From NCBI GenBank assembly GCA_029879245.1, contig JAOUQQ010000005.1, forward strand, positions 1-59,670: a DNA stretch of 59,670 bases, in the 5' to 3' direction. The DNA is from Chromatiales bacterium (GTDB lineage Bacteria > Pseudomonadota > Gammaproteobacteria > Thiohalomonadales > Thiohalomonadaceae). The position numbers and the translations under genes are program-made. Of this stretch, positions 1 to 59,670 are shown one piece after another; the first letter of the stretch is position 1; each line of letters opens with the position of its first letter. The notes under the pieces were generated by a model that saw nothing but the letters and a program-made list of their open reading frames with translations, did no database searches and was not told the origin of the DNA.

Positions 1-356
1 ATGGCGAAAATGAAAACATTAATTGCCAGCGAAACCAGCTCCGCTACTGACCAGAAAAAGAGGGTAGCAACTGGAACCCCCTTGCCCCGCAACAACAGGA
101 TAATGGCCAATGAGAAGAGTTGCAGCATCAACATCAGCACAATAGAGGCCACATCGATCCCCCCTATGCCGGGGATAATGCGGCGTAGTGGCCTCAATGG
201 CGGATTGGTTGCCTTGACGACAAACTGTGAGACCGGGTTGTAGAAATCGGCCCGAACCCACTGCAGCAACAGCCGCACCATAATGAGGATGATATAGATC
301 CCAACAATGGTGTTGATGATGAACTCAATCGGATTGAGAAAATAGCTGTTCGGCAT
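1..356 (-). CDS. yggT: YggT family integral membrane protein (3' part cut by window edge)
   Basis: The minus strand from 356 stays open to the window edge and encodes at least 118 residues starting MPNSYFLNPI. It has a first hydrophobic helix (about residues 11-30), a short loop with the family-typical QWVRADFYNPVSQF stretch, the NPPLRPLRRIIP segment, then more hydrophobic helices. YggT proteins are small inner-membrane proteins of poorly defined function, with links to osmotic tolerance and to division-related SepF/YlmG relatives. The ATG overlaps the TGA of proC (ATGA), so it is the third gene of yggS-proC-yggT, a widespread gammaproteobacterial operon. The C-terminus lies outside the window. 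Confidence 0.9.
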   Translation of the reverse strand, partial: MPNSYFLNPIEFIINTIVGIYIILIMVRLLLQWVRADFYNPVSQFVVKATNPPLRPLRRIIPGIGGIDVASIVLMLMLQLFSLAIILLLRGKGVPVATLFFWSVAELVSLAINVFIFA

Positions 357-1183
357 CACTCTGCTCCCAACTCTTCTGCCAGCTCCTGCGCCCGATCACG
401 GGCACCTGTGAGGGCCCTCTCGAACAGTCCGCGGATATCCCCATCCTCCAGGATCCCAATTGCACGCTCGGTGGTGCCGCCGGGTGAGGTGACGCGTCGA
501 CGTAGCTCGGCACTCGACTCACAGCTCTCCAGTGCCATCTTGGCGGCGCCGAATGCGGTCTGCAGTGCCAGCATACGACTCGCCTCATCACTGATACCCA
601 GCTTACGACCCGCCTCCTCCAGTGCCTCGATCACCAGGAAGATATAGGCCGGCCCACTGCCGGAGAGGGCGGTCACCGCATCCATTAGTGCCTCATTCTC
701 CAGCCACTGGGTTAGGCCAACGGCACGCATAATGCGCTCGGCAACTTCACGCTGCCCCTCATCCACCAGGGTATTGGCATAAAGGCCGGTGGCCCCGCAC
801 TGCACCAGTGCGGGGGTATTGGGCATGGTACGAACGATGGCGTTGCCGTCACCCAGCCAACGGTCGATATCACTGATACGGATCCCAGCCACCACCGAAA
901 TCAGCAGTGGACGACGCGCTCTCACCCCCTCGGCAAGCCCCTGACACACCTCGCGTAGCACCTGCGGTTTGACCGCCAGTACAATGACATCAGCCTCATC
1001 TACCAACCGGCCATTATCCTCCGCCAGCTGCACCGAAAACTGCCGCTGTAGCGCAGCAGCGCGCTCACTGTCAGGCTCATACACGCGAAGCTGTGATGGG
1101 GTGGTACCATCGGCGATAAGGCCACCAATCAGGCTAGCGGCCATATTGCCACCACCGATAAAACCAATTTTCATATGTTGCAT
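356..1183 (-). CDS. proC: Pyrroline-5-carboxylate reductase ProC
   Basis: ProC reduces 1-pyrroline-5-carboxylate to proline with NAD(P)H, the last step of proline synthesis in the cytoplasm. The 275-residue length is normal. The Rossmann glycine motif GFIGGGNMAAS is at residues 7-17. The C-terminal dimerisation domain carries the ALSGSGPAY and RRRVTSPGGTTE signatures. An internal ATG three codons in (MKIGFIGGG) is an equally possible start. It lies between yggS and yggT on the same strand and overlaps yggT by 4 nt. Confidence 0.96.
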   Translation of the reverse strand: MQHMKIGFIGGGNMAASLIGGLIADGTTPSQLRVYEPDSERAAALQRQFSVQLAEDNGRLVDEADVIVLAVKPQVLREVCQGLAEGVRARRPLLISVVAGIRISDIDRWLGDGNAIVRTMPNTPALVQCGATGLYANTLVDEGQREVAERIMRAVGLTQWLENEALMDAVTALSGSGPAYIFLVIEALEEAGRKLGISDEASRMLALQTAFGAAKMALESCESSAELRRRVTSPGGTTERAIGILEDGDIRGLFERALTGARDRAQELAEELGAE

Positions 1184-1270
1184 AACTCTCTACTCTTGCT
1201 CTGTTATGTGAGGGAAGTCACATTTTGCCCACTCTCTAAAGATTAACTGATTGCTATACCTTAATGGTAA

Positions 1271-1990
1271 TTATTGTCCCATGCTCTCGCGTGGACCAAA
1301 AAGGGCTGTACCTATTCTGACAATGGTGGCCCCTTCAGCGATGGCACTTCCCAGATCATCCGTCATACCCATCGAGAGCGTATCCAGCTTAAGTCCACTA
1401 CGGTTGAGCTGTTCCAGCGCCTCTCGTAGCAGGCGGAAGGGGATCCGTTGCTGCTCCGGATCGCCACTGGGTGCTGGGATCGCCATCAAGCCACGCAGTT
1501 TAACGTTTGGCAGTGCGGTAACCTCTGCGGCCAGTTGCGGCAGCTCATCCAGGCTGCAGCCCGATTTACTCGCCTCGTTACTCACGTTAACCTGCAGACA
1601 GATATTGAGCGGCGCCCTTTGCGCTGGACGTTGTTCGCTGAGGCGCCGGGCAATTTTCACTCGCTCGACACTGTGCACCCAGTCGAAACGGGTAGCGATA
1701 TCGCGGGTTTTGTTTGATTGTATAGGGCCGATGAAATGCCACTCAATGGGATAGTCGGCAAGGGCCTCTATCTTCTCTAAGGCCTCCTGCAGGTAATTTT
1801 CGCCAAATCGATGTTGGCCCAGATGATAGAGTTCTAGGACTTCTGCGGCAGAACGGGTCTTGCTAACCGCCAGGAGCTGTGTGGCATCCGCAGCACGATG
1901 GCTGAGCGCCAGCGCCCTGGCAATCTGGCTCTGTACCTGCTGCAATCGCTTCTCGGGTGATGTGGTGCGAGTGTTTGAGTTGTCTGTCAT
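1271..1990 (-). CDS. yggS: YggS/PLPBP pyridoxal phosphate homeostasis protein
   Basis: This 239-residue single-domain PLP-binding protein has the fold of the alanine racemase N-terminal barrel. It buffers pyridoxal 5'-phosphate and has no proven catalytic role. The cofactor lysine is K44 in LLAVSKTRS. The family motif HRFGENYLQE follows, as do HFIGPIQSNK and the C-terminal LSMGMTDDLGSAI. It is the first gene of yggS-proC-yggT and is divergent from pilT, with 78 bp between the two starts that must hold both promoters. Confidence 0.95.
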   Translation of the reverse strand: MTDNSNTRTTSPEKRLQQVQSQIARALALSHRAADATQLLAVSKTRSAAEVLELYHLGQHRFGENYLQEALEKIEALADYPIEWHFIGPIQSNKTRDIATRFDWVHSVERVKIARRLSEQRPAQRAPLNICLQVNVSNEASKSGCSLDELPQLAAEVTALPNVKLRGLMAIPAPSGDPEQQRIPFRLLREALEQLNRSGLKLDTLSMGMTDDLGSAIAEGATIVRIGTALFGPRESMGQ

Positions 1991-2068
1991 GGCCTGACGG
2001 TATACCTTATCCTTACTGGAACGAGTCTTAGCACGAATATAGTAACGAAGAATTTGAGGACATAGTCA

Positions 2069-3106
2069 ATGGATATCACAGAACTGCTCGCCTTCGGCGT
2101 GAAAAACGGCGCCTCTGACCTCCATCTCTCTGCAGGTATGCCGCCGATGATCCGCGTTGATGGTGATGTACGCCGTATCAACGTGCCGGCTATGGATCAC
2201 TCCACCGTTCATGGGCTTATCTACGACATCATGAACGATAAGCAGCGCAAGGATTTCGAGGAGTACTTTGAAACCGATTTCTCATTTGAGATCAAAGGAT
2301 TGGCACGTTTTCGCGTTAACGCATTCAACCACAATAGAGGGGCCGGTGCGGTACTGCGTACTATCCCCTCCAAGATCCTCAGTCTTGAGGATTTAAATTG
2401 CCCTCCCATATTTAAGGAAATATCCGATAACCCACGTGGACTTGCACTGGTCACCGGGCCAACCGGTTCTGGCAAGTCGACCACTCTGGCCGGGATGATC
2501 AACTACATAAATGAAACCAAGCATGGGCACATCCTGACCCTGGAAGACCCTATAGAATTTGTGCACGAGCCTAAGAAGTGCCTGATCAACCAGCGTGAGA
2601 TCCACCGTGACACCCTAGGCTTTAATGAGGCGCTGCGCTCAGCGCTTCGTGAGGACCCTGATATCATTCTGGTCGGTGAGATGCGTGATCTGGAGACGAT
2701 TCGACTGGCACTGGAGGCGGCCGAGACCGGTCACATGGTATTTGGTACCCTCCACACCAGCTCGGCAGCCAAGACCATCGACCGTATCGTAGACGTTTTT
2801 CCTGCCGCCGAAAAAGATATGGTGCGCTCCATGCTCTCCGAATCACTGCGTGCGGTAATCTCGCAAACGCTACTTAAAAAAGTTGGCGGTGGTCGTGTCG
2901 CGGCACACGAGATCATGATCGGTATGCCGGCGATTCGTAACCTGATCCGCGAAAACAAGATCGCGCAGATGTATTCCGCTATTCAGACCGGTCAGGCCTA
3001 CGGCATGCAGACTTTGGATCAGAACCTGCAACAGCTACTTGCAAAGGGTGTCATCAGCAAACAGGACGCCCGTTCCAAGGCCGCCAATAAAGACACCTTT
3101 AATTAA
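2069..3106 (+). CDS. pilT: Type IV pilus retraction ATPase PilT
   Basis: PilT is the hexameric cytoplasmic ATPase that depolymerises type IV pili and powers twitching motility. The 345-residue protein has an N-terminal PAS-like domain, Walker A GPTGSGKST near residue 131, the Asp box LEDPIEFVH, Walker B LVGEMRD, the His box GTLHTSSAAKTIDR and the PilT-specific AIRNLIRE motif. It is followed 33 bp later by pilU. No core pilus assembly genes are nearby, which is common because pilTU often stands alone beside yggS-proC. Confidence 0.97.
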   Translation: MDITELLAFGVKNGASDLHLSAGMPPMIRVDGDVRRINVPAMDHSTVHGLIYDIMNDKQRKDFEEYFETDFSFEIKGLARFRVNAFNHNRGAGAVLRTIPSKILSLEDLNCPPIFKEISDNPRGLALVTGPTGSGKSTTLAGMINYINETKHGHILTLEDPIEFVHEPKKCLINQREIHRDTLGFNEALRSALREDPDIILVGEMRDLETIRLALEAAETGHMVFGTLHTSSAAKTIDRIVDVFPAAEKDMVRSMLSESLRAVISQTLLKKVGGGRVAAHEIMIGMPAIRNLIRENKIAQMYSAIQTGQAYGMQTLDQNLQQLLAKGVISKQDARSKAANKDTFN

Positions 3107-3139
3107 TTGTATTGACACCTGCTCGGGGAGATTACGAGG

Positions 3140-4297
3140 ATGGATTTTGATCAGTTGCTCAAACTGATGGTGCACAAGAACGGCTCTGACCTGTTCATCA
3201 CCGCTGGCATACCGCCGAGCATGAAGATAAACGGCAAGATCATGCCTGTCTCCAAGGGGAGTCTCACCCCGGATCAGGCGCGTCAGATCGTCTTCGGCAT
3301 TATGAACGACTCCCAGCGCCAGGAGTTTGAGGATACACGCGAGTGTAATTTTGCCCTGAGTCGTTCCGGCATAGGCCGTTTCCGTGTCAATGTCTTTATG
3401 CAGCGCAATCAAGTCGGCATGGTACTGCGTAAGATCGAAACCCAGATCCCCACATTTGAGGATCTCAGACTCCCTGATACCCTGCGTGAACTGGCAATGA
3501 CCAAGCGCGGCATCATCCTCTTTGTTGGTGGCACCGGTACCGGTAAGTCAACTTCGCTCGCCTCAATGGTCGACTTTCGCAACACCAACAGCCATGGCCA
3601 CATTATCACCATCGAAGACCCCATTGAATATGTTCACCAGCACAAGGGGTGTATCGTTACCCAGCGCGAGGTCGGTATCGACACTCGCACCTTCGATGAT
3701 GCCCTGGTCAATACCCTGCGTCAGGCACCCGATGTCATTCTAATCGGTGAAATTCGCCACCCGGAGACGATGGACCACGCCATCGCCTTCGCCGAGACCG
3801 GCCACCTCTGTCTCGCCACCCTGCACGCCAATAACGCCAACCAGGCGCTCGACCGTATCATCAACTTCTTCCCTGAGGAGCGCAGACCGCAGCTGCTGAT
3901 GGACCTCTCGCTCAACCTCAAGGCGGTAATCTCACAGCGCCTGATTCCGACCGTTGATGGGCAGGGGCGGCGTGCCGCCATTGAGATCCTGATCAATACA
4001 CCGCTGATGTCTGACCTTATCCTCAAGGGCGAGGTACATGAGATTAAGACCTTGATGAAGAAGTCCGGTGAGGCCGGGATGAAGACCTTTGACCAGGCAC
4101 TGTATGAGCTCTTCAAGGAGGGTGCCATTACCGAGGAGGAGGCGCTGCGTAATGCCGACTCACCCAACGAGGTGCGTCTGCTGATCAAACTGGGGGATGG
4201 CGATGATGAGGGGGGCAGTGCCAGTGAGCTTGGTTCATCACTCTCCGGTTTGACGCTGGATGGTGCTAATGAGAATGACCCAGGCCGGATGCGTTAA
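3140..4297 (+). CDS. pilU: Type IV pilus PilT-dependent ATPase PilU
   Basis: PilU is a PilT paralogue that assists retraction under load. The 385-residue protein carries Walker A GGTGTGKST near residue 130, IEDPIEYVH, Walker B LIGEIRH and the His box ATLHANNANQALDR. It lacks the AIRNLIRE motif of PilT and has an acidic, low-complexity tail (GDGDDEGGSASE). These features and its position directly after pilT separate it from PilT. A terminator follows 30 bp after the stop. Confidence 0.95.
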   Translation: MDFDQLLKLMVHKNGSDLFITAGIPPSMKINGKIMPVSKGSLTPDQARQIVFGIMNDSQRQEFEDTRECNFALSRSGIGRFRVNVFMQRNQVGMVLRKIETQIPTFEDLRLPDTLRELAMTKRGIILFVGGTGTGKSTSLASMVDFRNTNSHGHIITIEDPIEYVHQHKGCIVTQREVGIDTRTFDDALVNTLRQAPDVILIGEIRHPETMDHAIAFAETGHLCLATLHANNANQALDRIINFFPEERRPQLLMDLSLNLKAVISQRLIPTVDGQGRRAAIEILINTPLMSDLILKGEVHEIKTLMKKSGEAGMKTFDQALYELFKEGAITEEEALRNADSPNEVRLLIKLGDGDDEGGSASELGSSLSGLTLDGANENDPGRMR

Positions 4298-4325
4298 CCT
4301 TCTCCTACCAGAGGATCTCTAATCA

Positions 4326-4350
4326 GGGGCGATATTCAGATCGCCCCTTT
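4326..4350 (+). terminator. Rho-independent terminator after pilTU
   Basis: GGGGCGAT (4326-4333) pairs with ATCGCCCC (4340-4347) around a 6-nt loop, followed by TTTCT. It closes the pilT-pilU unit only 11 bp before the next gene, so that gene needs read-through or a promoter inside this short gap. Confidence 0.8.
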
Positions 4351-4360
4351 CTCATTCCAC

Positions 4361-5512
4361 ATGTCGATTCATATTGCGAATAGTATTGCTGATGTTGACA
4401 GGCAACAGTGGAATCAGTTGCTGGGGGTTGCAGAGTCACCTTTTTTACGTCACGAATTTTTGTACGCCCTGGAGAGGTATGAGTGCGCCACGCCCAAATG
4501 GGGGTGGCACCCACGCCATCTGCTACTGCGAGGGGAGGGGGGCGAATTACTGGGTGCCGTTCCCCTCTACCTAAAGGATAACTCCTATGGTGAATTTGTC
4601 TTCGACTGGAGCTGGGCAGACGCCTATTCCCGAGCAGGCCTCAACTACTATCCAAAATTACTCAGTGGTATCCCCTACACACCAGCGACGGGTGTACGCC
4701 TTCTGGTTTCTGCCACTACCGACTCTAATCCCGACATCATCAGAAAAACGTTAGTATCCGCCCTGCTAGACTATGCACGTGAGCAGGGCGTCTCCTCGCT
4801 CCATATCAATTTTACCAACGAGGTTGATACGCATACGCTACAGTCTCAGGGCCTACTGCGTCGCACCGGAACCCAGTTTCACTGGTTTAATCAGGGTTAT
4901 CGCAACTTTGACGATTTTCTCTTCACCCTCACCGCCAGTAAACGTAAAAAGGTTAAGCGCGAACGCCGTCGCGTTGCCGAGCAGGGGATCGAGATTGAGA
5001 TTCTGGACGGCCACCAGGCCAGCGAGGCTCACTGGCACACCTTTACCCGCTTCTACCTCGCCACCTTTGATAAGCATTGGGGATACGCCACCCTCAATGA
5101 ACCCTTTTTCCGCCACCTTGGCAAAACGATCCCTGAGAATATTGTTTTAGTGATGGCGAGACACTCGGGTGAGTATGTTGCCGCAGCTCTCTCATTTCGC
5201 TCTAACGATACCCTCTATGGCCGCCACTGGGGCTGTACGGAAGAGTTTCACAGCCTCCACTTCGAACTCTGCTACTATCAGGGTATCGAGTACGCCATTG
5301 CCCATGGACTTAAACGTTTTGAACCGGGGGCGCAGGGGGAACATAAGGTCGGGCGGGGTTTTTTGCCGACTCCCACCTGGTCTGCCCACTGGCTGGCAGA
5401 CCCGATGTTTGCCCGAACGATTGAGGGCTATCTTGCACACGAACATGAGGCCATGCTGAGCTATATGGAAGAGCTAAAGAGCCACCTTCCTTACAAACAC
5501 GATGACAGTTAG
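4361..5512 (+). CDS. FemAB/GNAT-like acyltransferase (COG3146 family)
   Basis: The 383-residue protein begins [12 protein letters not shown] and matches the COG3146 predicted N-acyltransferases. These have a double GNAT-like fold related to the Fem ligases, which add amino acids from aminoacyl-tRNA to peptidoglycan. Visible family features are the basic [13 protein letters not shown] stretch in the middle, [26 protein letters not shown] and the C-terminal [14 protein letters not shown] segment. Its end overlaps the start of aat by 11 nt, so the two are translationally coupled. The substrate is unknown. The coupling with two aminoacyl-tRNA-using transferases suggests, but does not prove, an aminoacyl-type donor. 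Confidence 0.85.
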
Positions 5513-6266
5513 CATACATAATCAAGATGGACCATTCTGGCTGGAGCCGGATAGCGATCCAGCCCACTTTCCTGACCCTGGCTACGCCCTGGAAGAACCA
5601 AATGGCCTGCTTGCACTAGGTGGTGACCTCTCGCCCGCACGCCTGCTCAACGCCTACCGTCAGGGGATCTTCCCCTGGTACAGCGAGGGTGAACCGATCC
5701 TCTGGTGGAGCCCCGATCCACGCATGGTGCTTCTTCCAGAGCAGTTGAAGGTTTCACGTAGCCTGCATAAAACTCTGCGCAAGGGGGAGTTTCGTGTCAC
5801 CCTCGATAGCTCTTTCTCTCAGGTTATAGCGGCGTGTAGTGAATCACGCACCAGTAAGGACGGCACACAGAGCGGTACCTGGATCACAGACGAGATGATG
5901 CAGGCCTATATCACCCTCCACCGTATCGGTTTTGCTCACTCGGTAGAGGTGTGGCATAACGATGAGCTGGTTGGTGGGCTCTATGGTGTGAGTATGGGCA
6001 GGGTCTTTTATGGTGAGTCGATGTTCAGCCGGCAAAGCGATGCCTCCAAGGTCGGTTTCGTCCATCTGGTTTATCAACTCAAGGCCTGGGGATTTGCCCT
6101 GATCGACTGTCAGGTACACACTGACCACCTCGCCAGCCTGGGTGCCCGTGATATACCACGTGATGATTTTCTACACCTGTTAGACAACCACTGTGATCCT
6201 TTCGAGATCCATCAGGGTACATGGCAACTTGACGCCTCCATCTCCGTAGGACTGCTTCGTGACTGA
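5502..6266 (+). CDS. aat: Leucyl/phenylalanyl-tRNA--protein transferase Aat
   Basis: Aat transfers Leu or Phe from charged tRNA to proteins with N-terminal Lys or Arg, making primary N-degrons that ClpS delivers to ClpAP. The 254-residue protein shows the family hallmarks: [49 protein letters not shown], and [13 protein letters not shown] near the C-terminus. It overlaps the FemAB-like gene upstream and bpt downstream (8 nt). clpA and clpS are 1.5-4 kb away, so most of the N-degron pathway is in one place. Confidence 0.97.
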
Positions 6267-6981
6267 CCTTTCCGGCATCCATAACGAACTGAAGTTCTAC
6301 ATCACCGCCCCCCATGACTGTAGCTATCTGGGGGATAGACTGGCGGTCACCCTGTTTGCTGATCCCGAGCGCAAGCTTGATGCCACCACCATCTCTACCC
6401 TGCATGAGATGGGTTTTCGCCGCAGCGGATGTCTATTTTACACCCCTCGCTGCCCCGAATGCCGCGCCTGCATCCCAACCCGCATAGCCGTTAATGAATT
6501 CCGTCCCGATCGCAGTCAGCGCCGCAATCTCAAACTCAACAGTGATCTTGAGATACGTGTTATTGAGCCCCGCTTTAGCGATGCCCATATAGATCTCTAT
6601 CGACGCTATGTGCGTGCTCGTCACCCGGGAGACTCGATGGATGTGGAGGAGCGTGAACAGATTGAACGCTTCTTTGTCTGTGACTGGGCAGAGATCCAGT
6701 TGATGGAATTTTTAAAAGATGGGAGAACAATCGCCGTCTCGGTCATCGACCTTCTACATAGTGGTCTTTCAGCCGTCTACACCTTCTTTGATCCTGACGA
6801 GGCCAGACGCGCCCCCGGAGTCTTTGCAGTACAGTGCATGATCGAAGAGGCGAAACGACGCCATCTTCCCTATCTCTATCTGGGCTATCTTATCCACAAA
6901 TGCCCCAAGATGGCCTATAAATCACGTTACCAACCTCTTCAGGAATTTCATACGGGTAGTTGGCTTAATCTCAAAAAGTAA
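6259..6981 (+). CDS. bpt: Aspartate/glutamate leucyltransferase Bpt (ATE1-like)
   Basis: Bpt transfers Leu from Leu-tRNA to proteins with N-terminal Asp or Glu, extending the N-degron set; E. coli lacks it. The 240-residue protein has the ATE N-terminal domain ([16 protein letters not shown], then [16 protein letters not shown] with a CxxC pair) and the ATE C-terminal domain ([27 protein letters not shown]). It starts with GTG inside aat. Older annotations call it arginyl-tRNA-protein transferase, and sequence alone does not settle Leu versus Arg specificity. Bacterial members of this length are normally Bpt. Confidence 0.93.
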
Positions 6982-7026
6982 TCACTCACTCCCTTGAATT
7001 ACGGCAGCAGAATCCCCATTAATAAT

Positions 7027-7042
7027 CGTGACACAGGTCACA
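7027..7042. promoter_or_regulatory. CRP/Vfr-like operator
   Basis: CGTGACACAGGTCACA matches the CRP consensus TGTGA-N6-TCACA at 9 of its 10 fixed positions. It lies in the gap between bpt and the small gene at 7150. Only the motif is visible; no crp gene is in the window. Confidence 0.45.
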
Positions 7043-7149
7043 GGATCTGAACTTTTACAGTAAAAGCCATCTAAATTACTGGAAAAAGGGCAATCCTGTC
7101 CGATACTCAATGCAAGGGGAATCGACCCCGCTACGGGAGGAGCCACACC

Positions 7150-7383
7150 ATGTTGAGCTTTATCTACCGGTTAGCACGCGACTTCGAAAAAGAGCATGGG
7201 ATTCATCCCAATCTGCTCTATCTGAACCCCACCCACCTGCAGTTTCTGCGCGAGCAGCTCGATAACGAAGAGCAGCTCGACAATATTGTGAAACTGCTGG
7301 GGATGGAGATCATGATAACCAAAGAGGTGATTCATCCCCACGTAGTGTGGACCCACCTCCCCAGCCAGCGCCAGGCGATGTAG
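7150..7383 (+). CDS. Small conserved-type protein of unknown function (77 aa)
   Basis: This 77-residue protein starts MLSFIYRLARDFEKEHG. It is rich in charged and aliphatic residues, has no signal peptide or membrane helix, and looks like a compact alpha/beta domain (NPTHLQFLREQLDN, LLGMEIMITKEV). A strong GGGAGG ribosome-binding site at 7135-7140 supports the start. A GGGG-N6-CCCC inverted repeat lies just upstream (7116-7129). The position between bpt and infA suggests, but does not prove, a link to translation or protein quality control. I do not recognise a family function. Confidence 0.75.
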   Translation: MLSFIYRLARDFEKEHGIHPNLLYLNPTHLQFLREQLDNEEQLDNIVKLLGMEIMITKEVIHPHVVWTHLPSQRQAM

Positions 7384-7540
7384 TCCGTCTCAACCTCCCG
7401 CCACGCACACCGCGCGTGCCGCGCGGCTGTGCATTACACTTTGATAAATTACGTAAAATAGTGCATTATTGCGCGCTAAATTTGGGGTAGTGGCGAAAAA
7501 CCCCACGCAGATCTGTAACCAGTGAGTTGACTCAAACATT

Positions 7541-7759
7541 ATGGCCAAAGAAGAAGGCATTGAAATGGAAGGGACGGTCGTAGAGACCCTTCCCAACACC
7601 ACATTCCGGGTAGAGCTGGAAAATGGTCACGTGGTGACTGCACACATCTCCGGCAAGATGCGGAAGCACTACATCCGTATCCTCACCGGCGACAAGGTGA
7701 CGGTACAGCTAACCCCCTACGATCTTACCAAAGGCCGCATCACCTTCCGCGCCCGATAA
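7541..7759 (+). CDS. infA: Translation initiation factor IF-1
   Basis: IF-1 binds the 30S A site during initiation. The 72-residue sequence [20 protein letters not shown] is the canonical S1/OB-fold protein, with the [20 protein letters not shown] core and [11 protein letters not shown] ending. It has its own upstream region (7384-7540) containing AT-rich stretches suited to a promoter, and it is closed by a strong terminator. The infA / clpA-clpS / aat arrangement is conserved in gammaproteobacteria. Confidence 0.98.
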
Positions 7760-7782
7760 CAAAGGCATAGACGACACAAATA

Positions 7783-7811
7783 AAAACGCCCGGTTCAACA
7801 CCGGGCGTTTT
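7783..7811. terminator. Bidirectional Rho-independent terminator between infA and clpA
   Basis: AAAACGCCCGG (7783-7793) pairs with CCGGGCGTTTT (7801-7811) around a 7-nt loop. The A-run on one side and the T-run on the other allow it to end transcription of the convergent infA and clpA genes. Confidence 0.9.
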
Positions 7812-7835
7812 CGTTTCAGGGTGTTCCGTTAACGG

Positions 7836-10091
7836 TCAGTGCGTAACCGCCTCTCTATCCCGATTGCTCTCAAACTCGAAGGTCAGTTCGCCATTCTCGG
7901 CACTTACCAGCACATAGCCACCGCCCTCCAGGGCACCGAAGAGTAACTCCTCAGCGAGCGGTTTCTTGATCTGTTCCTTAATCACCCGCGCCATCGGCCG
8001 TGCCCCCATGGTCGGCTCATACCCATGCTCCGCCAGCCATGCCCGCGCGGCGCCATCCACCTCGATGGTGACCCCCTTCTCCTCCAGCTGCGTCTCCAGC
8101 TCCATGAGGAACTTGTCGACCACGCTGCCGATCACCTCACTACTGAGGGAGGCGAACTGGATGATCGCATCGAGACGGTTACGGAACTCCGGGGTAAAGT
8201 GGCGATTGATCACCTCCAGACTGTCACTTGAGTGATCCTGCTCGGTAAAGCCGATGGAGCGACGCGCCAGCTGATCCGCCCCCAGATTGGTGGTCATCAC
8301 AATAATGACGTTGCGGAAATCCGCCTTACGCCCGTTGTTATCGGTGAGGGTGCCGTGGTCCATCACCTGCAGCAGCAGGTTGAAGACCTCGGGGTGTGCC
8401 TTCTCGATCTCATCAAGCAGCAGCACCGCGTGAGGGTGTTTGTTGATCGCCTCGGTCAGCAGGCCCCCCTGGTCGTAACCTACATAACCGGGCGGGGCAC
8501 CGATCAGACGGGATACCGTGTGGCGCTCCATATACTCCGACATATCGAAGCGAATCAGTTCAATCCCCATACTCTTGGAGAGCTGACGAGTCACCTCTGT
8601 TTTACCCACACCGGTAGGGCCGGCGAAGAGGAAGGAGCCGATCGGCCGCTGCTCGTTGCCGAGACCGGAGCGGGCCATCTTGATCGCGGTGGAGAGCACC
8701 TCAATCGCCTCATCCTGACCGTAGATCATCAGCTTCAGGTCGCGCTCCAGGTTGCGCAGGCTCTCCTTGTCGGAGGTGGAGACGCTCTTCGGTGGAATAC
8801 GCGCCATCTTCGCCACCACCTCTTCGATCTCCTTCACGCCGATGGTCTTCTTGCGTTTGGAGGGGGCAAGTAGACGCTGTCGGGCACCCGCTTCGTCGAT
8901 CACATCAATCGCCTTGTCAGGCAGCTGCCGTTCGTTGATGTATCGCTCGGCCAGCTCCGCTGCCTCTTTCAGCGCGGGGCGGGTGTACTTCACATTATGG
9001 TGCTCCTCGAAACGCGACTTCAGCCCCTCGAGGATCTGGATGGTCTCAGCTACCGTTGGCTCCGGCACATCGATCTTCTGGAAACGACGTGCAAGCGCGT
9101 GATCCTTCTCAAAGATACCGCGGTACTCCTGATAGGTAGTGGAGCCGATACACTTGAGATCACCCGAGGCGAGCACCGGTTTGACCAGGTTGGAGGCATC
9201 CATCGCACCGCCAGAGGCGGCGCCGGCACCAATAATGGTATGGATCTCATCGATAAACAGCACCGCCCCCTTCTCGCGCTTGAGCTGGGCCAGTACCGCC
9301 TTGAGGCGTTTCTCAAAGTCGCCACGATATTTGGTACCGGCAAGCAGGGCACCGAGGTCGAGGGAGTAGATAGTGCTTTCGGCCAGCACCTCAGGTACAT
9401 CACCCTCAACGATCCGTTTCGCCAGTCCCTCCGCCAGGGCGGTCTTACCGACACCCGCCTCGCCGACGAAGAGCGGGTTATTCTTGCGCCGACGGCACAG
9501 CACCTGCACCGTGCGCTCAATTTCATCTTTACGACCAATCAGCGGGTCGATACGCCCCCGCCGTGCCATCTCATTAAGGTTGGTGGCGTAACTCTCCAGC
9601 GCAGTCGCTTCTTCCGGTGCACCTTCTCCACTCCTGGTGCTCTCCTCATCCTGTTCGCCCTCCTTGCTCACACCATGGGCAATGTAGTTGACCACATCAA
9701 GGCGGGTAACATCCTGCTTGTTGAGAAAGTAGACTGCCTGCGACTCCTTCTCATTAAAGATCGCCACCAGTGCATTCGCGCCCGTCGCCTCACCCTGTTC
9801 TGAAGACTGAACCTGAAATACCGCGCGCTGGATCACTCGCTGAAAACCGAGTGTCGGCTGCGTCTCTGTCTCTCCATCATCGGGTAGTTGCGGGATGTTG
9901 TTGTCGATAAAGTCACTCAGCTCCATGCGCAGTTTATCGATGTCGGCACCGCAGGCAGTGAGGATCGGGTTAGCACTGGGGTTATCGAGCAGTGCGAGTA
10001 GCAGATGCTCCACCGTCATGAACTCATGATGCCGCTCCCTGGCCTGCTTATAGGCGTGGTTAAGGGTGTATTCGAGCTCTTTGCTTAACAT
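7836..10091 (-). CDS. clpA: ATP-dependent Clp protease ATP-binding subunit ClpA
   Basis: ClpA is the hexameric AAA+ unfoldase that feeds substrates, including N-degron proteins from ClpS, into ClpP. The 751-residue protein has the Clp-N domain ([16 protein letters not shown]), first Walker [10 protein letters not shown] near residue 215, second Walker [10 protein letters not shown] near residue 495, the IGF loop for ClpP docking ([10 protein letters not shown]) near residue 615, and a C-terminal D2-small domain. It lacks the long middle coiled coil of ClpB. clpS is 17 bp upstream on the same strand. clpP is not in the window. Confidence 0.98.
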
Positions 10092-10108
10092 TGGCCACCT
10101 CGTTTGGG

Positions 10109-10465
10109 CTACTCAGCCTCCATCGTACATAACAATGGGTGTTGGTGCTTACGTGCGTAAACGTTTACCTGTGTCACCTTGCTCTCCGCAATATCGCGAG
10201 TGTAGGTGCCACACACCCCTCGCCCTTCGGTATGCACGGCTAGCATCACCTGCGTTGCCGTGTACCGCTCCATGGAAAAAAACTTCTCCAGAATATGTAC
10301 CACGAAATCCATTGGTGTAAAGTCATCATTCAACAATAGCACCTTGTACATGGGCGGTGGCTTCAGTTCAGGCTTACTCTCCTCAACCGCAAGACCACGA
10401 TCATCACCATGATGCTCCTTTTCACTCCCTCCCATATTCATGGGTCTAGTACCACACCTGCTCAT
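10109..10465 (-). CDS. clpS: ATP-dependent Clp protease adaptor ClpS
   Basis: ClpS recognises N-terminal Leu, Phe, Trp and Tyr and delivers such proteins to ClpA. The 118-residue protein has a disordered N-terminal extension, then the conserved core [19 protein letters not shown], the acidic patch residues, [17 protein letters not shown], and the usual C-terminus. The NDD and HxxG elements that form the N-degron pocket are present. Internal starts at 10441 and 10435 are possible and would shorten only the flexible N-terminus. It is co-directional with clpA, and cspD diverges upstream. Confidence 0.96.
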
Positions 10466-10618
10466 AACTTCACTTACCTAACTCTATGATGGCGTTTTTC
10501 AATATCCCAAGCCTATTACTTGACTATTTTAGTAAGATGTTGATAAATAATACAGTACCATCATACCATTATGGTGTAGCAGACTAGAGATCGAGATTCT
10601 GGAACCGGATATTCAAAT

Positions 10619-10882
10619 ATGGCAACTGGCGTAGTGAAATGGTTCAACAATGACAAAGGCTTCGGCTTCGTCCTGATGGATGACGAGGATCAGAGTGAAG
10701 TCTTCGTCCACCATAGCGCCATCGATATGGAGGGTTTCAAGACCCTTAAACATGGTCAGCGGGTCGAGTTCTCCCTCTACTACGGTCCCAAGGGGCTGAC
10801 CGCCTCCTACCTCAAGCAGCTCCGTGGTAGCGATGGCGAGGTGATGATGGAGGATGGTGCCGCTCCCACCCCCTGCCATTAA
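10619..10882 (+). CDS. cspD: Cold-shock domain protein CspD-like
   Basis: This 87-residue single cold-shock domain binds single-stranded nucleic acid. RNP1 (KGFGFVLMDD) and RNP2 (VFVHHSAI) are intact. As in CspD, it extends past the 67-70 residue core with a C-terminal tail (GSDGEVMMEDGAAPT). In E. coli CspD inhibits replication in stationary phase and lies divergent to clpS-clpA. The same divergent position is seen here, which supports the CspD assignment over other Csp paralogues. Confidence 0.92.
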   Translation: MATGVVKWFNNDKGFGFVLMDDEDQSEVFVHHSAIDMEGFKTLKHGQRVEFSLYYGPKGLTASYLKQLRGSDGEVMMEDGAAPTPCH

Positions 10883-10945
10883 TTCCCTCCTGGCGCGAGA
10901 TTTGCGCAATAATCGCCTTACCGCCATCGATCTTTGTTACTCCTC

Positions 10946-11542
10946 ATGCCAAGAATCATTCTGGTCAACAAACCCTACGACGTGCTCTGCCAGTTTACCG
11001 ACAGCGAGGGTCGCGCCACCCTCGCAGACTATATCAATCTGAAGGGGTTCTACCCGGCGGGGCGGCTGGATCGTGACAGTGAGGGGCTGGTGGTATTGAG
11101 CGAACAGGGCGAACTGCAGCACCAGATCGCCCACCCGAAGAACAAGATGGCGAAGCACTATTGGGTTCAGGTGGAGGGTGAGCCGGACGAGACGGCCCTG
11201 CAGTTGCTGCGAAGAGGGGTTGAACTGAAGGATGGCAAAACCCTCCCCGCCGAGGCGCGTCTCATCGATGAGCCGCTCGGGCTGTGGCCGCGCAATCCGC
11301 CGATCCGTGTTCGTCAGTCGATACCCGACTGCTGGATCGAGCTTACCATCCGCGAGGGGCGCAACCGCCAGGTGCGTCGGATGACCGCCGCGGTCGGCTA
11401 TCCGACCCTGCGCCTCATCCGCCACACCATCGGCCCCTGGTCGCTCGATGGTCTGCAACCCGGGGAGTGGCGCATGGTCGATGTGGATGCAGAGCAGTTT
11501 CCTGCCCGTAAGCCCGCTGCCTACAGAAGGAGAGGGCGATGA
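10946..11542 (+). CDS. rluE: 23S rRNA pseudouridine synthase RluE
   Basis: RluE isomerises U2457 of 23S rRNA. The 198-residue protein has the RsuA/RluB/E/F fold without an S4 domain, the catalytic-Asp motif [13 protein letters not shown], and the [12 protein letters not shown]-terminus typical of RluE. The ATG at 10946 ([13 protein letters not shown]) is preferred over an in-frame TTG at 10934. Its stop overlaps nudJ by 4 nt (ATGA). RluE-NudJ-MnmA-HflD is a conserved run in gammaproteobacteria. Confidence 0.93.
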
Positions 11543-11988
11543 GCGAACGATGGAGACCTCATCTTACCGTCGCCGCCATCGTTGAACAGGGCGGTAAATT
11601 CCTGCTGGTCGAAGAGGTACCGCAAGGTCGCTCGGTCTTCAACCAGCCCGCCGGTCACGTGGAGGAGGGGGAGGCGATCCTCGCCGCAATCGTGCGCGAG
11701 GTGGCCGAGGAGTGCTGTCGCCACTTCACCCCAGAGGCACTGGTCGGGCTCTACCGCTGGCGCAGCCCGCACAACGGCGTCACCTACCTGCGTGCCGCCT
11801 TCTGCGGTTCGCTCTCCGAACCCGACCCGCAGTTAGTCCGCGATAGTGATATTATTGGCGATAGCTGGTTCTCGCGTGATGAGCTCGACCGGCAGCCACT
11901 GCGCAGCCCACTGGTATTGCGCTGCATTGATGACTACCTTGCCGGCAGACGGCTACCCCTCGACCTGATAACAGAACTCACACCCTGA
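11539..11988 (+). CDS. nudJ: NudJ-type Nudix hydrolase
   Basis: NudJ hydrolyses nucleoside di- and triphosphates and, in E. coli, HMP-pyrophosphate. The 149-residue protein carries the Nudix box as [10 protein letters not shown] followed by REVAEECC. The usual EE-x-G end is varied, with Cys where Thr/Gly is common. [12 protein letters not shown] and the C-terminal [10 protein letters not shown] are NudJ-like. It lies between rluE (4-nt overlap) and mnmA (13-bp gap), as in E. coli. Confidence 0.92.
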
Positions 11989-12001
11989 ACTGTGTAGCGA
12001 G

Positions 12002-13117
12002 ATGGCAGAAACCATACACCACATCATCGTCGGCCTCTCCGGCGGCGTCGACTCCTCGGTCACCACCCTGCTGCTTAAGGAGCGGGGCTACCAGGTAGAG
12101 GCGCTCTTTATGAAGAACTGGGAGGAGGATGACGATGCCGACTACTGCGCCGCCGCGGTCGACCTGGAGGACGCGCAGAGTGTAGCCGACTCCCTCGGTG
12201 TGGCGCTGCACAAGGTCAACTTTTCTGCCGACTACTGGGATCGGGTGTTTGAGCACTTCCTCGCTGAGTATGGCGCCGGTCGCACCCCCAATCCCGACAT
12301 CCTCTGTAACAGGGAGATCAAGTTCAAGGCCTTCCTCGACTATGCCCTCAAACTCGGCGCCGACCACATCGCCACCGGTCACTATGTTCGCCGCGATTTT
12401 AAAAATGGTAAATACCGCCTGCTCAAGGGCAGGGACCCGGAGAAGGATCAGAGCTACTTCCTCTACACCCTGGGGCAGGCGCAACTCAAGCACGCGCTCT
12501 TTCCGGTAGGGGAGCTGAACAAGGCCGAGGTACGCAATCTGGCCGAACAGCACCAGCTTGTCACCCACAACAAGAAGGACAGCACCGGGATCTGCTTTAT
12601 CGGCGAGCGCAAGTTCAGGGATTTCCTCAGCCGCTACCTGCCAGCCCAACCGGGGGAGATCCAGACACCGGAGGGGGAGGTGATCGGCCACCACAGCGGC
12701 CTGATGTACTACACTCTGGGGCAGCGCCAGGGGCTGGGGATCGGCGGGGTCGCCGGCTATCCCGACGAGCCGTGGTTCGTCGTCGCCAAGGACCTTCCAC
12801 ACAATGTGCTGATCGCCGCCCAGGGCCACGACCACCCGCTGCTCTTCTGCCAGACGCTGCAGGCCTCACAGCTCCACTGGGTGAGCGGTGAACCACCCGT
12901 TCCCCCCTTCAGTTGCCGCGCCAAAGTACGCTACCGTCAGCAGGATCAGGCCTGCACCATCATGCGCCTGGAGGGTGAATGCTGCACCGTGAGCTTCGAT
13001 GAGCCGCAGCGTGCCGTCACCCCGGGGCAATCTGTTGTCTTCTACGATGGTGAGGTCTGCCTGGGTGGCGGCATTATCGACACCACCGATCAACCGGAGA
13101 TCTCCGCCGCATCATGA
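12002..13117 (+). CDS. mnmA: tRNA-specific 2-thiouridylase MnmA
   Basis: MnmA thiolates U34 of tRNA Lys, Glu and Gln using sulfur relayed by the Tus proteins. The 371-residue protein has the PP-loop [10 protein letters not shown] near residues 11-20, catalytic cysteines in [12 protein letters not shown] and [11 protein letters not shown], and the C-terminal barrel domains. Its stop overlaps hflD by 4 nt. A TusA family gene lies at 38.5 kb in this window, and mnmE, which modifies the same uridine, is at 58.1 kb. Confidence 0.97.
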
Positions 13118-13731
13118 ATCATTCACTCAGAGAACGGGTCATCGCCCTGGCGGCTATGTTCCAGGCCAGCGCCCTGGTCCACCAGGTCGCCTCCAGCGGG
13201 TCAGTGGCACAACCGGAACAGGATGCACTGTTTCGCAGTCTCTTCGTCACTGACGCCGGTGATGCCGAAGAGGTCTACGGCTCGCACCTGGAGGTGGAGA
13301 TAGGACTGCGTAATCTCATCACCCAGTTGGGCGATGATGCCTCACTGCGCAACGTCGACAAGACCCGCTACATCGTCGGTATCCTCCACCTTGAGCGCCT
13401 GCTGAAGAGGCGGCCCGAGGTGTTAAAGGCGATCGGTGAAGAGCTGGAGTCGATGCAGTCGCAACTGCAGCACTTTGAGATTGGACACCGCACCATCATG
13501 GCGCGCCTAGCCGATATCTACGTCCAGCACATCAGCAACCTGGGTCCGCGTATCATGGTCAGCGGGAAGAACAACTATCTGGATAACCCCGATAATGCCA
13601 ACCGGGTAAGGGCGCTGCTACTGGCGGGGATCCGTGGCGCCGTACTTTGGCGGCAGTGCGGCGGCAGTCGCTGGCAACTGATGTTCAAGCGCCGCGCCAT
13701 TCTCGAAGAGGCCAACAGGCTGCTAGCCTGA
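13114..13731 (+). CDS. hflD: HflD family protein
   Basis: This all-helical 205-residue protein of the HflD family is known in E. coli as a lambda CII antagonist with a peripheral inner-membrane association. The native role is unclear. Family signs are the N-terminal [38 protein letters not shown], and the [22 protein letters not shown]-terminal stretch. It is translationally coupled to mnmA as in most gammaproteobacteria, and ends 8 bp from the convergent pyrK-like gene. Confidence 0.94.
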
Positions 13732-13739
13732 GGCTATCC

Positions 13740-14621
13740 TCAGGCGAAGACCTCGCGGGCATCGAACACCGGTCCGTCGACACAGACCCGCTTCATCGCC
13801 GGCCCCCTGTCGGTCTGTACCTCCACCACGCAGCCGGCACAGCCACCTACACCGCAGGCCATAAACTCCTCCATCGAGACCTGACAGGGGATGTGGTACT
13901 CCTTCGCCAGTTTTGCTACTGCCTCCAGCATCGGGTGGGGGCCGCAGCTGAAGATCTCCACCTCCTTGCGCTGCTCCTCGCTCAGTGCATCAAGCCAGTG
14001 GCGGGCGAGGTCGGTCACATAGCCCTCGAAACAGCCGGCGTAGCCCTGCAGGCTGGCGAGCCGTGAGGCGAAGCCCCAGTCCTCCAGCAGTGGCATCGCG
14101 GCGATCACCTCATTGGGGATCCCGGGCACCATGATCTTTGATGGCTCCGCCTTAAAGGGGAAGGGGACCTCAGAGCCGAGGATGATAAAGGGCTCATAGG
14201 CGCCAGCCACCTCACGCAGGGCGTCGGCGACGAAGATCATCGGCGGCATCCCCACGCCGCCACCGATGAGCAGCGGGCGGCGGCGCGCCATGTGGGGCAC
14301 AAAGGGCCTACCGATGGGGCCCATAATGCTCAGCTTCTCCCCCACTTCACGCTTTGCCAGCAGCCTTGTCCCCTCACCCAGCACCTTGTAGAGCATCTCC
14401 ACCCAGCCGGCACGGGCGTCGACCCGCATGATCGAGATGGGGCGGCGTAGCGGGCGCTGGGCATCCACCTGAATATGGACAAAGCTGCCTGGCTTAGCCT
14501 TCGCGGCGATCTTCGCTGCCTTAACGCGCAGGATATATTGATCACCCTGATGGCCCTGATGGGAGATGATCTCCGCACTTTCGGCGGCGATGGTGCCGCG
14601 ATGTGGCTTTTTATTACTCAT
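13740..14621 (-). CDS. pyrK: Dihydroorotate dehydrogenase electron-transfer subunit-like FAD/2Fe-2S protein (PyrK-like)
   Basis: This 293-residue protein has an FNR-type FAD domain (RRPISIMR), an NAD-binding domain (LLIGGGVGMPPMIF, FSCGPHPML) and a C-terminal 2Fe-2S cluster motif of spaced cysteines (CGVGGCAGC, then a later C), as in PyrK. PyrK pairs with class 1B PyrD to pass electrons to NAD. It is the last gene of the pyrimidine operon, 15 bp after pyrC'. No pyrD is in the window, and many gammaproteobacteria use the quinone-linked class 2 enzyme, so its partner is uncertain. A related sulfite or sulfide reductase gamma subunit is the main alternative. Confidence 0.8.
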   Translation of the reverse strand: MSNKKPHRGTIAAESAEIISHQGHQGDQYILRVKAAKIAAKAKPGSFVHIQVDAQRPLRRPISIMRVDARAGWVEMLYKVLGEGTRLLAKREVGEKLSIMGPIGRPFVPHMARRRPLLIGGGVGMPPMIFVADALREVAGAYEPFIILGSEVPFPFKAEPSKIMVPGIPNEVIAAMPLLEDWGFASRLASLQGYAGCFEGYVTDLARHWLDALSEEQRKEVEIFSCGPHPMLEAVAKLAKEYHIPCQVSMEEFMACGVGGCAGCVVEVQTDRGPAMKRVCVDGPVFDAREVFA

Positions 14622-14636
14622 TTTGCCTTAATCCCG

Positions 14637-15914
14637 TTACTTCGCCTGATGGACAATACGCCCAGCAAGCAGGGTAGTGGTCGCCCTGCCACTCAGCTCC
14701 CAGCCGAGGAAGGGGGTATTCTTGCCGTGGGAGAGGAGGCTCTGCTCCTCCACCCGCCAGTGGTGTTTGGGGTCGAAGATGCAGATATCGGCAATCGCGC
14801 CGATCCCCAGCTGACCGACCTCCAGCCCCAGGATCGCGGCGGGGCCGCTGGTCAGTCGGGCGATGGCACTGCTCAGGTCGAGCACCCTCTCCTCCACCAG
14901 CCTCAGGGTAAGCGGCAACAGTGTCTCCAGTGCGGAAATCCCCGGCTCGGTAGCGGCAAAGGGGGCGAGCTTGGCATCGCGGTCGTGGGGCTGGTGGTCG
15001 GAGCAGATGGCGCTGACTGCACCATCGGCCACCGCGGCACGCAGCCCATCACGATCGCGCTGGCTGCGCAGTGGCGGACGCACGTGGCAGCTGCTGTCGA
15101 ACTCCGCCACATCCATCTCGGTAAGGAAGAGCTGGTGGGCGCTAACATCAGCAGTGACTGCCAGGCCACGTGAGCGGGCCTCGGCAATCATCTCGACGGC
15201 TCGGGCAGTGGAGAGTTGGCCGAAGTGGGCCCGTACGCCGGTCTGCTCTACCAGCATCAGATCACGACCCACCGCGATCACCTCGGCACACTCAGGGATA
15301 CCGGCAAGACCGAGACGGGTACTTAACGCCCCTTCGTGGATGCAGCCGTCGGACGCCAGCCACGGGTCTTCGGAGTTAAGGAAGACGGTAAGACCCAGGG
15401 TGGCGGCATACTCCAGGGCGCGACGCTGCACCAGGGTGTTGGCGATGGGGTGGCGCGCATTGCCCATCACGATACAACCGGCACTCTGCAGCGCCTGCAT
15501 AGAGGCCAGCTGCTGCCCCTCCAGATTCTGGGTCAGGGCACCAACCGGGAGTACCCGTGCCATCCCGATCGCCTCGGCACGGTGGCGGATCTGCTCGGCC
15601 ACCGCCGGGGTATCGATTACCGGCCTGGTATCGGGGGGGCAACAAAGGGTGGTGACGCCGGCACTGGCAGCGGCACGCGACTCGCTGGCGATAGTGCCCT
15701 TCTGCTTCTGCCCCGGTTCACGCAGTCGCGCCTGCAGGTCGATAAGGCCGGGACAGACAATCTGGCCACTGGCGTTGATCGTCTGCTCGGCGACAAACCC
15801 CTCGGGGGCGACGCCGAGGGCGACGATGCGGCCCTCGGCGATATGCAGGTCGAGGGTATCGTCAATATTGTTGGCCGGGTCGATAAGGCGGCCGCCGTGA
15901 ATGGTGATCTTCAT
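14637..15914 (-). CDS. pyrC': Dihydroorotase-like protein PyrC' (probable inactive ATCase partner)
   Basis: This 425-residue type I dihydroorotase homologue lacks the metal-binding HxH. The motif that should read DxHxHLREPG is DLQARLREPG (Q61, R63). The later CSDHQPH motif is kept. In Pseudomonas an equally degenerate PyrC' is catalytically dead but required to assemble dodecameric aspartate transcarbamoylase with PyrB. Here the gene follows pyrB with a 1-nt gap, the same order, so I infer a structural role. A true dihydroorotase must then be encoded elsewhere. Confidence 0.9.
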   Translation of the reverse strand: MKITIHGGRLIDPANNIDDTLDLHIAEGRIVALGVAPEGFVAEQTINASGQIVCPGLIDLQARLREPGQKQKGTIASESRAAASAGVTTLCCPPDTRPVIDTPAVAEQIRHRAEAIGMARVLPVGALTQNLEGQQLASMQALQSAGCIVMGNARHPIANTLVQRRALEYAATLGLTVFLNSEDPWLASDGCIHEGALSTRLGLAGIPECAEVIAVGRDLMLVEQTGVRAHFGQLSTARAVEMIAEARSRGLAVTADVSAHQLFLTEMDVAEFDSSCHVRPPLRSQRDRDGLRAAVADGAVSAICSDHQPHDRDAKLAPFAATEPGISALETLLPLTLRLVEERVLDLSSAIARLTSGPAAILGLEVGQLGIGAIADICIFDPKHHWRVEEQSLLSHGKNTPFLGWELSGRATTTLLAGRIVHQAK

Positions 15915-15915
15915 C

Positions 15916-16899
15916 TCAGCCCTCCTTTCCGTTGCTCTTTTCGCCCTGGCGCCCCAGCACCATGCTCATCACCGCCATCCGCACCGCCAGGCCATTGCTC
16001 ACCTGCTCCAGGATCACCGACTGTGGTCCGTCGGCGACGCTGGAGGCGATCTCCACGCCTCGGTTGATCGGTCCCGGATGCATCACGATGGCGTCGGGTT
16101 TCGCCACTGCCAGCTTCTCCTCGGTGAGGCCATAGCGGGTGAAGTACTCACTCTCACTGGGGAGCAGTGCCCCCTTCATCCGCTCCTTCTGCAGGCGCAG
16201 CATGATTACCACATCGACCCCATCCAGACCCCGCTCCATATCGTGGAAAACCTGGGCACCGAACTGGTTGACACTCGGTGGGATCAACGTCTTCGGGCCG
16301 ATGATGCGCAGCTCTCCCACACCGAGTGTATTGAGGGCGTGGATCTCCGAACGGGCCACCCGCGAGTGGAGTACATCGCCAACGATAGCCACCTTGATGT
16401 TGGCAAAATCACCCTTGTGGCGACGGATGGTGAACATGTCGAGCATCCCCTGGGTGGGGTGGGCGTGGCGCCCGTCTCCGGCATTAATCACGCTCACATG
16501 GGGTGCCACATGCTGGGCGATGAAATGGGCGGCACCGCTGTCGGCGTGGCGAACCACGAACATGTCGCAGTGCATCGCCTCGAGGTTGTGCAGCATATCG
16601 AGCAGGGACTCCCCCTTTGAGGTGGCGGAGGTGGCGATGTTGATGCTCTGCACATCGGCCGAGAGGCGGGTCGCCGCCAGCTCGAAGGTAGTGCGGGTGC
16701 GGGTGGAGGTCTCGAAGAAGAGGTTAACGATGGTCTTACCGCGCAGCAGTGGCACCTTCTTCACGCTCTTGCCGCCGACTGTGGCGAACGACTCGGCGAC
16801 GTCGAGTATCTCGGTCAGGTGCTGACGACTCAACCCCTCGGTGGTGAGGAAGTGGCGCAACCGGCCGTTGCTGTCGAGTTGAATATTCGGCTTGCTCAT
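15916..16899 (-). CDS. pyrB: Aspartate carbamoyltransferase catalytic subunit PyrB
   Basis: PyrB condenses carbamoyl phosphate and aspartate in pyrimidine synthesis. The 327-residue protein carries the carbamoyl-phosphate motif STRTRTTFE and the [14 protein letters not shown] motif. The N-terminal extension ([17 protein letters not shown]) is typical of the class that partners with PyrC' instead of the PyrI regulatory chain. No pyrI is adjacent. The gene overlaps pyrR by 4 nt. Confidence 0.97.
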
Positions 16900-17396
16900 G
16901 ATGGCTTCTGGATACTCAGGCTCATGTTGTCGGGGCCGGTGAGCTTCACCTGCTCATCGGCGGCAAGTTCGATCTGGCTTCCTGCCACATCAGCACGTAT
17001 CGGCAGTTCACGCCCGCGGCGCTCAATCAGTACCGCCAGCACCACGCGGGCAGGGCGACCGTAGTCGAAGATCTCGTTAAGGGCGGCGCGAATGGTACGC
17101 CCGGTCTGCAGCACGTCGTCGACCAGGATGATGGTGCGTCCCTCCACCTCGAAGGGGAGGTTGGAGGGTTTGACCTCCGGGTGCATGCCGATGCGCGAGA
17201 AGTCGTCGCGGTAGAAGCTGATGTCGAGGCTTCCCAGCGGCTCTTCCAGCCCCAGACGTCGGTGCAGCTCCTCGGCCACCCAGACACCGCCACTGTGGAT
17301 GCCGATCATCAGGGGATTCTCTATCTGCAGCGCCCGGAGTTGCTGCGTCATCTCGCCCAGCAGGGTTTCGACATCGGCGATGGCGTTTTGGCTCAT
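16896..17396 (-). CDS. pyrR: PyrR family phosphoribosyltransferase/regulator
   Basis: This 166-residue PRTase-fold protein has the PRPP motif [15 protein letters not shown] and the PyrR-like [15 protein letters not shown]. In Bacillus PyrR binds pyr mRNA to cause attenuation and has weak uracil phosphoribosyltransferase activity. In gammaproteobacteria with this operon its regulatory role is less clear. I see no obvious PyrR binding loop in the 86-bp region upstream of the operon's first gene. It overlaps ruvX and pyrB by 4 nt each. Confidence 0.93.
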
Positions 17397-17830
17397 GATT
17401 CTCGGTTGTCCGTCAGTTGTGCTTCCAGCCAGCCCTGCAGGATCAGCTGCGCGGCGAGCTTGTCGATATCCGCCTTGTCGAATCGGCCCTGCGCAGCCAG
17501 TAGCGCCTCGGCCTCGCTGGAGCTGAAACGCTCATCGGCGGTGAATACCGGCAGATTGTACCTGCCAGCGAGACGATTACCAAAGCGCTGCGCGAGACGT
17601 GCCGTCTCCGACTCACTGCCATCGAGGTTGAGCGGCAGCCCCACCACCAGGGCATCGGGCCGCCACTCCTCAATCAGCCTGCTGATCCCGACCCAGTCGG
17701 GGCCGCCATCGGGGCTATCGAGGGTCACCAGGGCGGTGGCGGTACGGGTCAGCTCCTGGCCGACGGCGATACCGATACGTTTGGTGCCAAAATCGAAACC
17801 GAGCAGGGTGCGGGGTTTACCCTCTGTCAC
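17393..17830 (-). CDS. ruvX: RuvX/YqgF pre-16S rRNA nuclease
   Basis: This 145-residue RNase H-like fold nuclease processes the 5' end of 16S rRNA. The N-terminal [15 protein letters not shown] carries the first catalytic Asp, and [13 protein letters not shown] and [14 protein letters not shown] are the other family motifs. It sits between yqgE and pyrR with 4-nt overlaps on both sides, the order common in Pseudomonas and relatives. Confidence 0.95.
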
Positions 17831-18390
17831 GAATGACCGATCTCGCTGGAGAGGAGGTTGAGGTCAATCCCCAACAACGCCGCGGCGGCACTCCAGCGCT
17901 CCTCCAGGGGCAGCTCGAAGAGGATCCGGCTACTCGATGGCCCGCTCAGCCAGGCGTTCTCCGCCATCTCCTGCTCAAGCTGGCCCGGCCCCCAGCCCGC
18001 ATACCCCAGGGCGATCAGAAACTGCTTTGGCCCCTCGCCATGGGCGATAGTGGCAAGGATGTCTCTGGAGGTGGTCAGCGCGATCTCATCACTTACCTGC
18101 AGGCTCGCCTCCCACGCACCGACCGGGGAGTGGAGGACGAATCCGTGCTCCTGGTGTACCGGCCCACCGTCATGGATATTCACGGTCGTATCAACGCTGC
18201 TGCTCGCCTCGATCTCCATCTGCTCCAGTACCTCCGCCATGGTGATCGCCATCTGCCGATTGATGATCACCCCCATCGCCCCCTCTTCATTGTGTTCACA
18301 GATGTAGGTGACGCTGTGGTCAAAATTGGGGTCGCTCAATGCCGGCATGGCAATAAGAAAGTGGTCGCGAAACGAGGTAGCGGAGGACAT
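17827..18390 (-). CDS. yqgE: YqgE/AlgH family protein
   Basis: This 187-residue member of UPF0301 has a compact alpha/beta fold of unknown biochemical function. It was named AlgH in Pseudomonas for an effect on alginate. Visible motifs are FLIAMPALSDPNFDHSVTYICEHN, GAMGVIINR, and YAGWGPGQLEQE. It is the first gene of the yqgE-ruvX-pyr operon, so the operon promoter should lie in the 18391-18488 gap shared with divergent sbcB. Confidence 0.94.
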   Translation of the reverse strand: MSSATSFRDHFLIAMPALSDPNFDHSVTYICEHNEEGAMGVIINRQMAITMAEVLEQMEIEASSSVDTTVNIHDGGPVHQEHGFVLHSPVGAWEASLQVSDEIALTTSRDILATIAHGEGPKQFLIALGYAGWGPGQLEQEMAENAWLSGPSSSRILFELPLEERWSAAAALLGIDLNLLSSEIGHS

Positions 18391-18488
18391 GCGGCTAGTA
18401 TCGGTTTCTATGACTAAGGAGGCAAGAGGCAGTTGCCAGCTTCAGCCGATATGTTAAGGTCTCGCCCAGACCCTTTATGGATAGAGCC

Positions 18489-19943
18489 ATGGCACAGAAT
18501 ACCCTCTACTGGCACGACTACGAGACCTTTGGTGTTGACCCGCAGCGCGACCGCCCGGTGCAGTTTGCCGGTGTGCGTACCGATGAGGGGCTCAACATCA
18601 TCGGTGAGCCACTCAACATCTTCTGCCGTCCTGCGCCCGACACCCTGCCGCACCCGATCTCATCGCTGATTACCGGCATCACACCGCAGCGTGCACTGGA
18701 GCAGGGCCTGACCGAGAACGAGTTTATCGCGCGGATACACGAGGAGCTCTCGCTGCCCGGTTCCTGCGGTGTCGGCTACAACTCACTGCGTTTTGACGAC
18801 GAGGTGACACGCCACACCCTCTATCGCAACCTCTACGACCCCTATGGTCGTGAGTGGCAGAACGGCAACTCACGCTGGGACATCATCGACATGGTTCGCG
18901 CCTGCCGCGACCTGCGGCCCGAGGGGATCACCTGGCCGCAGCGCGAGGATGCCGATCGCTCCAGCTTTAAGCTCGAAGAGCTCACCGTGGCAAACGGCAT
19001 CGGTCATGAGCAGGCCCACGATGCCCTCTCCGATGTCTACGCCACCATTGCGATGGCGAAATTGATCAAGGAGAAGCAGCCGAAGCTGTTCGACTTCTGT
19101 TATAAATTGCGGCGCAAAAATGAGGTGCTGAAACTGATCGACCTCAAGGAGATGACGCCAATCCTCCACACCTCCGGCATGTATGGCAGCGATTATGGTA
19201 ATACCCGCATGGTGGTGCCGATCGCCGCTCACCCCACCAACAAGAACGGCATTATTGTCTTTGATCTGGCGCAGGACCCACAGATACTGCTTGAGCTGAG
19301 TGCGAAAAAATTACGTGAGCGCATCTATACCCGAACCGATGACCTTCCCGCAGGGGTCGAACGCCCCCAGCTTAAACAGATCCACATCAACAAGTGTCCG
19401 GTGATCGCCCCGATGTCGACACTCACCGGTGAGGCGGCGAAGCGGTTGAACATCGATATCATGGCCTGCCAGAAAAACCGCATGGCGATTTTGGTGCAGC
19501 GCAAGGAGATCCAGAAGAAGGTCGCGCAGATCTTCGAACCGCAGGAGTACGAGGTTAAAACAGATCCCGACCTGATGCTCTACGGCGGCGGTTTCTTCAG
19601 CGACAGCGACAAACGGGTGATGAGCACCATCCACTCCACGCCACCGGAATATCTGGGTGAACAGAGTTGGGTTTTCGAAGACAACCGGTTACCTGAAATG
19701 CTATTCCGTTTTCGTGCCCGCAACTATCCCGAGACACTCAGCAGCGATGAGCAGAACCAGTGGCTGGAACACTGCCGCGCCCGACTGATTGAGGGCGAAT
19801 CAGATAACCTCACCTTTGAGGGTTTCAGGGCTGAGCTAGAAGAGGCGCGTAACGACGAATCGCTTAGTGATGAGAAGCTGCAAATCCTCAACGAGGTAGA
19901 ACGCTTTGGTGAGGAGCTGGAGGCCTTTATCAAAACATCCTAG
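18489..19943 (+). CDS. sbcB: Exodeoxyribonuclease I (SbcB)
   Basis: SbcB degrades single-stranded DNA 3' to 5' and acts in recombination and mismatch repair. The 484-residue protein has the DEDDh exonuclease motifs (HDYETFGVDP at the N-terminus, GYNSLRFDDEVTRH, and GHEQAHDALSDVYATIAMA) followed by the exonuclease I SH3-like and C-terminal helical domains. An in-frame ATG four codons upstream (18477) is possible. I prefer 18489 because family members usually start just before the WHDYETFG motif. Confidence 0.95.
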   Translation: MAQNTLYWHDYETFGVDPQRDRPVQFAGVRTDEGLNIIGEPLNIFCRPAPDTLPHPISSLITGITPQRALEQGLTENEFIARIHEELSLPGSCGVGYNSLRFDDEVTRHTLYRNLYDPYGREWQNGNSRWDIIDMVRACRDLRPEGITWPQREDADRSSFKLEELTVANGIGHEQAHDALSDVYATIAMAKLIKEKQPKLFDFCYKLRRKNEVLKLIDLKEMTPILHTSGMYGSDYGNTRMVVPIAAHPTNKNGIIVFDLAQDPQILLELSAKKLRERIYTRTDDLPAGVERPQLKQIHINKCPVIAPMSTLTGEAAKRLNIDIMACQKNRMAILVQRKEIQKKVAQIFEPQEYEVKTDPDLMLYGGGFFSDSDKRVMSTIHSTPPEYLGEQSWVFEDNRLPEMLFRFRARNYPETLSSDEQNQWLEHCRARLIEGESDNLTFEGFRAELEEARNDESLSDEKLQILNEVERFGEELEAFIKTS

Positions 19944-20011
19944 CCGCGCGTTAGTTCACAGTTTTTCCATCTTGCAACGTTACAATAGAGAAAATTTTTC
20001 AGGAGAATTGA

Positions 20012-20155
20012 ATGAAAATCTGGCCCATCCTGTTAGGTAGCTGGTTTATACTCTACGGCCTTACTACCCTGATCAAACTCAGCTTCCGCTACGACGATGT
20101 AATTATGGCATCACTGGCTCTGGTCACCGGTATCTTCATCATCATCCGCCGCTAA
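20012..20155 (+). CDS. Small inner-membrane protein (47 aa)
   Basis: A short reading frame, MKIWPILLGSWFILYGLTTL and onward, ends in the basic sequence IIIRR. Two hydrophobic segments (about residues 4-20 and 29-45) are separated by the polar turn KLSFRYDD, which predicts a two-helix hairpin membrane protein. A good AGGAG ribosome-binding site at 20002-20006, six bases before the ATG, supports translation. It stands alone between sbcB and convergent msrB. I do not recognise a function. Confidence 0.65.
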   Translation: MKIWPILLGSWFILYGLTTLIKLSFRYDDVIMASLALVTGIFIIIRR

Positions 20156-20184
20156 CTTCATTCTCACAGGCCGATTGCAACCCA

Positions 20185-20577
20185 CTACTCCGCTTCAAAT
20201 TGTAAGGATACGGAGTTGATGCAGTAGCGTTGGCCGGTGGGTGCAGGGCCATCGGGGAAAACGTGGCCGAGATGGGCATCGCAGTTGGCACAGGTTACCT
20301 CAATACGGTGCATACCGTGTGAGTGATCTTCAATCAGCCGCACCTTTGATTCCTCTATCACATCCCAGAAACTCGGCCAGCCGGTTCCGGAATCAAATTT
20401 GGTAGCGGCATCAAACAGTAGCTCACCACAACAGACACAGCGATAGCGTCCAGCCTCTTTGTTATCAACATACTCTCCACTAAAGGGTCGCTCCGTCCCC
20501 TTTGCCCGACAGACATGAAACTGCTCCTCACTCAGTCGTTCACGCCACTCACCATCAGACATCTTTTCACTGCTCAT
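20185..20577 (-). CDS. msrB: Peptide-methionine (R)-S-oxide reductase MsrB
   Basis: MsrB repairs methionine-R-sulfoxide in proteins. The 130-residue protein has two zinc-binding CxxC pairs (CVCC and CANC), the [11 protein letters not shown] motif, and the catalytic cysteine in [11 protein letters not shown]. There is no signal peptide, so it is cytoplasmic. It lies 17 bp downstream of nhaA on the same strand and may be co-transcribed with it. Confidence 0.97.
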
Positions 20578-20594
20578 TTATCGTTCCCTGTCTT

Positions 20595-21782
20595 CTAAAT
20601 ATCATTTTTTTGTACAGATACACCGGGCAACACTTTGTATAAAACAAGATAGCCACAAACTGCCGAGAGCAGTGAGCCGATAATAATACCTAACCGCTCA
20701 TCGAACAGATTATTTACACCACTGTGTTCAAATGAGAGTGAACCGATAAAGAGGCTCATGGTAAATCCGATTCCGGTGATCAGTGCTGCCCCATATAGCG
20801 CACCCCAGCTAACACCGTCCGGCAGCCTTGCCAGCCCAAGCTTGATGACCATCCAGCAAAATAGAAAAACACCTACCTGCTTTCCGATAAAGAGCCCGGC
20901 CGCAATCCCCAGCGACACCGGGTGGAGTAACTGCGATATACCAACCCCCTCAAGAGATATCCCCGCATTAACAAAGGCAAAGACAGGCAAAATAACAAAG
21001 GCCACCACACCATGCAGGTCGTGCTCCAGCTCCTTTACCATCGATCTCTGACTGTTTTTATGGTCCCGCATCGGGATAAAGAGCGCGAGCAGAACACCCG
21101 CCAGCGTCGCATGTACCCCCGACTTGAGTACCGCCACCCACATAATTACGCCGACGATGATATAGGGGGTGACCTCTGATACACCTCTGTGGTTCAGCAA
21201 CATAAGGAGGGAGAGACATACGGCGGCGATAACAAGTGAGGTTGTAGAGATATCCGCGGTGTAAAAGAGTGCAATAATAACTATCGCCCCCATGTCATCA
21301 AAGATCGCCAGACTGACAAGAAAAACCTTCAGGCTGGTTGGCACGCGATTACCAAGCAGAGAGAGTACACCCAGGGCAAAGGCAATATCTGTAGCCGTCG
21401 GTATCGCCCAGCCCTGCATCGCAACACTATCATCCCAGTTCAGCGTGGAAAACACCGCGGCAGGTACCGCCATACCACCGATGGCAGCAATTACTGGCAG
21501 AACCATGCTACTTCGCTCTTTGAGCTCGCCCTCGAGCAGTTCGCGTTTTAATTCCAGGCCAACCAGAAAGAAAAAGATCGCCATCAACCCATCATTAATC
21601 CAGAGCAGTAGTGGCTTGGCCAGGTGCAGCGGACCAATGCGTATCTCTACCGGCATCTCTATCAGCATGTTGTAGTAGCGATCTAGCGGTGTATTCGCCA
21701 GTATCATGGCAACAACCGCCGCAATCACCAGCAGAACCCCACTGGCGGATTCGAGTCTCAGGAACTCCCGTAAACTGCCCAT
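20595..21782 (-). CDS. nhaA: Na+/H+ antiporter NhaA
   Basis: This 395-residue polytopic inner-membrane antiporter exports Na+ in exchange for protons, for pH and salt homeostasis. The paired ion-binding aspartates are in LAIFDDMGAIVIIALFYT, and ATDIAFALGVLSLLG and GIGFTMSLFIGSL are other family signatures. About twelve hydrophobic segments are visible. No NhaR-type regulator is adjacent. A need for Na+ export would fit a marine or haloalkaline habitat. Confidence 0.97.
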   Translation of the reverse strand: MGSLREFLRLESASGVLLVIAAVVAMILANTPLDRYYNMLIEMPVEIRIGPLHLAKPLLLWINDGLMAIFFFLVGLELKRELLEGELKERSSMVLPVIAAIGGMAVPAAVFSTLNWDDSVAMQGWAIPTATDIAFALGVLSLLGNRVPTSLKVFLVSLAIFDDMGAIVIIALFYTADISTTSLVIAAVCLSLLMLLNHRGVSEVTPYIIVGVIMWVAVLKSGVHATLAGVLLALFIPMRDHKNSQRSMVKELEHDLHGVVAFVILPVFAFVNAGISLEGVGISQLLHPVSLGIAAGLFIGKQVGVFLFCWMVIKLGLARLPDGVSWGALYGAALITGIGFTMSLFIGSLSFEHSGVNNLFDERLGIIIGSLLSAVCGYLVLYKVLPGVSVQKNDI

Positions 21783-21860
21783 ATCAAACTAGCTTCCTAA
21801 TGTTTCTATACTAAACGTCCGACTACAAATCGACAGCCTGGTTCCCTGGTTTGACTCGCT

Positions 21861-22205
21861 TTACCCCTTCACCACATAGAGATGCTTGAACATATACATA
21901 AAGCCCAGCATCAGAGTGAAGAGGCCATGCTCATCACCGCTCCAGTCACTTCTCGGTCGCTGCTCCATCTGCCTTCGCATACCGCAACAGGCACTGGCCG
22001 CTGTAAATATAAAATCGGTGGGGCCACTACTCCTTGCGGTATTTCCCATAAACTGATCATAAAGTTCGAGATAGGCGCCCATGATTACCTGCGAGCCCTG
22101 CTCATCCACCTCCATCTCCTCCACCTCTAACGCGCTCAGGTAGTTGAGATTTGCCTGTGCCACGCAGGCTACCTGGTCAAGAAAGTCACGTGTTTCCGGA
22201 TTCAT
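21861..22205 (-). CDS. Hypothetical protein (114 aa)
   Basis: I do not recognise this protein. It starts MNPETRDFLDQVACVAQANL and looks alpha-helical with acidic stretches (EVEEMEVDEQG) and a C-terminal FTLMLGFMYMFKHLYVVKG segment that is hydrophobic but too polar to be a sure membrane helix. There is a CC pair in the middle (AASACCGM). The ATG is followed by typical genomic codon usage. It lies between nhaA and the next hypothetical gene, 78 bp upstream of nhaA on the same strand. Confidence 0.7.
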   Translation of the reverse strand: MNPETRDFLDQVACVAQANLNYLSALEVEEMEVDEQGSQVIMGAYLELYDQFMGNTARSSGPTDFIFTAASACCGMRRQMEQRPRSDWSGDEHGLFTLMLGFMYMFKHLYVVKG

Positions 22206-22381
22206 CTTCGCCTCCAGATGCCAACGTCAACAAAACGTCGGCTTTGTGTGCCTACTTAAACATGTAGCAATAAATGTGCTCGTTTTCCCGTGTCACAGAA
22301 TATAAAGAGGTGAAATAGCGAAAATTTGCCGAATTTTTGTGAATCCATTCACAGGGAGTATGGCGACTCTAGATTAATCGC

Positions 22382-23089
22382 TCATTCCCCCTTATCAGAG
22401 AGCATGGTATTCAGATGCTCATGTATCATGCCCAGATTCCCTTCTGCCTGTGCGATATTGTACTGACCTTCACGACACTGTTGTAACAGTTGCTCAGCCT
22501 CGTCATAGAGTAGCTGCATATGCGGCTGATCGAATAACCAGAATGTCGCCTCCAGCTCATCTCTATCGGCACAGAGCAGGGTAGGGATCAGATCTTTGTG
22601 CTCTACCGGTGTATCGGGGCGAATCAGGTCGGCGATCAGCGGGTATTCCAGCAGTCGAAAGTGTTGCTGGCGCGCCATCTCCTCCTTCTCCAGTTCCTCT
22701 CTGGCATGGGGGTCATTGCCGGCGGCCTGCCACACCGCCTTCATTACCAGATCAATCAGTTTGCGGATATTCTGTTTATGTTCAACACATCCCCCGCCAA
22801 AACTACTGCAGCGGGCATAGAGTTGATCAAGTGTGGCACGAAGCTGGAGAATGACTTCACTCTCTACATTGTCTTCCAGCTCGATCGCCTGCTGGATCAC
22901 AGCGCGCATCTCCTCGTGGAAGCTGTGTAGCTCTTCATTATCCTGCTGCCTCGCCCTGATGTAATCATTACCGCTAAACTCGACGGGCGGACGGGAGAAA
23001 AGGGGATTACCATCCATGCGTAACAAGTGTCGCTCATACATCCCGATATCGACACTCGCTGGCTCTGATTTTTCAGCTTCTCTTTGCAC
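22382..23089 (-). CDS. Hypothetical helical/coiled-coil protein (235 aa)
   Basis: The 235-residue protein is acidic and almost entirely helical, with long charged heptad-like runs (EELHSFHEEMRAVIQQAIELED, HAREELEKEEMARQQH). It has no signal peptide. The sequence YARCSSFGGGCVEH gives a Cys pair of possible structural use. I cannot assign a family. It is flanked by a 176-bp gap toward the 114-aa gene and a gap toward the FliL-like gene, all on the minus strand. Confidence 0.72.
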   Translation of the reverse strand: MQREAEKSEPASVDIGMYERHLLRMDGNPLFSRPPVEFSGNDYIRARQQDNEELHSFHEEMRAVIQQAIELEDNVESEVILQLRATLDQLYARCSSFGGGCVEHKQNIRKLIDLVMKAVWQAAGNDPHAREELEKEEMARQQHFRLLEYPLIADLIRPDTPVEHKDLIPTLLCADRDELEATFWLFDQPHMQLLYDEAEQLLQQCREGQYNIAQAEGNLGMIHEHLNTMLSDKGE

Positions 23090-23190
23090 GTCTACTCAAT
23101 TCTCTTGCTTGCCAATCCCACATACAGGATATGAGATACGGGTCTGTTGTGACAATCCTCATTCGCACCTCCATGTTGCTGCAACGCCGA

Positions 23191-23631
23191 CTATTGTATT
23201 ACGAAATCGGTAAAGTATACCGCCTCAAGCCCTGCAGTTATCCCGGTAAGATCCTGCACCACCTTTCGCAGCACCTCTGTCGCCTCTTCTCGCACCTGTT
23301 CACGCTGCTGGATATCACTCATGGAGGCCCCATCCTGATGGGCAAAGAGCATAATCATCGCATCGACCAGTGCAGGCTGGTTGGCCTTTAGCGCAGCGAT
23401 CACCGTCTCATCACGACTCATCGCCTGCACCTTTACCTGCATATAGCGATTGCGCGACCCCTCCTTGATGTTCACTACAATACGATTCTTTGCATGTTCG
23501 CCCTCATCCACTCCGATGGCGATGTAATGAGCCCTGGCCGGCTGCCTCTTTTCATCACCCTCGCCCCGCTCTTCAGCGAACGAAACGGGCACGACAATCA
23601 ACAGACTAAACAACAGGATCAGACGGTACAT
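23191..23631 (-). CDS. FliL-like exported protein
   Basis: The 146-residue protein begins MYRLILLFSLLIVVPVSFAEE, a likely signal peptide cut after SFA. The mature part has the FliL-type pattern: RIVVNIKEGSRNRYMQVKVQAM, HDGASMSDIQ-like middle helix, and the closing GLEAVYFTDFVIQ. FliL stabilises flagellar stators and related proteins act as general membrane scaffolds. No flagellar genes are near. Genuine FliL keeps an uncut membrane anchor, so this is probably a periplasmic paralogue. A GTG start at 23652 would add seven residues. Confidence 0.75.
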   Translation of the reverse strand: MYRLILLFSLLIVVPVSFAEERGEGDEKRQPARAHYIAIGVDEGEHAKNRIVVNIKEGSRNRYMQVKVQAMSRDETVIAALKANQPALVDAMIMLFAHQDGASMSDIQQREQVREEATEVLRKVVQDLTGITAGLEAVYFTDFVIQ

Positions 23632-23691
23632 CAGCACAGCTCTACTCTTCACGGTGGGTCTTTAACACAGTGGAGACAGTCTCTGGAGAAT

Positions 23692-24600
23692 TCAATCCTC
23701 GCGGCGCTTGCGCGCCCGTGGATGGGCCTTGTCATAGACCTTCGCCAGATGCTGGAAATCGAGATGGGTATAGATCTGCGTGGTGGCGATATCGGCATGG
23801 CCAAGTAGCTCCTGCACCGCCCGCAGATCGCCGCTCGACTCAAGAATGTGGCTGGCAAAGGAGTGACGCAGCATGTGTGGATGAACGCGGCTATCGAGCC
23901 CCTGTTTGATCCCCCACTCTCGCATACGCTGCTGTACGCTACGTGCCGAGAGACGCCCCCCCCGTTGGCTGACGAAGAGCGCCTTCTCCTCTATCGGTGC
24001 AAGCTGGCTTCGTACCTGCAGCCACTCACTCAGTGCCTTCAGCGCCTCACGCCCCACCGGCACCACCCGCGCCTTGCTCCCCTTACCGATCACCCTGACG
24101 CTGGCGTCGTGCCGGTCAACACTATCGAGGTCCAGCCCCACAGCCTCGGAGAGGCGCAGGCCGGAGGAGTAGATAAGCTCCATCACCGCACGGTCACGGC
24201 GCACCAGCGGCTCATCACCCTTGATCTCCAGCAGATGTGCGGTCTGATCCACATCCAGCGCCCTGGGGAGTCGCTTCTCACTCTTCGGCGCCGGGATGTC
24301 GGCACCGGGGTTATTCCTAACCACCCCTTCACGTAACAGATAGTTAAAAAACCCCCTCAGGGCAGAGAGCTCCCGCTGCAAAGAGCGGCCACCGGCACCC
24401 CGGCGATGCCGCCAGGCGACGAAGTCTCGCACCGCCCTGGGGTCAACCTCACTCCAGTCGCTAAATCCGCCACTCTCGCCAAACTCAAGCAGACGGCTCA
24501 GGTCTCGTTGGTAATTGCTGATGGTGTGGGTCGATAGCCGCCGTTCATGCTGCAGGTGGCCTAGATAGCGCTCAACCCACTCCAGCGCCGACGGCCCCAT
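23692..24600 (-). CDS. xerC: Tyrosine recombinase XerC
   Basis: XerC acts with XerD at dif to resolve chromosome dimers. The 302-residue protein has the N-terminal SAM-like domain and the catalytic domain with Arg in YSSGLRLSEAVGL, the HPHMLRHSFASHIL box, the GHADIATTQIYTHLDF box with the nucleophile Tyr, and the HPRARKR tail typical of XerC. It forms the conserved block dapF-DUF484-xerC, starting 2 nt after the end of the DUF484 gene. Confidence 0.95.
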   Translation of the reverse strand: MGPSALEWVERYLGHLQHERRLSTHTISNYQRDLSRLLEFGESGGFSDWSEVDPRAVRDFVAWRHRRGAGGRSLQRELSALRGFFNYLLREGVVRNNPGADIPAPKSEKRLPRALDVDQTAHLLEIKGDEPLVRRDRAVMELIYSSGLRLSEAVGLDLDSVDRHDASVRVIGKGSKARVVPVGREALKALSEWLQVRSQLAPIEEKALFVSQRGGRLSARSVQQRMREWGIKQGLDSRVHPHMLRHSFASHILESSGDLRAVQELLGHADIATTQIYTHLDFQHLAKVYDKAHPRARKRRED

Positions 24601-24601
24601 G

Positions 24602-25288
24602 TCAGAGGCCCAGATGGGCGCGAAAGATTCGGTTCATCACCGCACCGAGGTGGTTCACAAACATCGTCCCCATCTGTGGATGGTAGCGGTTGGCATCAAT
24701 ACTCCCGATGCCGACCATCCCCAGACACGGCTCACTCTCACCCTCACACAGGGGGATCACGACGGCAGAGGCGATATCGTTGCCAGCCGTTCCGAAGAGC
24801 AGATCCAGCTGTTCGGCACGCAGGTGACCACAAACCGTTCTGCGCCCCTCAAGGATCCGTTCAAAGGCACCCAGACGACCATCTCCACTGGTGATAGAGT
24901 TCTCCTCACCCTCGCAATCAAACAGCAACAACTCCACTGCATCGGCGTGAAAATCTTCGCGCAGTGCATCACGGATATAGTTCACCGCCTCACTCAGGTT
25001 GTCGCTGTCGATGAGGCTGAGGATCAACTGCTGAAAGCGTCCCATCAGCTGCTCATTGGTACGGGCTGCCAGCGTCAGCTGCTGTAGTTGATCACGCAGC
25101 TGCTGTTTCTGCTCACGCAGCACACCCACCTGACGCTCCACCAGGGAGATCGCCTGCCCGTTCTGCGGATGGGGCAGGGTAAGCTCCAGCAACAATCCCT
25201 CATTACGGCTGAAAAAATCGGGGTGTCGCTTAAGATAGGCGACCACCTCACGCTCGTCGAGCTCGACCGGCTCCTTCATTTCACTCAT
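24602..25288 (-). CDS. DUF484 family protein (YigA-like)
   Basis: This 228-residue GAF-like protein is of unknown biochemical role. The [17 protein letters not shown]-terminus, the coiled-coil [19 protein letters not shown], and a C-terminal GAF-type domain ([22 protein letters not shown]) are diagnostic of DUF484. The ATG at 25288 overlaps the TGA of dapF by 4 nt and is preferred to longer in-frame starts inside dapF. The position between dapF and xerC is conserved across gammaproteobacteria. Confidence 0.93.
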
Positions 25289-26115
25289 ATCTCTATCTTC
25301 CCCTCGAATACGGTGGTGGCCGGCCCGGTCATCCACAACGCCTCACCCTCACCGGGCCATCTGATTCGCAACTCGCCCCCCGGCAGACTCACCTCAACCG
25401 CCTCATCCAGCAGCCCCCAGCGCCGTCCCACCGCTACGGCGGCACAGGCACCGGTGCCACAGGCGAGGGTCTCACCGGCACCACGCTCATAGACGCGCAG
25501 TTTTATCCGATCACGACTCACCACCTGCATAAATCCAACATTAACTCGCTCAGGAAAGAGCGAATGGGACTCCAGCAGCGGCCCCAACTGTGCCACTGCT
25601 GCCTTATCTATATCATCTACCTGTAGCACCGTATGGGGGTTACCCATCGACACCGCCCCCAGTTGCCGCGTCTCTCCCGCAACGACCACCCCGTAACGCT
25701 CCATCTCACTATCCACGCTGAAGGGGAGACTCTCTGGTGCGAAGTTGGGCACCCCCATATTGACCCGCACCAGTCCATCCTGCTCGATGTTGAGGGTGAT
25801 GATCCCCGAGGCGGTCTCCACCACGATCTCATCGTTTGTGGTCAACCCGGCGTCACGTACAAAACGGGCAAAACAGCGCGCACCGTTACCACACTGCTGC
25901 ACCTCTGAACCGTCAGCATTAAAGATCCGATATCGGAAATCCGCGCCGGCGGAACGCGGCGCTTCAACCATCAATAACTGATCACAACCAATACCAAAAC
26001 GACGGTCGGCCAGGGTACGTACCTGCTGAGTTGTCAGGGTAATGGGGTTGTGAAAGGCGTTGAGCACCACAAAATCGTTACCCAACCCCTGCATTTTGGT
26101 GAAATTTAATTGCAT
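25285..26115 (-). CDS. dapF: Diaminopimelate epimerase DapF
   Basis: DapF converts LL- to meso-diaminopimelate for lysine and peptidoglycan synthesis. The 276-residue protein has both catalytic cysteines: C75 in [16 protein letters not shown] and the second in [13 protein letters not shown]. The N-terminus [17 protein letters not shown] is canonical. It is divergent from the pilin gene, with 190 bp between the starts. Translation is coupled to the DUF484 gene. Confidence 0.97.
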
Positions 26116-26305
26116 CTCAGTAGCTTAACGAGATGTTCAGATAATGAAAAGGCTTTCTCATCTGCCCTCTCAATCTGCTATAAAACTGTAAAATACCGCT
26201 TTAATCGATTTTTGCCCTTTATTTTTTTTCCCCAGATCCCAATAACTCCTCCAGCCGCAGAAAAACGGGCCGCGGCCCCACAGCTTTGTAATATTCGGAG
26301 TACTC

Positions 26306-26752
26306 ATGATGAACAATCAACAATCAGGTTTCACCCTTATCGAACTGGTCATGGTCATCGTCGTCCTCGGCATCATCGCGGCGACAGCCCTGCCCAAATT
26401 CGTCAATCTTGGCTCTGATGCCCGTGCCGGGGTCATGCAGGGGGTCGAGGGCTCAATGCGCGGCGCCAACGCCATTGTCTATGCCAAGGCGGCACTGGCC
26501 AATCTTGAAGGGGCAGCAACTGGCTCTGTCACCATTAACGGTGCTGCAGTCACCACCGCATACGGTTATGCCTCAAATGCGACTCAACTAGCTTTGGTAA
26601 TGGATCTCAGCCCTGCCGCCGACTTTACCGTCGCTGCAGCCGACATCCGTCACGCTGGCGCCATCACACCAGCCAGTTGCCTCGTTACCTATACCGCGGC
26701 AACCAGTGGTACCGTACCGCCTGTCTACGCCCTGACCGACACTGGGTGCTAA
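26306..26752 (+). CDS. Type IV major pilin, MSHA-like
   Basis: The 148-residue prepilin has a short leader and the class III processing site QSG^FTLIELVMV. The hydrophobic helix runs to about residue 30 with Glu5 of the mature protein present. Two cysteines (ITPASCLV and the final TDTGC) can form the C-terminal disulfide loop. LGSDARAGVMQGVEGSMRGAN resembles MshA-type pilins. It precedes minor-pilin genes but is separated from them by a terminator, as expected if the major subunit is made in excess. Confidence 0.85.
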   Translation: MMNNQQSGFTLIELVMVIVVLGIIAATALPKFVNLGSDARAGVMQGVEGSMRGANAIVYAKAALANLEGAATGSVTINGAAVTTAYGYASNATQLALVMDLSPAADFTVAAADIRHAGAITPASCLVTYTAATSGTVPPVYALTDTGC

Positions 26753-26802
26753 CAGATGGCTTCGCAGGGAAGCGTTTACAGCTAAATCCCCAGGGACTGA
26801 AT

Positions 26803-26830
26803 GACCGGCCTCGGAGGCCGGTCTGATTTT
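26803..26830 (+). terminator. Hairpin terminator/attenuator after the major pilin
   Basis: GACCGGCCTC (26803-26812) and GAGGCCGGTC (26814-26823) form a very GC-rich hairpin followed by TGATTTT. It lies 50 bp after the pilin stop and 22 bp before the mshQ-like start, and probably reduces read-through into the minor-pilin genes. Confidence 0.7.
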
Positions 26831-26851
26831 GTCACTTTCCGGGTGTAACGT

Positions 26852-29800
26852 ATGTCTACACTGCGCCAACTACTCAAGTTTTCACCCCTTGTTATTATTG
26901 GCATTCTGCCGTTTTCTGTAGCAGCAGCCCCGATTCCTGCGCAGTATCCAGTCTATTCTCTTAATACCAAAGACGGCGTCAAGATCGGAAAGGCCGGTGG
27001 CGTTGTGGTCAATGGTGTTGCACAACCCAAACCTGGATCATTAATAAACTACATCGATATTGGCGGTGTGCAGGGGGCTGTCTCACCGCTGCCTGAACTG
27101 CCCTGTATCCCTACCGTGGTCTATCCGTCCAACCCCCAGACCAACGGCAATGTCGATGTTACCGGCAGCATGACGCTGAGCAACGATGTGATTGAGTATT
27201 ACAAGGATATAAAGGTCAAAAAGGGGGCAGGGAACAACCTCACTGTTACGGGTGCGGGCGAGGAGTTTCACGTCAACCAGCTCATCATCGAGGATGATGC
27301 TACCGCCACCCTCGGTTCGGGCACCTACTACTTTCACGACCGCCTTGAACTGAAAAAGCGCGCCACGCTTCATCTCAATGCGGGTACCTACTATATCGAC
27401 GAGCTGAAGATGGATGAAGATGCGCGGATCATCATCGACAGTGGTCCGGTGATTTTTCATATCACCAAGAAACTGCAGATGGACAAGAAGCGCAGTCAGG
27501 TGAATGCAGGAGGTGCCCCCAGCGATCTGCAGATGTACTTCCACCCCGGTGCCGAGATTGACCAGAGTTCCGGTGATCAGCTAGTGATGTCGGCACTGGT
27601 TTACGGCCCCCAGGCGGGACAGTTTGTGTTGGCGAAAAATTCAGACTTTAGCGGTGCCTTTATCAATGGCTTAGGCAAGATCGAGATCAAGGGCGACCCG
27701 AAAAACGGCCAGACCAGTCGCTTTACCTACAGCGGGGCAGACCAGGCAGCCCTCTCGGCGATCCAGACCTGCGTCACCCTCGACCACTACACCATCACCC
27801 ACGATGGCAGCGGTGTCACCTGCATGGCGGAGACCATCACCATTACCCCGCACGATACCGCCCATCTGCCGCTCGACCTCGACAATGCCAACACCATCAC
27901 CCTCTCGACCACAATCAACGGCGCTGCGGCAACGGGTGGTGACTGGTATTTGGTCGATCCCGTGGCTAACACCGGGGTGTTGACCAATCTCGGCGCCGGT
28001 AGCGCCACCTACCAGTTCAACGGTGATGGCAGCCTCGGTGTTGCGCTCGCCTTCAGCTACCCGCAATTGACCGCCGCACCGGCCCCCGACACCCTCAACT
28101 TCAATGTGAGCGACGGCACCTTTACCGAGCTGAGCGGACTTGCCCTGGATGGTACCGACCCGCTACCCGATGCGGATCTAATCTTTACCGAGGCAGGTTT
28201 CCAATTCATCGATGGGGCAGGGGGCAACGTAATCGCCTCCCAGGTGGCGGGCAAACCGAGTCACCTCCCCAGCGCCAGCCAGAATCTTTTTCTGCAGGCG
28301 ATACGCACCGACACGACGACCGGCAGCTGTCTGCCCCTGTTTGCCGATGGGCAGGTCGCCACGGTGGAGCTGGGCAGCAGTTGCCTCGACCCCGCCAGCT
28401 GCAGTGCCGGACAGCAGGTGACGCTCTATCACAACGCCACGGCCACCGATAGCGGGTTGCCTGCCACCACGCCACTGGCCAACCCGCAGAACCCTGTTGG
28501 CGGCCTCGCCTACAACCCGGTTCCACTGCGCTTTGGCGCCAACGGCATGGCCCCCATCGCCGTGATGGCGCCCGATGCGGGTCTGCAGCAACTGCACGCC
28601 CGTTATCCCCTCAGCCACCCGGACGCTACTCCCACCGGGCTCTACATGATGGGCAGCAGCAACGGTTTTGTGGTGCGTCCGTTTGGCTTTGATATCGACT
28701 TTGCCGACGACCGGGCGCTCAACGGAATCACAGGGGCAAGTTACGCCGCCGATGCCACCGGCTCACCCTTTATTGCGGCGGGTACCCCGCTTGCTACCAC
28801 GCTCACGGCGGTCGCCTGGCAAACCGCCGATGACCTGGATGGTAACGGTATTCCCGACGCAGGGGCCGCACTGGGCGACAACCCGGTAACCCCCAATTAC
28901 GGTAATGAGTCTCTGGCCACCCCCGTGGCAGTTAATCACACACTTGTCGCCCCGGCGGGTGGTAGTGCAGGGACGCTGACGCTCAATCCCGTAGCGATCA
29001 GCAACAACAGCTTTACCGCGGGGGTCGCCAACCTCTCGCTGCAATGGAGTGAGGTCGGGATCATCGACATCACGGCGCAACAAAATGGCTATCTTGGTGC
29101 CGTCGCCCCCTTTGGCTCCGTCGCCGGGCTCGTGAGTAACGTCGGTCGTTTCTTCCCCGCCAGCTTCGCCACTGCGGTCAATAATCCCGGTTCGTATGCC
29201 GATATGTGCACCCTGGGAAGTCAGCCCTTTAACTACCTCGGACAACCCTTTGGCTACGACCCACTCAACCTGCCGAGATTCACCCTCACCGCCCTCAACG
29301 GCGAGGCCGTCCCGCTGGTAACCACTAACTACACTGCTCTGTTCAACAAACTGACCGTCGATGAGGTCACCCTGCAGTACCCCACCGTAGATAGCACGGC
29401 GTTCGACGAGACGGCGGCACCACTGGGTATTAGCGCCACCACCGCACCTGCCGGGGCCAACCATACTCTGGCCGATAACGGTAATGGCACCCTCACCCTC
29501 ACCCTGGGGGCCGTGGCCAGCGACAGCTTCAGTTACCAGCGCGCCTCCGCTAAGGTCGGCCCTTTCACTGCCGACCTCCCGATCGCCGTTGCGGCCATTA
29601 GTGAAACAACTGACGGGGTAACGGCCAGTGGTGTTCCGCTAGCACTCACTCCGCTTGGCAATCACCAGCGCTTTGGCCGTGCGGTTGTGATCGATACCTA
29701 TGGCCGCGAATCGGATGCCCTGCCGCTCCCCTTCTGGACCCACTACTTTGATGGCGGCGCCTTTATCGTCAACGGCGACGACCTCTGCAGCAGCTACCCG

Positions 29801-30067
29801 GCCACCGCCCTTAACTGTAGCGACCCTGACGCCACAGACGCTCTGGCCTGCGCCGCTACCAGTGTCAATGGTACTCCGCTCTCCGGCAGCAACTTCCAGC
29901 TCTCCGCCCCCAATACGGCCGGTACACTACGCTACTCACTGGCTGTGGATAGTTGGCTGCAATACGACTGGGGCAGTGGCAGCTACACCGATACACCCGC
30001 TGCCAACGCCACCTGGGGGCTGTTCCGTGGTGATGATCGCTTTATCTTCTGGCGTGAAGTTGAATGA
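26852..30067 (+). CDS. mshQ: MshQ-like large exported protein with DUF6701 domain
   Basis: This 1071-residue protein has a signal peptide (MSTLRQLLKFSPLVIIGI, cut near VAAA). An N-terminal domain of about 300 residues resembles polymer-forming adhesin-like beta-solenoids, with repeated strands such as IIEDDATATLGSGTYYFHDR and ELKKRATLHLNAGTYYIDEL. A long C-terminal half matches the DUF6701 region of MshQ. MshQ is a putative pilus-tip or outer-surface protein of MSHA systems. In Vibrio mshQ closes the operon, whereas here it comes first. Its stop overlaps the next pilin gene by 4 nt. Confidence 0.82.
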   Translation: MSTLRQLLKFSPLVIIGILPFSVAAAPIPAQYPVYSLNTKDGVKIGKAGGVVVNGVAQPKPGSLINYIDIGGVQGAVSPLPELPCIPTVVYPSNPQTNGNVDVTGSMTLSNDVIEYYKDIKVKKGAGNNLTVTGAGEEFHVNQLIIEDDATATLGSGTYYFHDRLELKKRATLHLNAGTYYIDELKMDEDARIIIDSGPVIFHITKKLQMDKKRSQVNAGGAPSDLQMYFHPGAEIDQSSGDQLVMSALVYGPQAGQFVLAKNSDFSGAFINGLGKIEIKGDPKNGQTSRFTYSGADQAALSAIQTCVTLDHYTITHDGSGVTCMAETITITPHDTAHLPLDLDNANTITLSTTINGAAATGGDWYLVDPVANTGVLTNLGAGSATYQFNGDGSLGVALAFSYPQLTAAPAPDTLNFNVSDGTFTELSGLALDGTDPLPDADLIFTEAGFQFIDGAGGNVIASQVAGKPSHLPSASQNLFLQAIRTDTTTGSCLPLFADGQVATVELGSSCLDPASCSAGQQVTLYHNATATDSGLPATTPLANPQNPVGGLAYNPVPLRFGANGMAPIAVMAPDAGLQQLHARYPLSHPDATPTGLYMMGSSNGFVVRPFGFDIDFADDRALNGITGASYAADATGSPFIAAGTPLATTLTAVAWQTADDLDGNGIPDAGAALGDNPVTPNYGNESLATPVAVNHTLVAPAGGSAGTLTLNPVAISNNSFTAGVANLSLQWSEVGIIDITAQQNGYLGAVAPFGSVAGLVSNVGRFFPASFATAVNNPGSYADMCTLGSQPFNYLGQPFGYDPLNLPRFTLTALNGEAVPLVTTNYTALFNKLTVDEVTLQYPTVDSTAFDETAAPLGISATTAPAGANHTLADNGNGTLTLTLGAVASDSFSYQRASAKVGPFTADLPIAVAAISETTDGVTASGVPLALTPLGNHQRFGRAVVIDTYGRESDALPLPFWTHYFDGGAFIVNGDDLCSSYPATALNCSDPDATDALACAATSVNGTPLSGSNFQLSAPNTAGTLRYSLAVDSWLQYDWGSGSYTDTPAANATWGLFRGDDRFIFWREVE

Positions 30068-30552
30068 GCCGTCAGCACGGTTTTACCCTCATCGAACTGG
30101 TGATGACACTGGTGCTTATCGGCATACTGGTGGCAACGGTAGCCCCACGTTTTAACGCCTCGGTATTTGACCTGGAGGTGGCACGCAGTGACCTCATTAC
30201 CGCCATCCGTTTTGCCCAGCAACACTCGATGAGCAATACCGGTGCCGACCCCGACGCAGATGGCTCACCCGACTACTACACCGTTACCCTCACCAGCGGA
30301 GGTTTTAGCGTCACCCTTACGGATGCCAACAGCAGCAACACAGTGGTCAACCCCGCCACTGGTTCCGCCCCCTTCACCAGCAACTGGGAGAGCAACATCA
30401 CCCTCAGCCCGGCCGCCACCATCCGTTTTAATGGCCGTGGTGAACCACTCTGCATCCCGGCCTGTAGCAGCGCCAACCTCCCCATCTCCCTGAGTGACGG
30501 CACGCAGACCCTTGCCGTGACACTCGAACGCATTACCGGGTACCTGCGATGA
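30064..30552 (+). CDS. mshC: Minor pilin, MshC/GspH-like
   Basis: The 162-residue prepilin has the processing site QHG^FTLIELVMT and a GspH-like body (ARSDLITAIRFAQQHSM, RFNGRGEPLC, closing SLSDGTQTLAVTLERITGYLR). It carries a predicted disulfide pair in CIPAC. The ATGA overlaps with both neighbours show that it is read in one transcript with mshQ and mshD. Confidence 0.82.
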   Translation: MSRQHGFTLIELVMTLVLIGILVATVAPRFNASVFDLEVARSDLITAIRFAQQHSMSNTGADPDADGSPDYYTVTLTSGGFSVTLTDANSSNTVVNPATGSAPFTSNWESNITLSPAATIRFNGRGEPLCIPACSSANLPISLSDGTQTLAVTLERITGYLR

Positions 30553-31067
30553 ACAGGCAGCACGGCGTTTCACTCATCGAGTTGATCCTCTTTATCGTGA
30601 TCATCGGCATCTCGCTGGTCTTTATCGCCTCACAGTTTGCCAACAGCAGCCGTGCTATTCCCGAGCCACACAAACGCAGCCGTGCGCTCGCCCTGGCACA
30701 GGGGTTGATGGATGAGATCCTGCCGAAAAAATGGGACGAGAATACCCCGGTGGGTGGTGGCTGTGTCGCAACGGCCAGTGGGCTCTGCCCAACCGGCCCG
30801 GTAGCCGCGGGCATCGCAATCGAGGAGGGGAGCCGTGCCGCCTATGATGATATCGATGACTACAACGCGATTAGCAACCAGTCCCCGCCACAGGATGCCG
30901 CGGGAACCAGCCTCACCCAGTTTCAGGGTTACAGCGTTACCGTAACGGTGGCTCAGCCGGGGGCCGACTGGAATGGCATCCCTGCCGCCGACCTGCGCCT
31001 AGTCACCGTTACCGTCACCTACGCCTCTGAGTCGTTCAGCGTTCAGGCCTACCGGAGCAACTTCTGA
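30549..31067 (+). CDS. mshD: Minor pilin, MshD-like
   Basis: The 172-residue prepilin starts MNRQHGVSLIELI. The processing site is G^VSLIELI, with Val in place of the usual Phe. The body has RALALAQGLMDEILPKKWDE and the YDDIDDYN motif that typifies MshD. A Cys pair in GGGCVATASGLCP fits a disulfide. It overlaps mshC by 4 nt and shares one base with the mshO start. Confidence 0.85.
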   Translation: MNRQHGVSLIELILFIVIIGISLVFIASQFANSSRAIPEPHKRSRALALAQGLMDEILPKKWDENTPVGGGCVATASGLCPTGPVAAGIAIEEGSRAAYDDIDDYNAISNQSPPQDAAGTSLTQFQGYSVTVTVAQPGADWNGIPAADLRLVTVTVTYASESFSVQAYRSNF

Positions 31068-31903
31068 TGAGAGCGTCCAGAGCCAGAGGCTTCACCCTGA
31101 TCGAGATGATCATGACACTGGTGGTGCTGGCCATCCTCGGTACCGTGCTCGCCCCGGTGATCGGCAATGCGATACAGAGCCTCAGTGAGAACCGCGCCCG
31201 CACCGACCTTATCTCTACCGGGAGGCTGGCACTGGAGCGGCTGGCGCGCGAACTGCGCGAGGCGGTACCTAACAGCATCACCATTCTTGCGGCCGGTGGG
31301 GGTATCGAGTTTCTTCACAGCCGCAGCGGTGGCCGCTATATTGCCCTGGAGGATCAACTACCGGGTGGTGCCTTCTCCCTCAGCGCGCGCCGCTTTGCCA
31401 AAAACCATCTCAGCAGTGAACTCTATAGCGCCCTGCCACCACTCGCCCTGAGTGGTGGTGAGCTGCTCGTGCTGGGCAATGGTACCCCGCTCGAGTTGCG
31501 TAGCGGCGTAAGCTCGGTCAGCCTCAACTCAGTAATCGCAACCGCCCTGGTATCTGATGGCACCACCGAAGGTTCGGTGCTGCAGTTTGCCCCGCACCTC
31601 TTCCCCAACGACTCCCCCGGCAAACACTATTTTGTCACCGATGGAGGTCACGATGTGGGGCTCAGCGGCTCTACTCTCTACTGGCACCGCTACAACGGCC
31701 TGAGTGACTACAACGGCGCTGCCGACTGGAACAGCGGCTCGGCGATCCTGCTGGAGGGGGTAAACAGCATTCTATTCGACTATGCGCCAGGGGTTGGGCA
31801 CTCTGCGGGTATTGTTCGAATCCAGCTACAGATATCCCACCCGCAGCGAACCGATGAGACCATCACCCTCTACCACGAGGTACACCTGAGGAATCGCACA
31901 TGA
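31067..31903 (+). CDS. mshO: Minor pilin, MshO-like
   Basis: The 278-residue prepilin has the leader MRASRARG^FTLIEMIMTLVVL. ISTGRLALERLARELREAVPNS is the signature segment of the MshO/PulJ class, followed by a long beta-rich domain. MshO is a larger minor pilin thought to sit at or near the pilus tip. It is coupled to mshD and mshP by stop/start overlaps. Confidence 0.84.
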   Translation: MRASRARGFTLIEMIMTLVVLAILGTVLAPVIGNAIQSLSENRARTDLISTGRLALERLARELREAVPNSITILAAGGGIEFLHSRSGGRYIALEDQLPGGAFSLSARRFAKNHLSSELYSALPPLALSGGELLVLGNGTPLELRSGVSSVSLNSVIATALVSDGTTEGSVLQFAPHLFPNDSPGKHYFVTDGGHDVGLSGSTLYWHRYNGLSDYNGAADWNSGSAILLEGVNSILFDYAPGVGHSAGIVRIQLQISHPQRTDETITLYHEVHLRNRT

Positions 31904-32283
31904 ACCGTCACGCGGAACGTGGTAGTGCGCTTATTATGGCGATCTTTCTTATCACCGTACTGGCACTGCTCGCTGGCTGGTCGGCAAGGATGACGCTCTT
32001 TGCTCAGGATGAGACGATAAATGAGTGGCACTCATTGCAGGCACTCTATGCCGCCGAGAGTGGCGTGCAGTGGGCGGCGCAGCAACTGGCGACGGGAAGT
32101 GGCAGTGGTGTCACCACACAGTCGAGCGCCAACGCCAGCAACACCGTATGGTTCACCACCCGGGTAAGTAGTTCTACTTATGCCGGCAGAACGCTATATG
32201 TGATCCGTAGCACCGGGATGGCGGGTGCCAGCGCCGCTGCACCTCGTGTTATGCGCACCATAGAGGCGCAGTTTGCACCGTAA
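31900..32283 (+). CDS. mshP: MshP-like minor pilin
   Basis: The 127-residue protein begins MNRHAERGSALIMAIFLI. The RGSALIMA leader followed by a single hydrophobic helix is the MshP/PilX/GspK style. The segment LYAAESGVQWAAQQL matches the conserved AAESG motif of this class. It is the last gene of the pilin block and converges on ntrC with a 20-bp gap. No pilus ATPase, platform or secretin gene is adjacent. Confidence 0.82.
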   Translation: MNRHAERGSALIMAIFLITVLALLAGWSARMTLFAQDETINEWHSLQALYAAESGVQWAAQQLATGSGSGVTTQSSANASNTVWFTTRVSSSTYAGRTLYVIRSTGMAGASAAAPRVMRTIEAQFAP

Positions 32284-32303
32284 ACACAGCTCATTGCATC
32301 CAT

Positions 32304-33734
32304 TTAATTTGCACCAATCGCTGACTCCTCATCCTCCATCTCCAGCTCTTTAATTTTGCGTGTAATGGTGTTGCGTCCCCACCCCAGCAGCCTCGCCGCA
32401 TCCTGGCGGTGTCCACCACTCTTCTTCAGTGCCACCTCTATCATAAGCCGCTCAAATCTCGGTACCGCCTCGTCAAGAATGGCATTGGCACCGCTATTGA
32501 GTCTCTGCTCGGCCCAGTATCGCAATGGGGTTACCCAGTCACTGCTGTCATCGCCACCACCCGTTGTCTCTTTCAGCTCCGGTGGCAGATCCTCAAGATG
32601 CACCTCCTGAGCCGGTGACATCACGGTGAGCCAGCGACAGGTGTTCTCCAGCTGACGCACGTTGCCGGGCCAGTCGAGTGAACAGAGAAAGGCCTCTGTC
32701 GATCTGTCGAGCCACTTGCTCTCAACGCCGAGCTCTTTTGCTGCATTACGCAGGAAGTGGCGCATCAACAGGGGGATATCCTCACGACGCTCACGCAGTG
32801 AGGGGATATGGATACGAATTACATTAAGGCGGTGGAACAGGTCTTCACGAAACAGACCATCACGCACCCGTTGCTCCAGATTCTGGTGGGTGGCGGCGAT
32901 CACCCGCACATCAACTTTCACCGGGGCGCGACCACCGACGCGATAGAACTCCCCATCGGCCAGTACCCGCAGCAATCTTGTCTGCAGTTCGGCGGGCATA
33001 TCGCCGATCTCATCAAGGAACAGGGTGCCGCCATTGGCCTGTTCAAAGCGGCCCTCGCGCGACGTTTGTGCACCGGTAAAGGCGCCACGTTCGTGGCCAA
33101 AGAGTTCTGACTCCAGCAGGTCACGTGGAATTGCTGCGGTGTTCAGGGCGATAAACGGCCTACCTGCTCGCGGACTATGGCGATGCAGCGCATGGGCCAC
33201 CAGCTCCTTTCCTGTGCCGGACTCACCGTTAATCAACACCGTAATGTTGGAGGAGGAGAGACGCCCGATGGCACGAAACACCTCCTGCATTGAGGGGGCC
33301 TCACCGATAATCTCGGTATCTCCCTCTGCACCCTCTGCCTCCTTCTCTGATGCGACCTGCTCTTCGCGATGGGTAATGGCACGACGCACCAGATCCACCG
33401 CATCGTCCACATCAAAGGGTTTTGGCAGATATTCGAATGCCCCTCCCTGGTATGCCGATACAGCGCTATCCAAATCAGAGTGTGCCGTCATGATGATCAC
33501 CGGGATCTCCGGGTGGTCGCGACCCATCTGCTCGAGCAATTCCAGCCCACTGGTACCTGGCATCCGAATATCGGAGACCAGCACCATCGGCTTTGCACGC
33601 TGCAGCTGTTTGAGTGCCTCATCCCCGCTCTCAAAACTCTGTACCACCATCCCCGCCTGCTTGAGTGCCTTCTCCAGCACCCAGCGGATTGAACGGTCAT
33701 CGTCTATTACCCAGATTGCGTTGCTCTCACCCAT
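32304..33734 (-). CDS. ntrC: Nitrogen regulation response regulator NtrC
   Basis: NtrC activates sigma-54 promoters of nitrogen genes after phosphorylation by NtrB. The 476-residue protein has a receiver domain with the phospho-acceptor D55 (VSDIRMPG), an AAA+ domain with Walker A GESGTGKE and the sigma-54 contact GAFTGA, and a C-terminal Fis-type HTH (GHRQDAARLLGWGRNTITRKI). The ATG at 33734 has an AGGAG eight bases upstream and is preferred to a start three codons earlier. It follows ntrB by 26 bp. Confidence 0.96.
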   Translation of the reverse strand: MGESNAIWVIDDDRSIRWVLEKALKQAGMVVQSFESGDEALKQLQRAKPMVLVSDIRMPGTSGLELLEQMGRDHPEIPVIIMTAHSDLDSAVSAYQGGAFEYLPKPFDVDDAVDLVRRAITHREEQVASEKEAEGAEGDTEIIGEAPSMQEVFRAIGRLSSSNITVLINGESGTGKELVAHALHRHSPRAGRPFIALNTAAIPRDLLESELFGHERGAFTGAQTSREGRFEQANGGTLFLDEIGDMPAELQTRLLRVLADGEFYRVGGRAPVKVDVRVIAATHQNLEQRVRDGLFREDLFHRLNVIRIHIPSLRERREDIPLLMRHFLRNAAKELGVESKWLDRSTEAFLCSLDWPGNVRQLENTCRWLTVMSPAQEVHLEDLPPELKETTGGGDDSSDWVTPLRYWAEQRLNSGANAILDEAVPRFERLMIEVALKKSGGHRQDAARLLGWGRNTITRKIKELEMEDEESAIGAN

Positions 33735-33760
33735 CTCTAGCACTCCTCTGTGCTCTTAGC

Positions 33761-34828
33761 TCATGCCACCACTGGTAGCAGTACCGTAAATACCGTCTTC
33801 CCCGGCTGGCTCTCCCACTCAATCAGTCCGCCATTGAGGTTGACCATCGACTGTGCGATCGGTAATCCAAGCCCGGTTCCTTCCGCTCTGCCGGTGATCA
33901 TTGGCAGAAAAAGACTCTCCCGCATCTCTTCTGAGATCCCAGGTCCGTTGTCGATCACATCAACCCGCACCACCAGTTTGTGTTGTACGGTACCGATGGT
34001 GTAACGACGCATGCTGCGTGTTCGCAGGGTGATCTCCCCCTCTTCACCCACCGCCTGCGCAGCATTACGCACCAGATTCATTAGCGCCTGAATCAGCTGC
34101 CCCATATCGGCATGGATCTCCGGGATACTGGGGTCGTAGTCACGTTTGATACGGATCTTTTCGCTCAGCTCTGCAGCAACCACCTGGCGTACCCGCTCTA
34201 GCGGCTCGTGGATACTGAGCACCTGCTGGCGGGGGAGGGTATTGGGTCCAAGCATCTGGTTCATCAATGACTGCAAACGATCAGCTTCACTAATAATTAT
34301 GTTGGTGTACTCCTTGAGCTCTTCGTTGTGGAGCTCCCGCTCCAGCAGCTGTGCTGCACCCCGCAGGCCACCCAGTGGATTTTTAATCTCGTGAGCCAGA
34401 CCACGAACCAGTGCACGCGTCGCATTACCCTGTGCCAGCAATCCCTCTTCACGACTAATCCGCAGGTGACGATCCTGCTGTTTCATCTCTACCAGCAATC
34501 CCGCCCCACCCCCATCCTCCTGTAGCGGCAGTGCGGTAAGGTCAACCGTTACCCGGTGGTCAAAGCCCAGGTTGAGCACCAACTCTCGTTCGGTAAAGGG
34601 GCTATTGGTCTCTATGACCTGTGCCAGCGCCTCTACCAGCTCATCATCAAAGATCAGCTCCTGAATCGGCAGGCCGACAAAGCGCTGAGCGCTGGCGGCA
34701 AAGAGGATCTCACCGGCCGGGTTGATATAACGCAGCCGCAACCCCTCATCCAGCACCATCACCGCGGTGTGGAGATTCTCGATTATTCTCTCCATTGCCA
34801 CAGTCGACCTGTTATCTGAACTCTTCAT
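33761..34828 (-). CDS. ntrB: Nitrogen regulation sensor histidine kinase NtrB
   Basis: NtrB phosphorylates NtrC under nitrogen limitation and is controlled by PII. The 355-residue cytoplasmic kinase has a PAS domain (LRYINPAGEILFAASAQRFVG), the phospho-acceptor H146 in GLAHEIKNPLGGLRGAA, the N box NLVRNAAQA, and the G boxes DNGPGI and GTGLGLPIA. The ATG at 34828 (MKSSDNRS) is preferred because the upstream extension is not NtrB-like. An NtrC-type operator lies 163 bp upstream. Confidence 0.95.
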   Translation of the reverse strand: MKSSDNRSTVAMERIIENLHTAVMVLDEGLRLRYINPAGEILFAASAQRFVGLPIQELIFDDELVEALAQVIETNSPFTERELVLNLGFDHRVTVDLTALPLQEDGGGAGLLVEMKQQDRHLRISREEGLLAQGNATRALVRGLAHEIKNPLGGLRGAAQLLERELHNEELKEYTNIIISEADRLQSLMNQMLGPNTLPRQQVLSIHEPLERVRQVVAAELSEKIRIKRDYDPSIPEIHADMGQLIQALMNLVRNAAQAVGEEGEITLRTRSMRRYTIGTVQHKLVVRVDVIDNGPGISEEMRESLFLPMITGRAEGTGLGLPIAQSMVNLNGGLIEWESQPGKTVFTVLLPVVA

Positions 34829-34990
34829 GTCGATCTCACTGCAATAACCAAACCAATTTGCCCCGCTGCACAGACGCAACCGATGGCCAATTTAAGCGAT
34901 TGATTTAACTCGATATATTTTGATGCTTCAAAACACCCACTACCCAATGAAGGAGAAGTGGATCATTACTGTGCGAATTTACTCAAGACA

Positions 34991-35007
34991 TGCACCATTA
35001 TAGTGCA
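34991..35007. promoter_or_regulatory. NtrC-type operator upstream of ntrB
   Basis: TGCACCATTATAGTGCA fits the 17-bp NtrC pattern TGCAC-N7-GTGCA with both arms intact. It lies in the 199-bp gap between the DUF4124 gene and ntrB and closely resembles the two sites upstream of glnA. Autoregulation of ntrBC is the likely role. Confidence 0.75.
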
Positions 35008-35027
35008 CAAAGGGGCGGGGGACACTG

Positions 35028-35582
35028 CTACTGGCTACTCTCCAGGGGGTCGGACTCTCTCCCTTGTTGATGTTGAATTGAGCGCTGCATGACAGTAAAT
35101 GTAACGGATGGCGAGCTGGCTACCCTGCTGCCACCTTCTGCCACGATGTGAGCCGCCACGGTATGGGTGCCACGGAAAACAGGCCCGACATTAAAACTGC
35201 TTCCAGCCCCCTCAGCGACCTTACGTCCATCCAGTTCGATCACCACACGCTCTCCCTTCTGCAGTGAAGGGGATACAGAAACAGATACATCAAACCCCTT
35301 ACCGTCAAAGCGGATGTTTTGATTCGCCTGGGGTGAGGCAATGGTTACAGAGCGTCTCTCCTCGGCCTCTCTCTGCTTCGCCTTCCCATCCCGGCTACCC
35401 GCAGATCTACCCGAGGTGGCAGGCATCTTAATTGTGGGTACCTGTTCCAGCTTGATCTCCTCACCACCCTTTATCGGCGCATCACTAAACTCCACCGTGC
35501 CATCGGGGTGAATATAGCGATAGCCCGTCTCTGCAGCGAGCGGGTGACAGATTAGTAGGAGTAGTAAAATGTACAGACGCAT
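35028..35582 (-). CDS. DUF4124 domain exported protein
   Basis: The 184-residue protein has a signal peptide (MRLYILLLLLICHPLAAE), then a DUF4124 domain (GYRYIHPDGTVEFSDAPI), a basic low-complexity linker (GSRDGKAKQREAEE), and an Ig-like beta domain (VSVSVSPSLQKGERVVIELDG to TFTVMQRS). DUF4124 proteins between glnA and ntrBC are common in gammaproteobacteria, but their role is unknown. The ATG at 35582 starts the signal peptide and is preferred to 35615. Confidence 0.85.
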   Translation of the reverse strand: MRLYILLLLLICHPLAAETGYRYIHPDGTVEFSDAPIKGGEEIKLEQVPTIKMPATSGRSAGSRDGKAKQREAEERRSVTIASPQANQNIRFDGKGFDVSVSVSPSLQKGERVVIELDGRKVAEGAGSSFNVGPVFRGTHTVAAHIVAEGGSRVASSPSVTFTVMQRSIQHQQGRESDPLESSQ

Positions 35583-35631
35583 GCCACAAGGATAGCCAAC
35601 ACCATGTGCTCCCACAAATAAAAAAGCCCCC

Positions 35632-35658
35632 GACTGGCGGGGGCTTTTCTGATCGGAT
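35632..35658 (-). terminator. Rho-independent terminator of glnA
   Basis: Read on the minus strand, AGCCCCCG and CGGGGGCT (35635-35642 and 35648-35655) form an 8-bp GC-rich stem with a 5-nt loop and end in a run of T. It lies 14 bp after the glnA stop. The run of A and T on both sides could allow some function in either direction. Confidence 0.9.
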
Positions 35659-35671
35659 GGACAAAAGCCGC

Positions 35672-37081
35672 CTAGCAGCTGTAGTACATGTCGAACTCGA
35701 TCGGATGGGTAGTCATGCGGATGCGGGTAACATCCTCCATCTTCAGCTTGATGTAGGCGTCGATGGTGTCGTTGGTGAATACACCGCCCTGGGTCAGGAA
35801 CTCACGGTCGGCATCCAGCGCATCCAGGGCCATGTCCAGGCTGTGGCAGACGGTGGGGATCGACTTCGCCTCTTCGGCAGGCAGGTCGTAGAGGTCCTTG
35901 TCCATCGCATCGCCGGGGTGGATCTTGTTCTGGATACCGTCGAGGCCCGCCATCAGGTAGGCGGCGAACATCAGGTATGGGTTGGCGATGGGGTCACCGA
36001 AACGCACCTCGATGCGACGTGCCTTAGGGTTGGTCACATAGGGGATACGGATAGAGGCGGAGCGGTTGCGGGCTGAGTAAGCCAGCATTACCGGGGCCTC
36101 GAAGCCGGGTACCAAGCGCTTGTAGCTGTTGGTGCCGGGGTTGGCAAAGGCGTTCAGCGCACGGGCGTGCTTGATGATACCGCCGATGTAGTAGAGCGCC
36201 ATCTCGGAGAGACCGCCGTACTCGTTACCGGAGAAGAGGTTCACGCCATCCTTGGAGATGGACATGTGGACGTGCATACCGGAGCCGTTGTCACCGACCA
36301 TCGGCTTGGGCATGAAGGTCGCGGACTTGCCGTAGCTGTGGGCAACGTTGTGCACGCAGTACTTGAGGATCTGCACCTCATCGGCCTTCTTGGTCAGGGT
36401 GTTGGCGCCAACGCCGATCTCACACTGGCCAGCGGTGGCCACCTCGTGGTGGTGCACCTCGACCTCGAGACCCATCTCCTCCATCGCCAGACACATGGCG
36501 GCGCGGATGTCGTGCAGGGAGTCGACCGGGGGGACGGGGAAGTAGCCGCCCTTGATGCCTGGACGGTGACCCATGTTGCCGTCGGCGTAGGCCTTCTCGG
36601 TGTTCCAGGCCGCCTCTTCGGAGTCGATCTTGACGAAGCAGCCGGACATGTCGGCACCCCAGCGGATGTCGTCGAAGATGAAGAACTCGGGCTCGGGGCC
36701 GAACAGGGCGCTGTCGCCGATACCGGTGGACTTCAGATACTCCTCGGCACGGCGGGCGATGGAGCGGGGGTCACGCTCGTAGCCCTGCATGTCGGTGGGC
36801 TCGACGATGTCGCAGGTGATGTTGATCATCGGCTCATCGGCGAAGGGGTCGAGCACCGCGGTGGTGGCATCGGGCATCAGGATCATGTCCGACTCATTGA
36901 TCCCCTTCCAGCCTTCGATAGATGAGCCGTCAAACATCTTGCCCTCTTCAAAGGTACCCTCATTGATCTGGGTGATCGGCATGGTAACGTGCTGCTCCTT
37001 GCCGTGGGTATCGGTAAAGCGGAAATCGACGAATTTGGCGCCAGTATCCTTTATAAGCTTCATTACATTTGCTGCAGACAT
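35672..37081 (-). CDS. glnA: Glutamine synthetase type I (GlnA)
   Basis: GlnA makes glutamine from glutamate, ammonia and ATP. The 469-residue GSI-beta enzyme carries [11 protein letters not shown] near the N-terminus, the [13 protein letters not shown] motif, the ATP-binding segment [25 protein letters not shown], and the adenylylation tyrosine in [13 protein letters not shown]. Control by GlnE adenylylation is therefore expected. Upstream there is a sigma-54 promoter and two NtrC sites. A terminator follows the gene. Confidence 0.98.
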
Positions 37082-37157
37082 CGGTGGCCTCCCAATGATG
37101 TGTCTATATTGAAGTATACCTGTTCGGGTTATCTAAATTTACGATTCGCGATAAATT

Positions 37158-37173
37158 AGCATGAAACATGCCA
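37158..37173 (-). promoter_or_regulatory. Sigma-54 promoter of glnA
   Basis: On the minus strand TGGCATGTTTCATGCT has the -24 GG and -12 GC separated by the required spacing (consensus TGGCAC-N5-TTGC). The predicted start is near 37147, giving a leader of about 66 nt. The two NtrC sites are centred at about -98 and -128, as in enterobacterial glnAp2. Confidence 0.72.
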
Positions 37174-37236
37174 TAAGAATAATTCATTGAATTTCAACAC
37201 AATAATTCAAAATGGCCGGCTTTCACACAAACATAA

Positions 37237-37253
37237 CGCACAATAATGGTGCA
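37237..37253. promoter_or_regulatory. NtrC operator 1 of glnA
   Basis: CGCACAATAATGGTGCA on the plus strand matches the NtrC pattern (read on the other strand TGCACC-N5-TGTGCG). It is centred about 98 bp upstream of the predicted sigma-54 start. Confidence 0.8.
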
Positions 37254-37266
37254 ACATGCGCTGTAT

Positions 37267-37283
37267 TGCACTATTATTGTGCG
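37267..37283. promoter_or_regulatory. NtrC operator 2 of glnA
   Basis: TGCACTATTATTGTGCG is a second 17-bp NtrC-like site exactly 30 bp from the first, close to three helical turns, so dimers would lie on one face of the DNA. It includes the stop codon (37274-37276) of the upstream CDF transporter gene. Confidence 0.8.
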
Positions 37284-38461
37284 CTGTTGAAAAAGATCTC
37301 GATCTTCCGAATCTCTTCCATCTTCTCTGCAACACCAGTCAAGCGGTCAATCTCGCGCCGCTCCTCATCACTGGAGGGCATCGCCTCAGCCGGCAAACAG
37401 AGCTCAACCTCGATCTTACCGTCCAGATAGTGAAGGGTGAGTCGGCAGATACTACTCGCAATCTTAAGCCCCTGCCACTGTTCGTGCAGCCACCCCTCAA
37501 CACTGGCGCGGTTTGGCAGGTGGAGGCTGGGTGCCATCTGTTCATCGTCCTCCGGGTCGATGTGCACCATCACATCAGCCACCTCATCGACCTCTCTGAT
37601 CAGGCGCCGTCGCACCTTCTCGCCAATGTAGTGTCCCTCCGATACGCTAAGTTTCGGATCGACCAGAACATGTACATCGACCAGCGCCTCACCACCCATT
37701 CTCCGGGTACGCAGCAGGTGCAGCTCCCGCACCCCGCCGACACTGAGGATCTCCTTTTTGATCACCTCTACCCGCTCCGGGTCCAGTGCCGTATCGACCA
37801 GCTCATGCAGGCTCTGCCACACCAGATCCCAGCCGATCTTCGCCACCATCACCCCGACGAGTACCGCCGCGATGGCGTCAAGATACTCCAGCCCCGCCAT
37901 GGTGCCACCCACACCGATCACCACCACAACAGAGGAGATGGCATCGGTTCGGCTATGCCAGGCATTGGCCTTGAGCATGTTCGAGTTGAGTTTGCGCGCA
38001 ACACGCATGGTGTAGTGGAAGATCCACTCCTTGGAGAACACAGAGAAAACAGCAATCGCCAGGGCCCAGAGCCCCGGCTGCAATAGCCCCTCTGGGTGAA
38101 ACAGGCGATCGACGGCATCCCAGGCGATCCCTGCCGCGACCAGAATTAGTGCCGAGCCAAGAGCGACTGTCGCTACGGTCTCAAAACGACCATGGCCATA
38201 GGGGTGATCCTCGTCAGCCTCCTTGCTGCCGTGCTTGGCGGCGAATAGCACCATAAAGTCGGTGGCGAGGTCCGACAGCGAGTGGACCCCATCGGCGATC
38301 AATGCCTGAGAGTTTGCCATCCAGCCAAAGAGGATCTTGAGCACACCAAGCGTCAGGTCGAGGGCTGAACCAATCAGAGTCACCCTGCGGATCTCGCCGT
38401 AACGGCTATCACCCCTCTCTGGCAGGTCGTGGTGATGATGGTGGTGGTGATGTCCGCCCAT
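37274..38461 (-). CDS. Cation diffusion facilitator metal transporter (FieF-like) with His-rich N-terminus
   Basis: The 395-residue inner-membrane protein exports divalent metals such as Zn, Fe or Cd in exchange for protons. Residues 4-11 are a run of eight histidines. Six membrane helices carry the metal-binding pairs ADGVHSLSDLATD and NAWHSRTDAIS, followed by the cytoplasmic domain with HVLVDPKLSVSEGHYIGE. About 90 extra C-terminal residues (MAPSLHLPNR onward) exceed the usual length of near 300. It follows the tusA gene by 14 bp. The metal cannot be told from sequence. Confidence 0.92.
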   Translation of the reverse strand: MGGHHHHHHHHDLPERGDSRYGEIRRVTLIGSALDLTLGVLKILFGWMANSQALIADGVHSLSDLATDFMVLFAAKHGSKEADEDHPYGHGRFETVATVALGSALILVAAGIAWDAVDRLFHPEGLLQPGLWALAIAVFSVFSKEWIFHYTMRVARKLNSNMLKANAWHSRTDAISSVVVVIGVGGTMAGLEYLDAIAAVLVGVMVAKIGWDLVWQSLHELVDTALDPERVEVIKKEILSVGGVRELHLLRTRRMGGEALVDVHVLVDPKLSVSEGHYIGEKVRRRLIREVDEVADVMVHIDPEDDEQMAPSLHLPNRASVEGWLHEQWQGLKIASSICRLTLHYLDGKIEVELCLPAEAMPSSDEERREIDRLTGVAEKMEEIRKIEIFFNSAQ

Positions 38462-38475
38462 AGATTTTTCCTCTT

Positions 38476-38703
38476 CTACGCCTCACCCACCTCAATTAGC
38501 AGGGTAATTTCTCCACTCGCTTCCCGCGTCTCCAGCACCCTATGGCCGTTGATGCGGCACCAGGCGGGGATATCGTTCACCACCCCCGGGTCGGTGCAGA
38601 CCACCTCCAGGGTATCGCCGGGGGCAAGCTCCTCCACCCGGTTCTGTGTGCGGATCACCGGCATCGGGCAGAGCAGTCGGCGGGCGTCCAATTCATATTT
38701 CAT
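38476..38703 (-). CDS. tusA: TusA family sulfur carrier protein
   Basis: The 75-residue TusA-fold protein carries persulfide on the conserved cysteine C12 in DARRLLCPMPVIRTQN. TusA delivers sulfur to tRNA thiolation and, in sulfur oxidisers, to sulfur oxidation or molybdenum cofactor routes. It is placed directly after the PP-loop protein gene with a 4-nt gap. An ATG at 38703 is preferred to a TTG one codon earlier. The pairing with a PP-loop enzyme points to RNA thiolation here. Confidence 0.92.
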   Translation of the reverse strand: MKYELDARRLLCPMPVIRTQNRVEELAPGDTLEVVCTDPGVVNDIPAWCRINGHRVLETREASGEITLLIEVGEA

Positions 38704-38707
38704 CAAT

Positions 38708-39751
38708 TTATATCATCCACTTATCTTTGAGCTCGGTCGGCCCCAATGGCTCCACCTCGACACTGTATGGCTCCTCACCCGGTTTGTGGATCTCCACCGT
38801 CACCCTCTCCGCCATCTTGCCCTTGCTATAGCGGGCGGCGATGCGAGCGGCGAGCAGCAGGTCGCTCTCCGCTGGTTCTCCATCTACCAACACCATCGGC
38901 CCCGGATGGGAGGTAGTGTACATGTGGATGAACTGCTTCTTATAGCCCATCAGGAAGTTGTTCTCCCCCTCCTCACGGCTGACGATTAACTTAAAATGGG
39001 GGGCAGGACGGATGTGGCGTCCCACCTTGAGCAGCATAATGTCATCCATCTCATATTCGCGGTTGCCGCGCCCCTGCCACAGGTCCACCAGCTTGCGCGA
39101 GTAGGCCTCGTCGGTGAGGAAGCAACAGCCGCCGGCGGGGGAGGCGTACTCCTCAAAACCAAACTCTGCTGCCAGCGCCATCTGCGGTTTGCGGTTACGG
39201 CCGGAGAAGCCATAGAGACTGTCACGACTCACCCACCCCTCACGCTCGGGCAGGGTAGGAGAAAGGTTCTTCGCGCAGAGCGGGCGCAGCAGGCGCTCCT
39301 GCGCCCCCGACTCACGCGCTACTACCGGCATCGTATCCTTGCGTTGTGACATCGGCCGCTGCCCAATCACCTCACCAGTGATGATGAAGTCGAATCCCTT
39401 CTTCTCCGCCCACTCCAGTGCCTTCTGCACCATGAAGATCTTGCAGTCGAGGCAGGGATTCATGTTGGCGCCATAACCGTGCTTGGGGTTGAGCAGCACA
39501 TCCTTGTACTCCTCGACGATGTCGATGATGTGTAGCTTGATCCCCAACTGCTCCGCCGACCAGAGGGCGTTATTACGCTTAGGCTTCGCCTTGTCCTTCT
39601 TGCGAATGGCGTGGGTGTGTCCCTCCACACAGAAACCGGTGAAGAAGTTAATGCCCTCGACATGGATGCCCTGTTCAAGCATCACCTTGGCGGCGAGGAG
39701 GGAATCGAGGCCGCCGGAGATAAGGGCGACCGCCTTGCGTTGCTGGGTCAT
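38708..39751 (-). CDS. PP-loop thiouridylase-like protein with C-terminal NFACT-R-like region
   Basis: The 347-residue protein has an N-terminal PP-loop ATPase (VALISGGLDSLLAAKV), a CxxC in NMNPCLDCKIFM, a GGCCF motif, and a C-terminal part (VGRHIRPAPHFKLIVSREEGENNFL, GPMVLVDG, AARIAARYSKGK) that resembles the NFACT-R RNA-binding domain. It is commonly annotated as a tRNA thiouridine enzyme of the MnmA group. MnmA proper is at 12.0 kb, so this is a separate enzyme. I infer TusA-dependent RNA thiolation on a still unknown target. The ATG at 39751 is chosen over an upstream extension that lacks homology. Confidence 0.82.
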   Translation of the reverse strand: MTQQRKAVALISGGLDSLLAAKVMLEQGIHVEGINFFTGFCVEGHTHAIRKKDKAKPKRNNALWSAEQLGIKLHIIDIVEEYKDVLLNPKHGYGANMNPCLDCKIFMVQKALEWAEKKGFDFIITGEVIGQRPMSQRKDTMPVVARESGAQERLLRPLCAKNLSPTLPEREGWVSRDSLYGFSGRNRKPQMALAAEFGFEEYASPAGGCCFLTDEAYSRKLVDLWQGRGNREYEMDDIMLLKVGRHIRPAPHFKLIVSREEGENNFLMGYKKQFIHMYTTSHPGPMVLVDGEPAESDLLLAARIAARYSKGKMAERVTVEIHKPGEEPYSVEVEPLGPTELKDKWMI

Positions 39752-40300
39752 GAATAAGCGGGATCTAGTCGTATACAGGGGGAGCCATTGTAGCTGATCG
39801 TGTGGGTAATGGCAGGTTTTGCCATCTCTATCCGCTATACCATTCGTAATATCACCATGTAATACATAGTGTGACACAGTGCGAACGGGGCTGACTTTTG
39901 CTCTAGCGTAGACGTAGGGTCAGGTTTTATGGATGAGTAGTGTTGTTGTCGTGGGGAAGGTGTTGGGAAAGGGCTTTGAGCCCTTAAATCTTGAGCCAAT
40001 TCTGCCTAATACATCTGCACATAGAATCCGTATAGTCCGGCTTTGATGGCCCGAGCAGGCTAATAAACCCACCTCGGGCGGAGATCACAGATGGAGTATT
40101 CGCGCAGCTCACCGCACTACCAACATGGCAAAAGTTAGTTTATAGTCAGATAAAACAACGAGTTGAGAAGGATGCTCATTACGATGATTAGCAAGACCCA
40201 CCACGACACTCGCGCAAAACAACCACACAGCAGGATTCTATGTTTATTGTAATAGACAGATTCTGTCTAGTTCCAAAAATACCGATTCTGTCTAAATCAC
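39752..40300. other. Gene-poor junction before the cassette array
   Basis: No complete gene is visible in these 549 bp. The left part holds a perfect short palindrome AAGGGCT-TTG-AGCCCTT (39969-39985) without a T-run. A stop-to-stop open stretch at 40066-40191 encodes about 41 residues (…REITDGVFAQLTALPTWQ…) with no start codon or recognisable family, perhaps a decayed gene. The right end carries the repeats described separately. Base composition falls toward AT-rich at the right edge. Confidence 0.5.
40253..40294. repeat. Inverted and direct repeat at the left edge of the cassette array
   Basis: TAGACAGATTCTGTCTA (40253-40269) is an inverted repeat with 7-bp arms. Its right half, GATTCTGTCTA, recurs exactly at 40284-40294, giving two 11-bp direct copies whose starts are 25 bp apart. 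The second copy ends 6 bp before the GTTAGGC cassette boundary. It could be a binding site or recombination scar. Confidence 0.55.
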
Positions 40301-40314
40301 GTTAGGCATAAAAA

Positions 40315-40881
40315 ATGAAACTATATAGTTACGTCATAACTCATGATTATGGTTTCGCCCCAAATCCTTTTGGAGGTTTTCTAACGCTTGCTACATGTAT
40401 GCCGCAAATCCGAAGAAGTGCACAAATCGGAGATTGGTTGATGGGTACAGGATCAACGGACGGGGTTGGTGTAGATAGGCTTATATTTTTAGCAAAAATT
40501 ACTGGAAAACCTTCTTTAGCAGACTATTCAATATTGGATAAATATAGAATAAAGATTCCAAATTCATGTGAAGAAAAATGGGCAAAACGAGGCGACAATA
40601 TCTATTTTCAAAATGCCGATGGAGAATGGAATCAAAGAAGTAATCCTTTTCATGGTGAAGAAGAAATGGCGCATGATCTTAGCGGTTTAAATGTGCTGGT
40701 TTGTGATGAGTTTTGGTATTTTGGAGCTAGCGCCCCAATTATCCCTGTAGAGCACAGGCATCTAATTAAAAAAGGGCCAAACTGCAAGGCAAATGAAAAC
40801 AAAGATGTAACGTCTTTCTTACATTGGGTCAGCACAAGAAAGAGAGGTATAAATGGTAATCCATCCAGCATCAATGCATAA
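40315..40881 (+). CDS. Nucleotide modification associated domain 2 (Nmad2) family protein
   Basis: The 188-residue protein begins MKLYSYVITHDYGFAPNPFG and continues with LATCMPQIRRSAQIGDWLMGTGS, the pattern of the Nmad2 family described by comparative genomics of DNA base-modification clusters. HxxIKKGPNCK and the DEFWYFGASAPIIP segment also fit. The biochemical role is unproven; Nmad domains are linked to hypermodified DNA bases in phages and islands. It is the gene of cassette 1. Its start lies 14 bp after the GTTAGGC boundary and its stop is inside attC. Codon use is AT-rich, unlike its neighbours. Confidence 0.85.
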   Translation: MKLYSYVITHDYGFAPNPFGGFLTLATCMPQIRRSAQIGDWLMGTGSTDGVGVDRLIFLAKITGKPSLADYSILDKYRIKIPNSCEEKWAKRGDNIYFQNADGEWNQRSNPFHGEEEMAHDLSGLNVLVCDEFWYFGASAPIIPVEHRHLIKKGPNCKANENKDVTSFLHWVSTRKRGINGNPSSINA

Positions 40882-40947
40882 CAAGTCGCTCGTTCGGATA
40901 CATACTACGCTGCGCTTCGTATGCACCGCACAGCTTCGACGTTAGCT
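40876..40947 (+). repeat. attC-like site of cassette 1
   Basis: The site runs from GCATAAC (40876-40882, R'') to GTTAGCT (40941-40947, R'). Inner arms pair as GTCG/CGAC and CATAC/GTATG, giving the usual folded attC of about 70 nt. It includes the stop codon of the Nmad2 gene. Confidence 0.75.
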
Positions 40948-40965
40948 GCAAAAGAAGGATAAATA

Positions 40966-41931
40966 ATGACTCAGCAGCATTTCGGAAATGCTCAAGAATT
41001 AATTGACGCTTTTGGTATAAGTAATAACGAGAAATATTCTCGAATAACTCCGCTAAACGATCGCAAGATCGGTTTTAGTATACAAAGAGAATATCCAAAA
41101 GATATTTTATACTCCCCGTTAGTCAATGGTAATGGTCAAGATGACACTGTTGTACTTATACATGTTGTATATGCACATCCTGAAGAAATAAAAACGGAAT
41201 TCGACTCTCACAAAGTACCGCTAATTATAAGAGCAGTGACACATAGTCGTTATAGAGTCGATCATTTTGACTACGATTTTAGTGATCCAAATTCTCCAAC
41301 AAAAGAATCAATTGAAAAAACAAAGGCAACACCAATGCCAGTTGCATTGAATTTTGATAATGAATTCTTCTTTGATCACCACTCAAACACATTTCTAGAT
41401 CATACGCATGAACCTCTTAGTGGTGAGCAAATATTGGAAATAGTATATAAAGCGCATTGTGATACTGCGCATCGCAAGAGAGGGCGTATTATTCGCACCA
41501 AATTAAAGTATCAGAGCTTTGCATCGGCATTCTTTGGAGTCATCATTAACATCTTAATATCTATTTTAACTAAGTTATTTGGTAGGACGCTGGATGATAA
41601 TGAAACATCATCAGGATATTACAGGGGCTATCAAAGAAAGAACCTTAAGAAATTAAGTACTGAAAGCCTAGATGTCTTTGGATACAAAACAGCACGTAGT
41701 GTCATAATATTGTTTTGCTTAATTTCTGCCGTTGCTTTTTTCATAAAATATAAGTTCGGTATTCAGACTCCATATCTAAGTAAAGTATTTTCAGATAGTT
41801 TTTTAGCACTTACGCACTCGCTTATACTGCTATGGTTTTTGGATGTTGTTATGCCATTGATAATATTTCATATTATTAATATTTTAATAAAAACAAGAAC
41901 AAATATCTCATTTAAAAAGTTTAAAGTATGA
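40966..41931 (+). CDS. Unknown membrane protein of cassette 2 (321 aa)
   Basis: I do not recognise this 321-residue protein. The N-terminal 180 residues look soluble (MTQQHFGNAQELIDAFGI, HVVYAHPEEIKTEFD, IIRAVTHSRYRVDHFDYDF). Three hydrophobic segments follow at about residues 185-205 (FASAFFGVIINILISILTKLF), 245-265 (SVIILFCLISAVAFFIKY) and 280-308. A soluble sensor or effector joined to a membrane domain is possible, and such layouts occur in toxin or antiphage proteins, but nothing in the sequence proves it. The gene fills cassette 2. Confidence 0.78.
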   Translation: MTQQHFGNAQELIDAFGISNNEKYSRITPLNDRKIGFSIQREYPKDILYSPLVNGNGQDDTVVLIHVVYAHPEEIKTEFDSHKVPLIIRAVTHSRYRVDHFDYDFSDPNSPTKESIEKTKATPMPVALNFDNEFFFDHHSNTFLDHTHEPLSGEQILEIVYKAHCDTAHRKRGRIIRTKLKYQSFASAFFGVIINILISILTKLFGRTLDDNETSSGYYRGYQRKNLKKLSTESLDVFGYKTARSVIILFCLISAVAFFIKYKFGIQTPYLSKVFSDSFLALTHSLILLWFLDVVMPLIIFHIINILIKTRTNISFKKFKV

Positions 41932-41935
41932 AAGC

Positions 41936-42022
41936 AGCTAACATTACGCTCCAGTTGATTACCAAAAGCGACGCACCTAGCGTCGCTATGCTTTTGCTGT
42001 CAACTGAGCTAAGTCGTTAGGT
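41936..42022 (+). repeat. attC-like site of cassette 2
   Basis: The 87-bp site runs from AGCTAAC (41936-41942) to GTTAGGT (42016-42022). It folds strongly through CAGTTGA/TCAACTG, CAAAAGC/GCTTTTG and GCGACGC/GCGTCGC arms. It begins 5 bp after the stop codon of the preceding gene. Confidence 0.85.
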
Positions 42023-42028
42023 GAATGA

Positions 42029-42532
42029 ATGATGTTTTCTAAATTATTTAATGTTTTTACCAACAGAAAGGAACCACATAAAAGAAGCATTGATTCGTTA
42101 TTTGAGGCTGCTAAAAAAGGTGACCCTGAATCACAGTATTTGCTTTCATTAAAATACTTGTATGGTGATGAAATAGAAAAAGATGAAGGCGCATTTGAAA
42201 GGTGGGCTTTATCTGCATATGAACAAGGTTGCGCTGATGCTCTATACAAATTAGCGCATTACCATAGAAACTCTGAAGGCAGTATGAGAGCTGATTTAAA
42301 AGGCGAAAAAACTATACCTCACATAGAGTTGGCATATAAAGAATTCGAAATTTTAGCAAAATCTGGGTTACTTGAGGCTCAGGAAATACTTGGTGATATG
42401 TATAGGGTCGGTGAAGGTTTTGGAATAGAAGAGGATAAAGAGAAGTCATTAAAATGGTATGAGGTTGCGGTTAGTAATGGGTCTGAGCGTGCACGAGAAA
42501 TCGTCAAGTATATGAAAGAAAATGAACTTTAA
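42029..42532 (+). CDS. Sel1-repeat protein of cassette 3 (167 aa)
   Basis: The 167-residue protein contains Sel1-like helical repeats: LFEAAKKGDPESQYLLSLKY, WALSAYEQGCADALYKLAHY, and LEAQEILGDMYRVGEG followed by SLKWYEVAVSNGSERA. Such repeats mediate protein contacts in signalling, secretion or defence. There is no signal peptide. It begins 13 bp after the GTTAGGT boundary, so it belongs to cassette 3. Its codon use is AT-rich as in the other cassettes. Confidence 0.82.
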   Translation: MMFSKLFNVFTNRKEPHKRSIDSLFEAAKKGDPESQYLLSLKYLYGDEIEKDEGAFERWALSAYEQGCADALYKLAHYHRNSEGSMRADLKGEKTIPHIELAYKEFEILAKSGLLEAQEILGDMYRVGEGFGIEEDKEKSLKWYEVAVSNGSERAREIVKYMKENEL

Positions 42533-42690
42533 TAATATCAAAAATCCATGGGCTCAGCTCTAGCTCTTAACCCACTAGTCTGCTGGTGTTAGTGTGTGTA
42601 AGGCTAAACTCCAGACTTGGTCCTATTCACACACCCACCTTCCTTTCAGCCAGCAGTGCCAAACCTCCTTGTGAATATGTACCCTACGTA

Positions 42691-43092
42691 CTACGGTATA
42701 ACCTCACAAATGTGCTTTGTCCTCTCTTCTTTTTTATAGTCGGTAGCAACGGTAACAGGCATACCTTGTGCCATGCCCTCTACTATTTTCCCACATTTGG
42801 AGAGCTCTTCTAAGACAGGTTTTTTTGACATCTCTATGCTGTATGAGAGTGCCAACTTCTCTGCCTCGTCGCGTTTGCCATCTGTGCAGAGTTTGCGTGC
42901 ATTATCTTCAAACTTCTTCTGCTCGCGCTCCATCTCTTTGAGTTGTTTTTTATCTATCTTCTCTATGCATGTCTGGAACTTTGACATTTGTTCCATCATT
43001 TTTTGCATATCAGCTTGATTCATCCCTTGAGGGGCAGCCGCGTGTGATAGTGCTGATACGAGAAAGAGTGTTACAAAAATAAGCGGGCGCAT
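42691..43092 (-). CDS. Small periplasmic protein of unknown function
   Basis: The 133-residue protein has a signal peptide (MRPLIFVTLFLVSALSHAA), a Met/Gln-rich segment (GMNQADMQKMMEQMSKFQTC) and a charged helical body with further cysteines (KLCTDGKRDEAEK, LSKCGK, KHIC). Four mature cysteines could make two disulfides. The ATG at 43092 sits six bases from AAGGAG, a better start than 43098 or the long upstream extension. It is divergent from glyQ. I cannot assign a function. Confidence 0.75.
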   Translation of the reverse strand: MRPLIFVTLFLVSALSHAAAPQGMNQADMQKMMEQMSKFQTCIEKIDKKQLKEMEREQKKFEDNARKLCTDGKRDEAEKLALSYSIEMSKKPVLEELSKCGKIVEGMAQGMPVTVATDYKKEERTKHICEVIP

Positions 43093-43297
43093 CGTCATCT
43101 CCTTATTGTGAGCTTTCAGGCAAATTTTCCGTCCGACAATACCAGAGTAGGTGTCTCTACACAAAAGGGAACGTCATCCCCCACCCGCTCTACATTGGGC
43201 ATCTTTACGCTCGCAATTTGTACCCTTACCTGTTTTCCCCACCCCGCCCACGCTATAATCCCCGACTTTCGCACTATATATAGAGAAGGGTTACACC

Positions 43298-44215
43298 TTG
43301 AGCGCCACACATACACCCGATGTCTCCACCTTTCAGGGACTCATCTTCGCCCTACAGCACTACTGGGCCGAACAGGGCTGCGTAATCCTGCAGCCGCTCG
43401 ACATGGAGGTGGGTGCTGGCACCTTCCACCCCGCGACCTTCCTGCGCGCCATCGGCCCGGAGCCCTGGAGCACCGCCTATGTGCAGCCCTCGCGCCGTCC
43501 CACTGACGGGCGCTATGGTGAGAACCCCAACCGCCTGCAGCACTACTACCAGTTCCAGGTGATCATCAAACCCTCACCGCTCAATATCCAGGAGCTCTAC
43601 CTCGGCTCGCTGAAGATGCTCGGCATCGACCCGCTTGAGCACGACATCCGCTTCGTCGAGGATAACTGGGAGTCGCCCACCCTTGGTGCCTGGGGCCTCG
43701 GCTGGGAGGTGTGGCTCAACGGCATGGAGGTGACCCAGTTCACCTACTTCCAGCAGGTGGGGGGGATCGACTGCCGCCCGGTCACCGGCGAGATCACCTA
43801 CGGCCTGGAGCGCATCGCCATGTACCTGCAGGGTGTGGAGAGTGTCTTCGACCTGGTGTGGACCAACGGCCCCAACGGCCCGGTCACCTATGGCGATGTC
43901 TTTCACCAGAACGAGGTGGAGCAGTCCACCTACAACTTTGAGCACGCCGATGTGGACTATCTCTTCGGCCTGTTCGACCAGTGCGAGAAGGAATCAGGTA
44001 AGCTCATCGAGGCGGGGCTGCCGCTGCCCGCCTACGAGCAGGTACTGAAGGGTTCCCACACCTTCAACCTGCTCGACGCACGCAAGGCGATCTCCGTCAC
44101 CGAGCGCCAGCGCTACATCCTGCGGGTGCGTACCCTGGCCCGCGCCGTAGCCCAGGCCTACTACGAGGCGCGTGAAAAACTCGGCTTCCCGATGCTGAAG
44201 AAGGGGGGCAACTAA
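43298..44215 (+). CDS. glyQ: Glycine--tRNA ligase alpha subunit
   Basis: GlyQ is the catalytic alpha chain of the bacterial alpha2-beta2 glycyl-tRNA synthetase. The 305-residue protein shows the class II motifs in [19 protein letters not shown] and [17 protein letters not shown] and the [15 protein letters not shown] segment. Translation starts at a TTG (43298) with GAAGGG 7 bases upstream; no ATG nearby fits. glyS begins 1 nt after its stop. Confidence 0.97.
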
Positions 44216-44216
44216 G

Positions 44217-46289
44217 ATGATCAAGCAGGACCTCCTGATCGAGATCGGCACTGAGGAGCTTCCGCCGACCGCGCTGAAAAAACTCTCCGACGCCTTCACC
44301 CGCGGCATCGTCGATGGGCTGGAGAAGGCCGAGCTCGCCTTTGGCGAGGTGAAGCCCTACGCCACACCGCGCCGCCTGGCGGTGCTCATTCACAACCTCG
44401 ACACCCAGCAGTCCGACCGCGAGGTGGAGCGCCGTGGCCCAGCCGTTAATGCCGCCTTCGACGATGATGGCAACCCCACCAGGGCGACCGAGGGCTTCGC
44501 CCGCTCCTGTGGCGTTACCGCCAGTGACCTGGAGAAGCTGGAGACCGACAAAGGGGCGTGGCTGGTCTTCCGCACCACCCAACAGGGTCAGGCCACTGCT
44601 GGCCTCATCCCCGCCATCGTGCAGGAGTCACTCAACAAGCTCCCCATCCCCAAGCGGATGCGCTGGGGCGCCCTCGATGCCGAGTTCGTACGCCCGGTCC
44701 ACTGGGTGGTGCTGCTCTTTGGCGACGATGTGATCGATGCCGAGATCCTGAGTGTGAAGAGTGGTCGTGATACCTACGGCCACCGCTTCCACCACCCGGA
44801 CCCGATCTTCCTCGGCGAGCCGGCTGCCTATGCGCCGATCCTCGAGACCACCGGTCATGTGATCGCCGACTTTGCCGACCGCCGTGAGGCGATCCATGCC
44901 CAGGTGATGGAGGCGGCAGAGAAGAGCGGCGGCAAGGCGGTGATCGACGAGGATCTCCTCGACGAGGTGACCGGGCTGGTGGAGTGGCCGCTGGCGGTGG
45001 TCGGCAGCTTTGAGGAGCGCTTCCTTAAGGTACCCGCCGAGTGCCTGATCTCGGCGATGAAGGGTCACCAGAAGTATTTCCACATGGTCGATGAGGCGGG
45101 CAGGCTGATGCCCAACTTTATCACCGTGAGCAACATCGAGAGCCGCAAGCCTGAGTTTGTGCGCGAGGGGAACGAGCGGGTGATCCGCCCGCGCCTCACC
45201 GATGCCGACTTCTTCTGGAACCAGGACAAGAAGCAGAGGCTGGAGGCCCGGCTGGAGACCCTCAAATCGGTCACCTTCCAGAACAGGCTCGGCTCCGTCT
45301 ACGACAAGAGCCAGCGCGTCGCCGCCATAGCCGAATACCTTGCCGGCGAGATTGGCGGCGATCCCATCAAGGCCAAGCGCGCTGCGCTGCTCGCCAAGTG
45401 TGACCTGATGACCGACATGGTCTTCGAGTTCACCGAGCTGCAGGGGATCATGGGTCGCTACTACGCCACCCACGATGGCGAGGATGCCGAGGTAGCCGCG
45501 GCACTCGACGAGCAGTACATGCCGCGCTTCGCCGGTGACGAGCTGCCCGCCGGCAGGGCGGGGCAGGCACTGGCCATCGCCGATAAGCTTGACACCCTGA
45601 TCGGGATCTTTGGTATCGGCCAGGTGCCAAGCGGCGACAAAGACCCCTTCGCCCTGCGCCGCGCCGCCCTCGGCGCGTTACGCATCATCATCGAGCGGGC
45701 GCTCGATATCGACCTCAAGGCGGCACTGGAGCACAGCGCTGAGACCAATATCGGTCTGTTTGACAACCCGCAGGTGATCGGCCAGGTGTTCGACTTCATG
45801 ATGGGTCGCCTCAAGGCCTACTACGCAGATAGCGGCGTTGCCCCCGACACCTTCGAGGCGGTGCTGGCGCAGCAGCCAACCCGTCCCCTCGACTTCGATG
45901 CACGTCTTAGGGCGGTGACTACCTTCCGCCAGTTGCCGGAGGCCGAATCGCTGGCCGCCGCCAACAAGCGGATCGGCAACATCCTGAAGAAGGCGGAGCA
46001 GGCGATCCCCGAGGCAGTCGATAACTCCCTCTTTACCGACGCGGCGGAGAGCGCCCTCTACGCAAAGGTTGATGCCATGGCCGCGAAGGTCGCGCCGCTC
46101 TTCGCCGAACGCGACTATGAATCTGCACTCAAGGCGCTTGCGGCGCTACGTCCCGAGGTCGACACCTTCTTCGATGAGGTGATGGTGATGGCCGAAGATG
46201 CTGCGGTGCGTGGCAACCGCCTTGCCCTGCTGTCAAAACTCAGCGGTCTGTTCCTCGAGGTGGCAGACCTGGGACAACTTCAGGGATAG
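44217..46289 (+). CDS. glyS: Glycine--tRNA ligase beta subunit
   Basis: GlyS binds tRNA and is needed for charging by GlyQ. The 690-residue length is standard. Family features include LLIEIGTEELPPTALKKL at the N-terminus, FVRPVHWVVLLFGDDVI, GHRFHHP, an HD-like domain (MGRYYATHDGE), and a C-terminal anticodon-binding region. It forms glyQS, followed 9 bp later by a MazG-like gene. Confidence 0.97.
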   Translation: MIKQDLLIEIGTEELPPTALKKLSDAFTRGIVDGLEKAELAFGEVKPYATPRRLAVLIHNLDTQQSDREVERRGPAVNAAFDDDGNPTRATEGFARSCGVTASDLEKLETDKGAWLVFRTTQQGQATAGLIPAIVQESLNKLPIPKRMRWGALDAEFVRPVHWVVLLFGDDVIDAEILSVKSGRDTYGHRFHHPDPIFLGEPAAYAPILETTGHVIADFADRREAIHAQVMEAAEKSGGKAVIDEDLLDEVTGLVEWPLAVVGSFEERFLKVPAECLISAMKGHQKYFHMVDEAGRLMPNFITVSNIESRKPEFVREGNERVIRPRLTDADFFWNQDKKQRLEARLETLKSVTFQNRLGSVYDKSQRVAAIAEYLAGEIGGDPIKAKRAALLAKCDLMTDMVFEFTELQGIMGRYYATHDGEDAEVAAALDEQYMPRFAGDELPAGRAGQALAIADKLDTLIGIFGIGQVPSGDKDPFALRRAALGALRIIIERALDIDLKAALEHSAETNIGLFDNPQVIGQVFDFMMGRLKAYYADSGVAPDTFEAVLAQQPTRPLDFDARLRAVTTFRQLPEAESLAAANKRIGNILKKAEQAIPEAVDNSLFTDAAESALYAKVDAMAAKVAPLFAERDYESALKALAALRPEVDTFFDEVMVMAEDAAVRGNRLALLSKLSGLFLEVADLGQLQG

Positions 46290-46298
46290 GGGAGAACA

Positions 46299-46637
46299 AT
46301 GACAGAACGTAATCTTGACTCCTATCGCGAGATGCTCGCCGCAGTGCAGGCCTTTCACGACAAGCACGACTTCAAAAACAAGGGCGGTGAGGAGATGACC
46401 TACCGCATGGCGCTGATGGCCGAGGAGCTCGGCGAGATCGGCGCCTGCGTTACCAAGGGGAAGGCGAAGGAGAAGCTGGCCGAGGAGGTTGCCGACCTCT
46501 TCATCCTCCTTATCGGCACCGCCATCGCCCAGGAATTCGACCTGAATGACGCCTTCTGGGCCAAGATGGACAGGATCATGAAGCGCGAGTCGAAGATGGT
46601 GAATGGCCGTATTCGCGTCTCGGAGTTTCGCGACTAG
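46299..46637 (+). CDS. MazG-like nucleotide pyrophosphohydrolase family protein
   Basis: This 112-residue all-alpha protein has the MazG-type metal motif: AEELGEIG and then EEVADLFILLIGTA, the EExxE plus ExxD pattern of all-alpha NTP pyrophosphatases. Substrate is unknown; such proteins cleanse non-canonical or excess nucleotides. It lies between glyS (9-bp gap) and gmhB (1-bp gap) on the same strand, so it is probably co-transcribed. Confidence 0.85.
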   Translation: MTERNLDSYREMLAAVQAFHDKHDFKNKGGEEMTYRMALMAEELGEIGACVTKGKAKEKLAEEVADLFILLIGTAIAQEFDLNDAFWAKMDRIMKRESKMVNGRIRVSEFRD

Positions 46638-46638
46638 T

Positions 46639-47175
46639 ATGAAACTCATCATCCTCGACCGTGATGGTGTCATCAACCGCGACTCCGACGACTTCATCAA
46701 ATCGGTAGATGAGTTTGTCACCCTGCCTGGTAGTGTGGAGGCAATCGCCCGTCTCAATCAGGCCGCCTACCGCGTCGCCATCGCCACTAACCAGAGCGGC
46801 ATCGCCCGCGGCTACTACGATATCGACACCCTCAACGCTATGCATGAGAAACTGCGCGCTGAGCTTGCTCTTCATGGTGGCTCTATCGATATGATCGCCT
46901 ACTGTCCTCACGGCCCGGACGATGCGTGTGACTGTCGTAAACCCCTGCCCGGCATGTACCATGAGATTGCAAGGCGTTTTGATATTTCACTCAATGGGGT
47001 GCCTGTCGTTGGCGACTCCCTGCGTGACCTTCAGGCGGCGCAGGCGGTTGAGGCAATGCCAATTCTGGTCCGCACCGGTAAGGGGAAGCATACTCTCGCC
47101 AAGGGGGAGGGGCTGGAGGGGATCTCCGTTTTCGATGACCTCGCCGCTGCCGTTACCGCCCTGCTGGAGGGATAA
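46639..47175 (+). CDS. gmhB: D-glycero-beta-D-manno-heptose-1,7-bisphosphate 7-phosphatase GmhB
   Basis: GmhB removes the 7-phosphate in ADP-heptose synthesis for the LPS core. The 178-residue HAD phosphatase has motif I DRDGVINRDSDDF, motif II ATNQSGIARGYY, the zinc-binding cysteine/histidine cluster YCPHGPDDACDCRKP, and motif IV VGDSLRDLQAAQ. The ATG at 46639 directly before MKLIILDRD is chosen over an upstream start at 46603. glyQS-gmhB-plsC is a common gammaproteobacterial run. Confidence 0.95.
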   Translation: MKLIILDRDGVINRDSDDFIKSVDEFVTLPGSVEAIARLNQAAYRVAIATNQSGIARGYYDIDTLNAMHEKLRAELALHGGSIDMIAYCPHGPDDACDCRKPLPGMYHEIARRFDISLNGVPVVGDSLRDLQAAQAVEAMPILVRTGKGKHTLAKGEGLEGISVFDDLAAAVTALLEG

Positions 47176-47177
47176 CC

Positions 47178-47891
47178 ATGCTTGCGCTCCGTGCCATTCT
47201 CTTCTACCTCGGCCTCTCCATTGCCACTATCCTGGTTGTAGGTCTCAGCCCTCTCGCCTTCCCCTTTGCGCAAAGGCTCCGATCAAAATATATCTCTCTC
47301 TGGGCTCACGCTGTGATGTGGTGGCTTAAAGTCACCTGCAACCTCACCATTAAGGTTGAGGGCAGGGAGCATATTCCGGCCGATAGTAACGGTATCATCC
47401 TTGCCAAACACCAGAGTGCCTGGGAGACCATCGCCATGCAGACCATCTTTCCGCCACAGACCTGGGTGCTGAAACGTAGTCTGTTACTGATACCCGTCTT
47501 TGGCTGGGGCCTTGCCCTGACCCGCCCCATTGCCATCGACCGTACGGCGGGTAAAAAGGCCCTTAAGCAGGTTATCGATCAGGGGATCGCCCGCCTCCAG
47601 CAGGGGTTGTGGGTTGTTATCTTCCCTGAGGGGACCCGCACCAGTCCTGGTGAGCAGAGACGCTATGCCATTGGTGGCGCCATGCTGGCGGAGAAGAGCG
47701 GCTACCCGGTCGTACCGGTCTGCCACAACGCCGGTGAATTCTGGTCTAAACAGGCCTTTACCAAGAAGCAGGGGGAGATCACCCTTGTTATCGGCGCACC
47801 CTTTAGCCCCGCAGGCATGTCTGCAGGCGAGATAAACGAGCGTGTGGAGCAGTGGATCGAATCGACCTATCAGCGTATTACCACCTTATAA
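47178..47891 (+). CDS. plsC: 1-acyl-sn-glycerol-3-phosphate acyltransferase PlsC-like
   Basis: PlsC acylates lysophosphatidate to phosphatidate at the inner membrane. The 237-residue protein has an N-terminal membrane helix (FYLGLSIATILVVGLSPLAF), the catalytic motif as AKHQSAWET (H-x4-E, a known variant of H-x4-D), and motif III FPEGTRTS. A GGAGGG ribosome-binding site precedes the ATG. It starts 2 nt after gmhB. Confidence 0.93.
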   Translation: MLALRAILFYLGLSIATILVVGLSPLAFPFAQRLRSKYISLWAHAVMWWLKVTCNLTIKVEGREHIPADSNGIILAKHQSAWETIAMQTIFPPQTWVLKRSLLLIPVFGWGLALTRPIAIDRTAGKKALKQVIDQGIARLQQGLWVVIFPEGTRTSPGEQRRYAIGGAMLAEKSGYPVVPVCHNAGEFWSKQAFTKKQGEITLVIGAPFSPAGMSAGEINERVEQWIESTYQRITTL

Positions 47892-48006
47892 TATTAATCC
47901 ATTTTATGCTATCATCGGTGGATATGTAGCTTCTCCGCCCAGGTAGTAACCTCTTCAGCGGCCTCTCGCTGACTCCCTCTACATGGAACATCACTGCGGA
48001 TCAGCC

Positions 48007-48034
48007 CCGAACAGACACCGTTCGGCAAGTTTTT
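48007..48034 (+). promoter_or_regulatory. Leader hairpin with T-run upstream of fbp
   Basis: CCGAAC (48007-48012) pairs with GTTCGG (48020-48025) around a 7-nt loop, then CAAG and a run of five T. It ends 27 bp before the fbp start, within a 169-bp gap. It could be a weak terminator of plsC or an attenuator of fbp. Confidence 0.4.
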
Positions 48035-48060
48035 GTATTAAATTTAAAGGGTTAATAGAT

Positions 48061-49074
48061 ATGCATAACCATCGTACCAGTGTCACCCAGTTCATCATCG
48101 AGGAGCAGCGCAAGCTCGCCGGCGCCACCGGGGACTTCACCTCTCTGCTTAACGACGTCTTTACCGCCTGCAAGGTGATCTCCAACCTGGTCAACCACGG
48201 AGAGCTGGTTGGTGTACTGGGTGCTGCCGGCTCCGAGAACGTACAGGGTGAGGAGCAGAAGAAGATGGACATCATCACCAACGACATCTTCCTGCAGACC
48301 AACGAGTGGGCAGGCCACCTCGCGGCAATGGCCTCAGAGGAGATGGATGACATCTATCAGATCCCGGCCGGTAACCCAAAGGGTAAGTACTTGCTCACGT
48401 TCGACCCGCTCGACGGCTCCTCTAATATGGACGTCAACGTCTCTGTGGGGACCATCTTCTCCATCCTGCGTTGCAAGGGTAATTGCGTTAATCCAACCGC
48501 AGAGGACTTTCTGCAGCGTGGCACCGAGCAGGTCGCCGCTGGATATGCCATCTACGGACCCTCTACCATGCTGGTGATCACCACCGGTCAGGGCGTCAAT
48601 GGCTTCACTCTGGATCAGAATATCGGTGAGTTTGTACTCACTCATCCTAATATGACCATTCCGGAAGAGACTCGCGAATTCGCCATCAACGCCTCCAATA
48701 TGCGCCACTGGGAGGCCCCGGTTAAGCGCTATGTAGATGAGTGTCTGGCCGGTAAAGAGGGCCCGCGTGGCGAGGACTTCAACATGCGCTGGGTCGCCTC
48801 AATGGTGGCCGAGGTTCACCGCATTCTTACCCGTGGCGGCGTCTTCATGTACCCGCTTGACGAGAAGATGAAGGCCAAGGGTACCGAGGGCAAGCTGCGC
48901 CTGATGTACGAGGCCAATCCGATGAGCTTCATCGTTGAGCAGGCGGGCGGAGCCTCCACCACCGGGCGTATTCGCATCATGGACATTCAGCCCAGCGAGT
49001 TGCACCAGCGTGTACCGGTAGTTCTCGGCTCCAAGAATGAGGTAGAGCGCATCACCTCATACCACAACGAGTAA
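48061..49074 (+). CDS. fbp: Fructose-1,6-bisphosphatase class I
   Basis: Fbp hydrolyses fructose-1,6-bisphosphate in gluconeogenesis and in the Calvin cycle of autotrophs. The 337-residue protein shows the metal and substrate motifs [31 protein letters not shown], and [14 protein letters not shown], plus the C-terminal GGASTTGR. The ATG at 48061 ([11 protein letters not shown]) is preferred to one at 47983. No RuBisCO or other Calvin gene is adjacent, so a CO2-fixation role is only possible. Confidence 0.96.
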
Positions 49075-49097
49075 GTACTAACTTACTTGTTATAAAG

Positions 49098-49123
49098 AAA
49101 GGGAGGCGTTGCCTCCCTTTTTT
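49098..49123 (+). terminator. Rho-independent terminator of fbp
   Basis: GGGAGGC (49101-49107) and GCCTCCC (49111-49117) form a short perfect hairpin with a GTT loop, followed by six T. It begins 24 bp after the fbp stop. Confidence 0.9.
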
Positions 49124-49205
49124 ATGTGAATAATATTGATGCCGTTTTGGCAAACACCAGCAGGATCACCAAAATAACAAAGAACATTACCTCTTTACTG
49201 TTCAT
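49122..49205 (-). CDS. Possible 27-residue membrane peptide
   Basis: MNSKEVMFFVILVILLVFAK, then seven more residues ending ILFT, would be a single hydrophobic helix with a polar N-terminus. GGGATGG lies a few bases before the ATG and could be the ribosome-binding site. It lies between gyrB and fbp on the gyrB strand, and its stop overlaps the fbp terminator. At this length chance cannot be excluded. Confidence 0.35.
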   Translation of the reverse strand: MNSKEVMFFVILVILLVFAKTASILFT

Positions 49206-49231
49206 TTATGACCATCCCTGGCCCCTGCTCA

Positions 49232-52745
<3,514 letters not shown>

Positions 52746-52751
52746 AGATGC

Positions 52752-53855
52752 TTATAGTCTCATCGGCATAACAACATAGCGTGAGCTGTCATCGCCTAGC
52801 GCGGTAATGACACAACTGCTATTAGGGTCTAAGAGAGTCAGCTCAACCTCATCAGTGCTAATGGCATTGAGTGCATCGACTAGATACGAAACATTGAAGC
52901 CTATTTCAAGCTCGTCATGCTGAAAATTGATGTCAATCTCTTCAACTGCCTCCTCTTGCTCAGGATTATTTACAGTTGCCCTAAGGAGGTTATTAGAAAA
53001 ATTCATCCTGATACCACGGTATTTTTCGTTAGAGAGGATGGAAGCTCTGAGCAGGCCCTGGCGTAATAGCTCACGATTAGCGGTAACAATCTTCTGGCCA
53101 CCCTTTGGAATAACGCGATCATAGTCAGGGAAACGGCCATCAATTAATTTTGAGGTGAAAACGATTTCACCAAGATCTATACGTATGAAATTGTTATTGA
53201 TCTGAACGGTACAGCCGTCATCAGAATCTGAGAGAAGTCTGGTAAGTTCTATGATTCCTTTACGAGGGACAATAATCTGTTTGATATCGCCGTTACTGAT
53301 GTCACATGCCTTTTCACTCAAAGCAAGACGATGACCATCTGTTGCAACAGCACGTAATGAAGTGGGATTTAACTCTAATAACAGTCCATTCAGGTAATAG
53401 CGGACATCCTGATTTGCCATGCAGAAATGAGTCTGGTCAATCAGGTGCTTCAATAGACCTTGAGAGATAGTAAATTCTCTGGCAGCGGTAATCGATTCAC
53501 TGGATGGAAAATCGGTTGTTGGAAGGGTGGCTAGTGTGAAACGACTCTTTGCTGAACGAATAATAGCCTTGTTATCATCTACTTCTATCTCTAACTGCGA
53601 GGCATCAGGAAGGCTCTTACAGATATCCATAAACTTGCGTGCAGGTAGGGTGATTTCACCTCTATCACTTGATGAAAAATCAGTGGTACTTGCCATCAAT
53701 TCAACTTCGAGATCTGTCCCTGTCAGTGTTACTTTATCACTATCAACTAAAAGAAGAACATTAGAGAGAATTGGCAAGGTTTGACGTTTCTCGACAACAC
53801 CACTTACCACCTGTAAAGGTTTGAGAAGTGACTCTTTGCTGATATTGATCTTCAT
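52752..53855 (-). CDS. dnaN: DNA polymerase III sliding clamp (beta subunit)
   Basis: DnaN forms the dimeric ring that tethers polymerase III. The 367-residue protein begins MKINISKESLLKPLQVVSGV and has the three clamp domains, with TLPILSNVLL, RYYLNGLLLE, ATDGHRLAL, and the closing YVVMPMRL. The gene has lower GC content than the genes further away, as often seen near the origin. It is separated from dnaA by the putative oriC gap. Confidence 0.98.
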   Translation of the reverse strand: MKINISKESLLKPLQVVSGVVEKRQTLPILSNVLLLVDSDKVTLTGTDLEVELMASTTDFSSSDRGEITLPARKFMDICKSLPDASQLEIEVDDNKAIIRSAKSRFTLATLPTTDFPSSESITAAREFTISQGLLKHLIDQTHFCMANQDVRYYLNGLLLELNPTSLRAVATDGHRLALSEKACDISNGDIKQIIVPRKGIIELTRLLSDSDDGCTVQINNNFIRIDLGEIVFTSKLIDGRFPDYDRVIPKGGQKIVTANRELLRQGLLRASILSNEKYRGIRMNFSNNLLRATVNNPEQEEAVEEIDINFQHDELEIGFNVSYLVDALNAISTDEVELTLLDPNSSCVITALGDDSSRYVVMPMRL

Positions 53856-54071
53856 ACGATCTGTCCTGATTATTAATAAATATATTTTTATATATAGTTT
53901 ATTGTTGTTATTACAGAGGTTGTTTTCTGTGGATAACCCAATAATCTATATAAATTACAGTGCATTACATGTTTATTAAAAGCCCTAATTAGCAGTAGTA
54001 TCAACTGTGGATAAGTTGTTAGCCACTGTTAATGAATCTAAGTGAGCATTTTTGTCCACAGGATACACCCA
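53856..54071. other. Candidate replication origin oriC (dnaN-dnaA gap)
   Basis: The 216-bp gap contains two perfect DnaA boxes (TGTGGATAA at 53928-53936 and 54006-54014) and one near match (TTGTCCACA, 54052-54060). A long AT-rich stretch at 53868-53918, made of TATA and TTTA runs, could be the unwinding element. Boxes and AT-rich DNA at this spot are how the origin is arranged in several gammaproteobacteria, but the dnaA-rpmH gap is the other common site. Confidence 0.65.
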
Positions 54072-55424
54072 TTATGTTGTCAGTATTCTCAACAGGTTTG
54101 CATAGTCGTCAGAAATGGCTTGATCTGACTCTTTCAGTTCCGCCACCTTTTTGCAGCCATGTATGATGGTGGTGTGATCCCGACCACCAAAGGCATCTCC
54201 AATCTCAGGAAGGCTGTGATTGGTTAGCTCTTTTGACAAGGCCATTGCTACCTGTCGTGGCCTGGCAATGGAGCGATTGCGCCGCTTGGACAACAGGTCA
54301 GCTACACGAATCTTGTAGTAGTCCGCCACAGTCTTCTGAATATTGTCTATAGTGACGAGTTTGGCCTGAAGTGCTAGCAGGTCGCGTAACGCCTCTCTGG
54401 CAAATTCTAATGTTATTGTACGTCCTGTAAAGTGTGCATTGGCCACTACTCGGCGCAGAGCTCCCTCAAGTTCACGAATATTTGATCTAATATGTTTGGC
54501 TATAAAGAATGCGACCTCATCAGTCAGTAATTCATTGGCCTGTTCCGCCTTCTTCTTCAGAATCGCAACACGTGTCTCAAGTTCAGGCGGATCAATTGCG
54601 ACTGTAAGGCCCCAGCCGAACCGCGACTTTAGTCTATCCTCGAGTCCCTGAATCTCCTTGGGAAAGCGGTCGCAGGTAAGAATCACCTGGCGCTGTCCTT
54701 CAAGCAACGCATTAAAGGTGTGAAAAAACTCTTCCTGGGAACGCTCCTTGTTAGCGAAAAACTGTATATCATCGATCAACAGCGCATCAACTGACCGGTA
54801 AAAGCGCTTAAATTCCTCAATTGTGTTGTGTTGAAGAGCTTTAACCATATCGGCAACAAAGCGCTCTGAATGAAGATAGATGACCTTAGCACCAGGTTTG
54901 CGATCCATAATCAGATTACCTACCGCGTGCATGAGGTGTGTTTTACCCAAACCAACGCCTCCATATATAAAGAGGGGGTTATAGGCAGCACCAGGATTTT
55001 CACCAACCTGGATTGAAGCGGCGCGTGCGAGCTGGTTTGATTTACCCTCAACAAAATTATCAAATGTAAAAGAGGGATTAATACGACTGCGGTCTACCGC
55101 CGCCTTACGCTCCCTGTCAGGGGAGGCCAGGGTAGAAGTTATGGCATCGGCCTGCCGTGTTGGTGTAATGGGGGAAGGTGATGAGCTGCCGACCTCAAAG
55201 ACAATACGAGGAGGTTGATCACTACACAGTTGTGACACCAGTTCTTCAATACGATTATGAAATCGGTCGGTAACCCAGTCCTGTACAAAACGGTTTGGAG
55301 AAAGTAAGCGCAGGACATTGTCGTTGAGTTCCGCCTGCAGTGGCCTGATCCAGGTATTGAACTGCTGCGGGGAGAGCTCCTCCTCAAGATAGGAGAGACA
55401 CTGACCCCATAAGGCGACGGACAT
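54072..55424 (-). CDS. dnaA: Chromosomal replication initiator DnaA
   Basis: DnaA binds DnaA boxes and melts oriC. The 450-residue protein has domain I ([21 protein letters not shown]), a low-complexity linker, the AAA+ domain (Walker [14 protein letters not shown], Walker [10 protein letters not shown]), and the DNA-binding domain IV ([32 protein letters not shown]). The ATG at 55424 ([10 protein letters not shown]) is preferred to the upstream 55460, which adds a nonhomologous hydrophobic stretch. Confidence 0.97.
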
Positions 55425-55494
55425 TAAAACAACCCCATATGAGAGAAGAAGAGTTACCAAGGTGATTGGGGTAGTCTAACTGTAAAGGATAAAG

Positions 55495-55503
55495 TTATCC
55501 ACA
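55495..55503 (+). promoter_or_regulatory. DnaA box between dnaA and rpmH
   Basis: TTATCCACA is a perfect consensus box, 71 bp upstream of the dnaA start. It could serve DnaA autoregulation or origin function. Only one perfect box is present in this gap, against two perfect ones in the dnaN-dnaA gap. Confidence 0.7.
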
Positions 55504-55534
55504 ACCACTAGCACCTGTCAGCGGGGTGAAATAC

Positions 55535-55564
55535 TTGACAGGTTAGCGAGGCATGAAGTAAAGT
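55535..55564 (+). promoter_or_regulatory. Sigma-70 promoter of rpmH
   Basis: A perfect -35 TTGACA (55535-55540) is followed after 18 bp by TAAAGT (55559-55564), a 4 of 6 match to the -10. The predicted start near 55571 lies about 58 bp before the rpmH ATG. Confidence 0.6.
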
Positions 55565-55628
55565 GCCCGACCTTTCGCTGACGCAAGTTAGCGAGCCCCT
55601 GTAAAAGTGTAAAGTTGGACATGCTGCC

Positions 55629-55763
55629 ATGAAAAGAACCTTTCAGCCCAGCCGTATTAAACGTGCTCGTACTCACGGATTCCGCGCCCGCATGCGTACC
55701 GTTGGTGGACGTAAAGTAATTAAGGCCCGTCGTGCCAAGGGACGTGCTCGCCTCACAGCCTGA
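55629..55763 (+). CDS. rpmH: 50S ribosomal protein L34
   Basis: The 44-residue basic protein [20 protein letters not shown], ending [10 protein letters not shown], is the canonical L34 of the large ribosomal subunit. It is the first gene of rpmH-rnpA-yidD-yidC-mnmE and has its own promoter. The rnpA frame begins inside it. Confidence 0.98.
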
Positions 55764-56166
55764 TCTTGCAAGATTGGGTTTCAAGAGTGGCGGTGAGGCG
55801 GGCCCTGTAGGGAGTCTGCGCTTCACCCGCCTGCAGAGGCTGCTAAAGCCGTCTGAATTCAAACTTGTCTTCACTGAGTCCTGCCGTGTGAGTAGTTCGC
55901 ACATAACGATGCTGGCAGTGAAGAACCACCTCTGCCAACCACGTCTGGGATTGGCGATCTCAAAAAGAAACGTAAAGCTGGCGACGAATAGAAACCTGAT
56001 CAAAAGAGAGATTAGGGAGAGTTTTCGCCTTCATCAGGCTATAATTGGCGGTTTTGATGTTGTCGTTATGGCAAAGGCAGGTAGTGAACTGTTATCACGG
56101 TCTGAATTACGGCAACAGATAGATGGGTGCTGGCAGAAGATGTCGAAGAGATGCGAACCATTCTGA
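55732..56166 (+). CDS. rnpA: Ribonuclease P protein component
   Basis: RnpA is the protein subunit of RNase P, which matures the 5' end of tRNA. The core fits well: [38 protein letters not shown], and the signature [13 protein letters not shown]. The earliest in-frame start is a GTG at 55732, within rpmH (32-nt overlap). A GTG at 55744 or a TTG at 55774 are alternatives. The yidD start overlaps its end. Confidence 0.95.
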
Positions 56167-56387
56167 TTGCGCTGATTAAGCTTTATCGCCTGATTTTAAG
56201 CCCGATAATGGGTGGGCAGTGCCGTTTTTATCCCACATGCTCCTGCTATACCGAAGAGGCAATTGAGCGGTATGGAGCGTTACGCGGTAGCTGGATGGGG
56301 ATTAAGCGAATTGGCCGCTGTCACCCGTGGCACGAGGGGGGAATAGACCCCGTCCCTGGAACCGAACACCTTTATAAGAAAGATTGA
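56151..56387 (+). CDS. yidD: Membrane protein insertion efficiency factor YidD
   Basis: This 78-residue member of the YidD family helps YidC-mediated insertion at the inner membrane. It starts [20 protein letters not shown], then [24 protein letters not shown] with the conserved cysteines, and the [17 protein letters not shown] segment. The ATG at 56151 overlaps rnpA by 16 nt and is chosen over 56127. Confidence 0.96.
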
Positions 56388-56391
56388 ATCG

Positions 56392-58032
56392 ATGGATTTT
56401 CAAAAGACAATTCTCTATGTCGCTCTTGGTTTTACCCTGTTAATGATCTACGAGGCGTGGCAGGAGGACTATGTCCGTCCTAAAACCGCACCAGGCGAAG
56501 TAACTACAGAGGTGGCTGCGGGAGATACACCAACACTACCGCCAGTATCCGGTAGCCAGCCAGTTCAGGGGAGTGGCGATACTCCTGTAGTCAATGCCCT
56601 GAAGAGTGGCAAACGTATCACTGTCGAGACAGACCTCTTTAATATCGAGATCGATACACGTGGAGGCGACCTTCGCCGCGCCGAGCTGAAACACTATGCA
56701 GTGAGTGGCGACAAGCCGGATGTGCCGTTCCGTTTGATGGACGACGAGCAGGGGATATTTATTGCCCAGTCTGGTCTTCTCTCAACACGAGATAGTAATA
56801 GTCCCTCCCCAGGGACCGAACAGATCTATAGCACAGCAAGCGATAGTTACACTCTTAGTGAGGGAGCAGAGTCACTGGAGGTGCGTCTCAGCTGGCGGGA
56901 TGAGAGTGGTGTATCGGTGGACAAGGTCTACACCTTCTACCGTGATAAATATCTTATTGATGTACGGTTTGAAATAAGCAACGGATCGGCGAATGAGTGG
57001 AAAGGACACATGTATCGTCAACTGGCACGCAGCCGACCTGAAGAAGAGAACACCTTGTTCATGTACACCTATACGGGTGGTGTGATCTACAGTGCTGAAG
57101 AGAAATACGAAAAGATTGAATTTGATGACATGGACGATGGCAATCTCAGTCGCAATATCACCGGTGGCTGGGCGGCGATCATTCAGCACTACTTTCTTGG
57201 CGCATGGATCCCCAGCGCTGAAGAGGGAAACAGTTACTACTCCAAGGTGGTTGATAAGAGCCGCTATCTGCTCGGTATGGTCGGATCAGCTCTCAGCGTA
57301 CACGCCGGTGAGAAGGGGAGTATCCGGGCCCAACTCTATGTGGGGCCAAAGATACAGGATGAACTGGAAGAGATCGCAGAAGGTCTTGAGTTAACTGTGG
57401 ATTATGGTGTTCTGACCATACTGGCCAAGCCACTATTCTGGTTGCTGAAGATCATACATGGCATGGTCAATAACTGGGGTTGGTCGATCATCCTGCTAAC
57501 GGTGTTGATCAAGGCGGTCTTCTATAAGTTGAGTGAGACCAGTTACAAGTCGATGGCCCACATGCGAAAGCTGCAGCCAAAGTTGCAGCAGCTAAAGGAG
57601 AATTACGGCGACGACAAGCAGAAGCTCAATGAGGCGATGATGCGAATGTATCGCGAGGAGAAGATTAATCCTCTGGGCGGCTGTCTACCAATTCTGGTGC
57701 AGATCCCGGTCTTTATTGCGCTCTACTGGATGTTACTGGAGAGTGTGGAGATCCGGCAGCAGCCCTTTATGCTCTGGATCACCGACCTGACGGCGAAAGA
57801 CCCATACTTCATCCTGCCAGTGCTGATGGGTGCAACAATGCTGATCCAGCACAAGCTCAATCCGACGCCACTGGATCCGATCCAGGCAAGGGTAATGATG
57901 ATCCTGCCAATCGCCTTTACCTTCTTCTTCCTCTGGTTCCCATCCGGTCTGGTTCTCTACTGGGTGGTCAATAACACCCTCTCCATCATTCAGCAGTATT
58001 ACATCACCCGGGTGGTGATCGGCAACAAGTAG
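56392..58032 (+). CDS. yidC: Membrane protein insertase YidC
   Basis: YidC inserts and folds inner-membrane proteins alone or with SecYEG. The 546-residue protein has an N-terminal helix ([18 protein letters not shown]), a large periplasmic beta-supersandwich domain, and C-terminal transmembrane helices with the conserved [17 protein letters not shown] loop and [18 protein letters not shown]. It starts 4 nt after yidD and is followed by a terminator. Confidence 0.98.
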
Positions 58033-58056
58033 CGCGGAATAGAGAAAAGAATAATT

Positions 58057-58091
58057 GGGCGCAATGCTATTTAATAGGTTGCGCCCTTTTT
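58057..58091 (+). terminator. Rho-independent terminator after yidC
   Basis: GGGCGCAA (58057-58064) pairs with TTGCGCCC (58079-58086) and is followed by TTTTT. It lies between yidC and mnmE, so full read-through into mnmE is unlikely without a further promoter. Confidence 0.85.
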
Positions 58092-58112
58092 GTATCAGGA
58101 TGCCGCATAACT

Positions 58113-59453
58113 ATGTCAGAAAATAGCAGAGAGACCATCGCAGCACAGGCAACTCCGGCGGGGCGGGGTGGTGTAGGGATCGTGCGTATCTCCGGGGGAA
58201 GGGTTCGTGAGTGTGCCGAGAAGATGCTGGGCCATTGTCCGAAAACACGCTATGCCGAATATCTGCCGTTTTATGATCTGAATGGCGAAGTGATTGACGA
58301 GGGGATTGCACTCTACTTTGCTGCACCAAACTCCTTTACCGGTGAAGATGTCCTTGAACTGCAGGCACATGGCGGTCCGGTAGTTATCGAACGGCTCCTT
58401 ACTAACCTGCTGGAGATGGGTGTAAGAATTGCACGGCCGGGAGAGTTCTCTGAGCGAGCGTTTCTCAACGGTAAACTCGACCTGGCGCAGGCGGAGGCGA
58501 TAGCTGATCTGATCGATGCAGGAAGTGAGCAGGCGGCGCGTTGTGCACTGCGATCGTTGCAGGGTGAATTTTCCAAACAAATTCATCAACTGGTCGAGCA
58601 ACTGACAGAGTTACGTGTCTATGTGGAGTCGGCAATAGACTTTCCCGAGGAGGAGATCGATTTCCTTGCCGATGGACAGATCAAGCACAGACTAAATAAC
58701 GTGAAACAGAGACTGGCGGAGGTAGAACGCTCTGCAGAACAGGGAAGTCTGCTAAAGGAAGGGATGACAGTTGTGCTTGCCGGACAGCCCAATGCGGGCA
58801 AGTCGAGTCTGCTCAATGCGCTGGCCGGACAGGAAACAGCCATTGTGACCGAGATTGCCGGGACAACACGTGATCTACTACGAGAGCAGATCCACATCGA
58901 TGGTATGCCGTTACATATTATCGATACCGCAGGGCTGAGGGATAGTGATGATGCAGTGGAGCAGGAGGGGATACGTCGTGCCTGGAGTGCTATCGAACAG
59001 GCCGACCGAGTGCTGTTACTGGTAGAGGATGCGAGCGGTATAACAGAGAACGATAAAAAAATATTACAACGTCTGCCGAAAAATCTTCCTCACACCATCA
59101 TTAGAAACAAAATTGATCTCTCCGGTAGTAGTGCGAGCGATAAAGAGGGGGTGATCAAACTCAGTGCAAAGAGTGGCGTGGGTATTGATCTGCTGCGAAA
59201 CCATTTAAAAGAGAGTATGGGATACGAGGGAGAAGGTGAAGGTGCATTTATGGCGCGAAGGCGTCATCTGGATGCAATTAACAGGGCAAATGAGAATCTG
59301 CAACAATCCGAGAGACTTCTACAAACAGGAGATGGAGAATTAATGGCCGAGGAGCTAAGGCAGGCCCAGATAGCCCTGGGAGAGATCACGGGTGAGATCT
59401 CATCAGATGAGTTGCTAGGTAAGATCTTCGCATCATTCTGTATTGGTAAATAA
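58113..59453 (+). CDS. mnmE: tRNA uridine-5-carboxymethylaminomethyl modification GTPase MnmE
   Basis: MnmE with MnmG modifies U34 in tRNAs for Lys, Glu, Gln, Leu, Arg and Gly. The 446-residue protein has the folate-binding N-domain ([22 protein letters not shown]), the G domain with Walker [15 protein letters not shown], the G2-G3 elements ([15 protein letters not shown]), and the C-terminal catalytic FCIGK with the essential Cys. Start ATG at 58113. mnmG would normally follow, but the window turns to a convergent gene. Confidence 0.97.
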
Positions 59454-59473
59454 ATAACTGAGTTTAAATTAAC

Positions 59474-59670
59474 TCAATGGCGAAAAGCATTGACAGAGCG
59501 AATCAATGAGCGAAGTGAAGCAGGTGGGATCTGGTGCTGATAGCGAATGGCAATATAGGATGAAGTGATGCGATTAATCGCTTCGCAATGTTCTGGCAAT
59601 TCTCTGCAGGCACGAGTGGAAAAATCTAAAGGCCCCTCACTAGCTTCCTTTATCACACCGAGACGTTCCA
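59474..59670 (-). CDS. C-terminal end of a transglutaminase-like TgpA/DUF4129 protein (partial)
   Basis: The minus strand is open from the window edge to a stop at 59474 and encodes ERLGVIKEASEGPLDFSTRA, then further residues with ITSSYIAIRYQHQIPPAS. The pattern of RxG, EGPLDF, and the I-xx-Y-xxx-RY motif resembles the DUF4129 tail of TgpA-type proteins, which are membrane proteins with a periplasmic transglutaminase domain. The rest is beyond the window, so this assignment is tentative. Confidence 0.6.
   Translation of the reverse strand, partial: ERLGVIKEASEGPLDFSTRACRELPEHCEAINRITSSYIAIRYQHQIPPASLRSLIRSVNAFRH

Follow-up and report, generated by a model that had tools for sequence, protein, structure and literature searches.

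An integron cassette of a Chromatiales bacterium carries a TIR-less Nmad2 gene, a possible reader of modified nucleic acids

The Nmad2 family (PF18753) is uncharacterized, and the literature searched holds no proven activity for it, in agreement with the first-pass annotation of the locus described here. A 2026 survey of predicted and validated defense genes includes a nucleotide-modification-associated domain (Nmad family unspecified in the text), which stands as uncharacterized in the figure of predicted systems, and MazG, MazG-C, UDG, and 5-hmdU kinase domains appear elsewhere in the figures of that paper (PMC13092281). Defense cassettes of chromosomal and mobile integrons are the subject of 2024–2025 reports cited in the same survey; Nmad2 was not found among integron defense cassettes in the literature searched. 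In modification-dependent restriction, EVE domains are proposed to serve as readers, with hypermodified thymine as a possible ligand (PMC7641849). In most known loci, Nmad2 is paired with either a TIR protein or Nmad3, whereas the copy analyzed here stands alone in an integron cassette. As in the reported defense cassettes, a single gene lies between attC sites and may have a defense function.

The window, that is, the whole stretch of 59,670 nucleotides analyzed (Chromatiales bacterium, GenBank assembly GCA_029879245.1, contig JAOUQQ010000005.1, positions 1 to 59,670, forward strand), holds the following features of the Nmad2 locus:

39753–43247, no strand: the full insert missing from a same-genus genome, flanked by a ThiI-like gene (38708–39751, minus strand) and glyQ (from 43298, plus strand)
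40301–40307, plus strand: left cassette junction, core site G/TTAGGC (GTTAGGC), its 5' half complementary at 6/7 positions to the R'' of the attC that follows Nmad2
40315–40881, plus strand: ORF of the Nmad2 protein, 188 aa, cargo of cassette 1 (Pfam PF18753 match)
40876–40947, plus strand: attC of cassette 1, with R'' GCATAAC at 40876 and R' GTTAGCT at 40941, recognized by pTBH13 homology and core sites
40966–41931, plus strand: ORF of a 321-aa protein with hydrophobic C-terminal segments, cargo of cassette 2
41936–42022, plus strand: attC of cassette 2, recognized by core sites and by its fold (z −5.04, better than 200/200 shuffles)
42029–42532, plus strand: Sel1-repeat protein (PF08238, E = 1.4e-10) behind a core site GTTAGGT at 42016

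Along its whole length, the 188-aa protein matches the Pfam Nmad2 profile (E = 3.3e-54; 183.9 bits, cut-off 26.1), with residues 2–186 aligned to profile positions 3–196 of 200, which bears out the family assignment made in the first-pass annotation. The ORF is intact, the conserved motifs HDYGFAPNP, GDW, GDN, and YFG are all present, and every residue invariant in the 12 proteins of alignment A1 is retained. Searches of the protein against PHROGs, NCBIfam, and PADLOC gave no significant match, PADLOC, which covers anti-phage systems, having no Nmad2 model and no other model that the gene matches; a sequence search of solved structures likewise returned nothing significant. Nmad3 was considered as a distant Nmad2 homologue and ruled out, since comparison of the two profiles revealed no similarity.

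The Nmad2 ORF is the sole gene of one complete integron cassette. That the gene is carried as a stand-alone cassette had been proposed earlier and is confirmed by the core site at 40301, the attC at 40876–40947, the homology of this attC to pTBH13 sites, and the presence of a second cassette behind it. The gene starts 14 bases past the core site, and its 3' end is overlapped by the 5' end of the attC. The latter is 85%–90% identical to three intergenic repeats of the Thiolapillus brandeum plasmid pTBH13 (best E = 1e-16), its plain folding is not above that of shuffles (z about −0.2), and its R' serves as the core of cassette 2, whose own R'' (AGCTAAC, 41936) is complementary to that core at 7/7 positions. 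We assessed such pairs by the own-core/R'' rule, under which the 5' core of a cassette and the R'' of the attC that follows the same gene are complementary: an exact match occurs in 0/835 background ORFs, except for two that duplicate a cassette from the integron of this genome, and a match with one mismatch, as for Nmad2, in about 1.4% of them. The 321-aa protein of cassette 2 matched no Pfam family over the cut-off. No convincing attC was found behind the Sel1-repeat gene, which is therefore probably an incomplete or eroded third cassette. A covariance model (R1) built on five attC of the window genome, both window sites included, finds about nine further sites between pTBH13 genes; because the window sites served in its training, only its hits on pTBH13 and on contig C181 are independent. 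An Rfam search of the window attC sites gave no match, ruling out their membership in an Rfam family. Plasmid pTBH13 itself is a 13-kb replicon with an apparent cassette array, no annotated integrase, and a cargo of toxin–antitoxin, FRG, cytidine deaminase, and TIR-caspase genes.

The array lies in an insertion beside glyQ. The distance from the ThiI-like gene to glyQ is ~108 bp in a same-genus genome and ~3.5 kb in the window, and the insert has a G+C content of 34%–46%, compared with 59%–64% in the flanks, the Nmad2, 321-aa, and Sel1-repeat ORFs being A+T-rich (34%–40% G+C). The window cassettes were not matched at the glyQ-side position in other compared genomes of the same family. At that position, locus L055 (4238–8258), from another genome of the family, has about 4 kb of unrelated genes that resemble those for a phosphatase-type regulator and a GGDEF protein. 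About 550 bp to the left of cassette 1 (39753–40304) are also missing from the same-genus genome and hold nested inverted repeats (AGACAGATTCTGTCT). The integron integrase of the window genome is encoded on contig C34 (3209–4150; TIGR02249, 485 bits) together with three attC, and contig C181 has two more attC; no integrase over the cut-off was found on the window contig. Because the integrase and its attC sit on other contigs, the window array, with two attC and no integrase on the contig, is CALIN-like. An integron with its own integrase on the window contig was ruled out, the sole tyrosine recombinase there being XerC/D-like. A phage origin was likewise ruled out, as a search of 50,697 phage records with the query gave no match; only with an alignment as query were five relatives reached in viral contigs.

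As an integron cassette, Nmad2 also occurs in two other genomes of the same class. In G110 (locus L068), the cassette has an exact own-core/R'' match and an attC fold with z of −3.1, and in G305 (L069), a single cassette holds both Nmad2 and a GNAT gene, again with an exact match, and behind it lies a class-D-beta-lactamase-like gene (Pfam transpeptidase domain). These two Nmad2 proteins form a clade of their own (100/99), separate from the window protein, and cassettes have therefore captured Nmad2 at least twice. An integrase over the cut-off is present in all three cassette genomes (G000, G110, and G305), and none was found over the cut-off in G158, G061, and G116, where Nmad2 lies outside cassettes. 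We attribute a core-site match at L067 to chance, given its one mismatch and a genome without integrase. The repeated integron capture of TIR-less Nmad2, and its location within a cas operon (see below), are new.

Nmad2 is rare, occurring in 6/369 genomes of the class and 6/398 of the phylum, with the window genome counted in both. The gene lies directly downstream of one for a short TIR protein in 18 of 35 further loci, a count partly biased by the way the loci were fetched, the measured spacings ranging from −7 to +13 bp; three of the 18 TIRs (L006, L036, and L052) are diverged and were missed by Pfam. The TIR protein is of the Thoeris ThsB type (PF08937; PADLOC PDLC00418, E = 1e-89), and downstream in these loci there are usually either MazG_C and UDG genes or a 5-hmdU kinase-type gene (HMUDK_hel). 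Nmad2 adjoins, or is fused to, Nmad3 in L012, L070, L073, and L074, the fusion protein of L012 (2137–3423) coming from a deltaproteobacterial MAG. In L037 (5527–9908), TIR, Nmad2, MazG_C, and UDG genes are followed by one for a SIR2 protein with a SLOG-like C-terminal half resembling Thoeris ThsA. The genome-wide samples are less biased than the fetched loci: among 11 Nmad2 genomes, the gene is in a cassette in 3, beside TIR in 2, beside Nmad3 in 3, and beside other genes in 3. In contrast to the loci with its usual ThsB-type partner, no TIR was found among the window ORFs and no ThsB_TIR anywhere in the window genome, and a partner hidden elsewhere in the genome is thus ruled out. The suggestion that Nmad2 can do without a fixed operon partner consequently fits the window cassette and some branches but fails for the family: with a TIR directly upstream in about half of the loci, standing alone is a trait of certain branches.

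The window protein falls within a branch of Nmad2 that lacks TIR. Its nearest relatives, from L003 (51% identity), L048 (47%–48%), and L004 (47%–48%), all lack TIR; the tree groups it with L048 (95/84) and L003 (94/88). TIR-linked proteins cluster on this tree, TIR presence changing 4 times compared with 11.6 in shuffles. L003 (5001–5567) and L092 (5999–6565, complement) are from two Neisseriaceae genomes in which cas4 and cas1 of a type I-C CRISPR-cas operon flank Nmad2, the two proteins being identical at 170/188 positions (90%). In L048, Nmad2 adjoins an McrC-like gene (a weak Pfam match, below the cut-off). A frameshifted relative in L093 (5940–6524) stands alone between nuoL and nuoM; this copy is flanked by AGGCTGCCTGAAA repeats resembling Neisseria DNA uptake sequences.

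The structural model, predicted from 18 sequences (pLDDT 89.6, pTM 0.88; it replaced a first model with pLDDT 73), points to a probable PUA-superfamily domain. All 50 of the 50 matches listed by VIA-align are YTH domains (Z 7.4–8.7 over 112–132 residues), and the Foldseek matches, headed by ASCH, EVE-like, and DrmA proteins, comprise ASCH proteins including ZmASCH, MJECL36, PH1033, THYN1, DrmA, the McrB N-terminal domain of Thermococcus, and VcaM4I. Single matches are weak, with no Foldseek match to the PDB under E = 0.001 and VIA-align Z-scores near 8 being middling, and on the model Nmad2 is probably a YTH/EVE/ASCH-like member of this superfamily. Compared with YTHDC1, the Thermococcus McrB N-terminal domain, VcaM4I, and ZmASCH, residues 1–180 of the window protein have a similar predicted fold, whereas sequence identity is 4%–13% and the window Nmad2 has no nuclease fusion; a shared fold by itself does not show ligand binding.

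A domain of this kind could be directed at RNA, binding or cutting single-stranded RNA in the manner of ASCH proteins, as a stand-alone ribonuclease or a translation regulator. ZmASCH, which is among the best Foldseek matches, is reported to be a single-strand RNase (PMC5615036), and YTH domains are mostly RNA readers; the neighbors of Nmad2 elsewhere (TIR, UDG, HMUDK, MazG_C, type I-C cas, and McrC-like genes) indicate DNA modification and defense instead, and we regard an RNA-directed role as unlikely. Still less probable is the role implied by the family name, in which Nmad2 would modify nucleotides or bases as an enzyme, or assist their modification as a chaperone, with the nucleotide pool or DNA bases as its target. 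The operons that contain HMUDK_hel, MazG_C, and UDG genes and the adjacent or fused Nmad3 would fit it, but the cassettes and the Neisseria copies lack such enzymes alongside, and the predicted fold appears nearer to binding domains than to the usual nucleotide enzymes. Nor did we find specific evidence for a nucleotide-pool role of the window cassette, a nucleotide-related role having been one option raised in the first-pass annotation. Equally improbable is an unexpressed cassette with no present function in its host, for which the integrase-less contig, a third cassette without attC, and promoter-like matches no more frequent than in shuffles would speak, and against which stand the intact ORF with its invariant residues and the two other, likewise intact, cassette copies.

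The reading that we favor, at about even confidence, is that the TIR-less Nmad2 cassette encodes a modified-nucleic-acid reader that would derive from defense loci and spread alone; it is the neighbors together with the fold that suggest a reader. In either DNA or RNA, Nmad2 would bind a base that is modified or flipped out. In most loci, it would provide a ThsB-type TIR effector with its sensor or specificity subunit, the pair being placed, as we read these loci, by genes for the synthesis or removal of hypermodified pyrimidines. The cassette branch would have become uncoupled from TIR and, within a small integrase-less array inserted beside glyQ (the Nmad2 cassette, a second complete one, and a probable eroded third), could act alone by binding and blocking phage nucleic acid or, alternatively, could lend specificity to a nuclease or defense system of the host. 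Against this reading, a cassette that lacks an integron promoter may not be expressed, and promoter-like matches do not exceed those in shuffles. The earlier proposal of defense against phages with modified DNA is plausible, being compatible with the predicted YTH/EVE-like fold and with the neighbors.

A broader proposal, which we put forward tentatively and consider rather doubtful as a whole, is that Nmad2 constitutes a new family of modified-base readers sensing hypermodified phage DNA, the usual form of which would trigger a ThsB-type TIR effector, and the mobile form of which, alone in integron cassettes or within type I-C cas operons, would be a plug-in helping other defenses to recognize or resist such phages. 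The predicted YTH/EVE-like fold now ties an uncharacterized domain to a testable biochemical idea, that of a reader, and the three integron cassettes and the cas4–cas1 slot show that Nmad2 travels repeatedly without its usual Thoeris-type TIR partner. The stand-alone cassette is the smallest testable form of Nmad2, and if the domain does read phage DNA modifications, this would explain how some TIR, and possibly CRISPR, systems handle hypermodified phages.
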